From a virus, in the IMG/VR virus record IMGVR_UViG_3300048837_000334, positions 1-48,152 of that record: a stretch of 48,152 nt of DNA; one strand, written 5' to 3'. This document shows, piece after piece, positions 1 through 48,152 of this stretch. A program made the position numbers and the translations under genes. Each line of letters begins with the position of its first letter. Position 1 is the first letter of the stretch. Under the pieces are notes generated by a model. It had not been told where the DNA came from. It saw nothing but the letters and a program-made list of their open reading frames with translations, and ran no database searches.

Positions 1-127
1 GAGGAGCGCCGTGGGGCTCACGCGCTGCACATCGTCGGCGTGTGTGGCGTCGTAGAGTTCGCGGGCGCGCGCTTCGATATCCGCCCGGGCGGCCTGCGCC
101 GTGCCGGGATACCCATGCGCCACCGCA
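1..127. repeat. Terminal direct repeat, left copy (circular join)
   Basis: Bases 1-127 are identical to 48026-48152. The repeat lies inside the coding sequence of the giant ejection-type protein, and the reading frame runs straight through when the two ends are overlapped. I infer an assembly overlap of a circular molecule; 127 is also a common k-mer size. A genuine short terminal repeat is possible but less likely, because it would sit in the middle of a gene. Confidence 0.95.
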
Positions 128-1440
128 TCATCGGCCGTGGCCCGCACATAGGCGTCGGGCGTGCGCGCCGTCTCGACGTCCAGCGCGGCGATCATGCGCC
201 GCGCGTCCTCCGTTGAGACATTCAGTTCGCGCGCCACCGCATCCACGCGGGAGTCGGGTGTGGCAGTGGTGTCTGGCGCCGCCGGCGGAACCGGCCCCGT
301 GACTACGTCAGTCCCAGCCTCCGGCGTCGACGCCTGGTCGACGGCCGCAGTCTTCTGACGCGATAGGGACGGTGGGGCGACCGGCGGCGCCGACGGCTGC
401 GCAGTCGGCGTGGGCCGTGGCTGCGCGGTGTCGGTGGTAACTGGCTGCGCCTGCGGGGTGGGCGCCTGCACACGCGGGCGCGTCGTCGCGTCGATGAGGC
501 CGCCCGCCACCGGCCCGGCCACGGCGCCGATGGCCGCCGCCTCGGGGACGCCTTCCCACGTCGGCCGCCCCGTCGCGCGGTTCTGGATGACCTGCTGCCC
601 GCCCTCCTGCGTGCCTTCCGATATGGCGCGCCCCACGACGCCCGCGACGCCGCGCGCGCGCTCGATCAGGGGGATGTTCGTGGCCGACAGGAGCCCGACG
701 TTGAGCGCAGCCGCCTTCGCGGCGGCCGCCTGCGCCTGCTGGGGGTCGCCCGTCTGGCGCAGCACCTCGTTGTACACGGCGGCGCCTTCGACGCCGGCTT
801 CCCCGGCCGTGGCGCCCAGGGCACCCGCGGCGGTGCCCGTCACGCGGGCGGCGAGCGGAGGGAGGACTCGCGACACACCCTGCGTGACGGCACCAGCCAC
901 GGCCCGCCCGGCCATGGCGGCCGGTGCGAGCGCCGCGATGGACCCGGCCACCTGGCCGCCCACCGCGCCCACCTTCTCGACGACATCCTCGGGCGCCAGC
1001 AGTTCGCCGAGGCCCTGCCGTCCGACGTCGAAGACGGCCGCATCCTGTGGGCGCCCCGACAGGCGTGGCAGGACGGCGCTGGCTGGCTCGGCGACGGTGG
1101 ACACCATCGACTGAGCCGCACCCTTCATGAAGCCAGTGGCGAGCCGCGCCGGCGCCTGCTGCACCTGTTCGAGCCGTTCAAGCGTCGTCACCGGCGCGTC
1201 AGGCACCGCCCCAGGCGTGAACGGACGCGGCGCGAGTTGCCCCGCCGACGATGCGCGAGCCTCCGCTTCGAGGTCGCCCTGCCCGAGCGCGATCCGGTCC
1301 TGCTCGGGCTGCAGGCGCACCGTCGGCAGGTCCGGCACGACCCCGACGATGTCGTCCGGGTCGAGGACGGTGGTGCGCCGGGGCGACGGCTCGTCGTCCG
1401 CGAAGCCGGCGATGTCCCCGAGGGCCAGAATCTCAGGCAT
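1..1440 (-). CDS. Giant putative ejection/internal virion polyprotein, N-terminal part (continues at 48025 going down)
   Basis: This is the 5' part of a 1,822-codon gene that starts at ATG 1438-1440 and runs without a stop through base 1 into 48025 and on to 43997. The first 439 codons lie at 124-1440, before the GTG codon at 121-123 (copy at 48146-48148). The residues here are Ala/Gly/Val-rich. They include a stretch of low-charge, hydrophobic or amphipathic helices at about residues 150-260 and a Pro/Thr/Gln-rich linker at about 310-390. Large phage proteins of this kind are usually ejected with the DNA or act as T7 gp16-like internal proteins. That role is inferred from size, position after the tail genes, and the C-terminal domains described in the second entry. 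The gene follows the 354-residue gene with a 2-base gap. Confidence 0.85.
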   Translation of the reverse strand, partial: MPEILALGDIAGFADDEPSPRRTTVLDPDDIVGVVPDLPTVRLQPEQDRIALGQGDLEAEARASSAGQLAPRPFTPGAVPDAPVTTLERLEQVQQAPARLATGFMKGAAQSMVSTVAEPASAVLPRLSGRPQDAAVFDVGRQGLGELLAPEDVVEKVGAVGGQVAGSIAALAPAAMAGRAVAGAVTQGVSRVLPPLAARVTGTAAGALGATAGEAGVEGAAVYNEVLRQTGDPQQAQAAAAKAAALNVGLLSATNIPLIERARGVAGVVGRAISEGTQEGGQQVIQNRATGRPTWEGVPEAAAIGAVAGPVAGGLIDATTRPRVQAPTPQAQPVTTDTAQPRPTPTAQPSAPPVAPPSLSRQKTAAVDQASTPEAGTDVVTGPVPPAAPDTTATPDSRVDAVARELNVSTEDARRMIAALDVETARTPDAYVRATADDAVAHGYPGTAQAARADIEARARELYDATHADDVQRVSPTALL

Positions 1441-1442
1441 GG

Positions 1443-2507
1443 TCAGAACGTTTCGATGCGTCCGTCAGGGAGCACGCGCCGCACGGTCACGGTGCGCCCG
1501 TCGCGCGTCTTCACGCGGTCGCCGGGCTTGTACGGCACCGGCGCCGGCGGGGCCGCACCGCGCGTCGGCTGCCCGGTCGGCGCTCCACGGCCCACGACCA
1601 CCGGCGAGGCCGGCGTGCCCATGCTGCGCGGACGCCCCTCGCGGTCGGCGCGCAACTGCTGGTCTGCCCGATAGGCTTCATCCCCGGCCGCCGCGGCGCC
1701 GGCGTAGTCCTCCGGGCTGTCCCGTAGGTAGGCATCGAAGGCCCGCTGGTAGGCCCGCTCGGACGCATCAGCCGACGTGCGCCGCGACTGCCCGCGCGTC
1801 TCGCGCTCGGCCTCCCGCGTGCGCTGCAGCGTGTCGCTCAGCTTCAGGCGCCCGACGCTCTGTCCGTGGCTGTAGTCCTGCTGGCGCTTCCAGTCTTCAA
1901 ACTTCACGGTGCGCTGCCGCTCGGCCTCGGCCGCCCGGGTCTCCGGGTCCTGCCACTCGTCGCCGTACGTCGGGAGCTTGCCGACCTGCGCCGGCAGCCG
2001 GAGGTGTTCGGGCAGCGCCTCGATCGTGCGTCGCGCGTCGGCCTCCTGCTGGAAGGTCGCGCCCGCCTTCGCGATGCCGGCCTGGCGCGCCGCGTCCTGT
2101 GCGGCCGTGGGGCGCACGCCGGGCGTGCCCGTGCTCGAGGGGAGCACCGGCGACCCGATCGCTTCGAGGCCGAGCGGGTCCTCGACGACCTGCCGGTCTG
2201 TCGTCACGCGATGCCCGAGCCCGAGCCGCTGCGCCTCGTGCAGTTGATTCGGCGTCAGGCTGCCGCCCGGGCCGACGTCGTCGAGCATCTGCGCGTAACT
2301 GCCGCGCAGGTCGGCGTCCTCGAGGCGCTGCTGCGTGCGCTCCTGCAGGCCGAGCTGTCGCATGCGGATCTGGTCCTCGACGGCCTGCCGTGCCGCCAGC
2401 CGCCGCTGCTCCTCTTCGTCCTGCTTGCGCCGCTGGACGAGCCCGTACCCCTGCAGGCCCCCCTGCAAGGCGCCCATGAGGCCCGCCGCGAGATCGCTGC
2501 CTGCCAT
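1443..2507 (-). CDS. Putative internal virion protein, 354 aa
   Basis: I do not recognise the family. The N-terminus is glycine/alanine-rich and could insert in a membrane (residues 1-22). It is followed by a long, highly charged helical region rich in Gln, Arg and Glu, probably coiled coil. The last 30 residues contain 'YKPGDRVKTRDGRTVTVRRV', which looks like a small SH3- or KOW-type beta barrel. The gene sits between two other putative ejection proteins and just before the giant polyprotein gene, so an internal head or ejection role is inferred. A G-rich ribosome binding site (GGGGGCAGG) precedes ATG 2507. Confidence 0.7.
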   Translation of the reverse strand: MAGSDLAAGLMGALQGGLQGYGLVQRRKQDEEEQRRLAARQAVEDQIRMRQLGLQERTQQRLEDADLRGSYAQMLDDVGPGGSLTPNQLHEAQRLGLGHRVTTDRQVVEDPLGLEAIGSPVLPSSTGTPGVRPTAAQDAARQAGIAKAGATFQQEADARRTIEALPEHLRLPAQVGKLPTYGDEWQDPETRAAEAERQRTVKFEDWKRQQDYSHGQSVGRLKLSDTLQRTREAERETRGQSRRTSADASERAYQRAFDAYLRDSPEDYAGAAAAGDEAYRADQQLRADREGRPRSMGTPASPVVVGRGAPTGQPTRGAAPPAPVPYKPGDRVKTRDGRTVTVRRVLPDGRIETF

Positions 2508-2516
2508 CCTGCCCCC

Positions 2517-4484
2517 TTACAGGCCGTAGGCCCGGAACTGACTGTTGATGCCGAACTGCCGGGCCTGCTCCTGCAGGCGCGCGAGGTCGATGCCGGCACC
2601 GACGTCGAACTGGCGCCCGCCCTCGCGCAGTTGCGCGTGCGACAGTTCCATCTGCTGCTGCAGGGCGAGCAGACGGAACGCCAGATCGTCTTTGAATTCC
2701 GTGTTGGCGGTCGCCAGTTGCGTGAGGTCGAGATAGGCCGACAGGTCGATGTCGTACAGGTCGACGAGCTCACCCATCTTCGACGTGACCCAGTCCAGCA
2801 TCAGTTTGTCGCGGCTGATGCCGAGTTCGGCCGCGGCCTGCGCGCTGGCCTCACGGAGCGCCAGCCGGTCAGTCGCCGCCGCCGCCTGGTCGATCTGCAG
2901 CTTGGCCGCGTTGACGACGTTGTTGCTCTGAAGCTGCGCCGCATTGAAGACGTTCTGCTCGTTGGCGAGCGCCGCCTGCAACGCCTGCGCGCTGGCCGTC
3001 TGCTTGTTCGCCTCGCCCGCCTGCGCTTCCGCGAGGCGCCGACGGGAGACCGCATCGCCGTAGGCCGCGCCGATGTTGGCCGCCGCCTGGCGGTCGCCCA
3101 TGTTCGTGCGGGCGGCCTCGATGTCGATCGTGCGGTTGCCGCGCGAGATGGCTTCGTCGCGGTCACGGCGCGCGTTGAGGCGTTCGCTCGCCAGCCACGG
3201 GCTGCTGTCGATGCCCATGCCGTACCCGAGGCCGATCAGGTCTTCGTCGAGCATCTGCGCCTGCTGCGCCTGCTCCTCCCGGCTCGCGCCCTTCAGCATG
3301 TCGACGGTGCGCGCGTCGAGCGATTCCGGGTTGGCCAGCAACTGCTGGATGAGCGCCTGCGTCGCCGCTTCCGTGTCGGCGTCCATGTTCTCGAAGCCGC
3401 CGAACTGGTAGCCCGCCTGCACGGGCGTCGGCGTGTACCCGCCCATCTGGCCGAGCAGTGCCTCGTAGCTGGCCGACGGCAGGTCGTCGGTCGGAATGGC
3501 GCCCGGCGTGTAGCCCGTCGCCTCGGGCGTCCAGTCGGGCAGTGTCGGCGTGGTCGGCCGGGCGCCGGGGTTGATGGACGATGCCCCGCCGACGCCCGCA
3601 CCGGCCGGCAGGCTGAATGCCGCGGGCGCGTAGCCGCCCCCGCCACCCCCGCCGCCACTGTGGCCGCCCTCGGTCAGCCAGCCCCACGACGGGTTCGCCC
3701 CGCCAGCGCCGATGATGGTGTCGATGGTGCGGCCGTCCGGCAAGACGAGCTTGTCGAGGCGATCGGGATGTTCGAGCAGCTTGACCGTGCCGGGGCCGAA
3801 GACGCGGTCGATCTCGGCCATCGCCTGCCGCATGCCGTCGTTGGTCGGCGGGTACTTGTGCAGGATGGACTGCACCGCGCTGTCGCTGTACGGCTGCGTA
3901 CCGCCCCCGCCGGCCGTGGCCTGCGGCGCACCGACGGTGTAGCGGCGGCCGTCCACGACGAGCGTGTCGCCGTCCCACTTCACCTGATGGCCGGCGCCCT
4001 GCAGATCGCTGTAGACCTGTCGCGCGAGCTGGTCCTGCTTCATCGCGCGCTGCTGCGGGTCGGTCGTGCTCCCGAGGTCGGCGACCTGCCGCTGGTACTC
4101 GGACACACGCGCGTAGCCGCGCGCCTCCGGGCTCTGCTGCACGGCCTGCTGCGCGCCCTGCAGCCCGCCCGGGTTGGCCTGATGCGCGGCGAAGTCGTCG
4201 GGGCCGGCCGAGCGCCCGAGGAACTGCTCGTAGGAACTGTTCAGGGCTGCGCTGTCGGCGTCACTCCACCCGCCGACACCAGCCCCGCCCTCCGGGCTCG
4301 TCCCCCGCTGGCCCGTGCGCGGCGTGGCCTGCGACGGGTCGAAGGTCGGCGACGGGTTGATGGTCTTGTCGTAGGTGGCCTGCAGGTCGGCGCCCCACGG
4401 GTCGGCGCCGGTCTGGTAGTTCCCGCCGGTATTCGCGCCCCACGGGTCCTGCTGGTCCTGCTCCCACGGTGACTGCAGCGCCAT
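2517..4484 (-). CDS. Putative internal virion/ejection protein, 655 aa
   Basis: The N-terminal 60 residues are disordered and rich in Gln, Gly, Pro and Trp, with two 'DPWGA' repeats. A segment at about residues 80-120 ('SYEQFLGRSAGPDDFAAH') resembles the DUF4214-type short helical repeat found in large virion and surface proteins. A glycine run (about residues 270-285) forms a hinge. The C-terminal 300 residues are Ala/Gln/Leu-rich and predicted to be one long helical region, as in T7 gp15/gp16-type proteins. Position and composition suggest an ejectosome component; no enzyme motif is visible. Confidence 0.7.
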   Translation of the reverse strand: MALQSPWEQDQQDPWGANTGGNYQTGADPWGADLQATYDKTINPSPTFDPSQATPRTGQRGTSPEGGAGVGGWSDADSAALNSSYEQFLGRSAGPDDFAAHQANPGGLQGAQQAVQQSPEARGYARVSEYQRQVADLGSTTDPQQRAMKQDQLARQVYSDLQGAGHQVKWDGDTLVVDGRRYTVGAPQATAGGGGTQPYSDSAVQSILHKYPPTNDGMRQAMAEIDRVFGPGTVKLLEHPDRLDKLVLPDGRTIDTIIGAGGANPSWGWLTEGGHSGGGGGGGGYAPAAFSLPAGAGVGGASSINPGARPTTPTLPDWTPEATGYTPGAIPTDDLPSASYEALLGQMGGYTPTPVQAGYQFGGFENMDADTEAATQALIQQLLANPESLDARTVDMLKGASREEQAQQAQMLDEDLIGLGYGMGIDSSPWLASERLNARRDRDEAISRGNRTIDIEAARTNMGDRQAAANIGAAYGDAVSRRRLAEAQAGEANKQTASAQALQAALANEQNVFNAAQLQSNNVVNAAKLQIDQAAAATDRLALREASAQAAAELGISRDKLMLDWVTSKMGELVDLYDIDLSAYLDLTQLATANTEFKDDLAFRLLALQQQMELSHAQLREGGRQFDVGAGIDLARLQEQARQFGINSQFRAYGL

Positions 4485-4517
4485 GCGGCGCGTCCGTTTC
4501 TCCGGCCAGGAGACGGG

Positions 4518-5438
4518 TTACTGGTCGAACAGCGAATCGTAGCTCGGCGCCAACGCGGCCTGCGGTGTCGCCTGCCTCTGTAGTTGCCGCAGCACATACA
4601 ACAGACTGGCCTCGCCGACCCACCGATGGCCCGGCTGCCAGCCCTGGCCGCGCAGCATCTCGGTGATTTCATCGGGTGACGGCGAGCGCCCCTGTGTCTC
4701 CTGAATCTGCTGCGCGATGATCTGGCGCGCGTCCTCGACGCTGATGTCGGTCGCGGCGGTCTTGGCGTTCTTGGTCATCGCCCCAATGGCGCCGCCCACG
4801 AGCGCACCGCCTGCCATCGCCCACGGGCCGAACTTGGACATGGCCAGCCCGCCCTTGACTGCGCCACCGCCGACGCCGCCCGCCCCCTCGTTGCGCCGCG
4901 CCACACCCGCCAGCAGTGGCGTCGGGTCGAAGCCACTCGCGCCGGGCGCGCGTGTTGGCGTCGCACTCGTCCCGCCCCGTGGCACGGCAGTGCCCGGCGC
5001 CGGCGGCGGCCCGCCCATTGTGTTGAGGTCGAGGCCGCCCGTCTGTCCCCAGTTGTTCGGGTCGGTCATCGACGGGGCGCCCCGCCCGCTGGCGACGACG
5101 CCCTGCAGCCGCTTGGCGGCCTCGGCCATGTCGGGGTTTGCGGTGTACTCGAACCCGCCTGTGATGGTCGGGGCCTTCACGCCGGGGACGCTGATCTGCG
5201 GCGGCGTGTAGGCGCCGCGGGCAATCAGGTCGAGCGCCCCGAGCGACTGCGCCTGCGCGAGATGATGCCGGTAGGGGTTGAGTTCGGATTCGCGCACGGC
5301 CGCCTGATACCGGCGGTCGAGGTCGTTCTCCTCGCGCGCGTCCTCGCGATCCTCGCGGCGATTCCGGCTCGCGGAGTACGCACCGTAGGCGCCGATGGCG
5401 GCCGTCGCGGCCGGGAGTATCCAGTCACTTTTCGCCAT
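4518..5438 (-). CDS. Putative internal virion protein with N-terminal membrane segment, 306 aa
   Basis: Residues 6-23 ('WILPAATAAIGAYGAYSA') form a likely membrane segment, followed by a very charged helix (residues 25-50). The middle is Pro/Gly-rich. A second apolar, glycine-rich stretch (about residues 195-220, 'AMAGGALVGGAIGAMT') could insert in a membrane. The C-terminal 80 residues look like a compact helical domain. A small protein with membrane-active segments ahead of two larger helical proteins matches the order gp14-gp15-gp16 in T7-like ejectosomes; this is inference from order and composition. The start overlaps the preceding gene by 14 bases. Confidence 0.65.
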   Translation of the reverse strand: MAKSDWILPAATAAIGAYGAYSASRNRREDREDAREENDLDRRYQAAVRESELNPYRHHLAQAQSLGALDLIARGAYTPPQISVPGVKAPTITGGFEYTANPDMAEAAKRLQGVVASGRGAPSMTDPNNWGQTGGLDLNTMGGPPPAPGTAVPRGGTSATPTRAPGASGFDPTPLLAGVARRNEGAGGVGGGAVKGGLAMSKFGPWAMAGGALVGGAIGAMTKNAKTAATDISVEDARQIIAQQIQETQGRSPSPDEITEMLRGQGWQPGHRWVGEASLLYVLRQLQRQATPQAALAPSYDSLFDQ

Positions 5439-5706
5439 GATGGGCCGGTCCTCGTGCGGCGCTGATGTTGCTGGCCTCGATGGCCCGCGCCAGTTGGGCG
5501 TTGGTCGCTTCGAGCATCGTGAACGCCCGGGTGTTGTTGACGACGACTTCGCTGCTCTGCTCCGCGAGGTCCTTGCACGCCTGCGCGAGTTCGGCTTTCG
5601 CCTTCTTCGCCTCGAGGATGTCGCGGCGATAGAGCAGGAACATGAACACGGCGATGAGCCCCCCCACGCCGGTGCCCGCGATCGCTTTCAGGACTTCACT
5701 TTCCAT
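5425..5706 (-). CDS. Small membrane protein with coiled coil; holin candidate, 93 aa
   Basis: I chose ATG 5706 because the upstream sequence in this frame lies inside the neighbouring gene. Residues 8-25 are one hydrophobic membrane span, followed by a basic stretch ('YRRDILEAKKAKAEL') and then an amphipathic helix to the C-terminus. A single span plus charged helix fits class III-type holins, i-spanins or small virion membrane proteins. It sits next to another one-span protein (5696-6055), but the endolysin is about 10 kb away on the circle, so a lysis role is only a possibility. Confidence 0.6.
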   Translation of the reverse strand: MESEVLKAIAGTGVGGLIAVFMFLLYRRDILEAKKAKAELAQACKDLAEQSSEVVVNNTRAFTMLEATNAQLARAIEASNISAARGPAHHGEK

Positions 5707-6055
5707 CGGGCGCCGGCTCCGAGGCGGGTGGCTCCTCGCCCACTGGGATCGCCACGAGCCGGCCAGACTGGCGATCAATCCGAAACCCCGGATGTGCGGC
5801 CTCGATGGCCGCGAAGGTCGCCGCTTCGAGGCGGTCGATCTCGTCCTGTGCGGCTCGGGCCCGGAGTGGTCCCAGTATCGCACGGCAGGCATCGCCTTCC
5901 GCCTGCAACGCGGCCACTTGCCGCGCCAGCGCCAGCTTCTCCAGTCGCACGGTGTCGAGTTCCGTGTAGGCCCGTGGCTGCGACAGGGCGCTCACCGCGG
6001 AGGCGGCGAGGAGCGCGATCTGAATCGCCATCAGGGCGAGCATGGTGCGCTTCAT
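5696..6055 (-). CDS. One-span membrane or secreted coiled-coil protein, 119 aa
   Basis: The N-terminus 'MKRTMLALMAIQIALLAAS' has the basic-then-hydrophobic layout of a signal anchor or Sec leader, with a possible cleavage region near residues 22-26 (SALSQ). The rest is a heptad-like helix with one cysteine, then a short globular tail ending in Pro/Glu. This layout resembles Rz-type i-spanins, but no spanin partner with a lipobox was found. It overlaps the tail fibre gene (4 bases) and the small membrane gene (11 bases). Confidence 0.6.
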   Translation of the reverse strand: MKRTMLALMAIQIALLAASAVSALSQPRAYTELDTVRLEKLALARQVAALQAEGDACRAILGPLRARAAQDEIDRLEAATFAAIEAAHPGFRIDRQSGRLVAIPVGEEPPASEPAPDGK

Positions 6056-7641
6056 GGGCGGGCTCCTTCCAGAAGGTCGACCCGTGCCGCCACCTCCTGC
6101 AGCGCGCGCACGAGCGACGGGAGGAGTTCGTCGTAGCGCAGCGAGAGGGACGCCGGGTTGCTCGTGTTGACGGCCGCGTAGCCGGGCGCCGCCTCGAGCA
6201 CCTGCTGTGCGACGAACCCGTAGTGCGTGGACCCGTCGCGCACGAGTTCGTAGGTGGCCGGCTGCAAGGCCCGGATGAACGCCAACCCGTGCTCGTGGGC
6301 GCGGATGTCCCGCTTGACACGGGCGTCCGAGGTCACATCCGGCGTGTTGACCAGGTAGATCGTGTCGAACCGATTGGTGGACTCGCCCAGGTTCGGTTCC
6401 GGGTTCACACCGCCGAACGGCGTGAGGTCCCGCAGCACGCGCAGATCGCCGTAGACGCTCAGGAGTTCATCCGTGCCGCCGGAGAGTTCGGCAAAGGCGA
6501 TCAACTCGCTCCCGACGACCAGCCCCAACTGGTTCGCGCCAGCACGGTAGAGCCCTGTGTCGGTGTCACTCGTGAAGGACACCCCTGGCGCGAGGTTCGT
6601 CCCGTCAGGAAGGAGGAACGTGCTCGACAGCGTCAGCGAGGCCGCTGACAACGCCCCCGAGAACGTCCCCGTGGTGCCGCTGAAGCCGACCGTGCTCGTG
6701 AGCGCGGACGTCGAGAGCGTCAGGCGGTTGGTGCCACCCGTGGCCCAGCCGAGGCTGTCGGCGCCGGTCCGCCAGAGCCCGGTATCCGGGTCGCCGGTGA
6801 AGCTGTAGCCGGGCAGGGACGCCGTGCCGCTCGCGTTGAGCACGGCCGTCGTGCCAAACGTGGCCGTACCCATCGTCGTCCCGGTCCGGCTGAAGGCGAG
6901 CGCCGTCGCACTGTTGGCGTTGCTGTCGTCGAGCAGGGTGACCAGCAGTTGCTCGGTGTTGCCGAGGAGGCGCCACACCTTGGCGTTCGTGCCCCCGTCC
7001 GTCTCGCGCAGCAGGATCTGCGGATTCGCCGTCGCCACCGTGACCGAGGACCCCGTGAACGTGTACGCCCCGGTGATGGTCTCGTCTGCCGCCACGCGCG
7101 CCAGAATCGACCCGTCCGTGATGCCACTCTCCACGATGCCGGTCAAGGCACTGGTCGCCGTCGTGCCGGCGGCCGTCAGGCGTCCGTCCGCATCGACGGT
7201 GAACGTTGGCACCGCCGTGGTGCCGCCATAGCTGGCGGGGGAGACGGCCGTCGCCGCCAGTTGCGTCGCATCCACGCAGCCCGTGCACGTCAAGGTCGTG
7301 ATCGTCGCCGTGTCGAAAGTGGCGGCCCCGGTCACACTGAGCGTGCCGGTGATGCTGGCATTGCCGCCGATGGTCGCGTGGCGCCCGAGGAAGAAGTCAC
7401 GCGGTCGCGTCGCGCCACTCGCACCGATGTCGTAGGTGGTGTCGGGCGAGAAGAGGAGCGCCCCCGCCATCGTGCCGCCCAGGCGGTTGAGCGCCTGGCT
7501 GTAGATGGTCGAGAAGTTGGTGTTCACCTCTGCGGCCGACGCGACGGTCCCGTCTGAGAAGACGTAGGCCGGACCGGACACCTGCGCGGCAACCGACGCC
7601 GGCAGGAGCAGCACGCACAGACTGAGCAGGACTTGTCGCAT
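6052..7641 (-). CDS. Tail fibre with Sec-type leader and C-terminal S74 intramolecular chaperone, 529 aa
   Basis: The C-terminal 95 residues form a Peptidase_S74 (endosialidase-type) chaperone domain: 'SDARVKRDI' at about residue 440 carries the Ser/Lys pair used for self-cleavage, followed by 'HYGFVAQQVLEA' and a final helix. In this family the domain trimerises the fibre and is then released. The middle is a long Thr/Ser/Gly-rich beta repeat; the motif 'DPDTGLWRTGAD' recurs as 'DTDTGLYRAGAN', typical of fibre shafts. The start ATG 7641 shares a base with the stop of the preceding gene (TGATG). From it the protein begins 'MRQVLLSLCVLLLPASVAAQ', a textbook Sec signal peptide, which is odd for a virion protein made in the cytoplasm. 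A later start would remove it but lacks the coupling. Confidence 0.85.
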   Translation of the reverse strand: MRQVLLSLCVLLLPASVAAQVSGPAYVFSDGTVASAAEVNTNFSTIYSQALNRLGGTMAGALLFSPDTTYDIGASGATRPRDFFLGRHATIGGNASITGTLSVTGAATFDTATITTLTCTGCVDATQLAATAVSPASYGGTTAVPTFTVDADGRLTAAGTTATSALTGIVESGITDGSILARVAADETITGAYTFTGSSVTVATANPQILLRETDGGTNAKVWRLLGNTEQLLVTLLDDSNANSATALAFSRTGTTMGTATFGTTAVLNASGTASLPGYSFTGDPDTGLWRTGADSLGWATGGTNRLTLSTSALTSTVGFSGTTGTFSGALSAASLTLSSTFLLPDGTNLAPGVSFTSDTDTGLYRAGANQLGLVVGSELIAFAELSGGTDELLSVYGDLRVLRDLTPFGGVNPEPNLGESTNRFDTIYLVNTPDVTSDARVKRDIRAHEHGLAFIRALQPATYELVRDGSTHYGFVAQQVLEAAPGYAAVNTSNPASLSLRYDELLPSLVRALQEVAARVDLLEGARP

Positions 7642-7964
7642 CACACAGGCTCCGGAGACTGGCGCAGCCGGTAGAACCACAGCCGCGCGAAGGTGTTGAC
7701 GGTCGAGGACGCGAGGATCGCGATCTCCTCGGTCCAGAGGTCCGGCGTCACGGCGACGACCGGCCCCGTGGCCAGCACGACGAGGACACCATCCGGCACC
7801 GCGCCGACGCCGTGGCGCACCTGCCGCGGGGCATCGGCCACGGGAAAGGTCACCTCGACGGGACGGGCATACGGCACGGCCCACGGCGGCGCCATGTCGC
7901 GGACCACACGCGCGAGGGCTTCGTTGACGTCCGGGTCGGCGTGGCGCTGGCGGGCGGTCGTCAT
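7641..7964 (-). CDS. Hypothetical virion-associated protein, 107 aa
   Basis: I do not recognise the family. The sequence is compact and mixed alpha/beta, with a valine-rich central core ('DGVLVVLATGPVVAVTPD') and no membrane segment. It overlaps the 705-residue tail protein gene by 4 bases upstream and the tail fibre gene by one base (TGATG) downstream, so it is probably a tail component or fibre adaptor. That is inference from position only. Confidence 0.65.
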   Translation of the reverse strand: MTTARQRHADPDVNEALARVVRDMAPPWAVPYARPVEVTFPVADAPRQVRHGVGAVPDGVLVVLATGPVVAVTPDLWTEEIAILASSTVNTFARLWFYRLRQSPEPV

Positions 7965-10078
7965 GCCGCGCCTCCCACGCGCCGCCGCGCCAGCACGTCA
8001 CCCTCGACCTGATACCGGCTCATCTCGACGGGCTGGTCCGGGTACGGGTTCGAGAACTGCAGTTGCAGCGAGAAGCACGCGCGCATCAGGCGCGCTTTCC
8101 GCATGCGTCGGTTGAGGGCGCCCCACAGGGACGTGCCCCACACCATCGTGCCCCAAATGCCCCCCGTGAGGCCCGTCGCAAACGACAGGTCACGGCTGAC
8201 GACGACGCCCTCGTCGTCGTTGAAGCGCACGCGCACGTCGAGCGCATGCGACCCGCTCGCGGGCTTGAGCTGCGCGAACAGCCACGACAACCGCTTGATG
8301 CGCGTCGGCTCGCCGAAGTCGAGCCACGGCGTCGTCCAGTACCACTCAATCCCTCCGATGATGTACGTCCAGCCCGCCGCCGGCGTCGTCGTCCACGGGT
8401 TGTCCGTGGTCGTCTCGAGCGTGAGCGTGTCGGCCGTGTTGCTGGCAATGCGTCGCCACTGCCACCCGCCCGCCGGCGAGCGCACGGCCACCGGCAGACC
8501 CGCCAGCCCGTCGCCGGTCGTGTAGAACGTCGCCGCCGTATCGACAAGCGTGCTGCTCGTCGCGCTCGTCACCGTGCCCGTCACCGTCGAGGCGCCCGCT
8601 GGCACGCCGTCGCGCGTCGCATCGAACAGCGCGAACAGGCGGCCCCAGTAGTCGCCGGCGTACACGCGCAGCGCCCCCTGCGCGTCGGTGTACTGCGCGA
8701 GACTGGCGATCTCGAGCCCCGTCATCGGCGGCAGCCACGCCTCGAGCCCGTAGTGGTAGGCCAGCAGCGTGCGCCGCCGCGTGGAGCCAATCGTCGGCAC
8801 CGCCCAGATCACGAGACTGCGCGCTTCGTCGTGCACGGCGCGGATGCCGTCGAGCGCGGCCCGGTTGATGCGCCCGAGCGTCTGCTCGATGCGGTAGTCG
8901 CCGAGCGGCACCCAGTTGGTGAGGTCCGTCCAGTACGGCCCCTTGACGGCATCCCACGCGAAGAAGCGGCGGCCCACCTCGACGCCCGCCTCCTGCGAGA
9001 CACAGCCGAAGCTGCTATGCAACTCCTCGATGCCGAAGGGCAGCGTGTCCCCCGTGAGATACCACGCGCGGTGCGGCTTCATGATCACGAACTCGGAGCC
9101 GACCGGCTGCGCGAGTTGCACAGCCTCACCATCGCCCGGCGACACCTTGAACACGTTGCGCGGGTTCCACGCCTCGATGTCGCCCTGCGTCGAGACGTGC
9201 ATCTCGGAACTGTTCGTCGGAAAGGCGATGCCGTAGCCCTTCCAGACGGCGGCCACGGCCGGCGTGATGGTCGGCGGGTCGTTGGCCGTCTCGCCCGGCA
9301 ACGGGTCACGCCGCACGGCGTCGATGACGGCCTCGTCGTGCGTGGCGTCGCCGATGGCGACCGTGGCCACGCGCATCCAGTACACCTCGCTCGTGTCCTC
9401 CCGGCGCACGTAGGCGCGCCAGTGGGTGACGTGCGCCGGCGGGCTCCCCGAGGGCTTCGTGTGCCGGCGTCCTTCGTTGGTCAGCACGAGCGTGCTGGTG
9501 GCGTCGGTTGTGGGGCTGCTCTCGTGATCGTGCGTCTGGTCGTACCACGTGTAGCGCGCCGAGTAGGAGCCCGTCAGGCCCGTGCCCTGCGCGGTCATGT
9601 TGGTGACGCCGGTCGGCTTGCTCACGCCGACGCTCCGCACGGTCGTCCCGTCGTAGAGCTGCTGCGCGGTCCCGTCGAACAGCCATGCCTGATTCTTGAA
9701 CAGCACGCCCCGCGCCGACGCGCCCGGCGTATAGCCCGTCGCCCCGCTGATGGCGGTCATCGTGTCGAGGTCGTTCCAGGCGTACCACGCGCCGTCACAG
9801 CAGGCGAGCAACTGCGGCGGGGCCGTCTCGCGGCGGAAGTCGACCAGGCCGTCGACGGTGGCCCCCAGGCTCATCGCGGTCGGCGTGACGAGTCGATGCC
9901 CGCGGCGCTTGCTCATCGTCGCGCGGCGCTTGTCGGGGCCGGTCTCGACGCGCGTCAGCATGGCGTTGGCGGCGTAGGCCGTGGCGCCCGGGTGCAGCGT
10001 GTCCGTCTCCGGGGTGTCGATGAACCCCCGGCTGAAGTCCTCGCCGACCGCGACCGCTGAGGGGCGGACGTAGCTCAC
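7961..10078 (-). CDS. Tail hub / DNA-stabilisation-like beta protein, 705 aa
   Basis: The protein is large and beta-rich, with many short repeated strands containing Trp, Tyr and Thr-Thr, as in the beta-propeller tail hub proteins of podoviruses (T7 gp12 or P22 gp10 positions). The first 60 residues ('GFIDTPETDTLHPGATAYAA') resemble the N-terminus of proteins that bind the adaptor ring. No enzyme motif is seen. The gene overlaps the tail adaptor gene by 4 bases and is followed by a small gene and the fibre gene, which supports a distal tail role. The exact family is uncertain. Confidence 0.7.
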   Translation of the reverse strand: MSYVRPSAVAVGEDFSRGFIDTPETDTLHPGATAYAANAMLTRVETGPDKRRATMSKRRGHRLVTPTAMSLGATVDGLVDFRRETAPPQLLACCDGAWYAWNDLDTMTAISGATGYTPGASARGVLFKNQAWLFDGTAQQLYDGTTVRSVGVSKPTGVTNMTAQGTGLTGSYSARYTWYDQTHDHESSPTTDATSTLVLTNEGRRHTKPSGSPPAHVTHWRAYVRREDTSEVYWMRVATVAIGDATHDEAVIDAVRRDPLPGETANDPPTITPAVAAVWKGYGIAFPTNSSEMHVSTQGDIEAWNPRNVFKVSPGDGEAVQLAQPVGSEFVIMKPHRAWYLTGDTLPFGIEELHSSFGCVSQEAGVEVGRRFFAWDAVKGPYWTDLTNWVPLGDYRIEQTLGRINRAALDGIRAVHDEARSLVIWAVPTIGSTRRRTLLAYHYGLEAWLPPMTGLEIASLAQYTDAQGALRVYAGDYWGRLFALFDATRDGVPAGASTVTGTVTSATSSTLVDTAATFYTTGDGLAGLPVAVRSPAGGWQWRRIASNTADTLTLETTTDNPWTTTPAAGWTYIIGGIEWYWTTPWLDFGEPTRIKRLSWLFAQLKPASGSHALDVRVRFNDDEGVVVSRDLSFATGLTGGIWGTMVWGTSLWGALNRRMRKARLMRACFSLQLQFSNPYPDQPVEMSRYQVEGDVLARRRVGGAA

Positions 10079-11031
10079 CGATACGCCCCCCAGCCGAAGG
10101 CGGGCCGCTTCCGTGGCGCGGGTCGCAGCAGGTTGTCATCTTCGATGAGCTTCCGGAGGTGCGGGCGCGGCACGACGGAATCGGCCGCGATCTCGCCGGT
10201 GTTCACGCGGTAGCGGATCTCCCACTCCTCTTTGATGGCCAGCCACCAGTCGCCCGGCAGCGGGTCGCTCCCGCTCACGAGCGGCTGCGGGCGCCGCTGC
10301 CACGGGAAGGCCAGCACGTAGGCGGCGTCAGGCGTCGGGTAGAGTTGCAGCACCTTGTGTTCGCGCGCGGACTCGTAGGACGCGAGGCTCTGCAGCGTCT
10401 CGCTGGTGTCCACACGCCGAAGCGTGACCGTGCCCACGCTCGACGCGCCGATGGTGGCAGCGTCGGCCGTCGCCGCCTTGGCGAACTCGTCGATGAACGT
10501 CCACGTGCCCGCATCCACCGGCGTCGTGGCGGTGAGCGTCAGGCGCGCGGTGCGCTGCACGCCGTTGGCATCGTCGCCGCGAAGGGTCACGGCCACGTCG
10601 GTATCGCTGGCGCTGTCGGACACGAGTTCGAGCGCCGTGCCGCCGGGGTCCGGCTGCGTCGCACAGCCCGTGATGCCCGAGAGACGGTAGTGGCGCGGCA
10701 TGCCCGTCTCGGCGGTCGCCAGGCCCGTCGCCGGATAGCACTCCTGTGCCGCGAAGGGGTCGATGGGGTCGAGGCGCACGCCTGGCCGTGTCAGATTGCG
10801 CGCGGGCGTGTGGAGCTTTCCGACGTGCGCGGGCAGCGCGTACCGCGACGTGCCCGACGTCGTGGTCAACTCGAACGGCGTGGGCGCGCGGTAGTCGAGC
10901 CACCCGTGCGCCTGCCAGATCGCCTCGACCGCATCATTGAGCAGGGCGAGCCCGACGCGGCGGGCTTCGGTGTCGCCCGCCTCCCCGGCGTAGTCGAGCA
11001 GCGTGTCGAGCGCGTCACGAACGGTCAGCAT
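10075..11031 (-). CDS. Tail adaptor (tail tubular A-like) protein, 318 aa
   Basis: The N-terminal 50 residues ('LTVRDALDTLLDYAGEA', 'LLNDAVEAIWQAHGWLDYR') match the helical pattern of podovirus adaptor proteins that dock on the portal (T7 gp11, P22 gp4 class). The middle is beta-rich and the C-terminus carries a helical, basic segment. Its place directly before the 705-residue hub protein, with a 4-base overlap, repeats the gp11-gp12 order. The assignment is by pattern and context; no catalytic motif is expected. Confidence 0.7.
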   Translation of the reverse strand: MLTVRDALDTLLDYAGEAGDTEARRVGLALLNDAVEAIWQAHGWLDYRAPTPFELTTTSGTSRYALPAHVGKLHTPARNLTRPGVRLDPIDPFAAQECYPATGLATAETGMPRHYRLSGITGCATQPDPGGTALELVSDSASDTDVAVTLRGDDANGVQRTARLTLTATTPVDAGTWTFIDEFAKAATADAATIGASSVGTVTLRRVDTSETLQSLASYESAREHKVLQLYPTPDAAYVLAFPWQRRPQPLVSGSDPLPGDWWLAIKEEWEIRYRVNTGEIAADSVVPRPHLRKLIEDDNLLRPAPRKRPAFGWGAYR

Positions 11032-11034
11032 GCG

Positions 11035-11169
11035 TTACCAGCCTCGCCGGAGCCACGTGCCGGCGCTGATGGGGTCGACGTTGGCCGGCGTGATGCCGAG
11101 GCCCGTCGCGCGGAAGTAGTACGACGCGAAGTACGGCGACCGGAAGAACAGGGCATCGAGCATCGCCAT
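11035..11169 (-). CDS. Small conserved-looking tail-region protein, 44 aa
   Basis: A short gene fills the space between two structural genes. It starts at ATG 11169, 2 bases after the stop of the 468-residue gene, and ends at TAA 11035-11037, just before ATG 11031 of the adaptor. The peptide contains 'FFRSPYFASYYFRATGLGI', rich in aromatic residues. Short 'SPYF..SYF' peptides occur beside tail genes in other phages; I recall this pattern but cannot check it. No Shine-Dalgarno is obvious, so it may depend on coupling. Confidence 0.6.
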   Translation of the reverse strand: MAMLDALFFRSPYFASYYFRATGLGITPANVDPISAGTWLRRGW

Positions 11170-11171
11170 GG

Positions 11172-12578
11172 TCAGATCACATTCGTCGTGACCGACGACC
11201 GCGCCCCGGCCGTGGTCGTCACCGCCGTGACGCGGTCCACCGTGTCGCCGACGTTGCGGAAGGTCACGTTGTTGCCGCTCACCGTCACCTTGCCGGCGAG
11301 CACCGCCAGCATGAGGCGGAACGCCTGCCGCGGCGTGACCGAGGACTCGACGCCGTTGTTGCGATCGAGCAGCGCATCGGCGATGGTGGTGGCCGACGGA
11401 AGGTTGCCGACCGAGGACGTGAGCGCAGCGATCTCCGTGTCGATGTAGCTGGCCACGGTCGCGAGGTCGGCCGCGAGGGTGACGGCGGGCGTGCCGAGCT
11501 TGCCATCGACGGCGGCCACCTCGTCGTCGACCGTCTGCAGTGCCGTCGCGGAGGCGCGCGTGCTGATGGCCGCGTCGATGTTCGCGCCGGCAAACGGCGT
11601 GGCATCCGTGGTCATGGTATCGAGAACCTCCAGCGCGACGTCGTTCGACGTCTCGACATCACCGAACGTGTCCGGGTCGGCGTGGTTCGCGCGGCCGAAG
11701 TCCCATGCGATGGGCGCAGTCAGCACGAGTTTGAACACGCTGGTGTTATCGGGTGGGGTCACGAACTCAGGTTCAACGCTCAGGACCTTCGTCGTCCCGT
11801 TGTAGGCGTGGCCGTAGACTGCGCCCTGGCCGGCGCCCGTGCCGCTCTCGATGTACACCAGGCAGGGGGCGTACTGGTCGCTTGTGCCGCTTGCGCCAGA
11901 GTCGAGCGTGATGCTGCCGGCTGCACCGGCCTGGGCCGTGCCCGTGCGCAGGACGGTCTCCCCCGCACTGCCCGCCTCCACGACCTGCGCAGAGAATGGA
12001 TACACGCTCACGCCGAACGTGCGCACGGTCCCGTACAGCGGCCCGAGTGTGTCCACCTCGCCAGCCGCGGCGAGATAGTCGTACACGCCGTCCACGCCCT
12101 CATCCACCGTGCCGTCACTCTCAGCCTCAGCCACCCCGGCCTTCTTGATGCGGATGTCCGCCGCAGGCCATGAGGCGCCAAGGCCGACGACGGCCGAGTC
12201 TGCCACGCCCCCGGTAATATCGCCCATCGTGAAGCCGGTGGGGGTGGCGGTCAGCAGCACCACGCTCGTCCCCACGAACGACCCGCCAAACCCGATGGCG
12301 TAGGTCTGCGTGGAGCCGATCCGAAAGACCTGCACCTCATCATCCGCGATGTTGCTCAAGGCTTCGAGCGCGGATGTGATGAGCGCGCTGCCGTCGTCGG
12401 ACGTGAACGAGTCGAACGCGATGCTACTGGTGGTCTGCGCGTCGTAGGTCAGCGTGAACGTGTCGCCGCTGGCGATGTCGTTCAGGTCCACGAGCTGCAG
12501 GCTGTTCGCACTCGCGCGCACCGCTAGGAAGGGGATGCGCCGCTTGGCGGCCGTCGGTTCGTTCTGGGTGATCTGCAT
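11172..12578 (-). CDS. Tail/neck-region structural protein, 468 aa
   Basis: The N-terminal half is beta-rich (Thr/Ser/Val strands). A helical segment follows at about residues 335-395 ('TEIAALTSSVGNLPSATTIA'), then the pattern 'ADALLDRNNGVESSVTPRQA' with 'FRLMLAVLAGKVTVSG' and a final beta tail ('VTFRNVGDTVDRVTA'). That C-terminal pattern is widespread in phage structural proteins near tail and spike genes. The precise role (tail sleeve, spike stalk or receptor-binding protein) cannot be told. It overlaps the next upstream gene by one base (TGATG type). Confidence 0.65.
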   Translation of the reverse strand: MQITQNEPTAAKRRIPFLAVRASANSLQLVDLNDIASGDTFTLTYDAQTTSSIAFDSFTSDDGSALITSALEALSNIADDEVQVFRIGSTQTYAIGFGGSFVGTSVVLLTATPTGFTMGDITGGVADSAVVGLGASWPAADIRIKKAGVAEAESDGTVDEGVDGVYDYLAAAGEVDTLGPLYGTVRTFGVSVYPFSAQVVEAGSAGETVLRTGTAQAGAAGSITLDSGASGTSDQYAPCLVYIESGTGAGQGAVYGHAYNGTTKVLSVEPEFVTPPDNTSVFKLVLTAPIAWDFGRANHADPDTFGDVETSNDVALEVLDTMTTDATPFAGANIDAAISTRASATALQTVDDEVAAVDGKLGTPAVTLAADLATVASYIDTEIAALTSSVGNLPSATTIADALLDRNNGVESSVTPRQAFRLMLAVLAGKVTVSGNNVTFRNVGDTVDRVTAVTTTAGARSSVTTNVI

Positions 12579-13267
12579 TACAGCAGCCCTCCGGGCATGC
12601 GTCTACGGGTGATGCGTGGATATACGCGGTCGGCGGGGGGGCTGGCGACGACGTAGGGGAACGCCGCCATGGCGGCATAGCCCGTGCGCGCCGTCCCGGC
12701 GTGCGTCCATTCGCCCCGGTCGTCCGTGACCGCCGCCGCCGCGTCCTTGTACATGAAGAAGGAGATAGCCGATCCAATAGCGATCTCCGTGTACCCGGCA
12801 GATGGGTCCACAGACGTGACACCCGTAACGCTATTGAGCGCCCCACACGCGACGATGGCACACGGCCCGGCCGTGTCAATGTCCCCGGCCTCGGCGCAGT
12901 AGTGTGTGTTTGTGTCAGAGGCATCCGCAAAGGTGCCCGTGATGGGTGTTGCCAGCGGGTCCAGTCCGGACCACTCCGTCAGGACGACCAGGAAACTCGT
13001 GGCTCCATCCGCAGTCACGGTGACAGTGTGATCGCCGGCCGTGACGCCGTGCATGATGTAATGCCGTATTTGGCGCCCGGGTTTGTACTCAACGGCCGGT
13101 GACGGAAAGGCCCCGTCCACGTCCGACGTGACGGTGTACGAGCGCGTGGCCGCGTTACTGCTCTGGCTGATGCTGACAATGAGCGCATGTCCGCTCGTAA
13201 CACCCGTAAGCGTAGGCGTAGACGTGTTGCTGACGGCCGCCTCCGCGATACCTTGTACGTACGCCAT
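12578..13267 (-). CDS. Beta-sandwich structural protein, 229 aa
   Basis: The sequence alternates short Val/Thr strands and Gly/Asp turns over its whole length, as in jelly-roll or Ig-like phage spike and decoration domains. There is no signal peptide or membrane span. It lies between the Ig-domain spike gene (3-base gap) and the 468-residue structural protein, so it probably belongs to the same tail or spike assembly. No family is recognised. Confidence 0.65.
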   Translation of the reverse strand: MAYVQGIAEAAVSNTSTPTLTGVTSGHALIVSISQSSNAATRSYTVTSDVDGAFPSPAVEYKPGRQIRHYIMHGVTAGDHTVTVTADGATSFLVVLTEWSGLDPLATPITGTFADASDTNTHYCAEAGDIDTAGPCAIVACGALNSVTGVTSVDPSAGYTEIAIGSAISFFMYKDAAAAVTDDRGEWTHAGTARTGYAAMAAFPYVVASPPADRVYPRITRRRMPGGLL

Positions 13268-13270
13268 GGT

Positions 13271-15100
13271 TTACCTGGTAGGAGCCTGGAAAATGAAGGC
13301 GTCGGCCTCTGTGAGGGCGTAGTCTTCAAGGACAACGAAATTGCGGAAGTACCCCACCATGTCCTCGGTCGTGGGGGCGGTTTGCGAGGTGTCAAAGTTC
13401 AAGTAGAAGGACGACAAGAATGGCCCCTTGGTGTACCAGGACATCGGGACCTGATACAGCAGGCGGCTGGGGACGGTGTCGCCCTCGCGCATGATCCAAC
13501 AGGTCTGCATGTTCCAGTAGCCATCCGCATCGCGCCCGTTATCGTTCAGGACGGTGACCCCGTACGTAGCATTCCAGTCTGTAAATGCGCTGGCCGGCTG
13601 GCGATAGCGGATTTCCCAAATGAATCGGTGCCACACGTTGGCGAGGACGCCGTACGCTTCCGCCCAGGGCTGGCCGGCCGGCGTGCCGGTCCCCTGTGGG
13701 AACGCGTTCGTACCTGACGGCCGCACGCGTTCCTTGGCGTACATGCCAGCGGGGAGGTAGTCCGTCGAGAATTCGTGTGTGATCTTGGCGACCTCGCCGT
13801 CGAGCGCGTACTGGAAATTGAACATCTGCGCGCAGTGATTCGACCCTCCCGCGTAGAGACGGACCCCCTTTGCGCCGGTAATAGGGCTCGGGTGTGTCCC
13901 GACATTGCGCCCCGTTTGAAACGACGCGTCGAGATAGAAGTCCACAACGAGAAGCTGTGTCCCAGTCGTACTCGCCACGAGTGGGACAGGGAACTTCAAG
14001 CTCTTGGCATTAGGGACGAGACTAACTGTGCCCTCGGGGATGAATAGTTTCGCCGCGTCCTGTGCGTCCGGAAAGGTATCGTTGTCAGGGTCGTACGTGT
14101 AGAAAGTGGACGGCCCCTGCGTGGTGACGTTCTGCAGCGAATCAAGCTGCGATTGACTCCGCAACGTCCACGACGCAACGCACTCAGGAAGGTCGGCCAG
14201 CGCCTCAAAGTATCCGTGGTCAGTGGTTGAGGGTTCAAGCACAGTCAGGGAGAACTCACGCACGTCCGTGCGCCCCTCTGTGTCTGTGACATGTAGCGTG
14301 AAGGTCGTCACAGCAGCAGCATCTGGCGTGCCAGTGATAGCACCACTCGACGCGTTCAGGCTCGCCCAGCTTGGCAGGGCGCCAGACAGCACCGACCACG
14401 TTCTCGCGCCGTACCCGCCCGACGCCTGTACCACTGACGCATACGCGGCGCCATTGACGCCTGGCGTCAGGCTCACTGTCGTAATCTGCAGGTCTGCGAC
14501 CTGATCCACGGTCAGATTCAGCACGCCACTGTCGGCCGCGGCTGCCGCCGCGTCGGTGACGCGGAACTCCAGCGGGGACGTCCCCGCTACCGTGGGCGTG
14601 CCTGACACGTCCGCGTTGTCCTGCGTAATACCAGCCGGCAAGGTGTCGTTCGGCGCCACACGACTCCACGTGTACGGCAGCGTACCGCCCGAGGCCTGCA
14701 GGGTGACGCTGAAGGGCTGGCCGCGTGTGACGGATGGCAGGCTCGTCGTCGTGACCGTCAGGCCAGAGGGGACGGCTTCCACCGTGAGCGTGATGCTGCC
14801 GCTGTCGGCGGTGTCTGGCGTCGGCGTGGCCGAGTCCGTCGCACGGATCGTGAGCCCGACACTGCCCGTGGAGGTCGGCGTGCCCGTGATGGTATCGCCC
14901 ACCAGCGCCAGCCCGAGCGCGTTCAGTGCCGCCTCGCCCGCGACGATGCTCCACGTCACCGCGCCCGTGCCGCCCGTCGACTGCAGCGTCACGCTGTACG
15001 CGACGCCCTCGTAGGCTGTCGGCAGCGACGACGTCAGCACCACCAGGTTCTCCGGTGGGGTTTCAGAGACGGGCGCGTAGACGCCGAGGACGTAGCTCAC
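13271..15100 (-). CDS. Putative tail spike/adhesin with three Ig-like (He_PIG-type) domains, 609 aa
   Basis: Residues about 20-110, 112-200 and 205-290 are three repeats of an Ig-like fold of the He_PIG class. Each begins near 'TSSLP' or 'TVSLTPG', contains 'SVTLQ..GGT' and 'TWS', and has a 'GTPT' turn. The C-terminal 310 residues form a different domain with many Trp, Tyr and Asn residues ('GYWNMQTCWIMREGD', 'WHRFIWEIRYR') resembling lectin- or polysaccharide-binding jelly rolls. Domains of this type usually bind cell-surface carbohydrate, so receptor binding or capsule recognition is likely. GC content and codon use look slightly less extreme in the C-terminal part, a possible sign of domain exchange; this is an impression from reading, not a calculation. 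Confidence 0.7.
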   Translation of the reverse strand: MSYVLGVYAPVSETPPENLVVLTSSLPTAYEGVAYSVTLQSTGGTGAVTWSIVAGEAALNALGLALVGDTITGTPTSTGSVGLTIRATDSATPTPDTADSGSITLTVEAVPSGLTVTTTSLPSVTRGQPFSVTLQASGGTLPYTWSRVAPNDTLPAGITQDNADVSGTPTVAGTSPLEFRVTDAAAAAADSGVLNLTVDQVADLQITTVSLTPGVNGAAYASVVQASGGYGARTWSVLSGALPSWASLNASSGAITGTPDAAAVTTFTLHVTDTEGRTDVREFSLTVLEPSTTDHGYFEALADLPECVASWTLRSQSQLDSLQNVTTQGPSTFYTYDPDNDTFPDAQDAAKLFIPEGTVSLVPNAKSLKFPVPLVASTTGTQLLVVDFYLDASFQTGRNVGTHPSPITGAKGVRLYAGGSNHCAQMFNFQYALDGEVAKITHEFSTDYLPAGMYAKERVRPSGTNAFPQGTGTPAGQPWAEAYGVLANVWHRFIWEIRYRQPASAFTDWNATYGVTVLNDNGRDADGYWNMQTCWIMREGDTVPSRLLYQVPMSWYTKGPFLSSFYLNFDTSQTAPTTEDMVGYFRNFVVLEDYALTEADAFIFQAPTR

Positions 15101-15113
15101 GCCGGATCGCTCC

Positions 15114-15365
15114 TTACCGCCCCCACACGCCGATCACGGTCGTGCCCGCCGTCGTCTCCGTCGCGCGGACCTTCTTGACCTTGATGGGCAGCAGCGTGCC
15201 GGACGGCACGTCGGCAAACGTCACGACGGCACTCCCGCCCACCGGGACGACCGCCACGTCGGCGCTGCCGTCCGCATGGCTCACCCACAGTTGGTCGTGG
15301 GGCACCGTGACGACGTTGGTATCGTGCGGCGTGATTGCCGCCGCCTGGGTATATCCGTGTCCCAT
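15114..15365 (-). CDS. Small head decoration / spike-base-like protein, 83 aa
   Basis: I chose ATG 15365, which has GGAG six bases upstream, over an earlier GTG. The protein is a small beta fold: 'GGSAVVTFADVPSGTLLPI' followed by 'KVKKVRATETTAGTTV' and a closing Trp. This is the pattern of the spike-base or head-fibre attachment proteins found in many phages and in gene transfer agents. It is encoded near the capsid module, which fits. Confidence in the exact role is moderate. Confidence 0.65.
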   Translation of the reverse strand: MGHGYTQAAAITPHDTNVVTVPHDQLWVSHADGSADVAVVPVGGSAVVTFADVPSGTLLPIKVKKVRATETTAGTTVIGVWGR

Positions 15366-15440
15366 CTCGCGCTCCACCGACGCGGCCCCCGGCGCCTACC
15401 ACCGAGGACCGCATCGTCACAGGTCAACACCCGTGGTTGT

Positions 15441-15468
15441 GCCGGTGGGCCACGCAGCCACCACCGGC
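15441..15468 (-). promoter_or_regulatory. Intergenic hairpin after paralogue gene
   Basis: A 7-bp perfect stem (GCCGGTG / CACCGGC, loop 15448-15461) sits 17 bases past the stop of the 151-residue paralogue gene, in one of the few gaps (15366-15484) in the leftward operon. There is no U-run, so it may be a processing or attenuation site instead of an intrinsic terminator. Nothing else was recognised in this gap. Confidence 0.4.
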
Positions 15469-15484
15469 GAGCCATCCGCCTCCG

Positions 15485-15940
15485 TCAGGCGGTGGCCACC
15501 GTCCCCGTGATGCCGTTGTTGAGCGTCACCGCGACCCACTGGTACGTCGAGGCACCGGTCTGCACGCAGATGGCCCGCAGGTACGCGGCGATCTTCTGGT
15601 CGGTCGTCGAGGCGGCCAGGCTGTCGGCCGCGACGTCGTCGATGGCGATCAGGGTGTCCGCCGTCCCCGCCACCACGAGGATGTTCTGGTCGACGACGCT
15701 GAGGAAGTCGTAGACGTAGCCCGCGAGCGCCGCCACCGGCGCCGGCAGCGTGAAGTTCACCGCGCCCGAGGCGCCGTAGTTGGTGAAGATCGTGCCGGGC
15801 TTGTCGACCAGCGGGTTGATGGTGTAGTTGGCGGCCTTGGCCGTGACGGTCGGCTGCGTGGCCGTGACGAAGCCGGACGAGGACACGACGCCAGCGTCGG
15901 CGAGGAAGCGAATCGGATCAGCGAGTGAGGTGTTCGGCAT
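15485..15940 (-). CDS. Head-associated protein, paralogue 1, 151 aa
   Basis: ATG 15940 has an AAGGAG ribosome binding site. The core 'PGTIFTNYGASGAVNFTLP' plus 'DQNILVVAGTADTLIAIDD' and 'VAADSLAASTTDQ' is shared, with small changes, by the adjacent 128-residue protein. The predicted fold is a small all-beta domain, as in head decoration proteins or fibre knobs. This copy has about 25 extra N-terminal residues. The function is not known; context places it with head accessory proteins. Confidence 0.65.
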   Translation of the reverse strand: MPNTSLADPIRFLADAGVVSSSGFVTATQPTVTAKAANYTINPLVDKPGTIFTNYGASGAVNFTLPAPVAALAGYVYDFLSVVDQNILVVAGTADTLIAIDDVAADSLAASTTDQKIAAYLRAICVQTGASTYQWVAVTLNNGITGTVATA

Positions 15941-15957
15941 GGTCAGCTCCTTCAGGG

Positions 15958-16344
15958 TTAGGCAGTGGCGACGGTGTAGGTGTGGCCGACGGCGATGCCG
16001 CTTGCGGCCCACTGGTAGACGCCGGCGCTCGTCTCGACGCACACGGCTTCGATCTCCCCGCCGACGATCTGGTCCGCGGTGCTCAGGGCGATGCTGTCCG
16101 CCGCGACGTCGTCGAGCGTGACGAGCGTGTCGGCCGTCGGTGCGGCGACGAGTAGGTTCTGGTCGGCCACCGCCTTGAAGCGGAACCACCAGCCCAGCAC
16201 CGCGCGGTTCGGCGTGGGCAGGGTGAACGTCACGGCCCCTGTGGCGCCGGCGTTGGTGAAGACCGTGCCCGGCCGGTCAAACGGCGGGCGCAGGGTGTAG
16301 TTCGCCGTCTTGCGGACGATGCGACGTTCCAGGCGAGTGCTCAT
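15958..16344 (-). CDS. Head-associated protein, paralogue 2, 128 aa
   Basis: This is a tandem duplicate of the neighbouring 151-residue protein: 'RPGTVFTNAGATGAVTFTLP' and 'DQNLLVAAPTADTLVTLDD' align without gaps to the partner's core. The 5' end overlaps the 3' end of the 209-residue gene by 68 bases, an unusually long overlap for this genome. The N-terminus is basic ('MSTRLERRIVRKTANYTLR'). Confidence 0.65.
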   Translation of the reverse strand: MSTRLERRIVRKTANYTLRPPFDRPGTVFTNAGATGAVTFTLPTPNRAVLGWWFRFKAVADQNLLVAAPTADTLVTLDDVAADSIALSTADQIVGGEIEAVCVETSAGVYQWAASGIAVGHTYTVATA

Positions 16345-16906
16345 CAGTTCCCTTTCCTGTCACCGGGCTCTCCCCGGTCGATGAGACGTTGAAGCGGACG
16401 CCCCCATCGGGGAGCCAGGGTGCGCCGGGGTTGTTGATCCGCGTGCGTTCGGTGCCCCCGACGCCACCGACGCGGTCCTGAATGTCGAACGCCTCCGCGG
16501 CGATGTCCGCGAAGTGCTGCCGACGCTTCTCCTTCCGCTGAGCCCTCGCGTCGGCGTCCTGTCGCCGAAGCGCATCGTCGAAGCGCGCGGCCCCGCCGAC
16601 CCGATGCAGGTCCGCGCCGTCCTCGTGGAGCGCGGCGACGATCTTGAGCGGCGCATCGAGGTAGCGCCGATGCACCGTCGAGACGTGCACGTACCCGTCG
16701 CGCGCCTGAATGTGGCGATCGGTCATGCGCCGCGACGTGTGCACAGGCTTGCTGCGCCGACACCGCCGCTCAAGGACGTAGAACCCCGGCCGGTCGCTGC
16801 TCTTGCGCAACCGCAACAGCGGGTCCGCCACGCGGATGTAGTCCTCCACGTAGCGAAAGCCCGGCTCGAGCCGGTACGCCGGATCGACCGGGACGTGTTC
16901 ACTCAC
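16277..16906 (-). CDS. Hypothetical head-region protein, 209 aa
   Basis: I do not recognise the family. The sequence is rich in Arg, His and Asp, with a central helical basic region ('RRQDADARAQRKEKRRQHF') and a conserved-looking loop 'RVGGVGGTERTRINNPGAPW'. The last 22 codons overlap the next gene in a different frame. It overlaps the upstream 197-residue gene by 4 bases. A minor capsid or scaffold-like role is possible from position. Confidence 0.6.
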   Translation of the reverse strand: MSEHVPVDPAYRLEPGFRYVEDYIRVADPLLRLRKSSDRPGFYVLERRCRRSKPVHTSRRMTDRHIQARDGYVHVSTVHRRYLDAPLKIVAALHEDGADLHRVGGAARFDDALRRQDADARAQRKEKRRQHFADIAAEAFDIQDRVGGVGGTERTRINNPGAPWLPDGGVRFNVSSTGESPVTGKGTDEHSPGTSHRPQDGELHPAPAV

Positions 16907-17496
16907 CGGCGCCGGCCTCCGCGACCCGCCGCGCCTTCCGCCGCGCGCGCCTCCTGCACGTTGGCGTTCTGGTCGGCCGGAATCGGCGCCAGCACCGCCG
17001 GGTCGACCGGGGCCTGCGCCGCCTCTTCGAGGTCCACGCCGGACTGCGCCAACATCGACGCGCGCACCTCAGTCACCGACACCTGCCGCACTTCGCCTTT
17101 GGCGCGGGCGAGAGCTTCGGACGCCTCGCCGTACCGCGCCAGTTCGGCCGGCGTGAACGGCCGGCAGTCCTCCTCGCGGTCGGCCTGCGGCACTTTCCGC
17201 CCGTCTTCGGTCAGCGGGCGAATGTACAGGTAGGACTTCTGCTTGAGGGGCGTCCCGCCCTTCCCGCTGTGCACGTCACGCGAGCCCGGCACGACCATGC
17301 GCTGGCGCAGCGTGAGCGCCACGCCGTACGGCATCAGGAACTCCTTGCCGGACGGGATGCGCCACTTCTGTCCGTCGAAGGGCATGACGGTGAACGGCTC
17401 GCGCGCGCCGCGATGCCCGACCACCACGCGGGTGTTCGCGTCGATGGCGGTCGGCTGCACGCTCGGGCCGAGGACTTCGAGGACGGCGTTGCTCAT
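16903..17496 (-). CDS. Head accessory protein, 197 aa
   Basis: The N-terminal 100 residues are a mixed beta domain ('VVGHRGAREPFTVMPFDGQK', 'PSGKEFLMPYGVALTL'). A helical region follows, ending in an Ala/Arg/Gly-rich basic tail. It lies directly after the major capsid gene, separated only by a strong hairpin, the usual place for a head completion or capsid accessory protein. No family name can be given. Confidence 0.6.
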   Translation of the reverse strand: MSNAVLEVLGPSVQPTAIDANTRVVVGHRGAREPFTVMPFDGQKWRIPSGKEFLMPYGVALTLRQRMVVPGSRDVHSGKGGTPLKQKSYLYIRPLTEDGRKVPQADREEDCRPFTPAELARYGEASEALARAKGEVRQVSVTEVRASMLAQSGVDLEEAAQAPVDPAVLAPIPADQNANVQEARAAEGAAGRGGRRR

Positions 17497-17527
17497 GATG
17501 GGTCGATCTCCCCTCTCGGATGTAGGC

Positions 17528-17568
17528 GGGACGGTCGTGTGTGGGTGCTCCCCGCCACACGCCGTCCC
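17528..17568 (-). promoter_or_regulatory. Strong hairpin after the major capsid gene
   Basis: Left arm GGGACGG-t-CGTGTG (17528-17541) pairs with CACACG-CCGTCCC (17556-17568): 13 base pairs with one bulged base and a 14-base loop. It lies 9 bases past the capsid stop codon in transcription order. No U-run follows, so it is probably an mRNA-stabilising or partial-termination element giving more capsid than downstream product. Confidence 0.55.
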
Positions 17569-17577
17569 TGTCGCGCT

Positions 17578-18891
17578 TTAGAGCGCGTGCACCGCGATCT
17601 GCGTCGCGGTGATGCCCTCCCACCGGATGCTCTTCGGCGGGTTGAAGTTGTGGTAGTTCTCGAAGATGTAGTAGAAGGCCGTGTACTCGTCGTACTCCGG
17701 CACCCACTTCAGCGGCCCGCCGCCCTCGTCGTCGGCCCAGCCGCCGTTCTCCTCGAAGTAGCGGACGAAGCTCTCCTTGTCGAGGTTGAACAGATACCCG
17801 TAGGGCGCGTCGCGCTCGGCGAGCCACGGGATGTCCCCGAAGGTGATCTTCTTGTTCTTCTTCCCGCCCCCCTTCGCGGCCACCGTGCCGCCGTCCGGCC
17901 GCGACAGGTCCGCGCCGGTGTAGCGGCGGTCGGCCTCGAGCAGCGCCAGGTACGCGCGGCGCTCGTCGAAGTACGAGGCGAACAGGTCGCCGCCGTCCCC
18001 GCCGATGCGCACCGAGCGCATGTCGAGCCCCTGCTGGATGGCATCGAGCGACAGCGTGCCGACGCCCGTGATGACGAGCGACTTCTCGATGGGCGTCGTG
18101 CTGCGCGTGATGCTGTGGTAGCTGTCGACGTAGGTGCCGTCGTCCACCATCGCCAGCAGGCCCTCGGGCTCCTGGTTGTACGAGGTCTGCGTGAGCGACC
18201 GCGCCAGCACCAGCAGGTCGTCGTCGAGGACGGCGAACGAGCCCGACGTCGAGGTGGTGATGTCGGTCCCGTCCGCGTTGACGCCCGACACCGTGAAGAT
18301 GCCCTTCACCGTGGACGGGCTCGACCCGTCGAGCACCGCGATCACCTGGCCGTCATCGGTGTCCCCGAAGAGGAAACGGTTGCCGTTGAACGTGCCGACG
18401 ACGCCGCCCGGGTCCTGCACCTCGAGCGTGCCGCCGTTGCTCACGGTCTGGTTGCCGTTGACGCGCGCGAGGATGCCGCGGCCGTCACCCCACGCGATGC
18501 GGTTGCGGAAGAACGCGAGGTCTTCGACGAGCAGCGTCATCTCGGTCGCGACGACCTGCTTGTACGCGCCCTTGGTGTTGCGCGAGTCGAGCATGATCTG
18601 CCGGTCGAAGCCCACCCGCCCGTACAGGTTGCGCATGCCGATCTGGCTGTGAATCCACTTCTGGTTCCCGGCCTGGGGCAGCATGCCGCGACGGGGGATC
18701 GACCCCATCGAGTAGTTGCGGCCCTTCCGCTTCGGGACGTACTTCGTGCTGCCCTGCCAGGACTCGTCCTTGGCCTCGGACGTCATGAACTCCTGAATGG
18801 GGTTCTCGTCCTGCAGCGAGTTCATGATGACTTCGCTGCTGTAGTCGATCTTGAGCAGGGACTGCATGCTCGAGTGATCTGCTGCTGGCAT
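17578..18891 (-). CDS. Major capsid protein, 437 aa
   Basis: Length, position (portal, scaffold, this gene) and layout fit an HK97-fold capsid protein. The N-terminal arm is Ser/Gln/Asp-rich, the middle has long helices ('ATEMTLLVEDLAFFRNRIAW') and a beta-rich central part, and the C-terminus has aromatic residues. No prohead protease was found, and a separate scaffold is encoded just upstream. The gene starts at ATG 18891, 16 bases after the scaffold stop, and is followed by a strong hairpin. The assignment is by context and general features; no unique motif exists for the family. Confidence 0.8.
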   Translation of the reverse strand: MPAADHSSMQSLLKIDYSSEVIMNSLQDENPIQEFMTSEAKDESWQGSTKYVPKRKGRNYSMGSIPRRGMLPQAGNQKWIHSQIGMRNLYGRVGFDRQIMLDSRNTKGAYKQVVATEMTLLVEDLAFFRNRIAWGDGRGILARVNGNQTVSNGGTLEVQDPGGVVGTFNGNRFLFGDTDDGQVIAVLDGSSPSTVKGIFTVSGVNADGTDITTSTSGSFAVLDDDLLVLARSLTQTSYNQEPEGLLAMVDDGTYVDSYHSITRSTTPIEKSLVITGVGTLSLDAIQQGLDMRSVRIGGDGGDLFASYFDERRAYLALLEADRRYTGADLSRPDGGTVAAKGGGKKNKKITFGDIPWLAERDAPYGYLFNLDKESFVRYFEENGGWADDEGGGPLKWVPEYDEYTAFYYIFENYHNFNPPKSIRWEGITATQIAVHAL

Positions 18892-18907
18892 CGCCGATTC
18901 TCCGTCG

Positions 18908-19921
18908 TCAGGCCGTGCGGCGGCCGAGCAGGCGCGCGTTCACGGACTTGACCGTCTGTCGTTCCTTGGGAGTGGCCGGGGCCGGCGTGCCGCCTGTGTA
19001 GGCCGCCGCGCCGGGACGCGACCGGTTCTGGTGGGCCATGGCCTGCGCCTGCGCCACACTCACCCCGGCTTTCGCGACCGCCTCTTTCCGGTACTTGGCC
19101 AGCGATTCCTCTTTCACGTACTCGCGAATCGCCTTCGCAGGGTTCTGGAGCAGGTCTGTCCGGCCGCGCGCCTTCGCGTCGCGGAACAGCGCATAGAGGC
19201 TGTCCCGCAGGTACGGCGCGACACCGTCGTCGTACTTGGCCACCTCGGCATCGACCGCCGACTTGACGCCCGTGATGAGCGTCTGCGTCTTCTCGCGGGT
19301 CGTGCCCTCGCGCAACTCGTGCAGTTCGCGCGACAGCGTGCCGATGACGTTCTTTGCCTGCTCCTGAAACTCCCACGACTGCCGATGCAGGTCGTTGAAC
19401 CGCTGATGCAGGGCGGCCACGTACTGGCCCCCCGGATCGGAGGTGTCGAACGGAATCTGCTCGGGCAGCCCACTGCCCGGATACTGGGGTCGTTCCGCCG
19501 GGGCCTGCTGTGCCTGCGCGGCTGCCTGCTGTGGCCCCTGCATGTACCGCTGCACGAGCTCAGGGTCGGAACTGAACCGGGACGCCACGGCGTCGTAGTT
19601 CCGCGCCCGCGTGAGCACGTCGTCGAGGTCGAGGCCCCGCACCCGCTGGTACACGGGGCGTGCCTTCTTCGCGAAGTTGTTCAGCTTCCGCAGCCGGGCC
19701 GCCATGCGCTTGACGCGCGGGTCGTGCTGCAGGTCGCTGAGATCCTCGTCCTCGTCCTCGAGGTCGTCCTCGTCCCCGCTCCCCGCCTGTGACACAGGGG
19801 TCGGGTCGGACGCCTCGGCCTCACGAGACGGCGCAACCGCCTCGGCCGGGGCCGGGCTGGGGGCCTCCTGCGTCGCCGGCATCTCACCGGCCACCGCGCC
19901 ACCCGTCAGCTCATCAGCCAT
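18908..19921 (-). CDS. Scaffolding protein, 337 aa
   Basis: I chose ATG 19921 ('MADELTGG') over an upstream TTG. The N-terminal 75 residues are acidic, with the run 'DEDDLEDEDEDLSD'. Residues about 160-260 form a long helical region ('FNDLHRQSWEFQEQAKNVIG'). The C-terminus is basic and Arg-rich ('VKSVNARLLGRRTA'). Acidic disordered start, coiled coil and basic capsid-binding tail are the usual features of phage scaffolds, and it lies between portal and capsid genes. Confidence 0.8.
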   Translation of the reverse strand: MADELTGGAVAGEMPATQEAPSPAPAEAVAPSREAEASDPTPVSQAGSGDEDDLEDEDEDLSDLQHDPRVKRMAARLRKLNNFAKKARPVYQRVRGLDLDDVLTRARNYDAVASRFSSDPELVQRYMQGPQQAAAQAQQAPAERPQYPGSGLPEQIPFDTSDPGGQYVAALHQRFNDLHRQSWEFQEQAKNVIGTLSRELHELREGTTREKTQTLITGVKSAVDAEVAKYDDGVAPYLRDSLYALFRDAKARGRTDLLQNPAKAIREYVKEESLAKYRKEAVAKAGVSVAQAQAMAHQNRSRPGAAAYTGGTPAPATPKERQTVKSVNARLLGRRTA

Positions 19922-19960
19922 GTCGTGGTCCCATCCTTGCAACTGGGCCAGGTGTTGAGG

Positions 19961-20019
19961 CCCGCCGCCTGCGCGTGACGTCCTGGCCGGAATCCGTCAC
20001 GCACCCCCATGGCGGCGGG
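19961..20019 (-). promoter_or_regulatory. Two-tier hairpin between portal and scaffold genes
   Basis: In the 107-base gap between the portal stop and the scaffold start, two perfect stems are nested. The outer stem is 9 bp (cccgccgcc at 19961-19969 with ggcggcggg at 20011-20019); the inner stem is 8 bp (gcgtgacg at 19973-19980 with cgtcacgc at 19995-20002). The inner loop is 14 bases. No U-run follows. It is likely to control RNA processing, termination or translation at the portal/scaffold boundary. Confidence 0.6.
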
Positions 20020-20028
20020 TCCCCGTCG

Positions 20029-22383
20029 TCAGCCGGGGGGCATCGCCGTCGGAGGCATCGGCACCTCCGGCGTCATCACCCCGCCAGCAATCAGGTCGTC
20101 CACCGATGGCCCCTGCGGGCCAGCACTCGCGGCCTCCGGCTGCAACGCGCCGCTCTGCACGAGCGCCTGCATCGGGTCCTGCGGGGCCTGTTCGGGGGAC
20201 AAGACGCCTGCCTCAACGGCCGCCTGCACCGCCGACCCATCCGGGCCCGTCGGCGCCTGGACCGGCGCGGGTGGCATGAGACGTTGCTGGAGCTGCTGCA
20301 CGTGCATGACCATCGCCTCCCATACGGGCGGGTTGGCCGCGCGCAACTGCTCGGCGCCTTCGGACTTCAGGAAGTTGGTCTTCAGCCAGAGATGGAGCTG
20401 GACGTTGATGAGCGGGTCCGGCAGCGGCGGCGCGATCTCCTGCGGCAGGCGCGCGGCCTTCCAGCGGTCAATCTCACGCACGACCTGCTGCTTGTCGGCA
20501 TCGATCGACGACTTGAACTCGAGCAGGTTCAGCTTGTCGAGGACCTTCGTGGCGACTTCAGGGTCCTGCGCTGGCACGATGGCGCCCATCTCGAGCGCCT
20601 TGCCGAGCTTGACCATCTCCATTGTGGGCGACTTCGGCCACGCCGTCATCGGGTCGATGGAGATGTCGACCTTGCCTGTGAGGTCGGCCGCCGTGAACTG
20701 GTCGACCGCCCACTGGCCATCCTCGCCGAGCACCTTGTAGAAGCGCGGATGCCACGCGGTCTCCCGGGCGATGGTCAGGAGCATGCGCGCCTGGCGCTCA
20801 CGGAATCGCGTCAGGTGCGACAGCGGCGTGCGGAACGCCGCCATGCCCTGCTCCTGCAGCATCTGCACTTCGCCGAGGGTCGGATCGCCCTTCGGCCGCT
20901 CGCCCTGCAGCACGGCGTTGAGCTTCGACAACTCGTCCATGTCGGCGTCGATCTGCTCGAGCCGCTTGAACAGCCCTTCGGGCGGGTTCTGACCGGAGAC
21001 CATGACCGGCTTCTCGCCCGTCAGCGAGCGGTACCGGATGCGCTCACCCGGGGCGCCGGTGGACTCGTCCTCGATGGTGACGCCCGCCGGCAGGTACTCG
21101 CGCGGCGCCGCATCGTGCATGAGGATGAGTTCGATCAGCGACTCGATGCGGTTGCGCGCTTCCTGCAGCGGCACGAGGTCATCGGCCGGCGGCTTGCCGT
21201 GCGGACTGCCTGGCGTGTCCGCGAACGTGCGAAGGATGACGTTCTTGATGGGGCGCCCGCGATCGTCGGTGAACGCCAGCGGGCCCGCCTCCATGACGCG
21301 CTCCCCGATGACGACCGCGTGGAGCCCGTCTGGGAACTGCACATCACCATCGACGATCGGGTCGTGGTACAGGCGGTAGACCGTGAGGCTGGTCGCGCTC
21401 TGCCGCTGCCCGGACATCGCCGTCGCCGTGCGCGGGCTGGAGAGGGCGCGCATGCTCTCGACGTACTGGCGCGCGAGCCCGGAGGCGCGATGGCCGGTCG
21501 TCTGGCCGGCATGCTGGCGGATGTGCTCGGCGTGGTCAGGCCAGAGCCGGCACGCCTCTTCCACGGACATCTCCTGATGCCCGAGCACCCACGGCACCTT
21601 GTCGGCGTCGATGACCCGCGCATTGCTCGGCAGACTGAACTCGTAGGACGTCCACAGGTCCGCGCAGATGCGGCCCAGCGGCTCCTCGATGTGGCGCGGA
21701 ATGCCCGTGCTCGCGTCGACGTCCACCGTGAGGTTCGTCCCGCCACACGCCGCGCACACCGGCCCAGCGTCGTCGTCCTCGCCGGCGATCGTCTCGCGCG
21801 GCTCCATGACGTGATCGCAGTCCAGGCAGCGGGTCAACTCGAAGACCTCGCTGCCGTACTTCGGGTCCGCGTCGTGGTAGTAGACGACCGCGACCTTGTC
21901 GGTCAGGGTGATGAGCTGATTGATGCGGGCTTCGAGGTCAGGCCAGCCGATCTCATGCTCGAGCACGGGCACGGCGTCACCCGCCACGCGGGCGGTGGCC
22001 TGGTCCTCGTCATCCCCAGTTTGCGGCGCGGCCTGCATGGCCGGCTCGGCGCCGTTGAGGATGGCGGCGATCCCGTCGATCTTGCTGGCGAACTTGTTGG
22101 TGCAGCAGCGCGGGACGTAGGCCGGCAGCCCCGCCTCGCCCTCGTAGGGGCGTTGGACGAACTCGTCGCGCTGGACGTCCCACACGACCCACTGGTTTTC
22201 CTTGCCGCCCCGATAGAACTTCAGGTTGAGCAGGTCTTGCCGGTCGCGGTCGAGGCGGGAGGTGTTGCGCTTGGCGTCGTCGATGCATCGCTCGACCAGC
22301 GCGAGGACGCGCGTGTGGTCGGCGGTGGCGTTCTGCAGGGACGCCTGCGGGGCGAGAGCCGAGGACTCGGCGGCCGGGGTCAC
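20029..22383 (-). CDS. Portal protein with inserted zinc ribbon, 784 aa
   Basis: The size and pattern match the large podovirus (P22-like) portal class: an N-terminal helical wing with 'YRGGKENQW', a central beta/helix stem ('VPLQEARNRIESLIELILM'), the clip region, and a helical C-terminal barrel rich in Gln and Pro. Unusually, residues 186-213 carry CxxC (C186, C189) and CxxC (C210, C213) separated by an acidic loop, a four-cysteine zinc ribbon inside the wing. The gene follows terminase and small genes and precedes the scaffold, as expected. The start ATG 22383 overlaps the preceding stop by 4 bases. Confidence 0.85.
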   Translation of the reverse strand: MTPAAESSALAPQASLQNATADHTRVLALVERCIDDAKRNTSRLDRDRQDLLNLKFYRGGKENQWVVWDVQRDEFVQRPYEGEAGLPAYVPRCCTNKFASKIDGIAAILNGAEPAMQAAPQTGDDEDQATARVAGDAVPVLEHEIGWPDLEARINQLITLTDKVAVVYYHDADPKYGSEVFELTRCLDCDHVMEPRETIAGEDDDAGPVCAACGGTNLTVDVDASTGIPRHIEEPLGRICADLWTSYEFSLPSNARVIDADKVPWVLGHQEMSVEEACRLWPDHAEHIRQHAGQTTGHRASGLARQYVESMRALSSPRTATAMSGQRQSATSLTVYRLYHDPIVDGDVQFPDGLHAVVIGERVMEAGPLAFTDDRGRPIKNVILRTFADTPGSPHGKPPADDLVPLQEARNRIESLIELILMHDAAPREYLPAGVTIEDESTGAPGERIRYRSLTGEKPVMVSGQNPPEGLFKRLEQIDADMDELSKLNAVLQGERPKGDPTLGEVQMLQEQGMAAFRTPLSHLTRFRERQARMLLTIARETAWHPRFYKVLGEDGQWAVDQFTAADLTGKVDISIDPMTAWPKSPTMEMVKLGKALEMGAIVPAQDPEVATKVLDKLNLLEFKSSIDADKQQVVREIDRWKAARLPQEIAPPLPDPLINVQLHLWLKTNFLKSEGAEQLRAANPPVWEAMVMHVQQLQQRLMPPAPVQAPTGPDGSAVQAAVEAGVLSPEQAPQDPMQALVQSGALQPEAASAGPQGPSVDDLIAGGVMTPEVPMPPTAMPPG

Positions 22384-22679
22384 TCGGCGGGCATCATCGG
22401 CTCAGGAGGGGGCAGGGGCGCGTTCACTTCCGTGACGGCCAATGCCGACCAGATGCTCGGCCGGGGGCGGACCGAGGACGCCGCAGCGTCGGTGATGGGA
22501 GCGGAGATCGCGCCGAGCCGGACCAGGGTCTCGTCGCGGAAGCGGGCGTACTCGCGGGTCACGTCCTGCAGTTGCGCGCGCAGGGCAAGGTTGTCGTGCT
22601 CAAGGAAGGCACGGCGCTCGCGCTCGACGGCGAGGTCAAGCGTCAGGCGATGCCGTGTCCGGAACAGGAAGCTCAGCAT
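22380..22679 (-). CDS. Small coiled-coil protein before portal, 99 aa
   Basis: ATG 22679 was chosen because the earlier part of the frame lies in the neighbour. Residues 15-55 form a basic/acidic helix with heptad-like spacing ('ERERRAFLEHDNLALRAQL'); the C-terminus is Pro/Ala-rich and disordered. It overlaps the portal start by 4 bases. No function is recognised; a virion assembly helper is possible. Confidence 0.55.
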   Translation of the reverse strand: MLSFLFRTRHRLTLDLAVERERRAFLEHDNLALRAQLQDVTREYARFRDETLVRLGAISAPITDAAASSVRPRPSIWSALAVTEVNAPLPPPEPMMPAE

Positions 22680-23013
22680 GCGCGGTGCCGCCGTGAGTGT
22701 CGCACGGTGCAACGCGGGGGTCAAGAGGCCACCGTCGCAGCGCCTCAGTATGAGAGATCTGGCGCGACACCATGAGCCAGCCCACGGGGGACGGCTCCAT
22801 GAGCGATGTCGTGATAGACGGCGCATAGATCTCGCGCAGCAACCGGTCAATGTTCGCCAACTCGGTCGGCGTCAGGTGGGCCGACTCCAGGCCAGGCGCC
22901 ACCAGTGCGCCCACCGCCGCACTCGCGCCGAGGAACAGGAACGTGCGCCGGCTCACGCCGTCCTCGACGGGCGGCGGCGTGTCAGCGGTCAGCCACTTCG
23001 GGAGCCAGAGCAT
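22636..23013 (-). CDS. Small protein with twin-arginine-type leader, 125 aa
   Basis: Residues 21-41 read 'SRRTFLFLGASAAVGALVAP', matching the Tat consensus S-R-R-x-F-L-x followed by a weakly hydrophobic stretch. The leader is preceded by a 20-residue n-region containing two Trp residues. Just after it, 'LTPTELANIDRLLREIYAPS' resembles the N-terminal arm of many phage capsid proteins. The last 15 codons overlap the next gene in another frame. It may be an exported phage protein, or a virion protein whose membrane segment mimics a Tat signal. A start base is shared with the preceding stop (TGATG). Confidence 0.55.
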   Translation of the reverse strand: MLWLPKWLTADTPPPVEDGVSRRTFLFLGASAAVGALVAPGLESAHLTPTELANIDRLLREIYAPSITTSLMEPSPVGWLMVSRQISHTEALRRWPLDPRVAPCDTHGGTAHAELPVPDTASPDA

Positions 23014-23210
23014 CAGTCCGTGCCTTTCTGGGTGTAGCGACGATCGGTATCCCTGCGCGCTCGATTCGCCGCCACGTCCTCCTCATACAGGCGCTCCGCT
23101 AGCGCGACCGCTTGCTGGCCAAAGAGGCGATCATGGTCGACCATCACCCGGAACAGTCGATACGCGGTGGCCTGCAGGGCCTCATCTCTGGTCTCTGTGT
23201 TCACTCGCAT
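23013..23210 (-). CDS. Small charged helical protein, 65 aa
   Basis: The protein is entirely helical and charged ('RDEALQATAYRLFRVMVDHD'), with a basic C-terminus. A GAGG ribosome binding site lies six bases before ATG 23210. The stop overlaps the start of the Tat-leader gene. No family is recognised. Confidence 0.55.
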   Translation of the reverse strand: MRVNTETRDEALQATAYRLFRVMVDHDRLFGQQAVALAERLYEEDVAANRARRDTDRRYTQKGTD

Positions 23211-23213
23211 GCG

Positions 23214-23570
23214 TCACCTCATTCCGCCGGCCATCACCCACGCGGCCCACAGCAGGCAGAGCGCGTGCATGGCGTTGTCGACCGCGATGATGGACCACGG
23301 CGCCATCGGCGGCTGCGCGAAGGCGTCTTGTCCGCACTTCTGCATGTACCAGCGCACGAACTGCGTGCGGTCAATCAGGAAGTGCGGAACGCCGACGAGC
23401 AGCCACGCGGCCGGGTACGCCAACCATCCAGCGCAGTAACACACGGCGAACGTGTAGAACCCGACATGCACCAGGCACGGCACGGTGCGCGTCTTCTTGT
23501 TCTGCGCCATCCAGTCGTTCTGGAGCAGGAAGTCCCCGACGAGGTGCCCGACCAGCAGCGCCGCGCTCAT
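23214..23570 (-). CDS. DUF3307-type membrane protein, 118 aa
   Basis: The N-terminal signature 'LVGHLVGDFLLQNDWMAQNK' is that of DUF3307-type integral membrane proteins, which are frequent in phages and prophages. There are about three hydrophobic spans: residues 2-15, 36-62 and 92-114. The family function is unknown to me; a holin-like or exclusion role has not been shown. It overlaps the upstream gene by 4 bases (ATGA) and is part of a small membrane cluster with the 76-residue gene. Confidence 0.7.
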   Translation of the reverse strand: MSAALLVGHLVGDFLLQNDWMAQNKKTRTVPCLVHVGFYTFAVCYCAGWLAYPAAWLLVGVPHFLIDRTQFVRWYMQKCGQDAFAQPPMAPWSIIAVDNAMHALCLLWAAWVMAGGMR

Positions 23571-23797
23571 GACGCCAGCCAGTAGACGAGCGCGAAGCCC
23601 AGCGCAAAGACCACGGCTCGCTCGATGGCCGTCTCGTGCCGCGTCAGCCAGGAGTCACGCGGGAAGGGCTGCCCGTCGTCGATGAGAGCAGGTAGGCCCC
23701 ACGGTTTCCAGTGGATGCCGGCACGGTCGTCGCGCATGGCCACGGACTCGTCGTCAATCGCGCGCAGGTAGGCGGAACGCCCCTCACTCGCAGGCAT
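23567..23797 (-). CDS. Small tail-anchored-type membrane protein, 76 aa
   Basis: ATG 23797 has GGAGGGG upstream. The first 55 residues are soluble and charged; the last 20 ('AIERAVVFALGFALVYWLAS') are a C-terminal membrane span, so the bulk would face the cytoplasm. It is adjacent to the DUF3307 gene with a 4-base overlap. Unknown function; a holin or antiholin partner is one option. Confidence 0.6.
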   Translation of the reverse strand: MPASEGRSAYLRAIDDESVAMRDDRAGIHWKPWGLPALIDDGQPFPRDSWLTRHETAIERAVVFALGFALVYWLAS

Positions 23798-24047
23798 GGT
23801 CCCCTCCACAGTCGTCGCGCCGGCAGATGGAGCAGCGCGGGATGTGCACGGGCGGCGTGATCGCGACGATTGGCTTCGGGGCTGCCGCCGCCAAGATGGA
23901 CAGCGCCTCACGGATGGTCAGCCCTTCTGCCTTCGGCCCGCGCAGGCTCGCCGGCAGCGTCGTGTAGTACCCGCCCGCGTCCTGCTGGCGACGGTGCGGC
24001 GGGTCGTTCAGGTCGATGATCATTGGCTCGCCGTTCCAGTAGGTCAT
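23784..24047 (-). CDS. Protein with C-terminal cysteine tag, 87 aa
   Basis: The C-terminus 'CSICRRDDCGGDHACE' forms a possible zinc knuckle (Cys pair, then two further Cys and a His). It is nearly identical to the last 16 residues of the 151-residue DUF551-like protein at 27685-28140. The rest is unlike that protein: a polar N-terminus ('MTYWNGEPMIIDLNDPP') and a short helix ('LTIREALSILAAAAPKP'). Function unknown. It overlaps the next gene's start by 14 bases. Confidence 0.6.
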   Translation of the reverse strand: MTYWNGEPMIIDLNDPPHRRQQDAGGYYTTLPASLRGPKAEGLTIREALSILAAAAPKPIVAITPPVHIPRCSICRRDDCGGDHACE

Positions 24048-24280
24048 GACTGCCGCTCCACGGTGAGGGTCCAGTGCGAGACGACACGGCTCCCGTCCTC
24101 ATACGTCTGCGCCACCGAGAACGTCGTGCCATTGTCGAAGGCGTGAATGCGCATGTTCCCGGCCGCGTCGAGTTCGATACCAGGCGGCGGCTCACCCACA
24201 AAGGCGCACGAGACCGCCTCGCGTCGCCAATCGAAGGTTTGCACCGTCGTGGCCGGCATGTCGAACGGATTGTCGCTCAT
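24044..24280 (-). CDS. Hypothetical protein after terminase, 78 aa
   Basis: ATG 24280 overlaps the terminase stop (ATGA) and was preferred over an upstream GTG. The sequence is a small beta-rich domain ('AGNMRIHAFDNGTTFSVAQT', 'SRVVSHWTLTVE') with no cysteine cluster or membrane span. No family recognised. Confidence 0.55.
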   Translation of the reverse strand: MSDNPFDMPATTVQTFDWRREAVSCAFVGEPPPGIELDAAGNMRIHAFDNGTTFSVAQTYEDGSRVVSHWTLTVERQS

Positions 24281-26679
24281 CCCTTCCCCCACGCCGGAAA
24301 CACCCCGCGGCGCCCCGGCTTCAGTTCGTGCCGTTTCTCGATGCGTTCCGCCTCGGCGCGGCTCAGCGGGTCGAGCGTCGCAAGGTCGGCCTGCAGCGCC
24401 AGCTTGCCGATGTCGAGCGGCTTGCCGACGGGCCGCGACTCGAAGAAGCGGCCGATGCTCTCGTAGCTGTTATGGACCAGCACGCCGTTGGCGAAGAATT
24501 CGTGCGCGTCGTCCACTTCGAGGTCATACACCGCTGCGGTTCCGCTGCGACGAACGGAAATAACACATAGGCTTCCCGCAGAGCCGGGCTCGGTCTCGCT
24601 TCGGCGTGAAGACGTCGCCGCAGACGTCGCAAGGCCGCGGTTGGATGGCCGGTCGTGCGTCTCGTGCGCGCTGATCGGCGGCTCGCCACGCACAGGGCCG
24701 AGAGCAGTAGAGACGAGGATGGGTTGCAGGCCGGGCCATGTACTCTCGGCCGCACTGTACGCACCGATACGCGACCGCAGGTTGCCCCAAGCGGACGCGA
24801 CTCGCAATCGCCATGTTGGCACGGCGTGAGGTGCGCTGCCGCTGGCTCGGGTGAACTGAGTGCATAGCGAGATGACGCGCCGCCGGCACCAGTTCCAGAT
24901 TATCCGGATGATTGTTCGCGGGGTCGCCGTCGCGATGATGGATATGGTGCCCTGCCGGGATGGAGCCGTGCAGGTCCATCCAGACCTGTCGATGCAAGCG
25001 AGGGCGTCCGCGCCGTCCGAAGTACCGCTCCATGCAGTAGTAGCGGACACCCCGCCACTCCTGAATCGTCGCGGAGATGACCGCCGGGGCTTCAGGCATG
25101 CAACATCATACACCATGATGCCCTCGGATAGTTCGTTGAGTCTTACCCATCCGCGATCCACGACCCACACGGGATGTTCGGACGTACCTGTGAGCACACG
25201 GCCGTCGGAGAGCGTCACGTCGTAGACCGGCGCGGCGTCCGCCTGCTTCCACGACGCCCGCACGCTGCGCCAGCCGCGGCGCGTCAACACGACGTCACCC
25301 GCCACCACCTCGCGTATAGCGACCTCACCACGCGCGGTCGTGATCAGCGTGCTCCCTACAAGGCAGTGATTCTCGCTGTCGCCGTCCTCGACTTCCGGGT
25401 CATCCTCATCCCACGGCACGCGCGGCACGGTGCGAATCAGGTGCGGGCACGCCGTCGTGCACGACCAGTGCGGCACGCCGTGCTCGCTCACGCTCAGGGC
25501 CGCCATCCATCGCTGCGGGCGGGACACGCGCGCCGCACGGCCACCGGCGCCTTGCTGCAGAGGGATGTGGAGCGGCTGGCCCAGGCCCTCATCGTACACC
25601 TCGGCGATGCTCTTGCCGATGCCCATTTCGCGGCGGCTGCCGAACATCACCGGCTCGAGCTCGATGTACTGTGGCCGCGCCATGCCGCGCGCCATGAACG
25701 CCTCGATGGTGACGCGCATGCGCTCGGCCTGCTCGACGTCCCGCACTTCCTGCTGATACCACTCGTGGAACGTGCGCATGTGGCCGTTGGGCAGGACTGC
25801 GTGCAGGTAGGCAGCCCACGGCGCCCCATACCCGTAGTCGACCGAGCCATAGATGACGGCCTCCTTCGGCGGAAACCACTGCGCGTCGTCGTACACGTGC
25901 CACGGGATGACCTGGCCCACCGTGCAGCCGATGCGCAGGAGATGCCCGTCCGTCTCGGTGACCGTGTGCGTGGGCTTCCACATCGCGCCGAGGATGTAGC
26001 CAGCGTTGCTCTCGAAGCTGGCCTCGTACTCCTGCAGAAATAGACGCAGCTGCCCGCGCTGCTCGTACTGGCGCCGGATGCCCGTCAGTTCGTCTTGCTT
26101 GTCGCGGTACAGCGGGCAGTCGGCCGTGGTGAACGTCCAGCTCGCCCAATCGGGATACGCCGGGTCCTGGCCCTGCTGATACAGCGTGTAGAAGTGGTCG
26201 TAGCCTTTCGGCGTCCCGAGGATCAGCGCCCAGCCGCCCGTGTCGAGCAGAGACGGCAAGATGATCTCGTCCCACAGGTTCTCTTTGGTGTCGGCGTACT
26301 CGTCAATGACGATGCCGGCGATACCGCGCCCACGCAGGCTGTCGGGATGGTCGGCCCCGTGCAGGGCGATGACGCTGCCATTGAGTAGTTCGATCTCGAG
26401 GCGGCTCTCGTTCGGCGGGCGCCGCAGCCACGAGCGCGGCACCATGTTGACGAGCACCTTCCACGCGATGTCACGGGCCTGCTTCAGTTCCGGCGCCAGA
26501 TACCAGTAGCGCCCAGGCGCCATGGCTGCGCTCAGCAGCAGGCAGATCACCCCGAGGATGGTCTTGCCCCACCGTCGGCCAGCGGCCACGACACGGAATC
26601 GCGCGGGAGACTCGAAGACTTGGCCCTGCTGCGCGTGCAGCTTCAGCAGCCGCTCGGTCGGGACGGTGGGCGCGCTCAC
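24277..26679 (-). CDS. terL: Large terminase subunit, interrupted by an intein (800 aa precursor, 501 aa mature)
   Basis: This is the motor that packages DNA through the portal and cuts it. GTG 26679 overlaps the small-terminase stop (GTGA). Walker A 'GRRWGKT' is at residues 34-40, Walker B 'VIDEY' at 124-128, and the coupling motif 'LGTPKG' near 154-159. A nuclease aspartate lies in 'YGSVDYGYG'. Residues 439-737 are an intein. The joined exteins read '...DSENH' + 'SYESIGRFF', which is the third nuclease motif (normally D-H-x-x-D-A), so the intein sits in the catalytic site and must be removed for activity. The usual second Asp of that motif appears to be Glu here. The frame stays open across the nested HNH gene. 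Confidence 0.9.
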   Translation of the reverse strand: MSAPTVPTERLLKLHAQQGQVFESPARFRVVAAGRRWGKTILGVICLLLSAAMAPGRYWYLAPELKQARDIAWKVLVNMVPRSWLRRPPNESRLEIELLNGSVIALHGADHPDSLRGRGIAGIVIDEYADTKENLWDEIILPSLLDTGGWALILGTPKGYDHFYTLYQQGQDPAYPDWASWTFTTADCPLYRDKQDELTGIRRQYEQRGQLRLFLQEYEASFESNAGYILGAMWKPTHTVTETDGHLLRIGCTVGQVIPWHVYDDAQWFPPKEAVIYGSVDYGYGAPWAAYLHAVLPNGHMRTFHEWYQQEVRDVEQAERMRVTIEAFMARGMARPQYIELEPVMFGSRREMGIGKSIAEVYDEGLGQPLHIPLQQGAGGRAARVSRPQRWMAALSVSEHGVPHWSCTTACPHLIRTVPRVPWDEDDPEVEDGDSENHCLVGSTLITTARGEVAIREVVAGDVVLTRRGWRSVRASWKQADAAPVYDVTLSDGRVLTGTSEHPVWVVDRGWVRLNELSEGIMVYDVACLKPRRSSPRRFRSGGVSATTAWSGTSDGADALACIDRSGWTCTAPSRQGTISIIATATPRTIIRIIWNWCRRRVISLCTQFTRASGSAPHAVPTWRLRVASAWGNLRSRIGAYSAAESTWPGLQPILVSTALGPVRGEPPISAHETHDRPSNRGLATSAATSSRRSETEPGSAGSLCVISVRRSGTAAVYDLEVDDAHEFFANGVLVHNSYESIGRFFESRPVGKPLDIGKLALQADLATLDPLSRAEAERIEKRHELKPGRRGVFPAWGKG
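24469..25365 (-). mobile_element. Intein in large terminase (299 aa)
   Basis: Block A is 'CLVGSTLITTARGEVAI' with Cys at position 1, block B is 'GTSEHPVWV' (the TxxH residues), and the C-terminal blocks are 'VYDLEVDDAHEFFANG' and 'VLVHN' followed by Ser as the +1 residue. These are the residues needed for protein splicing. The N-terminal splicing part is about 88 residues and the C-terminal part about 33. The roughly 178 codons between them are mainly an open but meaningless reading of an HNH gene in another frame, so the spliced intein would carry a non-conserved, Arg/Ser-rich linker. Confidence 0.9.
24524..25099 (-). CDS. HNH homing endonuclease nested out of frame in the terminase intein, 191 aa
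   Basis: An HNH core lies at residues 48-80 ('PAGHHIHHRDGDPANN', 'DNLELVPAARHLAMH'), preceded by 'RLHRQVWMDLHG', as in free-standing phage HNH_3-type enzymes. Two cysteine modules follow ('CVQCGREY...YCSRPC' and 'CDVCGDVF...LCGKPMC'), probable zinc ribbons that recognise DNA. A TGA lies three codons before ATG 25099 in the same frame, so it is not fused to the intein; its frame is shifted by -1. The last 15 codons overlap the real intein C-terminal part ('VISVRRSGTAA'). There is no strong Shine-Dalgarno at the ATG; GAGGG lies about 19 bases upstream, and reinitiation is possible. Confidence 0.85.
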   Translation of the reverse strand: MPEAPAVISATIQEWRGVRYYCMERYFGRRGRPRLHRQVWMDLHGSIPAGHHIHHRDGDPANNHPDNLELVPAARHLAMHSVHPSQRQRTSRRANMAIASRVRLGQPAVAYRCVQCGREYMARPATHPRLYCSRPCAWRAADQRARDARPAIQPRPCDVCGDVFTPKRDRARLCGKPMCYFRSSQRNRSGV

Positions 26680-26963
26680 TTCTCGATGACCACGCGCAGC
26701 ACCTCGAGCCCGCCTTCGACCTGCACGGTCTCCTTCGGCTTCCCGTAGGCGTAGTGCCATAGCATCGTCTCGACGGCTGGGTGCAGCTTGCCGGCGTCGA
26801 GCTTGGCCTGCAGGGCCGCCCGGTAGTCGCGCCCCTCCACGAGTTGGCGTGCGACCTCTCGCACTTCCTGCGTCACCTTGTTCGGCGTGCCCTTCGTGCG
26901 GCCCTGCTGGCCGCCGCGTTTCAGGTTGGCTAGGCTGCGCGGGTTGCTGCCTTTGCGGCTCAT
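26676..26963 (-). CDS. terS: Small terminase subunit, 95 aa
   Basis: The protein is helical and basic. 'GRTKGTPNKVTQEVREVARQ' matches the N-terminal DNA-binding region common in small terminases (a G-x-x-x-G-T/S-x-N-K-x-T pattern) and is followed by a helical oligomerisation region. ATG 26963 has GGAG six bases upstream and overlaps the stop of the PEP-CTERM gene (ATGA). The stop overlaps the large-terminase GTG. Short for the family (often 140-180 residues), but the order and coupling make it the best candidate. Confidence 0.75.
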   Translation of the reverse strand: MSRKGSNPRSLANLKRGGQQGRTKGTPNKVTQEVREVARQLVEGRDYRAALQAKLDAGKLHPAVETMLWHYAYGKPKETVQVEGGLEVLRVVIEK

Positions 26964-27295
26964 CGTCGTCTCCATCCGGCCAGGAGGAGCGCCGTCGCCA
27001 GTAGTATCGCCGTACTCGGCTCCGGCACGGGCTGCACGTCTGCCGCGTGCCCATCGGTCCATGCCGACCACGACGCCAGCGGCACGGGCCCCACCGTCAG
27101 GGGCGGTAGTTCGTCCTCGATGCGCGGGCCCAGCGTCTCGAACACCGGCGCGCCCCACGCAGCCAGCACCTCCGGCGACAGCGGACCGACCGGCGGCGTC
27201 GGGTCGTAGGGGTTGGCCGTCGGCCCGTCAGGCAGCAACATGCCGGCACAGGTCTGCCGGGCGGTCGCGGGATCGTAGGGGTTACAGCCGGCCAT
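26960..27295 (-). CDS. PEP-CTERM-tailed protein coupled to small terminase, 111 aa
   Basis: The C-terminus is 'VPEPSTAILLATALLL' followed by 'AGWRRR': a PEP motif, a hydrophobic span and an arginine cluster, the exact layout of PEP-CTERM sorting tails recognised by exosortase in Gram-negative bacteria. The rest has two 'NPYDP' repeats, two cysteines and a Pro-rich region. There is no N-terminal signal peptide: a TAG lies two codons before the ATG at 27295, so it cannot be extended. Its stop TGA overlaps the small-terminase ATG. It could be a host-derived cargo, a membrane anchor or a decoy for the host exosortase; the role is unknown. Confidence 0.75.
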   Translation of the reverse strand: MAGCNPYDPATARQTCAGMLLPDGPTANPYDPTPPVGPLSPEVLAAWGAPVFETLGPRIEDELPPLTVGPVPLASWSAWTDGHAADVQPVPEPSTAILLATALLLAGWRRR

Positions 27296-27485
27296 CGGCT
27301 ACCTTTCGGGTTCTGTGTCCGGCCACCCACCGCCCCTGCGCGTCCCGCTGCTGTCGCTGCGTGCGGAGGTGGCGGGCGTGTCGTTCGGCCTGCTGCTGGC
27401 GCCGGAGGTCGGCGTCACGCGCGGCCTGCTGGACGGCGAGGCGGCGCAGGGTGAGGGCGGCGCGGCGGACGTGTTGCGGCGTCAT
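27282..27485 (-). CDS. Small basic helical protein, 67 aa
   Basis: ATG 27485 overlaps the preceding stop (ATGA). The sequence is Arg/Gln/Ala-rich, almost all one helix ('RRLAVQQAARDADLRRQQQA'), then 'DAQGRWVAGH'. It may bind nucleic acid; no family recognised. The 3' end overlaps the PEP-CTERM gene start by 14 bases. Confidence 0.5.
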   Translation of the reverse strand: MTPQHVRRAALTLRRLAVQQAARDADLRRQQQAERHARHLRTQRQQRDAQGRWVAGHRTRKVADGRL

Positions 27486-27676
27486 GCCGACCACGTCCAC
27501 CGCAGCTCGACTGGTCCAACGAGCACGCGCCAGCGGTAGAACGGTCGCGGGTGTCCTGCGGGCCACGGTCCCCGGTTGATGAAGCCCGCCTGTCGCCAGC
27601 CGCGCCAGACGACGTTCAGGCGCCAAATGGAGACGCCAGCGAAGATGTCAAAGAGTTCAGGTCGCTTGTCGCTCAT
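27482..27676 (-). CDS. Small tryptophan-rich protein, 64 aa
   Basis: ATG 27676 was chosen because GAGG lies six bases upstream; an upstream GTG (27688) overlapping the previous stop is the alternative. It has eight Trp residues ('SIWRLNVVWRGWRQAGF') in a basic background. Function unknown; the pattern does not form a clean membrane span. Confidence 0.5.
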   Translation of the reverse strand: MSDKRPELFDIFAGVSIWRLNVVWRGWRQAGFINRGPWPAGHPRPFYRWRVLVGPVELRWTWSA

Positions 27677-27684
27677 ATAGGGCC

Positions 27685-28140
27685 TCACTCACACGGATGG
27701 TCGCCGCCGCAGTCGTCGCGGCGACAGATGGAGCAGGTGACGGAAGGGGCGGGTGGGGCTGGGATGTGGTATGGCTGCCAGTGCGTCGCTACCAATAGCG
27801 ATGACCAGTGCCCGTACTCGCACACGAGTGCGTGCGGTTCGCACTCAAGCAGGATCGGAGACCCTGACGTCGTCACGTAGTGCGGGTCATCGACCGTGCG
27901 CGCCCGCAGCCAGAACCAGCACTTGACGTCCTTCGGCGCGGTGGCAATCGGCTGCCAGTCGCACGTCGAGATGGCGTCGAGGACATCACGCAGGACCGAT
28001 GCCCACCGACGCATGGCCGCCTGTCGCGGTGATGACTCGGGCCAGCCCCACTCGACCAGCGCAACGGTACGAATCTCGTGTTCGACCTGCTGAAGGTCTC
28101 GCGCCAGCGCCACGGCGGCGTCACGGTCGGCGGGTGTCAT
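27685..28140 (-). CDS. DUF551-like protein with C-terminal cysteine tag, 151 aa
   Basis: Residues about 60-135 carry the DUF551-type frame: 'WQPIATAPKDVKCWFWL' at the start and 'ATHWQPYHIPAPPAP' at the end, common in phage accessory genes. It is preceded by a helical N-terminus. The last 16 residues 'CSICRRDDCGGDHPCE' repeat the tag of the 87-residue protein at 23784-24047. DUF551 function is unknown. It overlaps the upstream gene by 4 bases. Confidence 0.65.
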   Translation of the reverse strand: MTPADRDAAVALARDLQQVEHEIRTVALVEWGWPESSPRQAAMRRWASVLRDVLDAISTCDWQPIATAPKDVKCWFWLRARTVDDPHYVTTSGSPILLECEPHALVCEYGHWSSLLVATHWQPYHIPAPPAPSVTCSICRRDDCGGDHPCE

Positions 28141-28787
28141 GGCTGCTCCTCTTGCAGGGCGGCGTGAACCGCCTCCCACTCGCGCACATCACAGGCCATC
28201 CCGGCCCCTCCGCGATGGATAGCCTCCTCGATCTCGCGCATGAGCCTCGCGCGCGTCTGCGGTAGTAGCCGCTGGCGGTACGTGCGCACGGCCTCGGCGA
28301 TCATCCCAACGGCATACGACTGACGCCCCAGCCCGTAGCGGAACGACCAGCCCACGAGTTCATCGAGCGTGGCGTCGGGAATGTCTCGCGCCTCCAGTTC
28401 CGCCACCCTGGCCCGGAGCGCGTCGCGCTCGGCTTCGGCCTTGTCACGCATCCTGCGCTCGTAGTCGCGCTCCTTCACGGCAACATCATGGAACGCCTTC
28501 CCTGTATCCCGCTCCCCCTCCAGCCGCGCAATCGTCGCGGCCTGCTCGGCGATGGTGGCGCGGAGGGCGGCGAGTTCGGCGTCGGCCTCTTTGCGCGCTT
28601 TGCGTTCCTCGGCGTGCTTTTCGATGTACTCCTTCGCTTGGTCTGATGCAGCACGCCATGCTGCTTCCCAATCGACGCAGTCATACTCAGCGCGCTCGTT
28701 GAGGCGGCGGACAAGAAATGACACCGTGCAATCACATGTGGCCCGACTCGCAGCCCCGCAGTGCTGACAGTAGAAGCTCTCAGCCAT
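28137..28787 (-). CDS. Zinc-ribbon coiled-coil protein, 216 aa
   Basis: The N-terminus 'FYCQHCGAASRATCDCT' holds four cysteines in CxxC/CxC spacing, a small zinc ribbon. Residues about 55-140 are a long coiled coil with regular heptads ('AALRATIAEQAATIARLEGE'). The C-terminal helical domain ends in 'WEAVHAALQEEQP'. Unknown function; likely cytoplasmic, perhaps an adaptor. It overlaps both neighbours (8 and 4 bases). Confidence 0.6.
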   Translation of the reverse strand: MAESFYCQHCGAASRATCDCTVSFLVRRLNERAEYDCVDWEAAWRAASDQAKEYIEKHAEERKARKEADAELAALRATIAEQAATIARLEGERDTGKAFHDVAVKERDYERRMRDKAEAERDALRARVAELEARDIPDATLDELVGWSFRYGLGRQSYAVGMIAEAVRTYRQRLLPQTRARLMREIEEAIHRGGAGMACDVREWEAVHAALQEEQP

Positions 28788-29514
28788 CCTGCCCCTCCTC
28801 CGCGAGCGCGGCGTCGATGGCGATCAGCGCGGCATCTCGCATACATGCAGCGCAGGCATCCGGGTCGTGCTCGTCCAGTCCTTCGCCCTCCTCGTGAAAG
28901 GGGTTGTAGTCGTGCATGGCATCATCAAGCGCGACGTGTGCCCGCGCAGCCACCAGCGCCTCCCGCATCCGCCGCTCGCGTCGGGCCGTCGCCAGTAGGG
29001 CGGCTTCGGCCTGCTCGGCGCGCAGGCGCTCGGTGTGCGCTTCCTGCCGCCAGTGCTGCCACGCCTCGTCGAGCGTGAGATCGAATGTGCAAGCGGCCAT
29101 GCCCTCGGGGCCGACGCATTCAGGTAAGGGCTCGTGCCGTGGATGAGACACCGGCACCGTGCGTCCGCAGTTCACGCACATACGCCCATAACGTTCCCGC
29201 GCCGACGCGATGAGGGCGGGGAGGGCGTTGACGGCGGCGGCGATGAGGCGGGCATCGGCGTCACTGACAGACACGACCGGGCGTGCGATTAGGCCGAAGG
29301 ATTGCGTCACGACCGGCGCTGGCCCGCCTAGCTGCGGGTGATCGTAGGCCGTGTGAATCGTGCGTTCGATGCAATCGCCACCCACGGGGGTTGTGTACGG
29401 CACGTCTTCACGATGCACTTGCCACGGCCCCGGCGTCGCAGCCTCCAGCAGCCGCGCCAGTTCGTCGAGGTCGTGCGGGGTCACAACCGTCAAGGATTCC
29501 TTGTCAGTTGCCAT
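28780..29514 (-). CDS. Ead/Ea22-like accessory protein, 244 aa
   Basis: The N-terminus has 'LEAATPGPWQVHREDV' and 'DARLIAAAVNALPALI', the hallmark pair of Ead/Ea22-like phage accessory proteins. Cysteine pairs ('MCVNCGRT', 'CAACMRDA') suggest metal binding. A helical region ('EAHTERLRAEQAEAALLAT') lies in the second half. ATG 29514 (after GGGGGAG) was chosen over an adjacent GTG. These proteins are not essential in lambda-like phages; the role here is unknown. Confidence 0.6.
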   Translation of the reverse strand: MATDKESLTVVTPHDLDELARLLEAATPGPWQVHREDVPYTTPVGGDCIERTIHTAYDHPQLGGPAPVVTQSFGLIARPVVSVSDADARLIAAAVNALPALIASARERYGRMCVNCGRTVPVSHPRHEPLPECVGPEGMAACTFDLTLDEAWQHWRQEAHTERLRAEQAEAALLATARRERRMREALVAARAHVALDDAMHDYNPFHEEGEGLDEHDPDACAACMRDAALIAIDAALAEEGQDG

Positions 29515-29816
29515 CACTCCCCCTTCACCAGCGCGCGGAGGGCGTTGAGGCTGGATGCTCGTTGCTGTGCAACAGCCATCGCCTGTGTGGTGTCTCCTGA
29601 TTCAATTATCGGACGCCACGTGTCCACAGCCTCCATCAGCTCCCGCGCGACCTGGCGGAAGGCGAGGAGTTCGGCGGCGAGCGACTGGATCGTCTCCGCA
29701 GCCGGCACGATGACGCCGGTCACTTGCATACACATGCGTCCAGTGGTGGCCTTGTAGACGTAGGCGTGCTCCGACATCAGTTTCTCCAGCACCTCATCAC
29801 TGACCAGCTCAGCCAC
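29514..29816 (-). CDS. Hypothetical early protein, 100 aa
   Basis: GTG 29816 follows GGAGG and overlaps the preceding stop. The protein is helical with no membrane span or cysteine cluster ('AAELLAFRQVARELMEAVD'). It is one of a row of coupled small accessory genes; no family recognised. Confidence 0.55.
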   Translation of the reverse strand: MAELVSDEVLEKLMSEHAYVYKATTGRMCMQVTGVIVPAAETIQSLAAELLAFRQVARELMEAVDTWRPIIESGDTTQAMAVAQQRASSLNALRALVKGE

Positions 29817-30015
29817 GGTCGGCCTCCAGCGCGGCGAGCAGGGCGTCGGCCACGCTCACGGCACGCGACGCCAGTAGCGCCTCTTCTTGCATGATGTCGC
29901 GGCCGAACGCTGCCGCCACACAGTCCCGCGCGATCTCGTACCTGCGAATCTCGCGCCGTGTGCGCTCCAACGTGGCGCGCGTCTCCTGTGCCCCGTTCGT
30001 CTGTTGTCCTGCCAT
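29809..30015 (-). CDS. Small helical protein, 68 aa
   Basis: ATG 30015 was chosen: it shares the 15-base context GGGGGAGTGATGGCA with the start at 29514. The protein is charged and helical ('TLERTRREIRRYEIARDCVA'). Function unknown. It lies after the RusA gene with a 38-base gap. Confidence 0.55.
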   Translation of the reverse strand: MAGQQTNGAQETRATLERTRREIRRYEIARDCVAAAFGRDIMQEEALLASRAVSVADALLAALEADRG

Positions 30016-30053
30016 CACTCCCCCTCCCGGCCGCCGCGCCGACGCGGGCCGCC

Positions 30054-30518
30054 TCACTGCCGGATGCCTGCCTGCTCAACAGCCACGCGCGCGCCCGGCA
30101 TCTCGTCCAGCCCGGCGTACCGCTTGTGTGCCGCCACGTGGACCACCTGGCTATCGTCCTGCCAGACCACGCCAGTCAGCGCGTCTTTCAGCGCGCGCGT
30201 CAGCTTGTCGAGGTCCGGCTTCTTTGTGTGGTGCTGCACGCGCTTCGGCAGGCTCGCCGGGCGCGGCAGGATGAATGTCACCGTCAGGTGGACCGCTGCC
30301 CCGCGCGTAAAGGCGATCGCCCCGCCTGCGGCCTGCTTGGCAGCGTCCGTAACCAGCGCAGCCCATGGGCGGGTATGCTTGTTCGTCTCGGTCACGATGA
30401 TGCGTCCCGTTGCGCGGTGCGGCATCGCCTTCGTGCTGCCCTTCGGGGCGGGCACGCCGTAGACGTCGAACGCCACGACGCGCGAGGAGATCACGTCCTG
30501 TAGCGTGAGCGTCGTCAT
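30054..30518 (-). CDS. rusA: RusA-type Holliday junction resolvase, 154 aa
   Basis: The segment 'KKPDLDKLTRALKDALTG' followed by 'WQDDSQVV' gives the aspartate set of RusA (D102, D104 and D121/D122 here), with lysines nearby. The N-terminal strand 'FDVYGVPAPKGSTKAMPH' is also typical. The enzyme resolves branched DNA made during phage recombination and before packaging. ATG 30518 overlaps the preceding stop by 4 bases (ATGA); an earlier start would lie inside the neighbour. The position in the recombination module supports this. Confidence 0.88.
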   Translation of the reverse strand: MTTLTLQDVISSRVVAFDVYGVPAPKGSTKAMPHRATGRIIVTETNKHTRPWAALVTDAAKQAAGGAIAFTRGAAVHLTVTFILPRPASLPKRVQHHTKKPDLDKLTRALKDALTGVVWQDDSQVVHVAAHKRYAGLDEMPGARVAVEQAGIRQ

Positions 30519-30790
30519 GCGCCATCCCCGGCCCTGTGCAGCGCGGCTTGCTGCTCCGACTTCCACTGCTCTGCCATGTCGTACAACTGGCGAACGGTCT
30601 CGACCACGTCTGACGGTTGGTCATGCGGCACGCCCGTGATACGTGCGGCCTCGTCGCGCATGTACGTGATGAGCGACTGTAAGTTCTGCTCACGCTGCTC
30701 CGCTCGCTCGCGCCGCTGCCGCTCCTCGACAAGTTGCCGCTCCACGTCCAGCAGCGCGCGGGCCAGATGCGGACGCTCGTGCGCGGTCAT
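30515..30790 (-). CDS. Coiled-coil protein, 91 aa
   Basis: A highly charged helix covers residues 10-45 ('VERQLVEERQRRERAEQREQ'), followed by a shorter helical domain. It overlaps both neighbours by 4 bases. Function unknown; it could be a partner of the adjacent resolvase, but there is no direct evidence. Confidence 0.55.
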   Translation of the reverse strand: MTAHERPHLARALLDVERQLVEERQRRERAEQREQNLQSLITYMRDEAARITGVPHDQPSDVVETVRQLYDMAEQWKSEQQAALHRAGDGA

Positions 30791-31020
30791 GGCTGGCGCT
30801 CCGTAGTCGGTAGATTTCCATATCTGTCCCGCCCCTCGGCCTTATGCAGCAGCGCGTGAGCGCGGGCCAGCAGGCGACCGCGAAAACATGGCCGGTCGGG
30901 CGAGACTTGATACACCTCGTCCTCGTCATCGCTTAGGCGCTGATAGGCTTCATCGCCATACACGGCCACGTACCGGCGCATCACGGCGTCTGGCGTGTCG
31001 TTCGGGTTAATCGTCAACAT
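30787..31020 (-). CDS. Hypothetical early protein, 77 aa
   Basis: ATG 31020 follows GGGAGGGGTGAGG. The sequence is mixed and acidic in the middle ('QRLSDDEDEVYQVSPDRP'), then helical and basic. No family recognised. It lies 2 bases after the preceding stop. Confidence 0.5.
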   Translation of the reverse strand: MLTINPNDTPDAVMRRYVAVYGDEAYQRLSDDEDEVYQVSPDRPCFRGRLLARAHALLHKAEGRDRYGNLPTTERQP

Positions 31021-31022
31021 CC

Positions 31023-31289
31023 TCACCCCTCCCTCGCCGGCCCGCGCCGGCCTGTCTCGTCGTCGGGCAGCGGCACGCGCGTCGTGCGCGACACCGGCAC
31101 ATCCGGCGCCGTGATGCCCTGCCCCGCGCGCCGGCCGAAGTCGGTCAGCGGCAGGTGCGGCAGCCGCTCGGCCAGCGCCGCCCGGAACGCCGCGCGGTCG
31201 TGCTGCGTGTCCGCCCACCACGAGCGCGTCGGGTTGTGCGCGCGGCTCAGCGCCGCCACCAGGATCGTTGCGCGCATATCGAGGCTCAT
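31023..31289 (-). CDS. Hypothetical early protein, 88 aa
   Basis: ATG 31289 overlaps the stop of the 42-residue zinc protein. Residues about 20-50 ('TRSWWADTQHDRAAFRAALA') look like a small helical domain; the C-terminus is Arg/Gly/Pro-rich and disordered. No function can be given. Confidence 0.5.
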   Translation of the reverse strand: MSLDMRATILVAALSRAHNPTRSWWADTQHDRAAFRAALAERLPHLPLTDFGRRAGQGITAPDVPVSRTTRVPLPDDETGRRGPAREG

Positions 31290-31414
31290 GCGGCACCTCG
31301 GCACGGCAGGCAACGCCACGGCTCACCCGTGTAGAACGTCGGCGCTTTCGGGTCACGCGGCAGATTGCTCTCGTAGGTCTTCCCGCACAGCGGGCACGTC
31401 ACGCGGTACGTCAT
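31286..31414 (-). CDS. Tiny zinc-ribbon protein, 42 aa
   Basis: A complete small gene: ATG 31414 overlaps the methylase stop (ATGA), and the TGA at 31286-31288 overlaps the next ATG. 'CPLCGKTYE' and 'WRCLPCRG' are two CxxC pairs about 29 residues apart, a one-domain zinc ribbon. The chain of overlaps and the motif make this a real gene despite its size. Confidence 0.7.
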   Translation of the reverse strand: MTYRVTCPLCGKTYESNLPRDPKAPTFYTGEPWRCLPCRGAA

Positions 31415-32355
31415 GCCGTGGCCTCGCTGAATAGGTCCGGCTGCGCGGCGGCGCCGAGACAGGCGGGCGAGAAGAAGATCACCTCACGGCTGGCGTTCGC
31501 GCGGCCTCGCCCATCGCCCTGTGAGCCATATCCGCCGTGCGCCTTCCATGCGTGCACCTGCCAGCCATCCGGTACGGGGTGCGCGCCGTCGTAGGTGCAG
31601 AAGGCGATACGGAGTCGGGTGTCCTGCCCGTGCTCGACCGCCCACTCGTAGACGGCCTGCGACACGTCTTCGCTGGCGGCGTACTCCACCGAGTGCTCGT
31701 CTGAGGGATAGGGTGGGTCGAGAAACACGCCGGTCACGCCGTGCGTGATCGTGACGGACTCGCCGAGCACCCGCGTCCAGTCGCCTGACGCCACACGCAC
31801 ACGCCGCAGGCGGTCGGAGAGCGAGCGGAACCATGCGCCCATCCCGGCACTGCCGACGTGCACGAGCTGTCGGTGTACGCCCATCCCGGCATCGCCGACG
31901 TGTACGAGCTTTCGGGAGTCCTCATCGACCAGCCACGGGCCGTCACCAGCGCACCAGCCAGAGCCGATCCAGCAGCAGATACCCCACACCCACCAGCCCG
32001 CAATCTGCGCGTCGTAGAACGCTGGGTCGCCTTCCAACCGCTCAGTGAGTTCTGGCCGCTGCCCGACCAGCCACGCATGGCGCGCGTGGAGGTCGTTCTC
32101 GTTCACCGGCCAGTCAGCCCACCGCGCCACGGTATCCGGCTCGGCCTGCACGGCACGCCAGAAGTTCGCAAGTAGGCCGTCCTTGTCATTGACCGTCTCG
32201 GGGCCGTCGAAGGGCTGTGGGCGGTTCAGGAGGACGGCCAGCGAACCTGCGAACGGCTCGACGTAGTTCCGCACGTTGCCGAACGCGCGCCAGACATCAG
32301 CGGCCACGCGGCGCTTGCCGCCGAACCATGGGAAGGGTGCCTGCAGGAGGCTCAT
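31411..32355 (-). CDS. D12-class DNA adenine methyltransferase, 314 aa
   Basis: 'FPWFGGKRRV' (residues 8-17) is the D12-class SAM-binding start, 'YVEPFAGS' (31-38) is motif I, and 'DPPYPSDEHS' (near 211) is the catalytic DPPY motif. The enzyme should methylate adenine in a short target, perhaps protecting phage DNA or timing packaging; the target cannot be read from sequence. Unusually, the region before DPPY holds two copies of a 14-residue unit ('VHVGDAGMGVHRQL', then 'VHVGSAGMGAWFRS'). It sits in the chain of zinc-protein genes with 4-base overlaps on both sides. Confidence 0.9.
   Translation of the reverse strand: MSLLQAPFPWFGGKRRVAADVWRAFGNVRNYVEPFAGSLAVLLNRPQPFDGPETVNDKDGLLANFWRAVQAEPDTVARWADWPVNENDLHARHAWLVGQRPELTERLEGDPAFYDAQIAGWWVWGICCWIGSGWCAGDGPWLVDEDSRKLVHVGDAGMGVHRQLVHVGSAGMGAWFRSLSDRLRRVRVASGDWTRVLGESVTITHGVTGVFLDPPYPSDEHSVEYAASEDVSQAVYEWAVEHGQDTRLRIAFCTYDGAHPVPDGWQVHAWKAHGGYGSQGDGRGRANASREVIFFSPACLGAAAQPDLFSEATA
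31835..31918. repeat. Two 42-bp tandem units inside the methylase gene
   Basis: Units 31835-31876 and 31877-31918 are in frame and encode the 14-residue repeat. The first 34 bases of the units differ at only about five positions; the last part diverges. The spacing is an exact multiple of three. Confidence 0.75.
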
Positions 32356-32690
32356 GCCGCCCTCCCGCGCGCCGCCTGCTGCCGCTTGCGCGCCAGCGCC
32401 GAGCGGTACGCCGACAGCCCATTGCGATAGCCCAATCGGTACGCTTGGAGCGGCGACAGCCCCGCCACGGCGGCCTCGGCCCGTGCGTGCCGTTTCGCCG
32501 CCGCCGCGGCCGCCGCCTTCCGCCCCCGTGCGGACAGCGCCTCCTCGGACATCGCCACCACCCCGCCGTGCGCCGCACACGACGGGCTGCAGTACCGGCA
32601 GCCGGCCTTCATCTCGCGCGGCTCCTGACACCACGCGCACGGCCGCACGCAGGCGGGATACTGCCGTTTGCGCCACTGCGGGTAGCTCAT
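32352..32690 (-). CDS. Zinc-knuckle basic protein, 112 aa
   Basis: 'CAWCQEPREMKAGCRYCSPS' (residues 15-34), closed by a Cys one residue later, holds five of the zinc-type cysteines. An Ala/Arg-rich helix follows ('RGRKAAAAAAAKRHARAEAA') and then 'LSPLQAYRLGYRNGLSAYRS', a tandem helical motif. ATG 32690 overlaps the preceding stop by 4 bases. Possible DNA-binding protein; no family recognised. Confidence 0.6.
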   Translation of the reverse strand: MSYPQWRKRQYPACVRPCAWCQEPREMKAGCRYCSPSCAAHGGVVAMSEEALSARGRKAAAAAAAKRHARAEAAVAGLSPLQAYRLGYRNGLSAYRSALARKRQQAARGRAA

Positions 32691-33193
32691 GCCGCACCTG
32701 CCCGTGCCTGCGCGCGCTGCGCCTGTTCCGGCCGACACTGCGGGCAGTGCCGCACGAAGGAGTACGCGACGAGCGTTTCCGGCTCGATGCCGTCCCGTGG
32801 CGAGGGCGTAGCCGGCAGCACGCCGCGGTCCTCGCACAGCGCGCAGCGGTATTCCGCGTCCACGACCTGCATCCGCTTGCCGTGCAGCCGCGTGCCCGGC
32901 GCGTGAATGACCGCCTCACCCTTCGGGACGTAGCGCGTCTGTGGCGCCTGTGTCATCTCGGCCTGACGCTTCCGGCATAACTCCTGAATCAGACCAGCCT
33001 GGACGAATCGCGCCCCTGTCGAGACGCGCGCACGAGGAGCCTCCTGTAGCGCCCACTCAACCACGTCAATCGGATAGCGCGCGAGTTGCGACCACCAGTC
33101 ACGCATGGCGTCGTCATTGAGCGGCAGCACTTCCCCGAGGCGGCCGAGCCGTTGTAGGGCCGAGCCGAAGCGGTCGCGGTCGTCGAGTGTCAT
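32687..33193 (-). CDS. Putative helicase-loader-like replication protein with zinc finger, 168 aa
   Basis: The helical N-terminus ('PLNDDAMRDWWSQLARYPID' followed by 'VVEWALQEAPR') has the spacing seen in small phage helicase loaders. The C-terminal half carries 'CALCEDRGV' and 'CPQC', a zinc ribbon about 35 residues apart. It lies just after the replication-initiator-like gene and its small zinc neighbour, so a role in loading the replicative helicase is inferred. No phage helicase is seen, which fits use of the host helicase. Confidence 0.5.
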   Translation of the reverse strand: MTLDDRDRFGSALQRLGRLGEVLPLNDDAMRDWWSQLARYPIDVVEWALQEAPRARVSTGARFVQAGLIQELCRKRQAEMTQAPQTRYVPKGEAVIHAPGTRLHGKRMQVVDAEYRCALCEDRGVLPATPSPRDGIEPETLVAYSFVRHCPQCRPEQAQRAQARAGAA

Positions 33194-33585
33194 GATGCGC
33201 GCTCCTCTCGCCACTCGTCGTAGCCGTCCATCAACAGTTGCCGCGCCTTCTCTGACTCGACCTTCGCGAGACAGTCCCACGGCCCCGTGCGGTCCCATGA
33301 CTCGTACACGTAGGGGTCGATGTGCTCCCACAGTGCGCCGAACATCCATGAGCCACACACGAGCGCCTTCCTGATCTCGCGGCACTCCGCGCAGGTCTTC
33401 GACGTCCATGGCCGGTCATAGCCGGACGTCTTTCCGGCCACATGCTCGTACATCTCGCCACGCCGGATGGTGCGCCGACACTCACAACACCGATGCTCTT
33501 TGCGCGCGCGGCGCATCGTCTCGCTGTAGAAGTCGTTGCCGTCGTCGTAGCCCATATCAAGGCAAACGTCCGCGCAGCCGCTCAT
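33190..33585 (-). CDS. Zinc-finger protein, 131 aa
   Basis: 'HRCCECRRTIRRGEMYEHVA' plus 'SKTCAECREI' give two CxxC sets with Gly-Glu-x-Tyr between them, a pattern common in small phage proteins. The first cysteine region is preceded by two more cysteines ('CADVCLDMG'). The C-terminal part has many aromatics and a helix ('ESEKARQLLMDGYDEWREE'). Unknown function. Confidence 0.65.
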   Translation of the reverse strand: MSGCADVCLDMGYDDGNDFYSETMRRARKEHRCCECRRTIRRGEMYEHVAGKTSGYDRPWTSKTCAECREIRKALVCGSWMFGALWEHIDPYVYESWDRTGPWDCLAKVESEKARQLLMDGYDEWREERAS

Positions 33586-34388
33586 CGCGCACCTCCTGCG
33601 ACCAGCCCGTCTGCCCAGCCGTCCGTGACCTTTGACGCCGCCGCCGACAGCGGCTTGACTGTCGTGCCCTGCCACTCGCGGAACCGCGCCCGCCAGAACT
33701 CCCACGTGGTGTCGCCGACGGTGCGCCCTTCCCACTCGGCCTCAGTCGCGCCGTACCACGCCAACAACCGCATGTCCGCGTCAGGGCCGCCGAGCTTGCC
33801 GCGGAGCTCGTCGTGCAGCATCTGCGGCACGTCGAGGCCGCGAGACGATTGCCAGGCGCAGTGTGCTTTCCGCCGTTGCGTCGGCATGGCGCCGGGGTCG
33901 GCGAGGTAGGGGTCCTCGGTGGCGCCAGTGGCGGGCGGGCGCGCTGTTCCTGCGCCTCCCCCTCCTCCACTCCCACTCCCTCTTCCACTACCACTCCCAC
34001 TACCATCACGAGATTCCGCGGCGGATTCCGTCGTGGAATCCACCTTGGAAGGTTGCGATGTTCCGCGCTTACTCTCGCGCCACTTCCGGCGTCGCGACTG
34101 GACGACTGCCGACGTCTCCTGCCAGTCTGCGAAGTCGTGAATCCGGAAGCCGTCCGGATGCGCCGTCCAGAGCGGCGACTTGCCATGGATGGGCGTCGCG
34201 GTGAGCTCGCCGACCACGCGCGCTGCCTTTGGGTGGAGCGAGGGGAGCATCGCCGACGGGATGAATCCGTCGGTCAGGTGCTCCTTGCTCCAGCACAGCC
34301 CGTGTAGCCAGAGGCGTAGGGCCGCATCGCTCAGGGGCGCGTGCTTCGGGCTGGTGAGGATGCCCGTGTGGATGCTGACACTTGCCAT
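33582..34388 (-). CDS. Putative replication initiator (O-like), 268 aa
   Basis: Residues 1-95 form a winged-helix-like domain ('PLSDAALRLWLHGLCWSKEH', 'DGFRIHDFADWQ'), as in the N-terminal domain of phage replication proteins. Residues about 110-155 are a low-complexity Ser/Gly/Arg linker. The C-terminal domain has Trp-rich helices ('TTWEFWRARFREWQG'). Such proteins bind repeats at the phage origin; I see no clear iterons here, though the Gly-Ser linker DNA is repetitive. ATG 34388 follows GGGGG. Confidence 0.6.
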   Translation of the reverse strand: MASVSIHTGILTSPKHAPLSDAALRLWLHGLCWSKEHLTDGFIPSAMLPSLHPKAARVVGELTATPIHGKSPLWTAHPDGFRIHDFADWQETSAVVQSRRRKWRESKRGTSQPSKVDSTTESAAESRDGSGSGSGRGSGSGGGGGAGTARPPATGATEDPYLADPGAMPTQRRKAHCAWQSSRGLDVPQMLHDELRGKLGGPDADMRLLAWYGATEAEWEGRTVGDTTWEFWRARFREWQGTTVKPLSAAASKVTDGWADGLVAGGAR

Positions 34389-34396
34389 GTCGCCCC

Positions 34397-35077
34397 CTAC
34401 GACGCACGCACCACAGGCGTCTTCTCTTCCCACACGCGAACGCCAGGGATGCGCGTCGCGCCCTTCAACGCCCGCACGACGCCGCCGATGGCCTTCTCGT
34501 TGACACTCAGGTACTCGCGCGGCACGGCGGACTCATTGTCGACCTGCCAGCGCCACTCGCTGCGGTAGCTGATGCCGTCTACCTTCGGCGCCGCCGTGGG
34601 CAGCGTGATGATGGGCGCAGGCGCCGCGATAGCCTGCTCGACGACGGCCATGGCTTCTGCCTCGGACACGCCCTGCGCCTGCAGCATGGCGGCCTCCTGC
34701 AGTGCAAACTCTTCCTCACGGCGCTTGGCCTCTGCAGCCAGTTGGGCCTCTTCCTCGCGCTGCCGGCGCTGCTGCTCGGCGTTCCATGCGGTCATCTCGC
34801 GGCGCAGGCGCGCCTCTTCCGCCTCGATGGGCTTCAGTTCCTCCGCACGGCGGCCGGTCAGCGCCTTGTGCGCCTGGTTGGCCTGCTTCACCAGCGGCTC
34901 GAACCAGTCGGTGATGTGCTTCTTGAGCGAAGCCAGCCCCTTCACGCGCTCCGCGGCGAGGGCGTAGCTGGGCGCGTCGATGACGCGGATGGCCTGCGAC
35001 TCCTCGACGGCCATGCGCGACTCGCGGGCCATTTGTGAGGCGTCAGGAATCTCGAAACTGATGATCTCGGCGTTCAT
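34397..35077 (-). CDS. Coiled-coil recombination-module protein, 226 aa
   Basis: Residues 20-130 form a long charged coiled coil ('RRQREEEAQLAAEAKRREEE'). The C-terminal 65 residues are globular and beta-containing ('YRSEWRWQVDNESAVPREYL', 'KGATRIPGVRVWEE'). The C-terminal pattern is common in phage proteins encoded next to annealing proteins and exonucleases. No catalytic motif is seen. It overlaps the exonuclease gene by 4 bases. Confidence 0.6.
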   Translation of the reverse strand: MNAEIISFEIPDASQMARESRMAVEESQAIRVIDAPSYALAAERVKGLASLKKHITDWFEPLVKQANQAHKALTGRRAEELKPIEAEEARLRREMTAWNAEQQRRQREEEAQLAAEAKRREEEFALQEAAMLQAQGVSEAEAMAVVEQAIAAPAPIITLPTAAPKVDGISYRSEWRWQVDNESAVPREYLSVNEKAIGGVVRALKGATRIPGVRVWEEKTPVVRAS

Positions 35078-35745
35078 GCGGCACGTCCTCCCTGCTGCTC
35101 GATGGCCCGGTAGACCGTGAGCGCAGCCATGGCGATCTGATAGTCACGCGGGTCGGTGTAGACGTCCGCGCGATACGTGCCGTCCCTGCGGACGGCGATG
35201 CTGATACGGGTGATAGGGTCGGCCTTCGGGTCGAAGTCGATCCACTCGAGCGGTGGCCGGTCGCGCAACATGCGGGCGTACAGGGCCAACTGGTAGCGCG
35301 CAGCGACCATGTCCGGGTTGCCGCTCTTGAGGTCGGCGACGGCAGGATGTCCATCCCACCAGCCGACCGCGTCCGTCGTGCCAGCGAGGCCGTAGGCGGC
35401 ATCCCACAAGCGCACCTCCTGGGCCAGCACGCGGAAGCGTGAGTCCTTCAGGAACCGCGCGTAGGCGTCGATGTACCCCCGCTCCGACTCGTCGACGGTC
35501 GTCCAGTCGAGCGTGCCCTCGGTGAGGTACTGCGCGGCCTTGTGGACGCGCGTGCCGCGGTCGCGGGCCTTCTCGAGGATGCCGGCTGGCACCCCCTCGA
35601 AGTTGATGAGCCCCACGGTCCGCAGGACGGTCGTCACGCTCACGAGGTCGCGGGCGCTGCCGTCGACACCGACGAGGGTGTAGCGGTGCATCTCCGCGTC
35701 GAACTCGAGGCGCGGGAGGGTTTCGGCGGCGAGGGTGGCGTTCAC
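35074..35745 (-). CDS. PD-(D/E)XK exonuclease (RecB/Cas4-like), 223 aa
   Basis: Catalytic set: H68 in 'RGTRVHKAAQYL', E110 in 'VLAQEVRLWD', D125 in 'AGTTDAVGWW', D138 and K140 in 'AVADLKSGNP', and Q152/Y156 in 'YQLALYARML'. This is the RecB-type nuclease order, and the enzyme should resect DNA ends. It is paired with the upstream annealing-type protein and the RusA resolvase, forming a complete recombination module. The gene overlaps both neighbours by 4 bases. Confidence 0.88.
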   Translation of the reverse strand: MNATLAAETLPRLEFDAEMHRYTLVGVDGSARDLVSVTTVLRTVGLINFEGVPAGILEKARDRGTRVHKAAQYLTEGTLDWTTVDESERGYIDAYARFLKDSRFRVLAQEVRLWDAAYGLAGTTDAVGWWDGHPAVADLKSGNPDMVAARYQLALYARMLRDRPPLEWIDFDPKADPITRISIAVRRDGTYRADVYTDPRDYQIAMAALTVYRAIEQQGGRAA

Positions 35746-36929
35746 TGATCGTCTCCCCCCGGCTCACGCTCTCCGGCTGCCTGCTCGATGTCGGCCGACA
35801 ACAACACCAGCACGTCGCCGTTCTTGCTCGGCACCTTCTTGAACGTGATGGCCGCGAAGTGGTCGGAGTCGGCGATACCCACCAGCGTGGCGTACAGCCC
35901 CTCGTCCTTCGTCTCGACGGTGCCTCCGACAAAACCAAGCGGCACGGTGTCGTCGCCAGTCACGTCGATCCGGTACACCTTGCGCGCCTTGTCGAACATG
36001 GCCTCATTGACGCGAACCCTGGCCTCCATCACCTGCGGGGCGGTAGTGGCAGGCGCCGCCTCCGGCGAGGCTGCCGGTGCAGATGCGGCGCCTGCGGTGG
36101 TCTCCGTGGCGGCAGGCGCAGACGGCTCCGGACGGGCCATCCGCTGGGGTTCCTTGGCGATCTCCGGGAAGGCGTCATCGACCGTAACGTCTCCCTCCTT
36201 GAGCGCGGTCGCGATGCCCTTGAGCGTGGCAAGGTGGTCGAGCGTGATGTCCTCGACGCCAGCCACCTTGATCGCCGCGAGCAGGCGGGCCTCCGCGACG
36301 CCCATGCGCTGGAAGTAGGCGAGCATCTTGGTCCGCTTCGACACCAGCGTCTCCGCATCGCCAATCGCCACGCGCCGGGCGGCCTCGTAGATGGGCTGCC
36401 AGAACGCCTTGGGGATGACGCGGAACACGGTGTTGCGGTAGGCGATGGAGTTGGCCGCGTTCGACGTGGTGGTGATCATGTCGTCGCCGTACTTCTTCGA
36501 CGGGATGACCTTGCCGTTGCGGTCCTTCTTCTCACTGGTCGTGATGCGCCGCCGCACCTCGAAGGCGACGGCCACGTTGCGCTCCAGATCCCAGGACGTC
36601 CCGCGCGCCACGACGTGCGTGTCCGTCTCCTCGACGATGCGCGCCTCGGAGCGCATGTGCCCCCATGTGGACGCCATGATCTCGGCCAGTCGCGCGCTCG
36701 GCCCTTCGATCGTCTTGCCGTCACGCGGCACGGCGTAGAAGCACTGCTCGGCGATCTCCTCGCTGAGCGTCGCCAGCGTCATCGCCTCCTTCATGACCTT
36801 CGACACGCTGCGCGGATACCGCTTCGCCGTGGCGATCTGGATGTCGATCTCGCCGCGCGTCTGCGCCTCGAGGCCGGTCTGGACCGGGACGACCTGCTCG
36901 GAGACTTCGGGTTCGTGTACGGCGTTCAT
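35742..36929 (-). CDS. Putative single-strand annealing / recombination protein, 395 aa
   Basis: Residues 40-215 contain conserved-looking blocks seen in phage recombination loci: 'CFYAVPRDGKTIEGPSARLA', 'DLERNVAVAFEVRRRIT', 'TSNAANSIAYRNTVFRVIPK'. An Ala/Pro-rich linker follows (about residues 265-300), then a beta-rich C-terminal domain ('VPLGFVGGTVETKDEGLYAT'). I recall this pattern from genes next to exonucleases, but I am not certain of the biochemical activity. Its coupling to the exonuclease supports an annealing or DNA-binding role. Confidence 0.65.
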   Translation of the reverse strand: MNAVHEPEVSEQVVPVQTGLEAQTRGEIDIQIATAKRYPRSVSKVMKEAMTLATLSEEIAEQCFYAVPRDGKTIEGPSARLAEIMASTWGHMRSEARIVEETDTHVVARGTSWDLERNVAVAFEVRRRITTSEKKDRNGKVIPSKKYGDDMITTTSNAANSIAYRNTVFRVIPKAFWQPIYEAARRVAIGDAETLVSKRTKMLAYFQRMGVAEARLLAAIKVAGVEDITLDHLATLKGIATALKEGDVTVDDAFPEIAKEPQRMARPEPSAPAATETTAGAASAPAASPEAAPATTAPQVMEARVRVNEAMFDKARKVYRIDVTGDDTVPLGFVGGTVETKDEGLYATLVGIADSDHFAAITFKKVPSKNGDVLVLLSADIEQAAGEREPGGDDQ

Positions 36930-37324
36930 CGTGCCCTCCAGATCGCGCGCTCCCGCGCATCGTGCGTGCGGTCGTCGTCCAGCGCGGACGGCCCGACGGG
37001 TTCTGCGGCGCGGACCATGTCCTCGGCGCGCTCCCCGATGACGTCGTAGAGCGCCTGCAGCGCGTCCACGATCGGCGTGTCGGCCGGCAGGTACTGCAGC
37101 ACCTGCATGGCGACCAGTGAGCTGATGTCCTTCTGGCTCATCAGCGCCAACGTCTCGGCCTGGGCGCGCTCGCCGCGCAACACGGAGCGCAGCAGCTTGT
37201 CCGACTGGCGCAGCCCGCGCAGGATGCGGTCCTCGGTGGACTCCGCGGTGTGCAGCGTGACGAGGCTGTGCAGCCCCTCGTCCCGCAGCGTGTGTGTCGT
37301 GTAGACGCGATTTGCTCGTACCAT
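36926..37324 (-). CDS. Hypothetical early protein, 132 aa
   Basis: ATG 37324 has GGAGGGG eight bases upstream and was preferred over ATG 37372, which has no ribosome binding site. The sequence is helical ('ILRGLRQSDKLLRSVLRGER', 'VDALQALYDVIGERAEDMVR'). No family recognised. It starts the recombination module and overlaps the annealing-protein gene by 4 bases. The space before it (37325-37378) holds a short palindrome. Confidence 0.55.
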   Translation of the reverse strand: MVRANRVYTTHTLRDEGLHSLVTLHTAESTEDRILRGLRQSDKLLRSVLRGERAQAETLALMSQKDISSLVAMQVLQYLPADTPIVDALQALYDVIGERAEDMVRAAEPVGPSALDDDRTHDARERAIWRAR

Positions 37325-37343
37325 GTCAGAGGCCCCTCCATCG

Positions 37344-37359
37344 GGCCGGTTGTCCGGCC
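37344..37359. repeat. Perfect short palindrome before early gene
   Basis: GGCCGG-ttgt-CCGGCC is a 6-bp perfect stem with a 4-base loop, located between the HNH stop and the ATG of the 132-residue gene. It could form a hairpin at the leader or be a protein-binding site. Confidence 0.45.
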
Positions 37360-37378
37360 GGTTGCCGTTCATTGGCGA

Positions 37379-37960
37379 CTAGGCCGTTCTCAAGGCGTCG
37401 CCAGCCGCAAACTGGCGACGCCTTGCGTTTTCTAGAATCGCGCGTACGTGAGATATGAAGTCCGCAACTGACATCCGGCCCTTCATGTAGTTGCATCGCG
37501 CACACGCGGGCACGCAGTTCTTGTTCGTATAGGGCTTGTCGTTATCGACGCGGTCGATACCGTTGCTGGTGAACGTTCGGCGGATGGTCGCCACTGGCGG
37601 GTGACCACAATAGAAACAGTCACCGGCAACTAGACCCACGAACTCGTCTTCAGTCAGTTCAAAGGCAATACCGCGCCTACGAGCGCCGCTCTTATAGCCC
37701 CGGAACACCCTGGAAAATCCGGCGTGGCGGTCCGGTCGGTGCGGCGTCAGGTGTCTGCCGCCGGCCGGAACACCGTGCCCACAGCCACACGAATTCGTGA
37801 CGCCTGCCCTCAACCTGGTCCCGCGTACAGACGCGATGTGCCCGCAGTCGCACTGGCATGTCCAGTAGGCCTTCCCCCCGATTACGCGGTCGAAGTCCAG
37901 AACAAGGAGTCGGCCCGCGCGCAGCCCTTTCATGTCCATGCGCTTCCTGCCGGGCCTCAC
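37379..37960 (-). CDS. Free-standing HNH endonuclease, 193 aa
   Basis: The C-terminal half has 'GDCFYCGHPP' and 'NGIDRVDNDKPYTNKNCVPA' ending in 'CARCNYMKG', the zinc-containing HNH type common in phage mobile endonucleases. The N-terminal half has a small domain with 'CQCDCGHIASVRGTRL' and 'NSCGCGHG', a second cysteine module likely to bind DNA. GTG 37960 has GGAGGA five bases upstream; ATG at 37939 is an alternative. It sits between regulators and recombination genes with no functional link, as expected for a homing element. The last codons contain a perfect 13-bp inverted repeat. Confidence 0.85.
   Translation of the reverse strand: MRPGRKRMDMKGLRAGRLLVLDFDRVIGGKAYWTCQCDCGHIASVRGTRLRAGVTNSCGCGHGVPAGGRHLTPHRPDRHAGFSRVFRGYKSGARRRGIAFELTEDEFVGLVAGDCFYCGHPPVATIRRTFTSNGIDRVDNDKPYTNKNCVPACARCNYMKGRMSVADFISHVRAILENARRRQFAAGDALRTA
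37392..37424. repeat. Perfect 13-bp inverted repeat in the 3' end of the HNH gene
   Basis: AAGGCGTCGCCAG (37392-37404) pairs fully with CTGGCGACGCCTT (37412-37424) around a 7-base loop. It lies within the last 12 or so codons. On the plus strand it is followed by GCGTTTTCT, so it could stop antisense transcription; on the minus strand no U-run follows. Confidence 0.7.
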
Positions 37961-38037
37961 GCGCTCCTCCTGTCATGCTGCCCTACGCCCTGCACACAGC
38001 CCGCGCCCGCGCAGACGATGGCGTCGCGGTCGTGCAT
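37957..38037 (-). CDS. Possible micro-gene, 26 aa
   Basis: ATG 38037 has GAGGA about six bases upstream and follows the preceding stop; its TGA overlaps the HNH GTG start. The peptide contains 'CAGAGCVQG', a cysteine pair. It may be a remnant left by the HNH insertion or a coupling leader. Low certainty. Confidence 0.3.
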   Translation of the reverse strand: MHDRDAIVCAGAGCVQGVGQHDRRSA

Positions 38038-38038
38038 G

Positions 38039-38278
38039 TCAGTCCTCGCCCCGCCGAGCGATGCGCGCGGCGCGATGGTCGTCCGTGTAGATGCGTGCCG
38101 GCGCCTCCTTCGGCTCCTGCGACGGCAACTCCACGCCGAGCGCCAGCGCGAGAAACCGCATGTCGTGCTGCAACTGCTCGATCTGCAGCGAGAACGTCTG
38201 CTCATGGCCGGCGACGTTCTTTTCCAAGCTCTCGACGCGCGCCATGAGTGGACGCACGGGACTATTCGTGGTGTGCAT
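38039..38278 (-). CDS. Small coiled-coil protein, 79 aa
   Basis: ATG 38278 follows GGGGAG. Residues 14-45 are a coiled coil ('RVESLEKNVAGHEQTFSLQI') followed by a basic tail ('DDHRAARIARRGED'). It resembles small phage proteins of unknown role. It overlaps the preceding gene by 17 bases. Confidence 0.5.
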   Translation of the reverse strand: MHTTNSPVRPLMARVESLEKNVAGHEQTFSLQIEQLQHDMRFLALALGVELPSQEPKEAPARIYTDDHRAARIARRGED

Positions 38279-38441
38279 GCTGTGCTCCCCTCTCGATGTG
38301 TGCCTGCTCGGCAACGACGATGCTGATCGCAACAGAGACCAGCGCGTCGTCCTCGTCTTCGGCCGTCAGGTCGTAGACCGGCGGCAGCCCACGTCCCTTC
38401 GCGAGCAGGTTGCAGAACTCGCGACGCTCGCGGGTCGTCAT
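38262..38441 (-). CDS. Small early protein, 59 aa
   Basis: ATG 38441 overlaps the preceding stop (ATGA) and the frame runs to TAG 38262-38264. The peptide is amphipathic and acidic ('LTAEDEDDALVSVAISIVVA'). It fills an otherwise empty space and fits the coupled-gene chain, so I regard it as real. Function unknown. Confidence 0.55.
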   Translation of the reverse strand: MTTRERREFCNLLAKGRGLPPVYDLTAEDEDDALVSVAISIVVAEQAHIERGAQHAHHE

Positions 38442-38788
38442 CGCGCCTGCCTCTCGAAGTAGTCCGGGTCGGTGGTGGACTCGCGCGTCGTGAACATGCC
38501 GGCCAGTTCGGGATGGTCAGCCATCAACTGCCGTGCATAGAACGCCCTGAAACTGTTATTGAGCCGGTACGGGTCGCCTTCCGTCCGCACGGTCGACAGC
38601 CACCGCAGGCGCTCGAACAGGAGCGCGATGCCTACCTGGCGCACGCCACGCGCGCGAAGGTCACGGGCAATCTCGACGAGCTTCTGCATCACGTGCGGGT
38701 TCTGTGTGTGGAAGGCGCGGGCACGGGCCGCCAGCGCCGATTCACTGGCCTCGAAGGGCAGCACGGGCGTGTCGGTCCACGTCACCAT
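38438..38788 (-). CDS. Hypothetical early protein, 116 aa
   Basis: ATG 38788 was chosen because the earlier frame lies over the neighbours. The sequence is helical with a compact core ('RQVGIALLFERLRWLSTVRT', 'LNNSFRAFYARQLMADHPEL'). The spacing recalls short phage proteins of the early region; no family name. It overlaps the small membrane gene by 7 bases. Confidence 0.6.
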   Translation of the reverse strand: MVTWTDTPVLPFEASESALAARARAFHTQNPHVMQKLVEIARDLRARGVRQVGIALLFERLRWLSTVRTEGDPYRLNNSFRAFYARQLMADHPELAGMFTTRESTTDPDYFERQAR

Positions 38789-38919
38789 TCGTCGTCCTCG
38801 TCGCCGTAGCCGCGATCGTTGGTGGCGATGTCGTAGATGACGCACGCCACTGTTGCCACCATCGCAAACGCCAACAGATGCACCACTACCTGCCACGCGA
38901 ACCACCAGCCCTCAGACAT
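38782..38919 (-). CDS. Very small membrane protein, 45 aa
   Basis: One membrane span covers residues about 5-28 ('FAWQVVVHLLAFAMVATVAC'), with an acidic C-terminal tail ('NDRGYGDEDDEW'). Overlaps both neighbours. Could be an early exclusion or toxin-like membrane peptide; no direct evidence. Confidence 0.5.
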   Translation of the reverse strand: MSEGWWFAWQVVVHLLAFAMVATVACVIYDIATNDRGYGDEDDEW

Positions 38920-39163
38920 GCCGCCCTCCTCGCTCTGTGCGCGCCGGGAAGCGCCACGTGGGCCCGTCCCATCCACTGCGACCGTCGCGCCGCGCGATGG
39001 CCGTGCGCGTCCGCTCCGTGACGTGGTCCTGCTCGTCACCAGGCACGTAGGCCCGAATGGCCGCGAGGACTGCGAACGATGCGGCGGCGACGAGCGCCAG
39101 CACGAGCACGGTCCCGCACACCGCCAGCAACGCCGCCGATCCGACCAGATGCAAGACATCCAT
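38912..39163 (-). CDS. Small membrane protein, 83 aa
   Basis: ATG 39163 overlaps the preceding stop (TGATG) after GAGG. A long hydrophobic segment at residues 5-40 ('LAVCGTVLVLALVAAASFAV') makes one or two spans, followed by a charged cytoplasmic tail. Adjacent to another tiny membrane protein; together they may alter the host envelope early. Unknown function. Confidence 0.55.
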   Translation of the reverse strand: MDVLHLVGSAALLAVCGTVLVLALVAAASFAVLAAIRAYVPGDEQDHVTERTRTAIARRDGRSGWDGPTWRFPARTERGGRHV

Positions 39164-39540
39164 CACGCCACCTCGTGATCGCGCACGTCCTCGTCCAGCA
39201 GGGCGAGGAGTTCACGCTGCAGGGCCTGAATGCGTGCCGCTCGTCGCGCCGCGGCCCCGGTGCGGCGCACGCGATGGCCGAAGTGTTCGGCCACGAGACA
39301 CCCGAACTCCGCGAGCACCTGCGGGTCACGCGCGAGCTGTTCAAGCGGCAGGCGCTCGACGCCCGACAACTGCCGCGACAACTGCGCGCCGCTGATCCCC
39401 ATGCTGATCGCCGTCGCCTTCTGCGAACTGCCCGCGCGCAGGATGGCCGTGCGCAGGAGGTCGAGCACATCGCGCGTCGGCGCCGGGGCCTCGGGCGTCA
39501 TCGGGTCGACCATGCGCTGGCGCAGATACACGACGGTCAC
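39163..39540 (-). CDS. HTH-type early regulator, 125 aa
   Basis: The segment 'SSQKATAISMGISGAQLSRQ' followed by 'LSGVERLPLEQLARDP' is a helix-turn-helix of the XRE kind, with a helical C-terminal dimer region. I chose GTG 39540, which has AGG upstream and overlaps the preceding stop; ATG 39513 is the alternative. It is the third gene of the leftward operon, a place for delayed-early or replication regulators (CII- or toxin-type). The target is unknown. Confidence 0.6.
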   Translation of the reverse strand: MTVVYLRQRMVDPMTPEAPAPTRDVLDLLRTAILRAGSSQKATAISMGISGAQLSRQLSGVERLPLEQLARDPQVLAEFGCLVAEHFGHRVRRTGAAARRAARIQALQRELLALLDEDVRDHEVA

Positions 39541-39905
39541 CGCACACCTGCCCAAGCGGATTGAGAAGCGTTACGCCGCCGTCGTCGTGCAGGCTGCTGG
39601 GCATGTCCTGGCTGCGGTCCCTGCTCCACCCACTGCTCGAGGAGTTCCCGACGATAGAGGTTCAGGCGTCCAGCCTTGTGCGGACGGAGCCCCTGCCGCT
39701 TCGCCCACGCCCAAAAGGCGGCGGCCGATGGGAAGCGGAGATAGGCGGCGGCCTCTTCGAGGGTGAGGTATCGCTGCTGCGCCAGCGCCGCGTGGTCGAA
39801 CGGCGCATGGCGCAGATTGGCCGCCTCAGTTACCGGCTGCGCCGCGCCAGCGTCGCCCTCGCGGACGACCTCGCCCGCCTGCGGGAACTCGGCGGCTGAC
39901 GTCAT
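39537..39905 (-). CDS. Excisionase-like HTH protein, 122 aa
   Basis: 'YLTLEEAAAYLRFPSAAAFW' followed by 'AWAKRQGLRPHKAGRLNLYR' is a MerR/excisionase-type winged helix: a 'LTxxEAAxYL' start, a turn, and a basic recognition strand. Such proteins direct integrase toward excision. The first 45 residues and last 25 are disordered. It overlaps the Cro-like gene by 4 bases, so it would be made when the lytic promoter fires. Confidence 0.65.
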   Translation of the reverse strand: MTSAAEFPQAGEVVREGDAGAAQPVTEAANLRHAPFDHAALAQQRYLTLEEAAAYLRFPSAAAFWAWAKRQGLRPHKAGRLNLYRRELLEQWVEQGPQPGHAQQPARRRRRNASQSAWAGVR

Positions 39906-40093
39906 GACGCGGCCTGTTGCAGCCCTTCCGCTTCAAGGAAGCGGCGGATCTTGTACTGCGTCCGCTCGTTGACGGGCTGATGCTGCAGAGCGCGATACAG
40001 CGTGGCTTCTGGTACGCCGACCTGATCCGCGAGGTCCTTGTAGGACACGTCGCGCTCCAATCGGAGCAGCCTCAGTTGCTCAATGTCGTTCAT
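39902..40093 (-). CDS. Cro-like HTH repressor, 63 aa
   Basis: Residues about 17-38 ('YKDLADQVGVPEATLYRALQ') form a helix-turn-helix; length is typical of Cro-type proteins. I chose ATG 40093, with GAGGA five bases upstream, over an upstream in-frame ACG-region start. It is the first gene behind the strong leftward promoter and is divergent from the repressor-like gene, which is the usual layout of a lysis/lysogeny switch. Confidence 0.75.
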   Translation of the reverse strand: MNDIEQLRLLRLERDVSYKDLADQVGVPEATLYRALQHQPVNERTQYKIRRFLEAEGLQQAAS

Positions 40094-40103
40094 GTGTCCT
40101 CGT

Positions 40104-40121
40104 CTCAATTCTGACGTTGAG
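40104..40121. promoter_or_regulatory. Operator candidate in the switch region
   Basis: CTCAA-ttctgacg-TTGAG is an 18-base dyad with 5-bp arms, placed between the -10 of the leftward promoter and the Cro-like start. A regulator bound here would block the promoter's early transcript. Only one clear copy was found. Confidence 0.4.
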
Positions 40122-40124
40122 GTC

Positions 40125-40153
40125 ACTTTATGCTGGAGCTACCGCACTGTCAA
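40125..40153 (-). promoter_or_regulatory. Leftward early promoter (sigma70-like)
   Basis: On the minus strand: TTGACA (perfect -35), 17-base spacer, TAAAGT (4 of 6 for -10). The Cro-like ATG is about 31 bases past the -10. It is the only strong promoter I found ahead of the 46-kb leftward series. Its -10 overlaps the first possible ATG (40130) of the divergent repressor-like gene. Confidence 0.7.
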
Positions 40154-40201
40154 CAGGAAATTTCATTGCCTCCACATCCTCTATTCCGTGAGGATGCGTC
40201 A

Positions 40202-40597
40202 GTGTCAGATTTCGATGAGCTGGTCGCGCCGTTTCTGGAACGGCGGGGCGGGAAACGTGCGCTGGCAGAGATGCTGGGGATGACGCCGTCGGGGTTGGGC
40301 CGTGGCCTTCAGGCGCGCACGCTCAGCGTCGAGAACCTGCTGGTGCTGTCGAAGGCGATCGGCCGTCCGGCGTCGGAGGTCCTGCGCGCCGCCGGGAAGC
40401 ACGAGACTGCCGACTTACTCGAAGAGCTGTACGGCGCGGCCAGGCCGCAGTTGCCCGCGCAGCACGCTGAACTGCTGGCGCTCTTCGAAGGGCTTCCACT
40501 AGCGATGCGATCAGCGGCCCTCGCCTGGATGCGGGCGTCCGGCGAAGCGGTAGGGCGCCCCCCGCAGGACGCCAGCGCGAAGCGGTCTGCCGGCTGA
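40202..40597 (+). CDS. Repressor-like HTH protein, 131 aa
   Basis: 'GKRALAEMLGMTPSGLGRGL' followed by 'QARTLSVENLLVLSKAIG' is an XRE-type helix-turn-helix, with an alpha-helical C-terminal part ('LLALFEGLPLAMRSAALAW'), no peptidase domain and no S24 motif. I chose GTG 40202 (GAGG eight bases upstream) because ATG 40130, with its own GAGG, would place the leftward promoter inside the gene. It probably maintains lysogeny by repressing the leftward promoter; without a S24 domain, induction would not follow RecA self-cleavage directly. Confidence 0.7.
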   Translation: MSDFDELVAPFLERRGGKRALAEMLGMTPSGLGRGLQARTLSVENLLVLSKAIGRPASEVLRAAGKHETADLLEELYGAARPQLPAQHAELLALFEGLPLAMRSAALAWMRASGEAVGRPPQDASAKRSAG

Positions 40598-40684
40598 TCG
40601 TGAGTAACCCTGTGCGTGGCTACACATCCATAACGGATGAGCTAGCGCAAGCGAACAGACAATCACTCTGCCAACAGAGGTCCA

Positions 40685-40972
40685 ATGAGGCGCTGCCCCA
40701 ACTGCGGTACCTACTTACTCGACAGTGAGTCGACGTGCTCCGGGTGTCCAGTCCACGACGAGAAGCGGCGTTGGTGGATCGCGTGGATGGCGTCGATCGT
40801 CTGGTTGTCGATCATCAAGGTCGCGCTGGCGCCCGGGTGGCTCCTGCTACTACCGGGCGCCGTGTTCGCAGGTGTCGCGGCCGATAGCGGTCAGGCGTCG
40901 AAGATTCGCCGCGTGGCTACCATGCTGCTGCTGGCGTACACGTTTGCCCTGCTCGTCTCGGCAATGCTGTAA
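40685..40972 (+). CDS. Zinc-ribbon membrane protein of the lysogeny block, 95 aa
   Basis: The N-terminus 'RRCPNCGTYLLDSESTCSGC' is a four-cysteine zinc ribbon, followed by two to three membrane spans (about residues 30-45, 49-66 and 76-95). ATG 40685 follows AGAGG. It lies between the repressor and integrase on the plus strand, so it is likely expressed in the lysogen. Superinfection exclusion or another change to the host envelope is an inference from location and membrane nature. The upstream gap 40598-40684 shows no other gene. Confidence 0.65.
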   Translation: MRRCPNCGTYLLDSESTCSGCPVHDEKRRWWIAWMASIVWLSIIKVALAPGWLLLLPGAVFAGVAADSGQASKIRRVATMLLLAYTFALLVSAML

Positions 40973-42055
40973 ATGGGCGTCTACACGCGGCAGGACTCGC
41001 CCTGGTACTGGCTGTGGCTCGAACGCCCCGGCCGCCCCGCCCTCCGCGAAAAGACCCGCATCCCCGTGCACGCGCCGACGGCTCTGCAGCGCAAGACCCA
41101 GCGCGCGCAGGCTGAGGATGCCTACCGCGCCCGCATGGGCGAACTCGCCCGCGCCGGCTACGACCTGCCGACCGCGCTCCCCGCGCGCACCTTCGCCGCC
41201 CTGGCGGACTGGTACGAGACCCACGTCACCGCCCACAAGCGCGGCGCCGCCCGTGAGCGCGAGATTCTGCAGCAGCTCCGCAAGCACTTCGGCCCGCTGC
41301 AACTGGCCGACCTGACGCTGGCTCACGTCCGCGAGTGGATGACCGCGCGCCGTGCCGAGAAGGTCCCCCGCTCGTCGCGCACGGTGAGCGTGGCCACGGT
41401 GAACCGGGAACTCGACGTGCTGAAACATGTCCTCGGGTCCGCTGTACCGACGTACCTCGACGCGAATCCGCTCATTGGCCTGAAGCGCCTGCGTGCGCCG
41501 CTCGAACCCATGCGCGTGCTCGCCCACGACGAAGAGCGCCGCCTGCTGGCGGCCGTGCACGACGCGCGCGACCGTGCGCTGCTCGTGGCCGGGCTCGACA
41601 CGATCGCGCGCCTCGGCTCGCTGCTGGCGCTCGAGTGGCGTGACGACCACGGCGACCATCTCGAGTTCCGCAACCCGAAGGCGGGGCCGTCCTACCGCGT
41701 GCCCGTCTCCGCGCGCCTGCGCGCCGCCCTCGATGCCCTGCCCGTCGACGAGCGGGGCCGATACATCTTCGCGCACCGCCGTACCACGAAGGACCCGGAA
41801 GGCTGGCGGAACGCCGTCAAGCTGATGCTGCGGCGAGCGTGTGCCCGCGCCGGCATCCCCTACGGGCGCGCACGGGGCGGCATCACCTTCCATGCCCTGC
41901 GCCACACGGGCGCGACGCGGATGATTGCCGCCGGGGTCGACCTGCGCACGGTGCAGGAACTCGGCGGCTGGTCGTCCCTGCGCCAGCTCGCCCGCTACGC
42001 CCACCCGACCGCCGACGCCAAGCGCCGGGCCGTCGAGACCGTGAGTGAGGCGTGA
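40973..42055 (+). CDS. int: Tyrosine recombinase integrase, 360 aa
   Basis: Catalytic residues: R213 in 'LDTIARLGSLLALEW', H307 and R310 in 'TFHALRHTG', W333 in place of His in 'LGGWSS', and the nucleophile Y342 in 'RYAHP'. An N-terminal arm-binding region (residues 1-60) and a core-binding SAM-like domain (70-170) precede them. It inserts the phage into the host genome; the attP candidate lies just downstream. ATG 40973 directly follows the TAA of the membrane gene, with no strong Shine-Dalgarno, so coupled translation is likely. Confidence 0.95.
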   Translation: MGVYTRQDSPWYWLWLERPGRPALREKTRIPVHAPTALQRKTQRAQAEDAYRARMGELARAGYDLPTALPARTFAALADWYETHVTAHKRGAAREREILQQLRKHFGPLQLADLTLAHVREWMTARRAEKVPRSSRTVSVATVNRELDVLKHVLGSAVPTYLDANPLIGLKRLRAPLEPMRVLAHDEERRLLAAVHDARDRALLVAGLDTIARLGSLLALEWRDDHGDHLEFRNPKAGPSYRVPVSARLRAALDALPVDERGRYIFAHRRTTKDPEGWRNAVKLMLRRACARAGIPYGRARGGITFHALRHTGATRMIAAGVDLRTVQELGGWSSLRQLARYAHPTADAKRRAVETVSEA

Positions 42056-42122
42056 GTGGGATGCGTCGGCCTGTGTCGATTTCCGTTGGTTTTCGTGAGT
42101 GGCGCGTGAGTGGTGAGACAGG

Positions 42123-42151
42123 AACGGGCCGCTCGAACGCGACCCGTTTTT
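42123..42151 (+). terminator. Rho-independent terminator after integrase
   Basis: AACGGG (42123-42128) pairs with CCCGTT (42143-42148), with a 14-base loop, and the transcript runs into TTTTT (42147-42151). It lies about 70 bases past the integrase stop on the plus strand. Confidence 0.6.
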
Positions 42152-42173
42152 CACGATTTCCGCCTGTTTTCGG

Positions 42174-42223
42174 TGGTGGACGGCAGGAGGCTCGAACTCC
42201 CGACCTCCGCGTTGCGAACGCGG
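42174..42223. other. attP: attP core: 3' part of a tRNA-Ala(CGC) gene
   Basis: Read on the minus strand, this is the 3' half of a tRNA: anticodon stem CCGCG/CGCGG with loop TTCGCAA (anticodon CGC), variable bases, T-arm, acceptor strand GCCGTCC, discriminator A and CCA. The position-70 base is U, as needed for the G3:U70 pair that marks tRNA-Ala. No 5' half follows, so it is not a whole tRNA. Integration here would rebuild the host tRNA gene. The match and its place next to int make it the attachment core. Confidence 0.85.
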
Positions 42224-42268
42224 CAGATGACGCCTGTAACTCTCTGTCTGTGCAGCAGTTGCACGCGC

Positions 42269-42299
42269 GGCTCACGCTGGCGTGAGTGCCACGTGAGCC
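42269..42299 (-). terminator. Hairpin at the end of the leftward operon
   Basis: GGCTCACG (42269-42276) pairs with CGTGAGCC (42292-42299), extended by a TGGC/GCCA inner stem. It lies 8 bases past the last leftward stop codon. No U-run follows, so termination may be Rho-dependent; it also overlaps one of the CGTGAGTG repeats. Confidence 0.5.
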
Positions 42300-42306
42300 G
42301 AATCGC

Positions 42307-42576
42307 CTATTTCCACGTCCACGTCACCTGTCCGCTGGCCGACCACCGCCCGTCGGCGTGCCGGGTGGCGATGACGCCGCCGCGCCAGTCCTTCACCTCG
42401 ACCACCCCGCCGATGGTCGCTGACCCGGAGCGAAAGTCGACGTGCGTCACGAGCTGCACGCCGTCGCTGGGCAGGTCCGGCAGGTCGAGCGCCGCCAGCG
42501 ACAACGTCGAGGTCGCCCGCAGTTGCGCCGCCGTTCGGGGCGGCGCCAGGATGGGCACCTCAGGCTCGGTCGTCAC
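42307..42576 (-). CDS. Small protein ending the leftward operon, 89 aa
   Basis: The C-terminal half is beta-rich ('GGVVEVKDWRGGVIATRHAD', then 'GQVTWTWK'). The N-terminus is Pro/Ala-rich. It overlaps the preceding gene by 4 bases (ATGA). No family recognised; late expression is expected from position. Confidence 0.55.
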   Translation of the reverse strand: MTTEPEVPILAPPRTAAQLRATSTLSLAALDLPDLPSDGVQLVTHVDFRSGSATIGGVVEVKDWRGGVIATRHADGRWSASGQVTWTWK

Positions 42577-43319
42577 AGGAACCTCGGGTCACGCTCGACG
42601 CCCGCCGCGATGCGTTTGGCGTCGTCGATGTGTTCCAGCACGGACGGCACGGGCGTTCCGCCGTCGAGGATACGCGCCCGCAGCTGCTCGACCTGCTCCC
42701 GGGTCGCGCTGCTGGCCACGGCCTGCAGGACGACATGCAGCACGTCGAGGATCGCTGCCATCTGCGCCTTGAGCACCGCCAGGTCCGTACTCGGCGGCAC
42801 GGGAGGCGGGGCCGGCGTGGGCGCGGGCGGCGTGGGCGTCGAACTGTCAGGGATTCCTTGACCGTTGCCCGTCGGCTCCACCGGCGCCACCCACGGGCGC
42901 GCACGCAGGTCGATGATGCCGATGCTCGGCCCCTGCCCAGGCCTGAGCGGCTGCCCGACGGCCGCGCCGCCGAGCACGTCCCAGTGATGCCCGCTCGTGT
43001 GGCAGATGATGTCCTCGGCAATCTCCCCCACGGGTGAGTCGACGCGCTGCCCGCCCGTCTTGCGCGAGAGGCCCATGCCGAGATGGCGCGTGCGCCACGC
43101 CACCGCGTTCAGGAGTTCGCCGAAGGTGTGATGCTGTGCGGGGCCGGGCCGCTTGTCGCACTCCTCGAGCAGCACGCGGTAGACGTCATCCGGCAGGATG
43201 GGGTTACCGTTGCGTTCCGCCTTGGCCGTCCACGGGGCGACCTCGAGACTGGCGAAGCCGCGGGCGCCGGGGACGCTGTGATGGTAGACCGCACACGCGG
43301 CGATGACATCGGCGCTCAT
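42573..43319 (-). CDS. Hypothetical late protein, 248 aa
   Basis: Three parts are visible: a His/Trp-rich N-terminal domain (residues 1-150) with 'CHTSGHHWDVLGGAAVG' and 'RPWVAPVEP'; a Pro/Thr/Ala linker (160-185); and a C-terminal helical segment ('LKAQMAAILDVLHVVLQAVA'). It follows the lysozyme and a small coiled-coil gene. The histidine clusters could bind metal, but no known enzyme motif fits. Function unknown. Confidence 0.6.
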   Translation of the reverse strand: MSADVIAACAVYHHSVPGARGFASLEVAPWTAKAERNGNPILPDDVYRVLLEECDKRPGPAQHHTFGELLNAVAWRTRHLGMGLSRKTGGQRVDSPVGEIAEDIICHTSGHHWDVLGGAAVGQPLRPGQGPSIGIIDLRARPWVAPVEPTGNGQGIPDSSTPTPPAPTPAPPPVPPSTDLAVLKAQMAAILDVLHVVLQAVASSATREQVEQLRARILDGGTPVPSVLEHIDDAKRIAAGVERDPRFL

Positions 43320-43519
43320 ACCGCCCTCCGGTGCGCCTGATGGGCGGCGACGGCGCGGGCGATCATGTCGCGCTGCGCGAAGTCCGGCTGACGGCCGGGC
43401 CGTGTGCCCGCGTGGCGCTCGGCCATGTCCAGCCGGACCTCGAGCGCCTGAATGCGGGCGTGGGCGTGCTCGAGGCTGGCCTGCAGCAGCGACACGTCCG
43501 ACTCTTTCGTCGTGGCCAT
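43316..43519 (-). CDS. Small coiled-coil protein, 67 aa
   Basis: ATG 43519 with GGAAGG upstream was chosen; the longer frame overlaps the lysozyme gene. Residues 9-35 form a coiled coil ('LLQASLEHAHARIQALEVRL') followed by a basic helical tail. It overlaps the next gene by 4 bases. Could be a small spanin-like or regulatory peptide, but no membrane segment is present. Confidence 0.55.
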   Translation of the reverse strand: MATTKESDVSLLQASLEHAHARIQALEVRLDMAERHAGTRPGRQPDFAQRDMIARAVAAHQAHRRAV

Positions 43520-43553
43520 GACTGGCCTTCCCTCTCCGGCCAGGAGTGGGGCG

Positions 43554-43979
43554 TTACCGCAGGTCAGTGGGGGCCTGCCCTGTCTCGAACATCTGCACGA
43601 TGCGCTTCCCGCGCCGCGCCGTCTGCTGATACCACGCCGTGCGCCGCAACCGCTGCCCGACGACGGCCCAGCGACCGGCCTGCATCTCCGCGAGCGTCGG
43701 CGCAAACTTCGCGAGCCGCGTGTAGCCGAGGTTGTAGCTCATGTCGTGGAGCGCGGCCGCTCTGACGGGGTCGAGCTGTCGCCACCACGGGGCCAGGCGG
43801 TCGAGGTCACGCGCGGCCTGCTCCACGTCCCGCCGGAGCAGGTCGTCGAGGAGGTCTTTCGGCATGGCCCGATCGCGGAGGTTGAACCCCCAGCCGATGG
43901 TCTCAATGCCTTCGCTGTCTTTGTACATCCGATCACGGAAGCTCTCATGGTCTTGTATCAGGCGGGTGGCCAAGTCCAT
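43554..43979 (-). CDS. Endolysin, T4-type lysozyme (GH24), 141 aa
   Basis: The catalytic set E12, D21 and T27 lies in 'DHESFRDRMYKDSEGIETIG', matching E11, D20 and T26 of T4 lysozyme, followed by 'WGFNL'. The enzyme cuts the glycan strands of peptidoglycan. There is no signal peptide, so release through a holin pore would be needed; the best holin candidates are elsewhere (5425-5706 or 23214-23797). ATG 43979 has GGAGG upstream. It follows the giant ejection-type gene by 17 bases. Confidence 0.9.
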   Translation of the reverse strand: MDLATRLIQDHESFRDRMYKDSEGIETIGWGFNLRDRAMPKDLLDDLLRRDVEQAARDLDRLAPWWRQLDPVRAAALHDMSYNLGYTRLAKFAPTLAEMQAGRWAVVGQRLRRTAWYQQTARRGKRIVQMFETGQAPTDLR

Positions 43980-43996
43980 CGCCGTCCTCCCTTCCT

Positions 43997-46900
43997 CTAC
44001 CGAGCCGCCAGCGGAATCGGCACCCGCCGTCCGCGTGTCGCGGCCTTCACCTCGTCCGCGCTGCCCTGCAGGCCCACGCGCGCGAGCGTGGTCATCTCGC
44101 GGAACAGCGCGTCGAGCGCCGTCCGCTTCTGCGCGGGCGTCATCTCGCGGCTGCCCTCGATGGCTGCGTGCTCCTGCGACAGCGTCGTCATGCGCTGCTG
44201 GATGCGGTCGAGCCGCGGGATACGCAGCGCCACCTCGAGACGGCGCGTGCTGCGCGTGGCCGCCGCACGGCTGGCCCGCAGCACGTCGGCCCGCTCGGCC
44301 TCGCTGACGCCGAGGTCGCGGAGGGCCTTGTCGAACCGTCGCTGCGCGGCCTCCACGTCGCCGCGCGCCGACAACTCGGCAATCGACGCCTTCGCCGTCT
44401 CGTAGTCGTCGAGCCGATCGCGCCACCGGACGACCGACTGTGACCGGGCCGATGGGGACGGGTCGCGCAGCGTGCCGCCGAGAATCGGCAGTTGCTCGAG
44501 GCGCTTCTCGGCACGTGGCGCGCGCGTCGGATTCAGCAGCGGCGTGGCGACGAGGTCGGCTGCCTGCAGGGCCTCGCTCGCGAGCGTGCCGCCCGTCTGC
44601 CGGATGATGTGTTCGAGCTTCGTCGGCGAGACGCCGAGCAGCTTCCCGACGCCGCGCGCGGTGTCGGTCGTCCACTCGCTGTCCTGCAGTTCAGGGTCCA
44701 GCTTCGTGCGGTACGCGGGCACGAGCGGACGGCCCCGGTACATGTCCCAGTTCGCCGCCGCTTCGAGCCACGGGAGGATCGCGGTGCCGGCGAGCGTCAT
44801 CACGACGGTTTTCGACACGTCGGGCACGAGGTCACGCGCGGCCTGCGGGTCGTGCCGCGTCGCCCACTCGAGGAATGCCTCGGCGACGTTGCCGGGCACG
44901 GCCCACTCATGTGGCTTCGGGATGAACACCCACGCGCGGTCGCCCGTGCGCAGCACCCAGTAGTCGCGCTTCACCTGCGGGCTGAGTTCCTGATACTCCT
45001 CGTCATCCTTGTTGATCGCCCACAGAGCGGCCGACAGCGCCGCCAGCGTCCCAGCCGTGAGTGCCGTGCCAACGGGGTCGCGGCGGGCCGTCTCAGCCAT
45101 GCGCGCGTACCCCTGCACACGCGCGTTGAAGAACGCCGACCACTTCGACAGTTCCTTGCTGGCCTGTCCGCCCCGGCGGAAGTCCACGGTGACATCGGCC
45201 GCCGCGAGACTGGCGCGCGTCAGCAGGTGCTCGTCCCACCGCTGATTCTTGGGCGCCGTGTCGGTGAGCCGCTGCGCGATGCCGAGCACGCCCGTGCGCC
45301 GATCCCGGCCGCCGGCTTCCTTCGCGAGCTTGAACTCGCCCAGCCTGGTCGCCGTCTCGAAGGCTTCCGAGAACGCGCGCAGCGCCTCGATCCAATTGCG
45401 CGGCTGCACGTAGTACGCGGTCGCCGACGCGGCGCCCTTCTTCCGGCTGATGCGGTTCACCTCCTCGCGCAGCCGCGCGCGCTTGATGTCGATGCGCGTC
45501 GCCGACTGCACGCCGGAGGCCATGAACTGCTTGTAGTCCGCGTCCTGCCGCAGCCGGGACACGAGCCCGCGTGCGGTGTCGTACACCGGAATGAACCCGT
45601 AGCGCGACTGCAGCATCGCGCCGACGGTGTCGCGCATGACGTTGCGGATGGCGAAGGCCGGCGCCAGCGTGACGCCCGCGCGCAGCGTCTGCACCGGGTA
45701 GTTCGTCCACTTCAGCACCTCGGACGTCGGCCGCGTGCCCATCACCGTCAAGGCGGTATACAGGGCGTCGTCCTGCACCTGCCAGAACTGCCGTTGCCCG
45801 TCGCGGATGACCGTGACGATGCGGTCCTTCGGATTGCCCCACGCCACCGGCTGGAAGATGGTCACCAGTTCGTCGAGGTCGACGGGGTCCTCCCCCACGA
45901 AGAGCGCCGGCTTGCCGCCGCTGATGCCGGTGTCGACGTCCACGCCGGCCCGCTGCAGGGCGCCCGCGATCTGTGTGCCGACCGTGGCCAGGTTGAACGT
46001 CGTGGGCAACTGGTCCGGCTGGACGCGCACGAGCCACTTGCCCGCGCCCGGCGCCTTGGCGGCCTGCGTGGTGAGCGCCTGCATGGCGAGGTTCTTCTCG
46101 ACCATGTCGACCATCGCCTGCGTGTTCTTGACGATGCTCTCGATGGGGTCGATGATGTCGCGCCCGCTGCCCTTCAGGCGCTTCACTGGCGTGTTCTGAT
46201 TGGCGATTTTCCCGCCCCCGACGCCCCCCTCGGCTGCGTCGCGCACGCGCTGCAGCGGCACGTAGTGCTCGGCGAGCTTCGTGATCTTCGCGATCTGCTC
46301 GCCACTGAACGCGCCGTACTGTTCACCGTAGGCCAAGAGCGCCCGCTGGTAGGCGTACACCTGATCGCGTGCTTTCTCGAACACGGCGCGCTCGGGGTCC
46401 TGCTCGACCGCCCGGATGATGGCGTCGGCCTCGGGCAGCGTCATGCCGGCGTCGCGCTTCGTCGCACGCACCTCGCGTGCCCGGAGCGCCACGAGATAGC
46501 TCGCGAAGTCCGGCGCCGTCTCGCGGGTCGTCCCTGACGGATACAGCCGGTGCACGACGGGCGCCAGTGCGTCCTCGAGCGAGCCCGACAGGAACCGTCC
46601 ATTGGTGCCGCGCACGCCGAAGCGGACGAAGCCCTGTGCCTTGCCGGCGGCCCCGGCGGCGTTGCGCGCCCGCACGTAGGCGTTGGATGCGTCCGTCGGC
46701 GTCCGGCCTGACTCGGCTGCCATGTCGGTGACGGCCCGCTGCAGCGGCGCGATGTCGTCGATCCAGCGGTCGTAACTGTCCTCGAGCACCTGCCGCACGC
46801 TGCGGCGTGGGTCGTCGGGCGTCAGGCTGATGCGCGCCTTGCCGCGTGTCGTGAGCGACTGACTGGCCCACTGCTGCACGATGCCCTGTCCGGCCTCCAA

Positions 46901-48152
46901 CTGCCGCTGGAGGTCGGGATGCTGCGCGAACGTGTCCTCGAGCGCCTGCGTGAAGTGCGGCGCGCGCTGCCGGGCCGCCTCCGGGTCGATGAACCAGATG
47001 CGGAAGTATTCGGCGACGCCTTCGGCCTGTCGGTACTTGCGCGAGGCGCTGCGCGGGCTCGTGGCCTGCCCCATGTCGTCGAGTTCACGGGCGAACAGGC
47101 CCACCGGCCGGCGCGACGCCTTGGCGAAGAGGGCGAAGTCGATGTGGTGCCCGAGTTCGTGCGTGAAGGTGGACAGGTCGAAGTCCCGCTTCAGGCGAAT
47201 CAGCCGCGGGTTGATGTCGTAGTGCCCGAACGCGCCAGGCTGCACCTTCTTCATGCGCAAGGCGAGCTTGCGCGTGCTGCGGCCGAGCGGCGAGCCGGTC
47301 TCCACCTCCTCGGCGAAGACCTGCCGCAACTGCTCGACGGCCTGCTGCTCGGAGAGAGGCTTGGCGTCCTTGAACCGCTCGGCGAGGTCGGCCGGCGGTT
47401 CCTCGAAGAATGGGCGGCGCGTCGGCGAGCCGCTGCGCTCGAAGTCGGCCGGCATGGCGCCACGCCCGCCGGCCTGCAGGTCTGCCCGGAGTGGCGGCAG
47501 GCCACGCCTCGGCGCAGGCGCGGCCGCGCGTCCGGCACCCCCCTCGCCCATGACGCCGGGTTCATCGACGGCCACGGCGTCGTCGTCGAGGGCCCAGTCC
47601 GGCAGGTCGTCGGCTTCGTCCGCCGGCCCGACGATGTCATCCGGCGAGAGCGGCGCGCGCGGCTCCCACCACCGCTGCCCCGGCTCGATGCCGGCGCCAC
47701 GGGCGTAGTACGCCACGTCGAAGGCGTCAACGCCGCGGCCGTCGCGCACGTCGCGTGCGGCTTGCGCCAACGCCTCGATGAGATCGTGGCCGGTCTGCAG
47801 ATGCGCGAATGCCGGATCGCTCCGCAGGAGTTCGGCCATGTCCTCGGGCGTGCGGCCCGTGGCCATCGTGCCGTCGGCGTTGCGCGTGGCGCGTCGCAGG
47901 ACGTTGGGCACGCCGCCGAGCGCGTTGACGGCCTTCGGGTCGCGGAACTCTCTCAGCCAGGCGAGTTCGCCGCCTTCCTCGAGGTCGCGCGAGACGGTCA
48001 GCCCGCCACGGTCGGCCACCGCCCGGAGGAGCGCCGTGGGGCTCACGCGCTGCACATCGTCGGCGTGTGTGGCGTCGTAGAGTTCGCGGGCGCGCGCTTC
48101 GATATCCGCCCGGGCGGCCTGCGCCGTGCCGGGATACCCATGCGCCACCGCA
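43997..48152 (-). CDS. Giant putative ejection/internal virion polyprotein, C-terminal part (metallopeptidase and LPD38-like domains)
   Basis: This continues the gene that begins at 1440; the frame enters from base 1 at 48025 and ends at 43997, giving 1,822 residues in all. A zinc-peptidase motif 'HELGHH' lies at about residues 769-774 (HExxH), preceded by 'RDFDLSTFT'. Two large helical regions follow. The segments 'KWTNYPVQTLRAGVTLAPAF' (near residue 1250) and 'IPKPHEWAVPGN' (near 1510) are characteristic of LPD38-type large polyvalent proteins. Such proteins are packaged and sent into the cell with the DNA. The peptidase could replace the transglycosylase of T7 gp16, or cleave head or host proteins. 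Which substrate it cuts is unknown. Confidence 0.85.
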   Translation of the reverse strand, partial: AVAHGYPGTAQAARADIEARARELYDATHADDVQRVSPTALLRAVADRGGLTVSRDLEEGGELAWLREFRDPKAVNALGGVPNVLRRATRNADGTMATGRTPEDMAELLRSDPAFAHLQTGHDLIEALAQAARDVRDGRGVDAFDVAYYARGAGIEPGQRWWEPRAPLSPDDIVGPADEADDLPDWALDDDAVAVDEPGVMGEGGAGRAAAPAPRRGLPPLRADLQAGGRGAMPADFERSGSPTRRPFFEEPPADLAERFKDAKPLSEQQAVEQLRQVFAEEVETGSPLGRSTRKLALRMKKVQPGAFGHYDINPRLIRLKRDFDLSTFTHELGHHIDFALFAKASRRPVGLFARELDDMGQATSPRSASRKYRQAEGVAEYFRIWFIDPEAARQRAPHFTQALEDTFAQHPDLQRQLEAGQGIVQQWASQSLTTRGKARISLTPDDPRRSVRQVLEDSYDRWIDDIAPLQRAVTDMAAESGRTPTDASNAYVRARNAAGAAGKAQGFVRFGVRGTNGRFLSGSLEDALAPVVHRLYPSGTTRETAPDFASYLVALRAREVRATKRDAGMTLPEADAIIRAVEQDPERAVFEKARDQVYAYQRALLAYGEQYGAFSGEQIAKITKLAEHYVPLQRVRDAAEGGVGGGKIANQNTPVKRLKGSGRDIIDPIESIVKNTQAMVDMVEKNLAMQALTTQAAKAPGAGKWLVRVQPDQLPTTFNLATVGTQIAGALQRAGVDVDTGISGGKPALFVGEDPVDLDELVTIFQPVAWGNPKDRIVTVIRDGQRQFWQVQDDALYTALTVMGTRPTSEVLKWTNYPVQTLRAGVTLAPAFAIRNVMRDTVGAMLQSRYGFIPVYDTARGLVSRLRQDADYKQFMASGVQSATRIDIKRARLREEVNRISRKKGAASATAYYVQPRNWIEALRAFSEAFETATRLGEFKLAKEAGGRDRRTGVLGIAQRLTDTAPKNQRWDEHLLTRASLAAADVTVDFRRGGQASKELSKWSAFFNARVQGYARMAETARRDPVGTALTAGTLAALSAALWAINKDDEEYQELSPQVKRDYWVLRTGDRAWVFIPKPHEWAVPGNVAEAFLEWATRHDPQAARDLVPDVSKTVVMTLAGTAILPWLEAAANWDMYRGRPLVPAYRTKLDPELQDSEWTTDTARGVGKLLGVSPTKLEHIIRQTGGTLASEALQAADLVATPLLNPTRAPRAEKRLEQLPILGGTLRDPSPSARSQSVVRWRDRLDDYETAKASIAELSARGDVEAAQRRFDKALRDLGVSEAERADVLRASRAAATRSTRRLEVALRIPRLDRIQQRMTTLSQEHAAIEGSREMTPAQKRTALDALFREMTTLARVGLQGSADEVKAATRGRRVPIPLAAR
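48026..48152. repeat. Terminal direct repeat, right copy
   Basis: Identical to bases 1-127 (see that entry). Confidence 0.95.

What the first reader, a model, noticed from the sequence alone, without database searches (positions are those of the whole stretch)
24469..25365. Out-of-frame HNH endonuclease nested in a terminase intein
The large terminase has clear splicing motifs at both ends of a 299-residue intein. The gene between them encodes an HNH nuclease with two zinc modules in a different frame, with its own ATG and an in-frame TGA just before it. The terminase frame stays open across the whole insert, so a splicing-competent intein and a free-standing nuclease appear to share the same DNA. 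Inteins usually carry their nuclease in frame; this looks like a free-standing HNH captured by an intein, or a stage in making one.
Basis: partly seen in the sequence, partly recalled or inferred. Interest (0 to 1): 0.88.

Follow-up and report, generated by a model that had tools for sequence, protein, structure and literature searches.

The report
Nuclease gene hidden inside terminase intein
A phage packaging gene carries a self-splicing protein insert (an intein) whose middle is read in two frames at once, as filler in the intein and as a separate DNA-cutting enzyme; dozens of distant relatives keep both readings intact, so the overlap is real and selected rather than an oddity of one genome.

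Summary
Confirmed, and much larger than one locus. On the minus strand, TerL (GTG 26679 to 24277) holds an intein (C1 at 25365, N299 ending at 24469). An intact HNH/zinc endonuclease gene (ATG 25099, stop 24524) lies inside it in another frame. The window alone proves little: the intein frame would be open by chance with probability about 0.6. Relatives prove it. Of 97 non-redundant loci with intein halves on both sides of this HNH, 78 have no intein-frame stop across it (77 in one continuous ORF), against 10.6 expected from synonymous shuffles (P about 1e-93); the third frame is full of stops. Fractured relatives (three-gene, split-intein loci) have as many stops as expected. Substitutions fall on HNH third codon positions: the HNH frame carries the amino-acid constraint, the intein frame only avoids stops. 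Structure models give HINT + disordered loop + HINT in one frame and a folded HNH in the other. Nearly all relatives sit at one TerL site. Best reading: an independently translated homing endonuclease stably entangled with a cis-splicing intein. Closest known: the ShiLan out-of-frame HNH (no intein) and 'fractured' split-intein loci. A 2025 actinophage-intein preprint I could not read may overlap.

The parts
24277..26679 (-). TerL gene (GTG start at 26679, inferred from the L029 orthologue) containing the intein
   Evidence: Terminase_6N; PHROG terminase large subunit 3.6e-45; start
25366..26679 (-). TerL N-extein
24469..25365 (-). intein in the TerL frame, 299 residues (C1 ... HN|S)
   Evidence: Pfam, NCBIfam, AlphaFold2 model
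25093..25365 (-). intein N-terminal splicing half, residues 1-91, with C1 and TSEH
   Evidence: pLDDT about 98, HINT fold
24574..25092 (-). intein-frame read-through loop over the HNH gene, residues 92-264, predicted mostly unstructured
   Evidence: pLDDT about 48 over most of it
24469..24573 (-). intein C-terminal splicing half, residues 265-299, ending HN|S
   Evidence: pLDDT about 97; intein_Cterm
24524..25099 (-). HNH endonuclease gene with two zinc modules, +2 frame relative to TerL, ATG start
   Evidence: HNH_3 7e-14; PHROG HNH 1.8e-23; AlphaFold2 pLDDT 94
25106..25108 (-). in-frame TGA just upstream of the HNH start
   Evidence: sequence
24277..24468 (-). TerL C-extein with stop
26676..26963 (-). 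probable small terminase gene just upstream, overlapping the TerL start
   Evidence: ORF list; by position only

Best explanation
A mobile TerL intein in which the homing endonuclease is not an in-frame domain but an independently translated HNH gene, written in another frame over the loop between the two splicing halves. Ribosomes reading TerL translate straight through the HNH gene in the TerL frame, giving an unstructured loop of about 170 residues at the usual endonuclease insertion point; the two HINT halves fold in cis and excise the whole insert, restoring TerL (inferred). Other ribosomes start inside the TerL message at the HNH ATG and make a free HNH nuclease (initiation inferred; ribosome-site enrichment shown for the family). 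That nuclease is presumed to cut intein-less terL alleles and drive homing (inferred). Selection keeps the intein frame free of stops across the HNH gene (shown). Where that constraint is lost, the locus is a fractured gene: TerL-IntN / HNH / IntC-TerL (arrangement shown, direction of change inferred).
For: 78 of 97 non-redundant loci have no intein-frame stop across the HNH versus 10.6 expected, P 8e-94. Nested loci: +2 frame 0 stops against 158.6 expected, +1 frame 0 against 80.1; third frame 1034 against 1112 and 89 against 77. Built-in control: fractured +2 loci have 115 intein-frame stops against 110 expected. Free-standing relatives beside terL have 1-12 stops in the equivalent frame. 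Amino-acid level: Met is never followed by I, M, N, K or T (a forced stop) in 93 cases in +2 nested HNHs, against 12/51 in fractured and 7/18 in free ones. Substitutions in the HNH region by HNH codon position 2197/1972/3346 (+2) and 181/147/321 (+1); close pair L091/L096 3/1/24. Shine-Dalgarno matches of 5 nt or more before the HNH start in 26/73 nested loci against 6.6% background, p=4e-13. An HNH-frame stop lies within 10 codons upstream of the start in 51/77. 77/77 nested inteins keep N|C/S/T, 76 TxxH, and 74 HNHs keep the full motif. Models: HINT halves pLDDT 97-98, like the gp41-1 intein (TM 0.88 by target length, 2.2 A), loop about 48; HNH 94. Same TerL site 'DH|C..HN|C-DAxRY' in nearly all. 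Empty site L029.
Against: No expression, splicing or cleavage data. The window's own ribosome-binding site is weak (4-nt match). Homing is inferred from family and anatomy; the one empty-site relative is only 77% identical and shows no co-conversion signature. Loci were drawn by similarity to mostly nested seeds, so the nested:fractured ratio is not a census.
Confidence: 0.85

Rival explanations
1. The open TerL frame is an accident of high GC: only the HNH gene is real in the middle, and TerL is either broken or split.
For: For the window alone the TerL frame would be open in about 61% of synonymous shuffles.
Against: Low-GC relatives (L138 32%, L076 34%, L131 34% GC) have 0 intein-frame stops while the third frame has 27-31; 78 of 97 open against 10.6 expected; splicing motifs intact on both sides.
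Confidence: 0.04
2. The nuclease is made by ribosomal frameshifting as an IntN-HNH fusion rather than from its own start.
For: The usual offset (+2 = -1) is the one that -1 frameshifting would reach; 26 of 77 nested loci lack an HNH-frame stop within 10 codons upstream.
Against: Stops just upstream of the start in 51/77 nested loci, the window among them; enriched Shine-Dalgarno sites; a nested +1 class exists. No slippery-site search was made.
Confidence: 0.06
3. The intein and HNH coexist only transiently: the nested form is a recent capture on its way to an in-frame or fractured arrangement.
For: Fractured relatives are scattered on the HNH tree, and free-standing HNHs of the same family sit beside terL.
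Against: Nested loci are diverse (many HNH pairs under 40% identical), dominate the sample, and show long-term stop avoidance down to dipeptides; no in-frame member at this TerL site was found.
Confidence: 0.05

Closest known systems
[quoted passage not shown]
   Same: HNH with zinc fingers encoded in another frame; host frame has no stops; mobile; the authors also discuss internal initiation
   Different: No splicing domains: that insert is not an intein and is thought to stay in the protein. Here the insert is a complete intein in TerL, with about 77 non-redundant continuous loci and a measured constraint on both frames
Fractured genes: split inteins with a free-standing endonuclease gene between the halves (Dassa 2009; from memory, cited in PMC6801210)
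   Same: Intein halves flank an independent endonuclease gene; 20 relatives here have that form, and the window intein models onto gp41-1 (which, from memory, comes from such a locus)
   Different: In the window and 76 other loci the intein frame is continuous, so one precursor and cis-splicing are expected; the nuclease is HNH/zinc rather than the Vsr-like family that paper stressed
Canonical HEN-containing intein
   Same: Endonuclease at the conserved insertion point between the splicing halves
   Different: Endonuclease is in another frame and is not a domain of the intein protein
I-HmuI-type HNH homing endonucleases
   Same: HNH fold; best PDB match 1u3e (E 0.037, prob 0.95)
   Different: I-HmuI is group I intron-encoded; here no intron is detected
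Actinobacteriophage inteins with 'non-canonical architecture' (Gosselin et al., bioRxiv 2025.01.02.630785)
   Same: May describe overlapping-frame endonucleases in phage inteins; cited for that point by PMC11855218
   Different: Not held here and not read; restricted by title to actinophages

Membership tests
Class 1 intein | C1, block B TxxH, C-terminal HN followed by C/S/T | tested here: met
   window C1, TSEH, HN|S; 75/77, 76/77 and 77/77 (Asn then C/S/T) across nested loci
Class 1 intein | HINT fold | tested here: met
   AlphaFold2 and Foldseek, gp41-1 TM 0.88 by target length
Class 1 intein | protein splicing | not testable with these tools
   needs expression
Intein with in-frame homing endonuclease domain | endonuclease in the intein frame | tested here: not met
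   HNH is offset +2
HNH endonuclease | HNH motif and fold | tested here: met
   HNH_3 7e-14; invariant H54 H55 D57 N62 N63 H76; model pLDDT 94
Homing endonuclease | cuts the insert-free allele and moves the insert | not testable with these tools
   an empty allele exists (L029); no activity data
Fractured gene / split intein (Dassa type) | intein frame interrupted so that separate polypeptides are made | tested here: not met
   window and 76 other loci are continuous; 20 relatives do meet it
ShiLan-type element | out-of-frame HNH in an open host frame | tested here: met
ShiLan-type element | no splicing element | tested here: not met
   intein motifs complete
Group I intron | intron ribozyme in the insert | tested here: not met
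   no Rfam match with E<=1

The most novel reading that the evidence does not exclude
Out-of-frame nesting is the normal architecture of a large, old intein family at the TerL nuclease site, in viruses and prophages of bacteria and archaea. Naturally split inteins arise repeatedly from it when the read-through frame is lost, so entangled inteins would be the missing link between free-standing homing endonucleases and gp41-1-like split inteins.
Probability: 0.45. Interest if true: 0.9.

Novelty: new variant of a known kind. Interest (0 to 1): 0.8.

Why it matters
It is a natural, many times observed case of two full protein readings over about 190 codons of the same strand, with the constraint on each frame separable: amino acids in one, only 'no stops' in the other. 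It shows that an endonuclease can live in an intein without being part of it, and gives a graded series (free-standing, nested, fractured) bearing on how split inteins arise. It also shows that gene callers miss these nucleases: the HNH is unannotated in all three annotated nested phage records examined, where TerL is reported as one oversized protein.

Tried and rejected
Rfam scan for an intron: nothing. Sequence search of the HNH in PDB: no real match; fold search gave only weak I-HmuI. Megablast of the terL region in phages: none. Co-conversion around the L029 empty site: identity does not rise towards the junction. In-frame members: only L008 (DNA polymerase by eye) and L161 (another host gene), distant HNHs, not this TerL family. 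HNH tree: the nested +1 group forms one side of a branch (support 74) amid fractured loci, but backbone support is too weak to order the transitions. Two Pfam calls failed on coordinates and were rerun.

Full report
Observation. The window is an IMG/VR virus record. On its minus strand TerL runs from a GTG at 26679 to 24277 and holds a 299-residue intein, C1 at 25365 to N299 ending at 24469. Pfam and NCBIfam intein models pass their cut-offs. Between the halves, in the +2 (= -1) frame, lies a 191-aa ORF from ATG 25099 to a stop at 24524 with HNH_3 (7e-14) and two four-cysteine zinc modules. A TGA just before the ATG separates it from upstream reading.

Is it more than chance? For the window alone, no: shuffling synonymous codons of the HNH gene leaves the TerL frame open 61% of the time. 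The question had to go to relatives.

Relatives. HNH-based scans, made without regard to frame, of IMG/VR, GTDB species genomes and annotated phages gave 115 loci with intein halves on both sides of the HNH, 98 after removing HNH proteins 80% identical. One (L161) is an unrelated in-frame case; 97 were tested. In 78 there is no intein-frame stop across the HNH (77 of them one continuous ORF; in L129 the two halves are in different frames); 10.6 would be expected, P 8e-94. Nested +2 loci (n=70): 0 intein-frame stops against 158.6 expected, while the third frame has 1034 against 1112. Nested +1 loci (n=7): 0 against 80.1, third frame 89 against 77. Fractured +2 loci (n=16): 115 against 110, an internal control showing that once TerL is split the constraint vanishes. 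Free-standing relatives next to terL (PAE1, FBPa53, SN1, PhiSTP1, BP10, Exiguobacterium phage) also have stops in that frame. The effect reaches the protein: of 93 Met residues in +2 nested HNHs none is followed by I, M, N, K or T, which would force a stop, against 12/51 in fractured and 7/18 in free ones.

Which frame carries information? In 37 disjoint pairs of nested loci, changes in the HNH region concentrate on HNH third positions (2197/1972/3346; +1 class 181/147/321). The close pair L091/L096 has 3/1/24. Intein-frame identity is far lower than HNH identity (for example 0.50 against 0.82). The codon alignment was guided by the HNH frame, which flatters it for distant pairs; the close pairs do not need that help. 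So the HNH protein is conserved and the intein-frame loop is free except for stops.

Both products look functional. Of nested loci 77/77 keep the C-terminal Asn followed by C/S/T, 76 TxxH and 74 the full HNH motif. AlphaFold2 models built from window and locus alignments: intein residues 1-91 and 265-299 at pLDDT 97-98 forming a HINT fold closest in geometry to gp41-1 (TM 0.88 by target length, 2.2 A), with most of 92-262 at about 48 and no structure; HNH mean 94. The insertion point is where inteins carry endonuclease domains (PMC6801210).

Host gene and spread. Most of the 84 N-exteins tested match terminase families (Terminase_6N 53, Terminase_3 43, overlapping counts), with the junction at D-H|C and HN|C-D-A-x-R-Y in nearly all. 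L029 is a 77% identical TerL without the intein...DDH|AFES.... Nested copies occur in contigs assigned to Bacillota, Pseudomonadota, Actinomycetota, Bacteroidota, Chlamydiota, Nitrospirota, Myxococcota, Elusimicrobiota, candidate phyla and Thermoplasmatota; these are probably phage sequence, and binning of such contigs can be wrong. In Tetrasphaera phage TJE1, Rhodobacteraceae phage MD07 and Acinetobacter phage Highwayman TerL is annotated as one ORF and the HNH is not annotated. Lactobacillus phage CL2 has the fractured form.

Expression. Upstream of the HNH start, Shine-Dalgarno matches of at least 5 nt occur in 26 of 73 nested loci against 6.6% of background start-like codons, p=4e-13; an HNH-frame stop lies within 10 codons upstream in 51 of 77. 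This favours independent initiation over frameshifting. The window itself has only a weak site.

Mechanism. Shown: dual open frames under selection, intact splicing and nuclease motifs, ribosome-site enrichment, empty and fractured alleles. Inferred: cis-splicing across the loop, free HNH product, homing into empty terL, and nested-to-fractured transitions. The +2 offset probably dominates because that frame needs the fewest codon changes to stay open (158.6 expected stops over 70 loci against 1112 in the third frame).

Known or new. Out-of-frame HNH in an open host gene is published (ShiLan, PMC11855218), but that insert lacks splicing domains. Fractured split-intein loci with free-standing endonucleases are published (Dassa 2009, from memory and as cited in PMC6801210). 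I found no open paper on the combination; a 2025 preprint on actinophage inteins with 'non-canonical architecture' is not held and may cover part of it. I call it a new variant of a known kind.

Limits. The sample was drawn by similarity to mostly nested seeds, so proportions are not a census. The HNH tree is weakly supported and unrooted. Nothing here is experimental.

Noticed in passing
L014:2959-4881 (HNH ORF 3428-4147): A related HNH sits out of frame inside an open N6_N4 DNA methylase ORF with no intein found, a ShiLan-like element.
   Followed up: partly
L013:3190-4803 (HNH ORF 3746-4336): An HNH out of frame inside an open DUF5131 ORF, again without an intein; suggests out-of-frame HNH insertion in a further gene family.
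   Followed up: partly
L091 and L096: The nested HNH genes differ at 28 sites (24 at HNH third positions) while the adjacent intein N-half differs at only 2; unexplained, possibly recombination.
   Followed up: no
L110, L139: Nested inteins at a different TerL-like junction (LEDQM|C; N|C-RIHHVG), suggesting a second insertion site or a second intein nearby.
   Followed up: no
L033 (Vibrio phage 1.245.O), L036 (Lactobacillus phage CL2), L175 (Brochothrix phage BL3): Phage records with fractured TerL: TerL-IntN, HNH (only 40 codons after its start in BL3), IntC-TerL; candidates for natural trans-splicing split inteins.
   Followed up: partly

Follow-up and report, generated by a model that had tools for sequence, protein, structure and literature searches.

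The window, that is, the 48,152-nucleotide stretch of DNA analysed here, corresponds to an entire IMG/VR virus record; it has a 127-bp direct terminal repeat and a G+C content of 69%. It encodes a P22-like portal, a major head protein, a tyrosine integrase (40973..42055, plus strand) and a DUF3307 protein, and between the left end and ~39.5 kb nearly all genes lie on the minus strand. Searches of IMG/VR with the portal, the large terminase (TerL) and the MCP returned nothing, distant TerLs or a single close relative, IMGVR_UViG_3300037462_000270, hereafter the sister phage, whose TerL, MCP and small terminase (TerS) are 82%, 76% and 61% identical, respectively. This brings the known phages of the group to two.

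A gene on the minus strand (26960..27295), immediately upstream of the packaging genes, encodes a 111-aa protein that ends in a PEP-CTERM tail (VPEPSTAILLATALLLAGWRRR) and has no signal peptide. As the initial annotation had pointed out, its TGA stop (26962-26960) overlaps the ATG (26963-26961) of the putative small terminase gene, terS (26676..26963, minus strand), by 4 bp in an ATGA arrangement. The putative TerS, for which PHROG and Pfam gave no family match of note, is encoded directly before terL (24277..26679, minus strand). The latter is interrupted by an intein (24469-25365, minus strand; CLVGSTL...VHN) missing from the sister phage. Nested in this intein, with its own ATG and in a frame that differs from that of TerL, is an HNH-endonuclease-like ORF (24524-25099, minus strand), which is unusual unless it stems from paired frameshift errors.

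On its other side, the PEP gene is overlapped by 14 bp at its start by a short ORF (27282..27485, minus strand). Its ATG is preceded by a Shine-Dalgarno-like GAAAGG, the G+C fractions at its three codon positions are 0.73/0.61/0.84, and a narrow scan found no sigma-70-like promoter of its own. Since an in-frame stop stands two codons upstream of the ATG (TAG CCG ATG), a longer N-terminus is impossible in that frame.

The full PEP-CTERM layout originally described for the C-terminus was confirmed by family models. Pfam PF07589 matches residues 89-111 (26963..27031, minus strand) with 25.4 bits (cut-off 20.7) and TIGR02595 scores 25.2 bits (cut-off 16); the Pro-Glu-Pro motif, the transmembrane helix and the basic C-terminal cluster are all present. 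The model of the MHFG family, NF038119, reached 15.1 bits over the tail region only, far from its cut-off of 100. The stated absence of an N-terminal signal peptide stood as well: by hydropathy, the only measure used here, there is no hydrophobic N-terminal segment, the 12-residue maximum being 1.11 in the N-terminal part versus 2.47 in the tail. About 97% of PEP-CTERM proteins bear signal peptides (PMC1569441), and the lack of one makes this protein an atypical family member. Its body is acidic and proline-rich (10 D/E versus 2 K/R) and has no known homologues. AlphaFold2, run on an input of two sequences, gave a low-confidence, mostly disordered model (mean pLDDT 51), in which the tail is predicted to form a single transmembrane helix at residues 95-110 (local pLDDT ~82).

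The PEP-CTERM tail is genuine and does not arise by chance. A rule requiring PEP, a hydrophobic stretch and at least two R/K at the end picked out this ORF in the window and one ORF in the sister phage, against two matches among 116,051 ORF tails from 200 shuffled windows; among 9,452 ORF tails from other viral loci, the single match was a true PEP-CTERM protein. PF07589 did not exceed its cut-off in any of 50 other viral records or 14 named control genomes, and since these 50 records had been preselected by a PEP-like DNA pattern, the test leans against the tail being special. No direct relatives of the protein were found in IMG/VR, and a search of INPHARED phages gave three Mycobacterium phage matches only, at an E value of 2, which we take as chance. 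Queries with the tail by tblastn returned no matches, which carries little information, as low-complexity filtering may have stripped the tail from the query.

In the sister phage, a 106-aa ORF upstream of terS (L002:1806-2126) also ends in a PEP-CTERM tail (DVPEPSVLLLVALGAAAWRARR; PF07589 29.4 bits, above cut-off; TIGR02595 20.1 bits, cut-off 16) and also lacks a signal peptide; its start sits within the end of the upstream neighbour gene. Its body is likewise acidic and proline-rich (13 D/E versus 5 K/R); the two bodies have no detectable similarity (local score 36 versus a shuffle mean of 33, p ~0.3). The whole-length comparison is significant (p 0.002 versus shuffles) because of the tail. 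Within these otherwise diverged proteins, the longest identical run is VPEPS, the codons of which differ at 1 of 15 nucleotides between the two phages, consistent with a common origin of the tail. Homologues sharing the N-terminal part and lacking the tail, which the initial annotation had named as counter-evidence, were not seen; the sister phage presents the opposite case, with the tail kept and the body changed. The idea that the gene is specially coupled to the small terminase was not supported. Its counterpart in the sister phage is separated from terS by ~410 bases that contain short ORFs, so the ATGA overlap looks like ordinary compact packing and the link to terS is incidental. The tail and the operon position are kept between the two phages; the terS coupling is not.

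To approach the host, we considered a 54-bp block beside the integrase (42168..42221, minus strand), of which 53 positions are shared by the two phages, whose sequences on either side of it cannot be aligned. The block corresponds to the 3' half of a tRNA-Ala(CGC) and carries U70, the position required by the alanine G3:U70 pair; therefore, it is likely the attP core. Another tRNA-Ala call in the window (1988-2081, minus strand), located within a long ORF, is probably spurious. A 42-base stretch of the candidate attP core had 33 genomic matches, nearly all in Acidobacteriota, including Luteitalea and Vicinamibacterales, which suggests soil Acidobacteria as the likely host group. Among ten genomes carrying the attP-core sequence, exosortase scored above cut-off in five and PEP-CTERM proteins were present in six, making it plausible that the needed host machinery is there and likely that the host group bears exosortase. 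Most of the readable PEP-CTERM proteins of these genomes have signal-peptide-like N-termini and the same kind of tail. The phage itself encodes no exosortase. A TerL search of genomes, including 193 of the class of G008, revealed no related prophage. No PEP-CTERM tail was present on six further contigs that share this attP core, hence phages using the site do not generally have it. On one of these contigs (G202), a PF07589 match of 15.5 bits, below cut-off and on the strand opposite to a 229-aa ORF, was rejected.

We found no description of phage-encoded PEP-CTERM proteins in open papers. A broad PEP-tail DNA pattern retrieved 120 loci with one true tail, and a strict pattern scan of IMG/VR retrieved 24 loci with ~14 true tails on viral contigs, mostly in proteins with signal peptides. 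Phage-borne PEP-CTERM proteins thus recur. Apart from the three described next, some of these genes could be host flanks of prophages. Two contigs, which also carry phage helicase and tail genes, encode proteins of the MHFG family (NF038119, 172 and 244 bits, cut-off 100): L107 (118 kb; 4150-4854, plus strand) and L198 (49 kb; 2045-2716, plus strand). Like the 111-aa protein, they are encoded alongside phage genes and have a proline-rich linker that leads into the PEP-CTERM tail, but they share a conserved MHFG domain that is not present in the window protein and that had no match in INPHARED phages. On L206, a PEP-CTERM gene (13527-14309, minus strand) occupies a moron position: it is flanked by terL and the next rightward ORF and runs on the opposite strand. 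It resembles our gene in adjoining terminase genes in a phage, but differs in its opposite strand, its clear signal peptide, its unrelated body and the different phage group. Proteins of L184, L186 and L189 resemble that of L206, and the four may form a recurrent phage moron family.

Considering these results, we tentatively propose, at a little short of an even chance, that the 111-aa protein is a small phage membrane protein using the PEP-CTERM/exosortase address tag of its host, by which such bacteria direct proteins to their surface. Judging from the operon position, it would be produced late, together with the packaging genes. The C-terminal helix would insert into the inner membrane so that the RRR end faces the cytoplasm and the acidic, proline-rich body lies outside. 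According to the positive-inside rule, basic residues stay cytoplasmic, so that arginines following the helix and an acidic body would give an N-out/C-in topology, the same as that of a normal PEP-CTERM protein after signal-peptide cleavage. The signal peptide could be replaced by direct translocation of the N-tail by YidC/Sec, as for the Pf3 coat protein, which inserts into the membrane N-out and without a signal peptide. This resemblance would be functional only and would concern the route (a single helix, N-out, signal-less); the N-tail of Pf3 is much shorter and bears no sorting tag. The published model has EpsH/exosortase bind the PEP motif on the outer side of the inner membrane (PMC1569441), and the topology proposed here would place PEP at that very site. 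The host exosortase would then recognise PEP and cut there, leaving a body of ~90 residues at the envelope or exopolysaccharide; alternatively, the exosortase itself may be kept busy by the protein. The net effect would be an altered host surface during infection, which is the least certain step.

In favour of the address tag, the protein of the sister phage has diverged in its body but still has the tail, still lacks a signal peptide and is still encoded upstream of terS, and a tail kept while the body changed looks used. The rarity of the tail in the viral records and control genomes, the exosortase and PEP-CTERM proteins of the genomes with the attP core, the acidic bodies and the PEP-CTERM proteins on other viral contigs point the same way. 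On the other hand, the group consists of two phages, the six contigs with the same attP lack the tail, and no exosortase was seen in half of the sampled candidate host genomes (draft MAGs). The main weakness is that, with signal peptides on ~97% of PEP-CTERM proteins, a signal-less one may never be exported. The tail may instead be a plain membrane anchor taken over from a host PEP-CTERM gene. In that case, exosortase would not act on it, since the body would never be exported, and the protein would work at the inner face of the membrane, for instance in exclusion or as a tether for a phage process. Neither phage's protein has a signal peptide, and one predicted hydrophobic helix with arginines would suffice for anchoring. 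However, an anchor does not need Pro-Glu-Pro, and yet VPEPS is precisely what the two proteins share best; we regard this explanation as possible, if rather unlikely.

It is unlikely, in our opinion, that the gene is a decayed relic, namely what is left of a full PEP-CTERM gene of host origin after loss of its signal peptide and domain, now drifting in a compact operon with no function. A body that is not conserved, the missing signal peptide and the low-confidence, mostly disordered model would suit such a relic, but in both phages the gene has a ribosome-binding site, the frames are open and comparable in length (111 and 106 aa), and the tail persisted although the body changed. In lambda- and P22-like phages, lysis genes commonly lie just upstream of terS, and a small holin- or antiholin-like membrane protein, with a secondary resemblance to PEP-CTERM, would match the position of the gene and the predicted single transmembrane helix. 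This would leave PEP unexplained, and other candidates are found at 5425-6055 (minus strand), where two small proteins conserved in the sister phage (44-60%) each have one hydrophobic segment on the N-terminal side and a charged remainder, possibly holin/spanin genes. We deem a lysis function highly unlikely.

Returning to the address tag, what is new here is a signal-less PEP-CTERM-tailed phage protein within a packaging operon; compared with the PEP-CTERM proteins of exosortase-bearing bacteria, it is phage-encoded. One may speculate, although we hold it to be quite improbable, that phages of exosortase-bearing bacteria make late, signal-less, N-out PEP-CTERM substrates that occupy or redirect exosortase and thereby change the surface or matrix of the host, favouring release or blocking superinfection. 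If phages tap the exosortase pathway, it would be a phage-host battleground linked to the biofilm and floc matrix. The phage protein would then also offer a minimal, 111-residue substrate for asking whether exosortase needs a signal peptide.

Elsewhere in the window, a 125-aa protein without Pfam or PHROG match (22636-23013, minus strand) has a twin-arginine-like N-terminal segment, SRRTFLFLGASAAVGALVAPG, possibly a second host export signal in the same phage.
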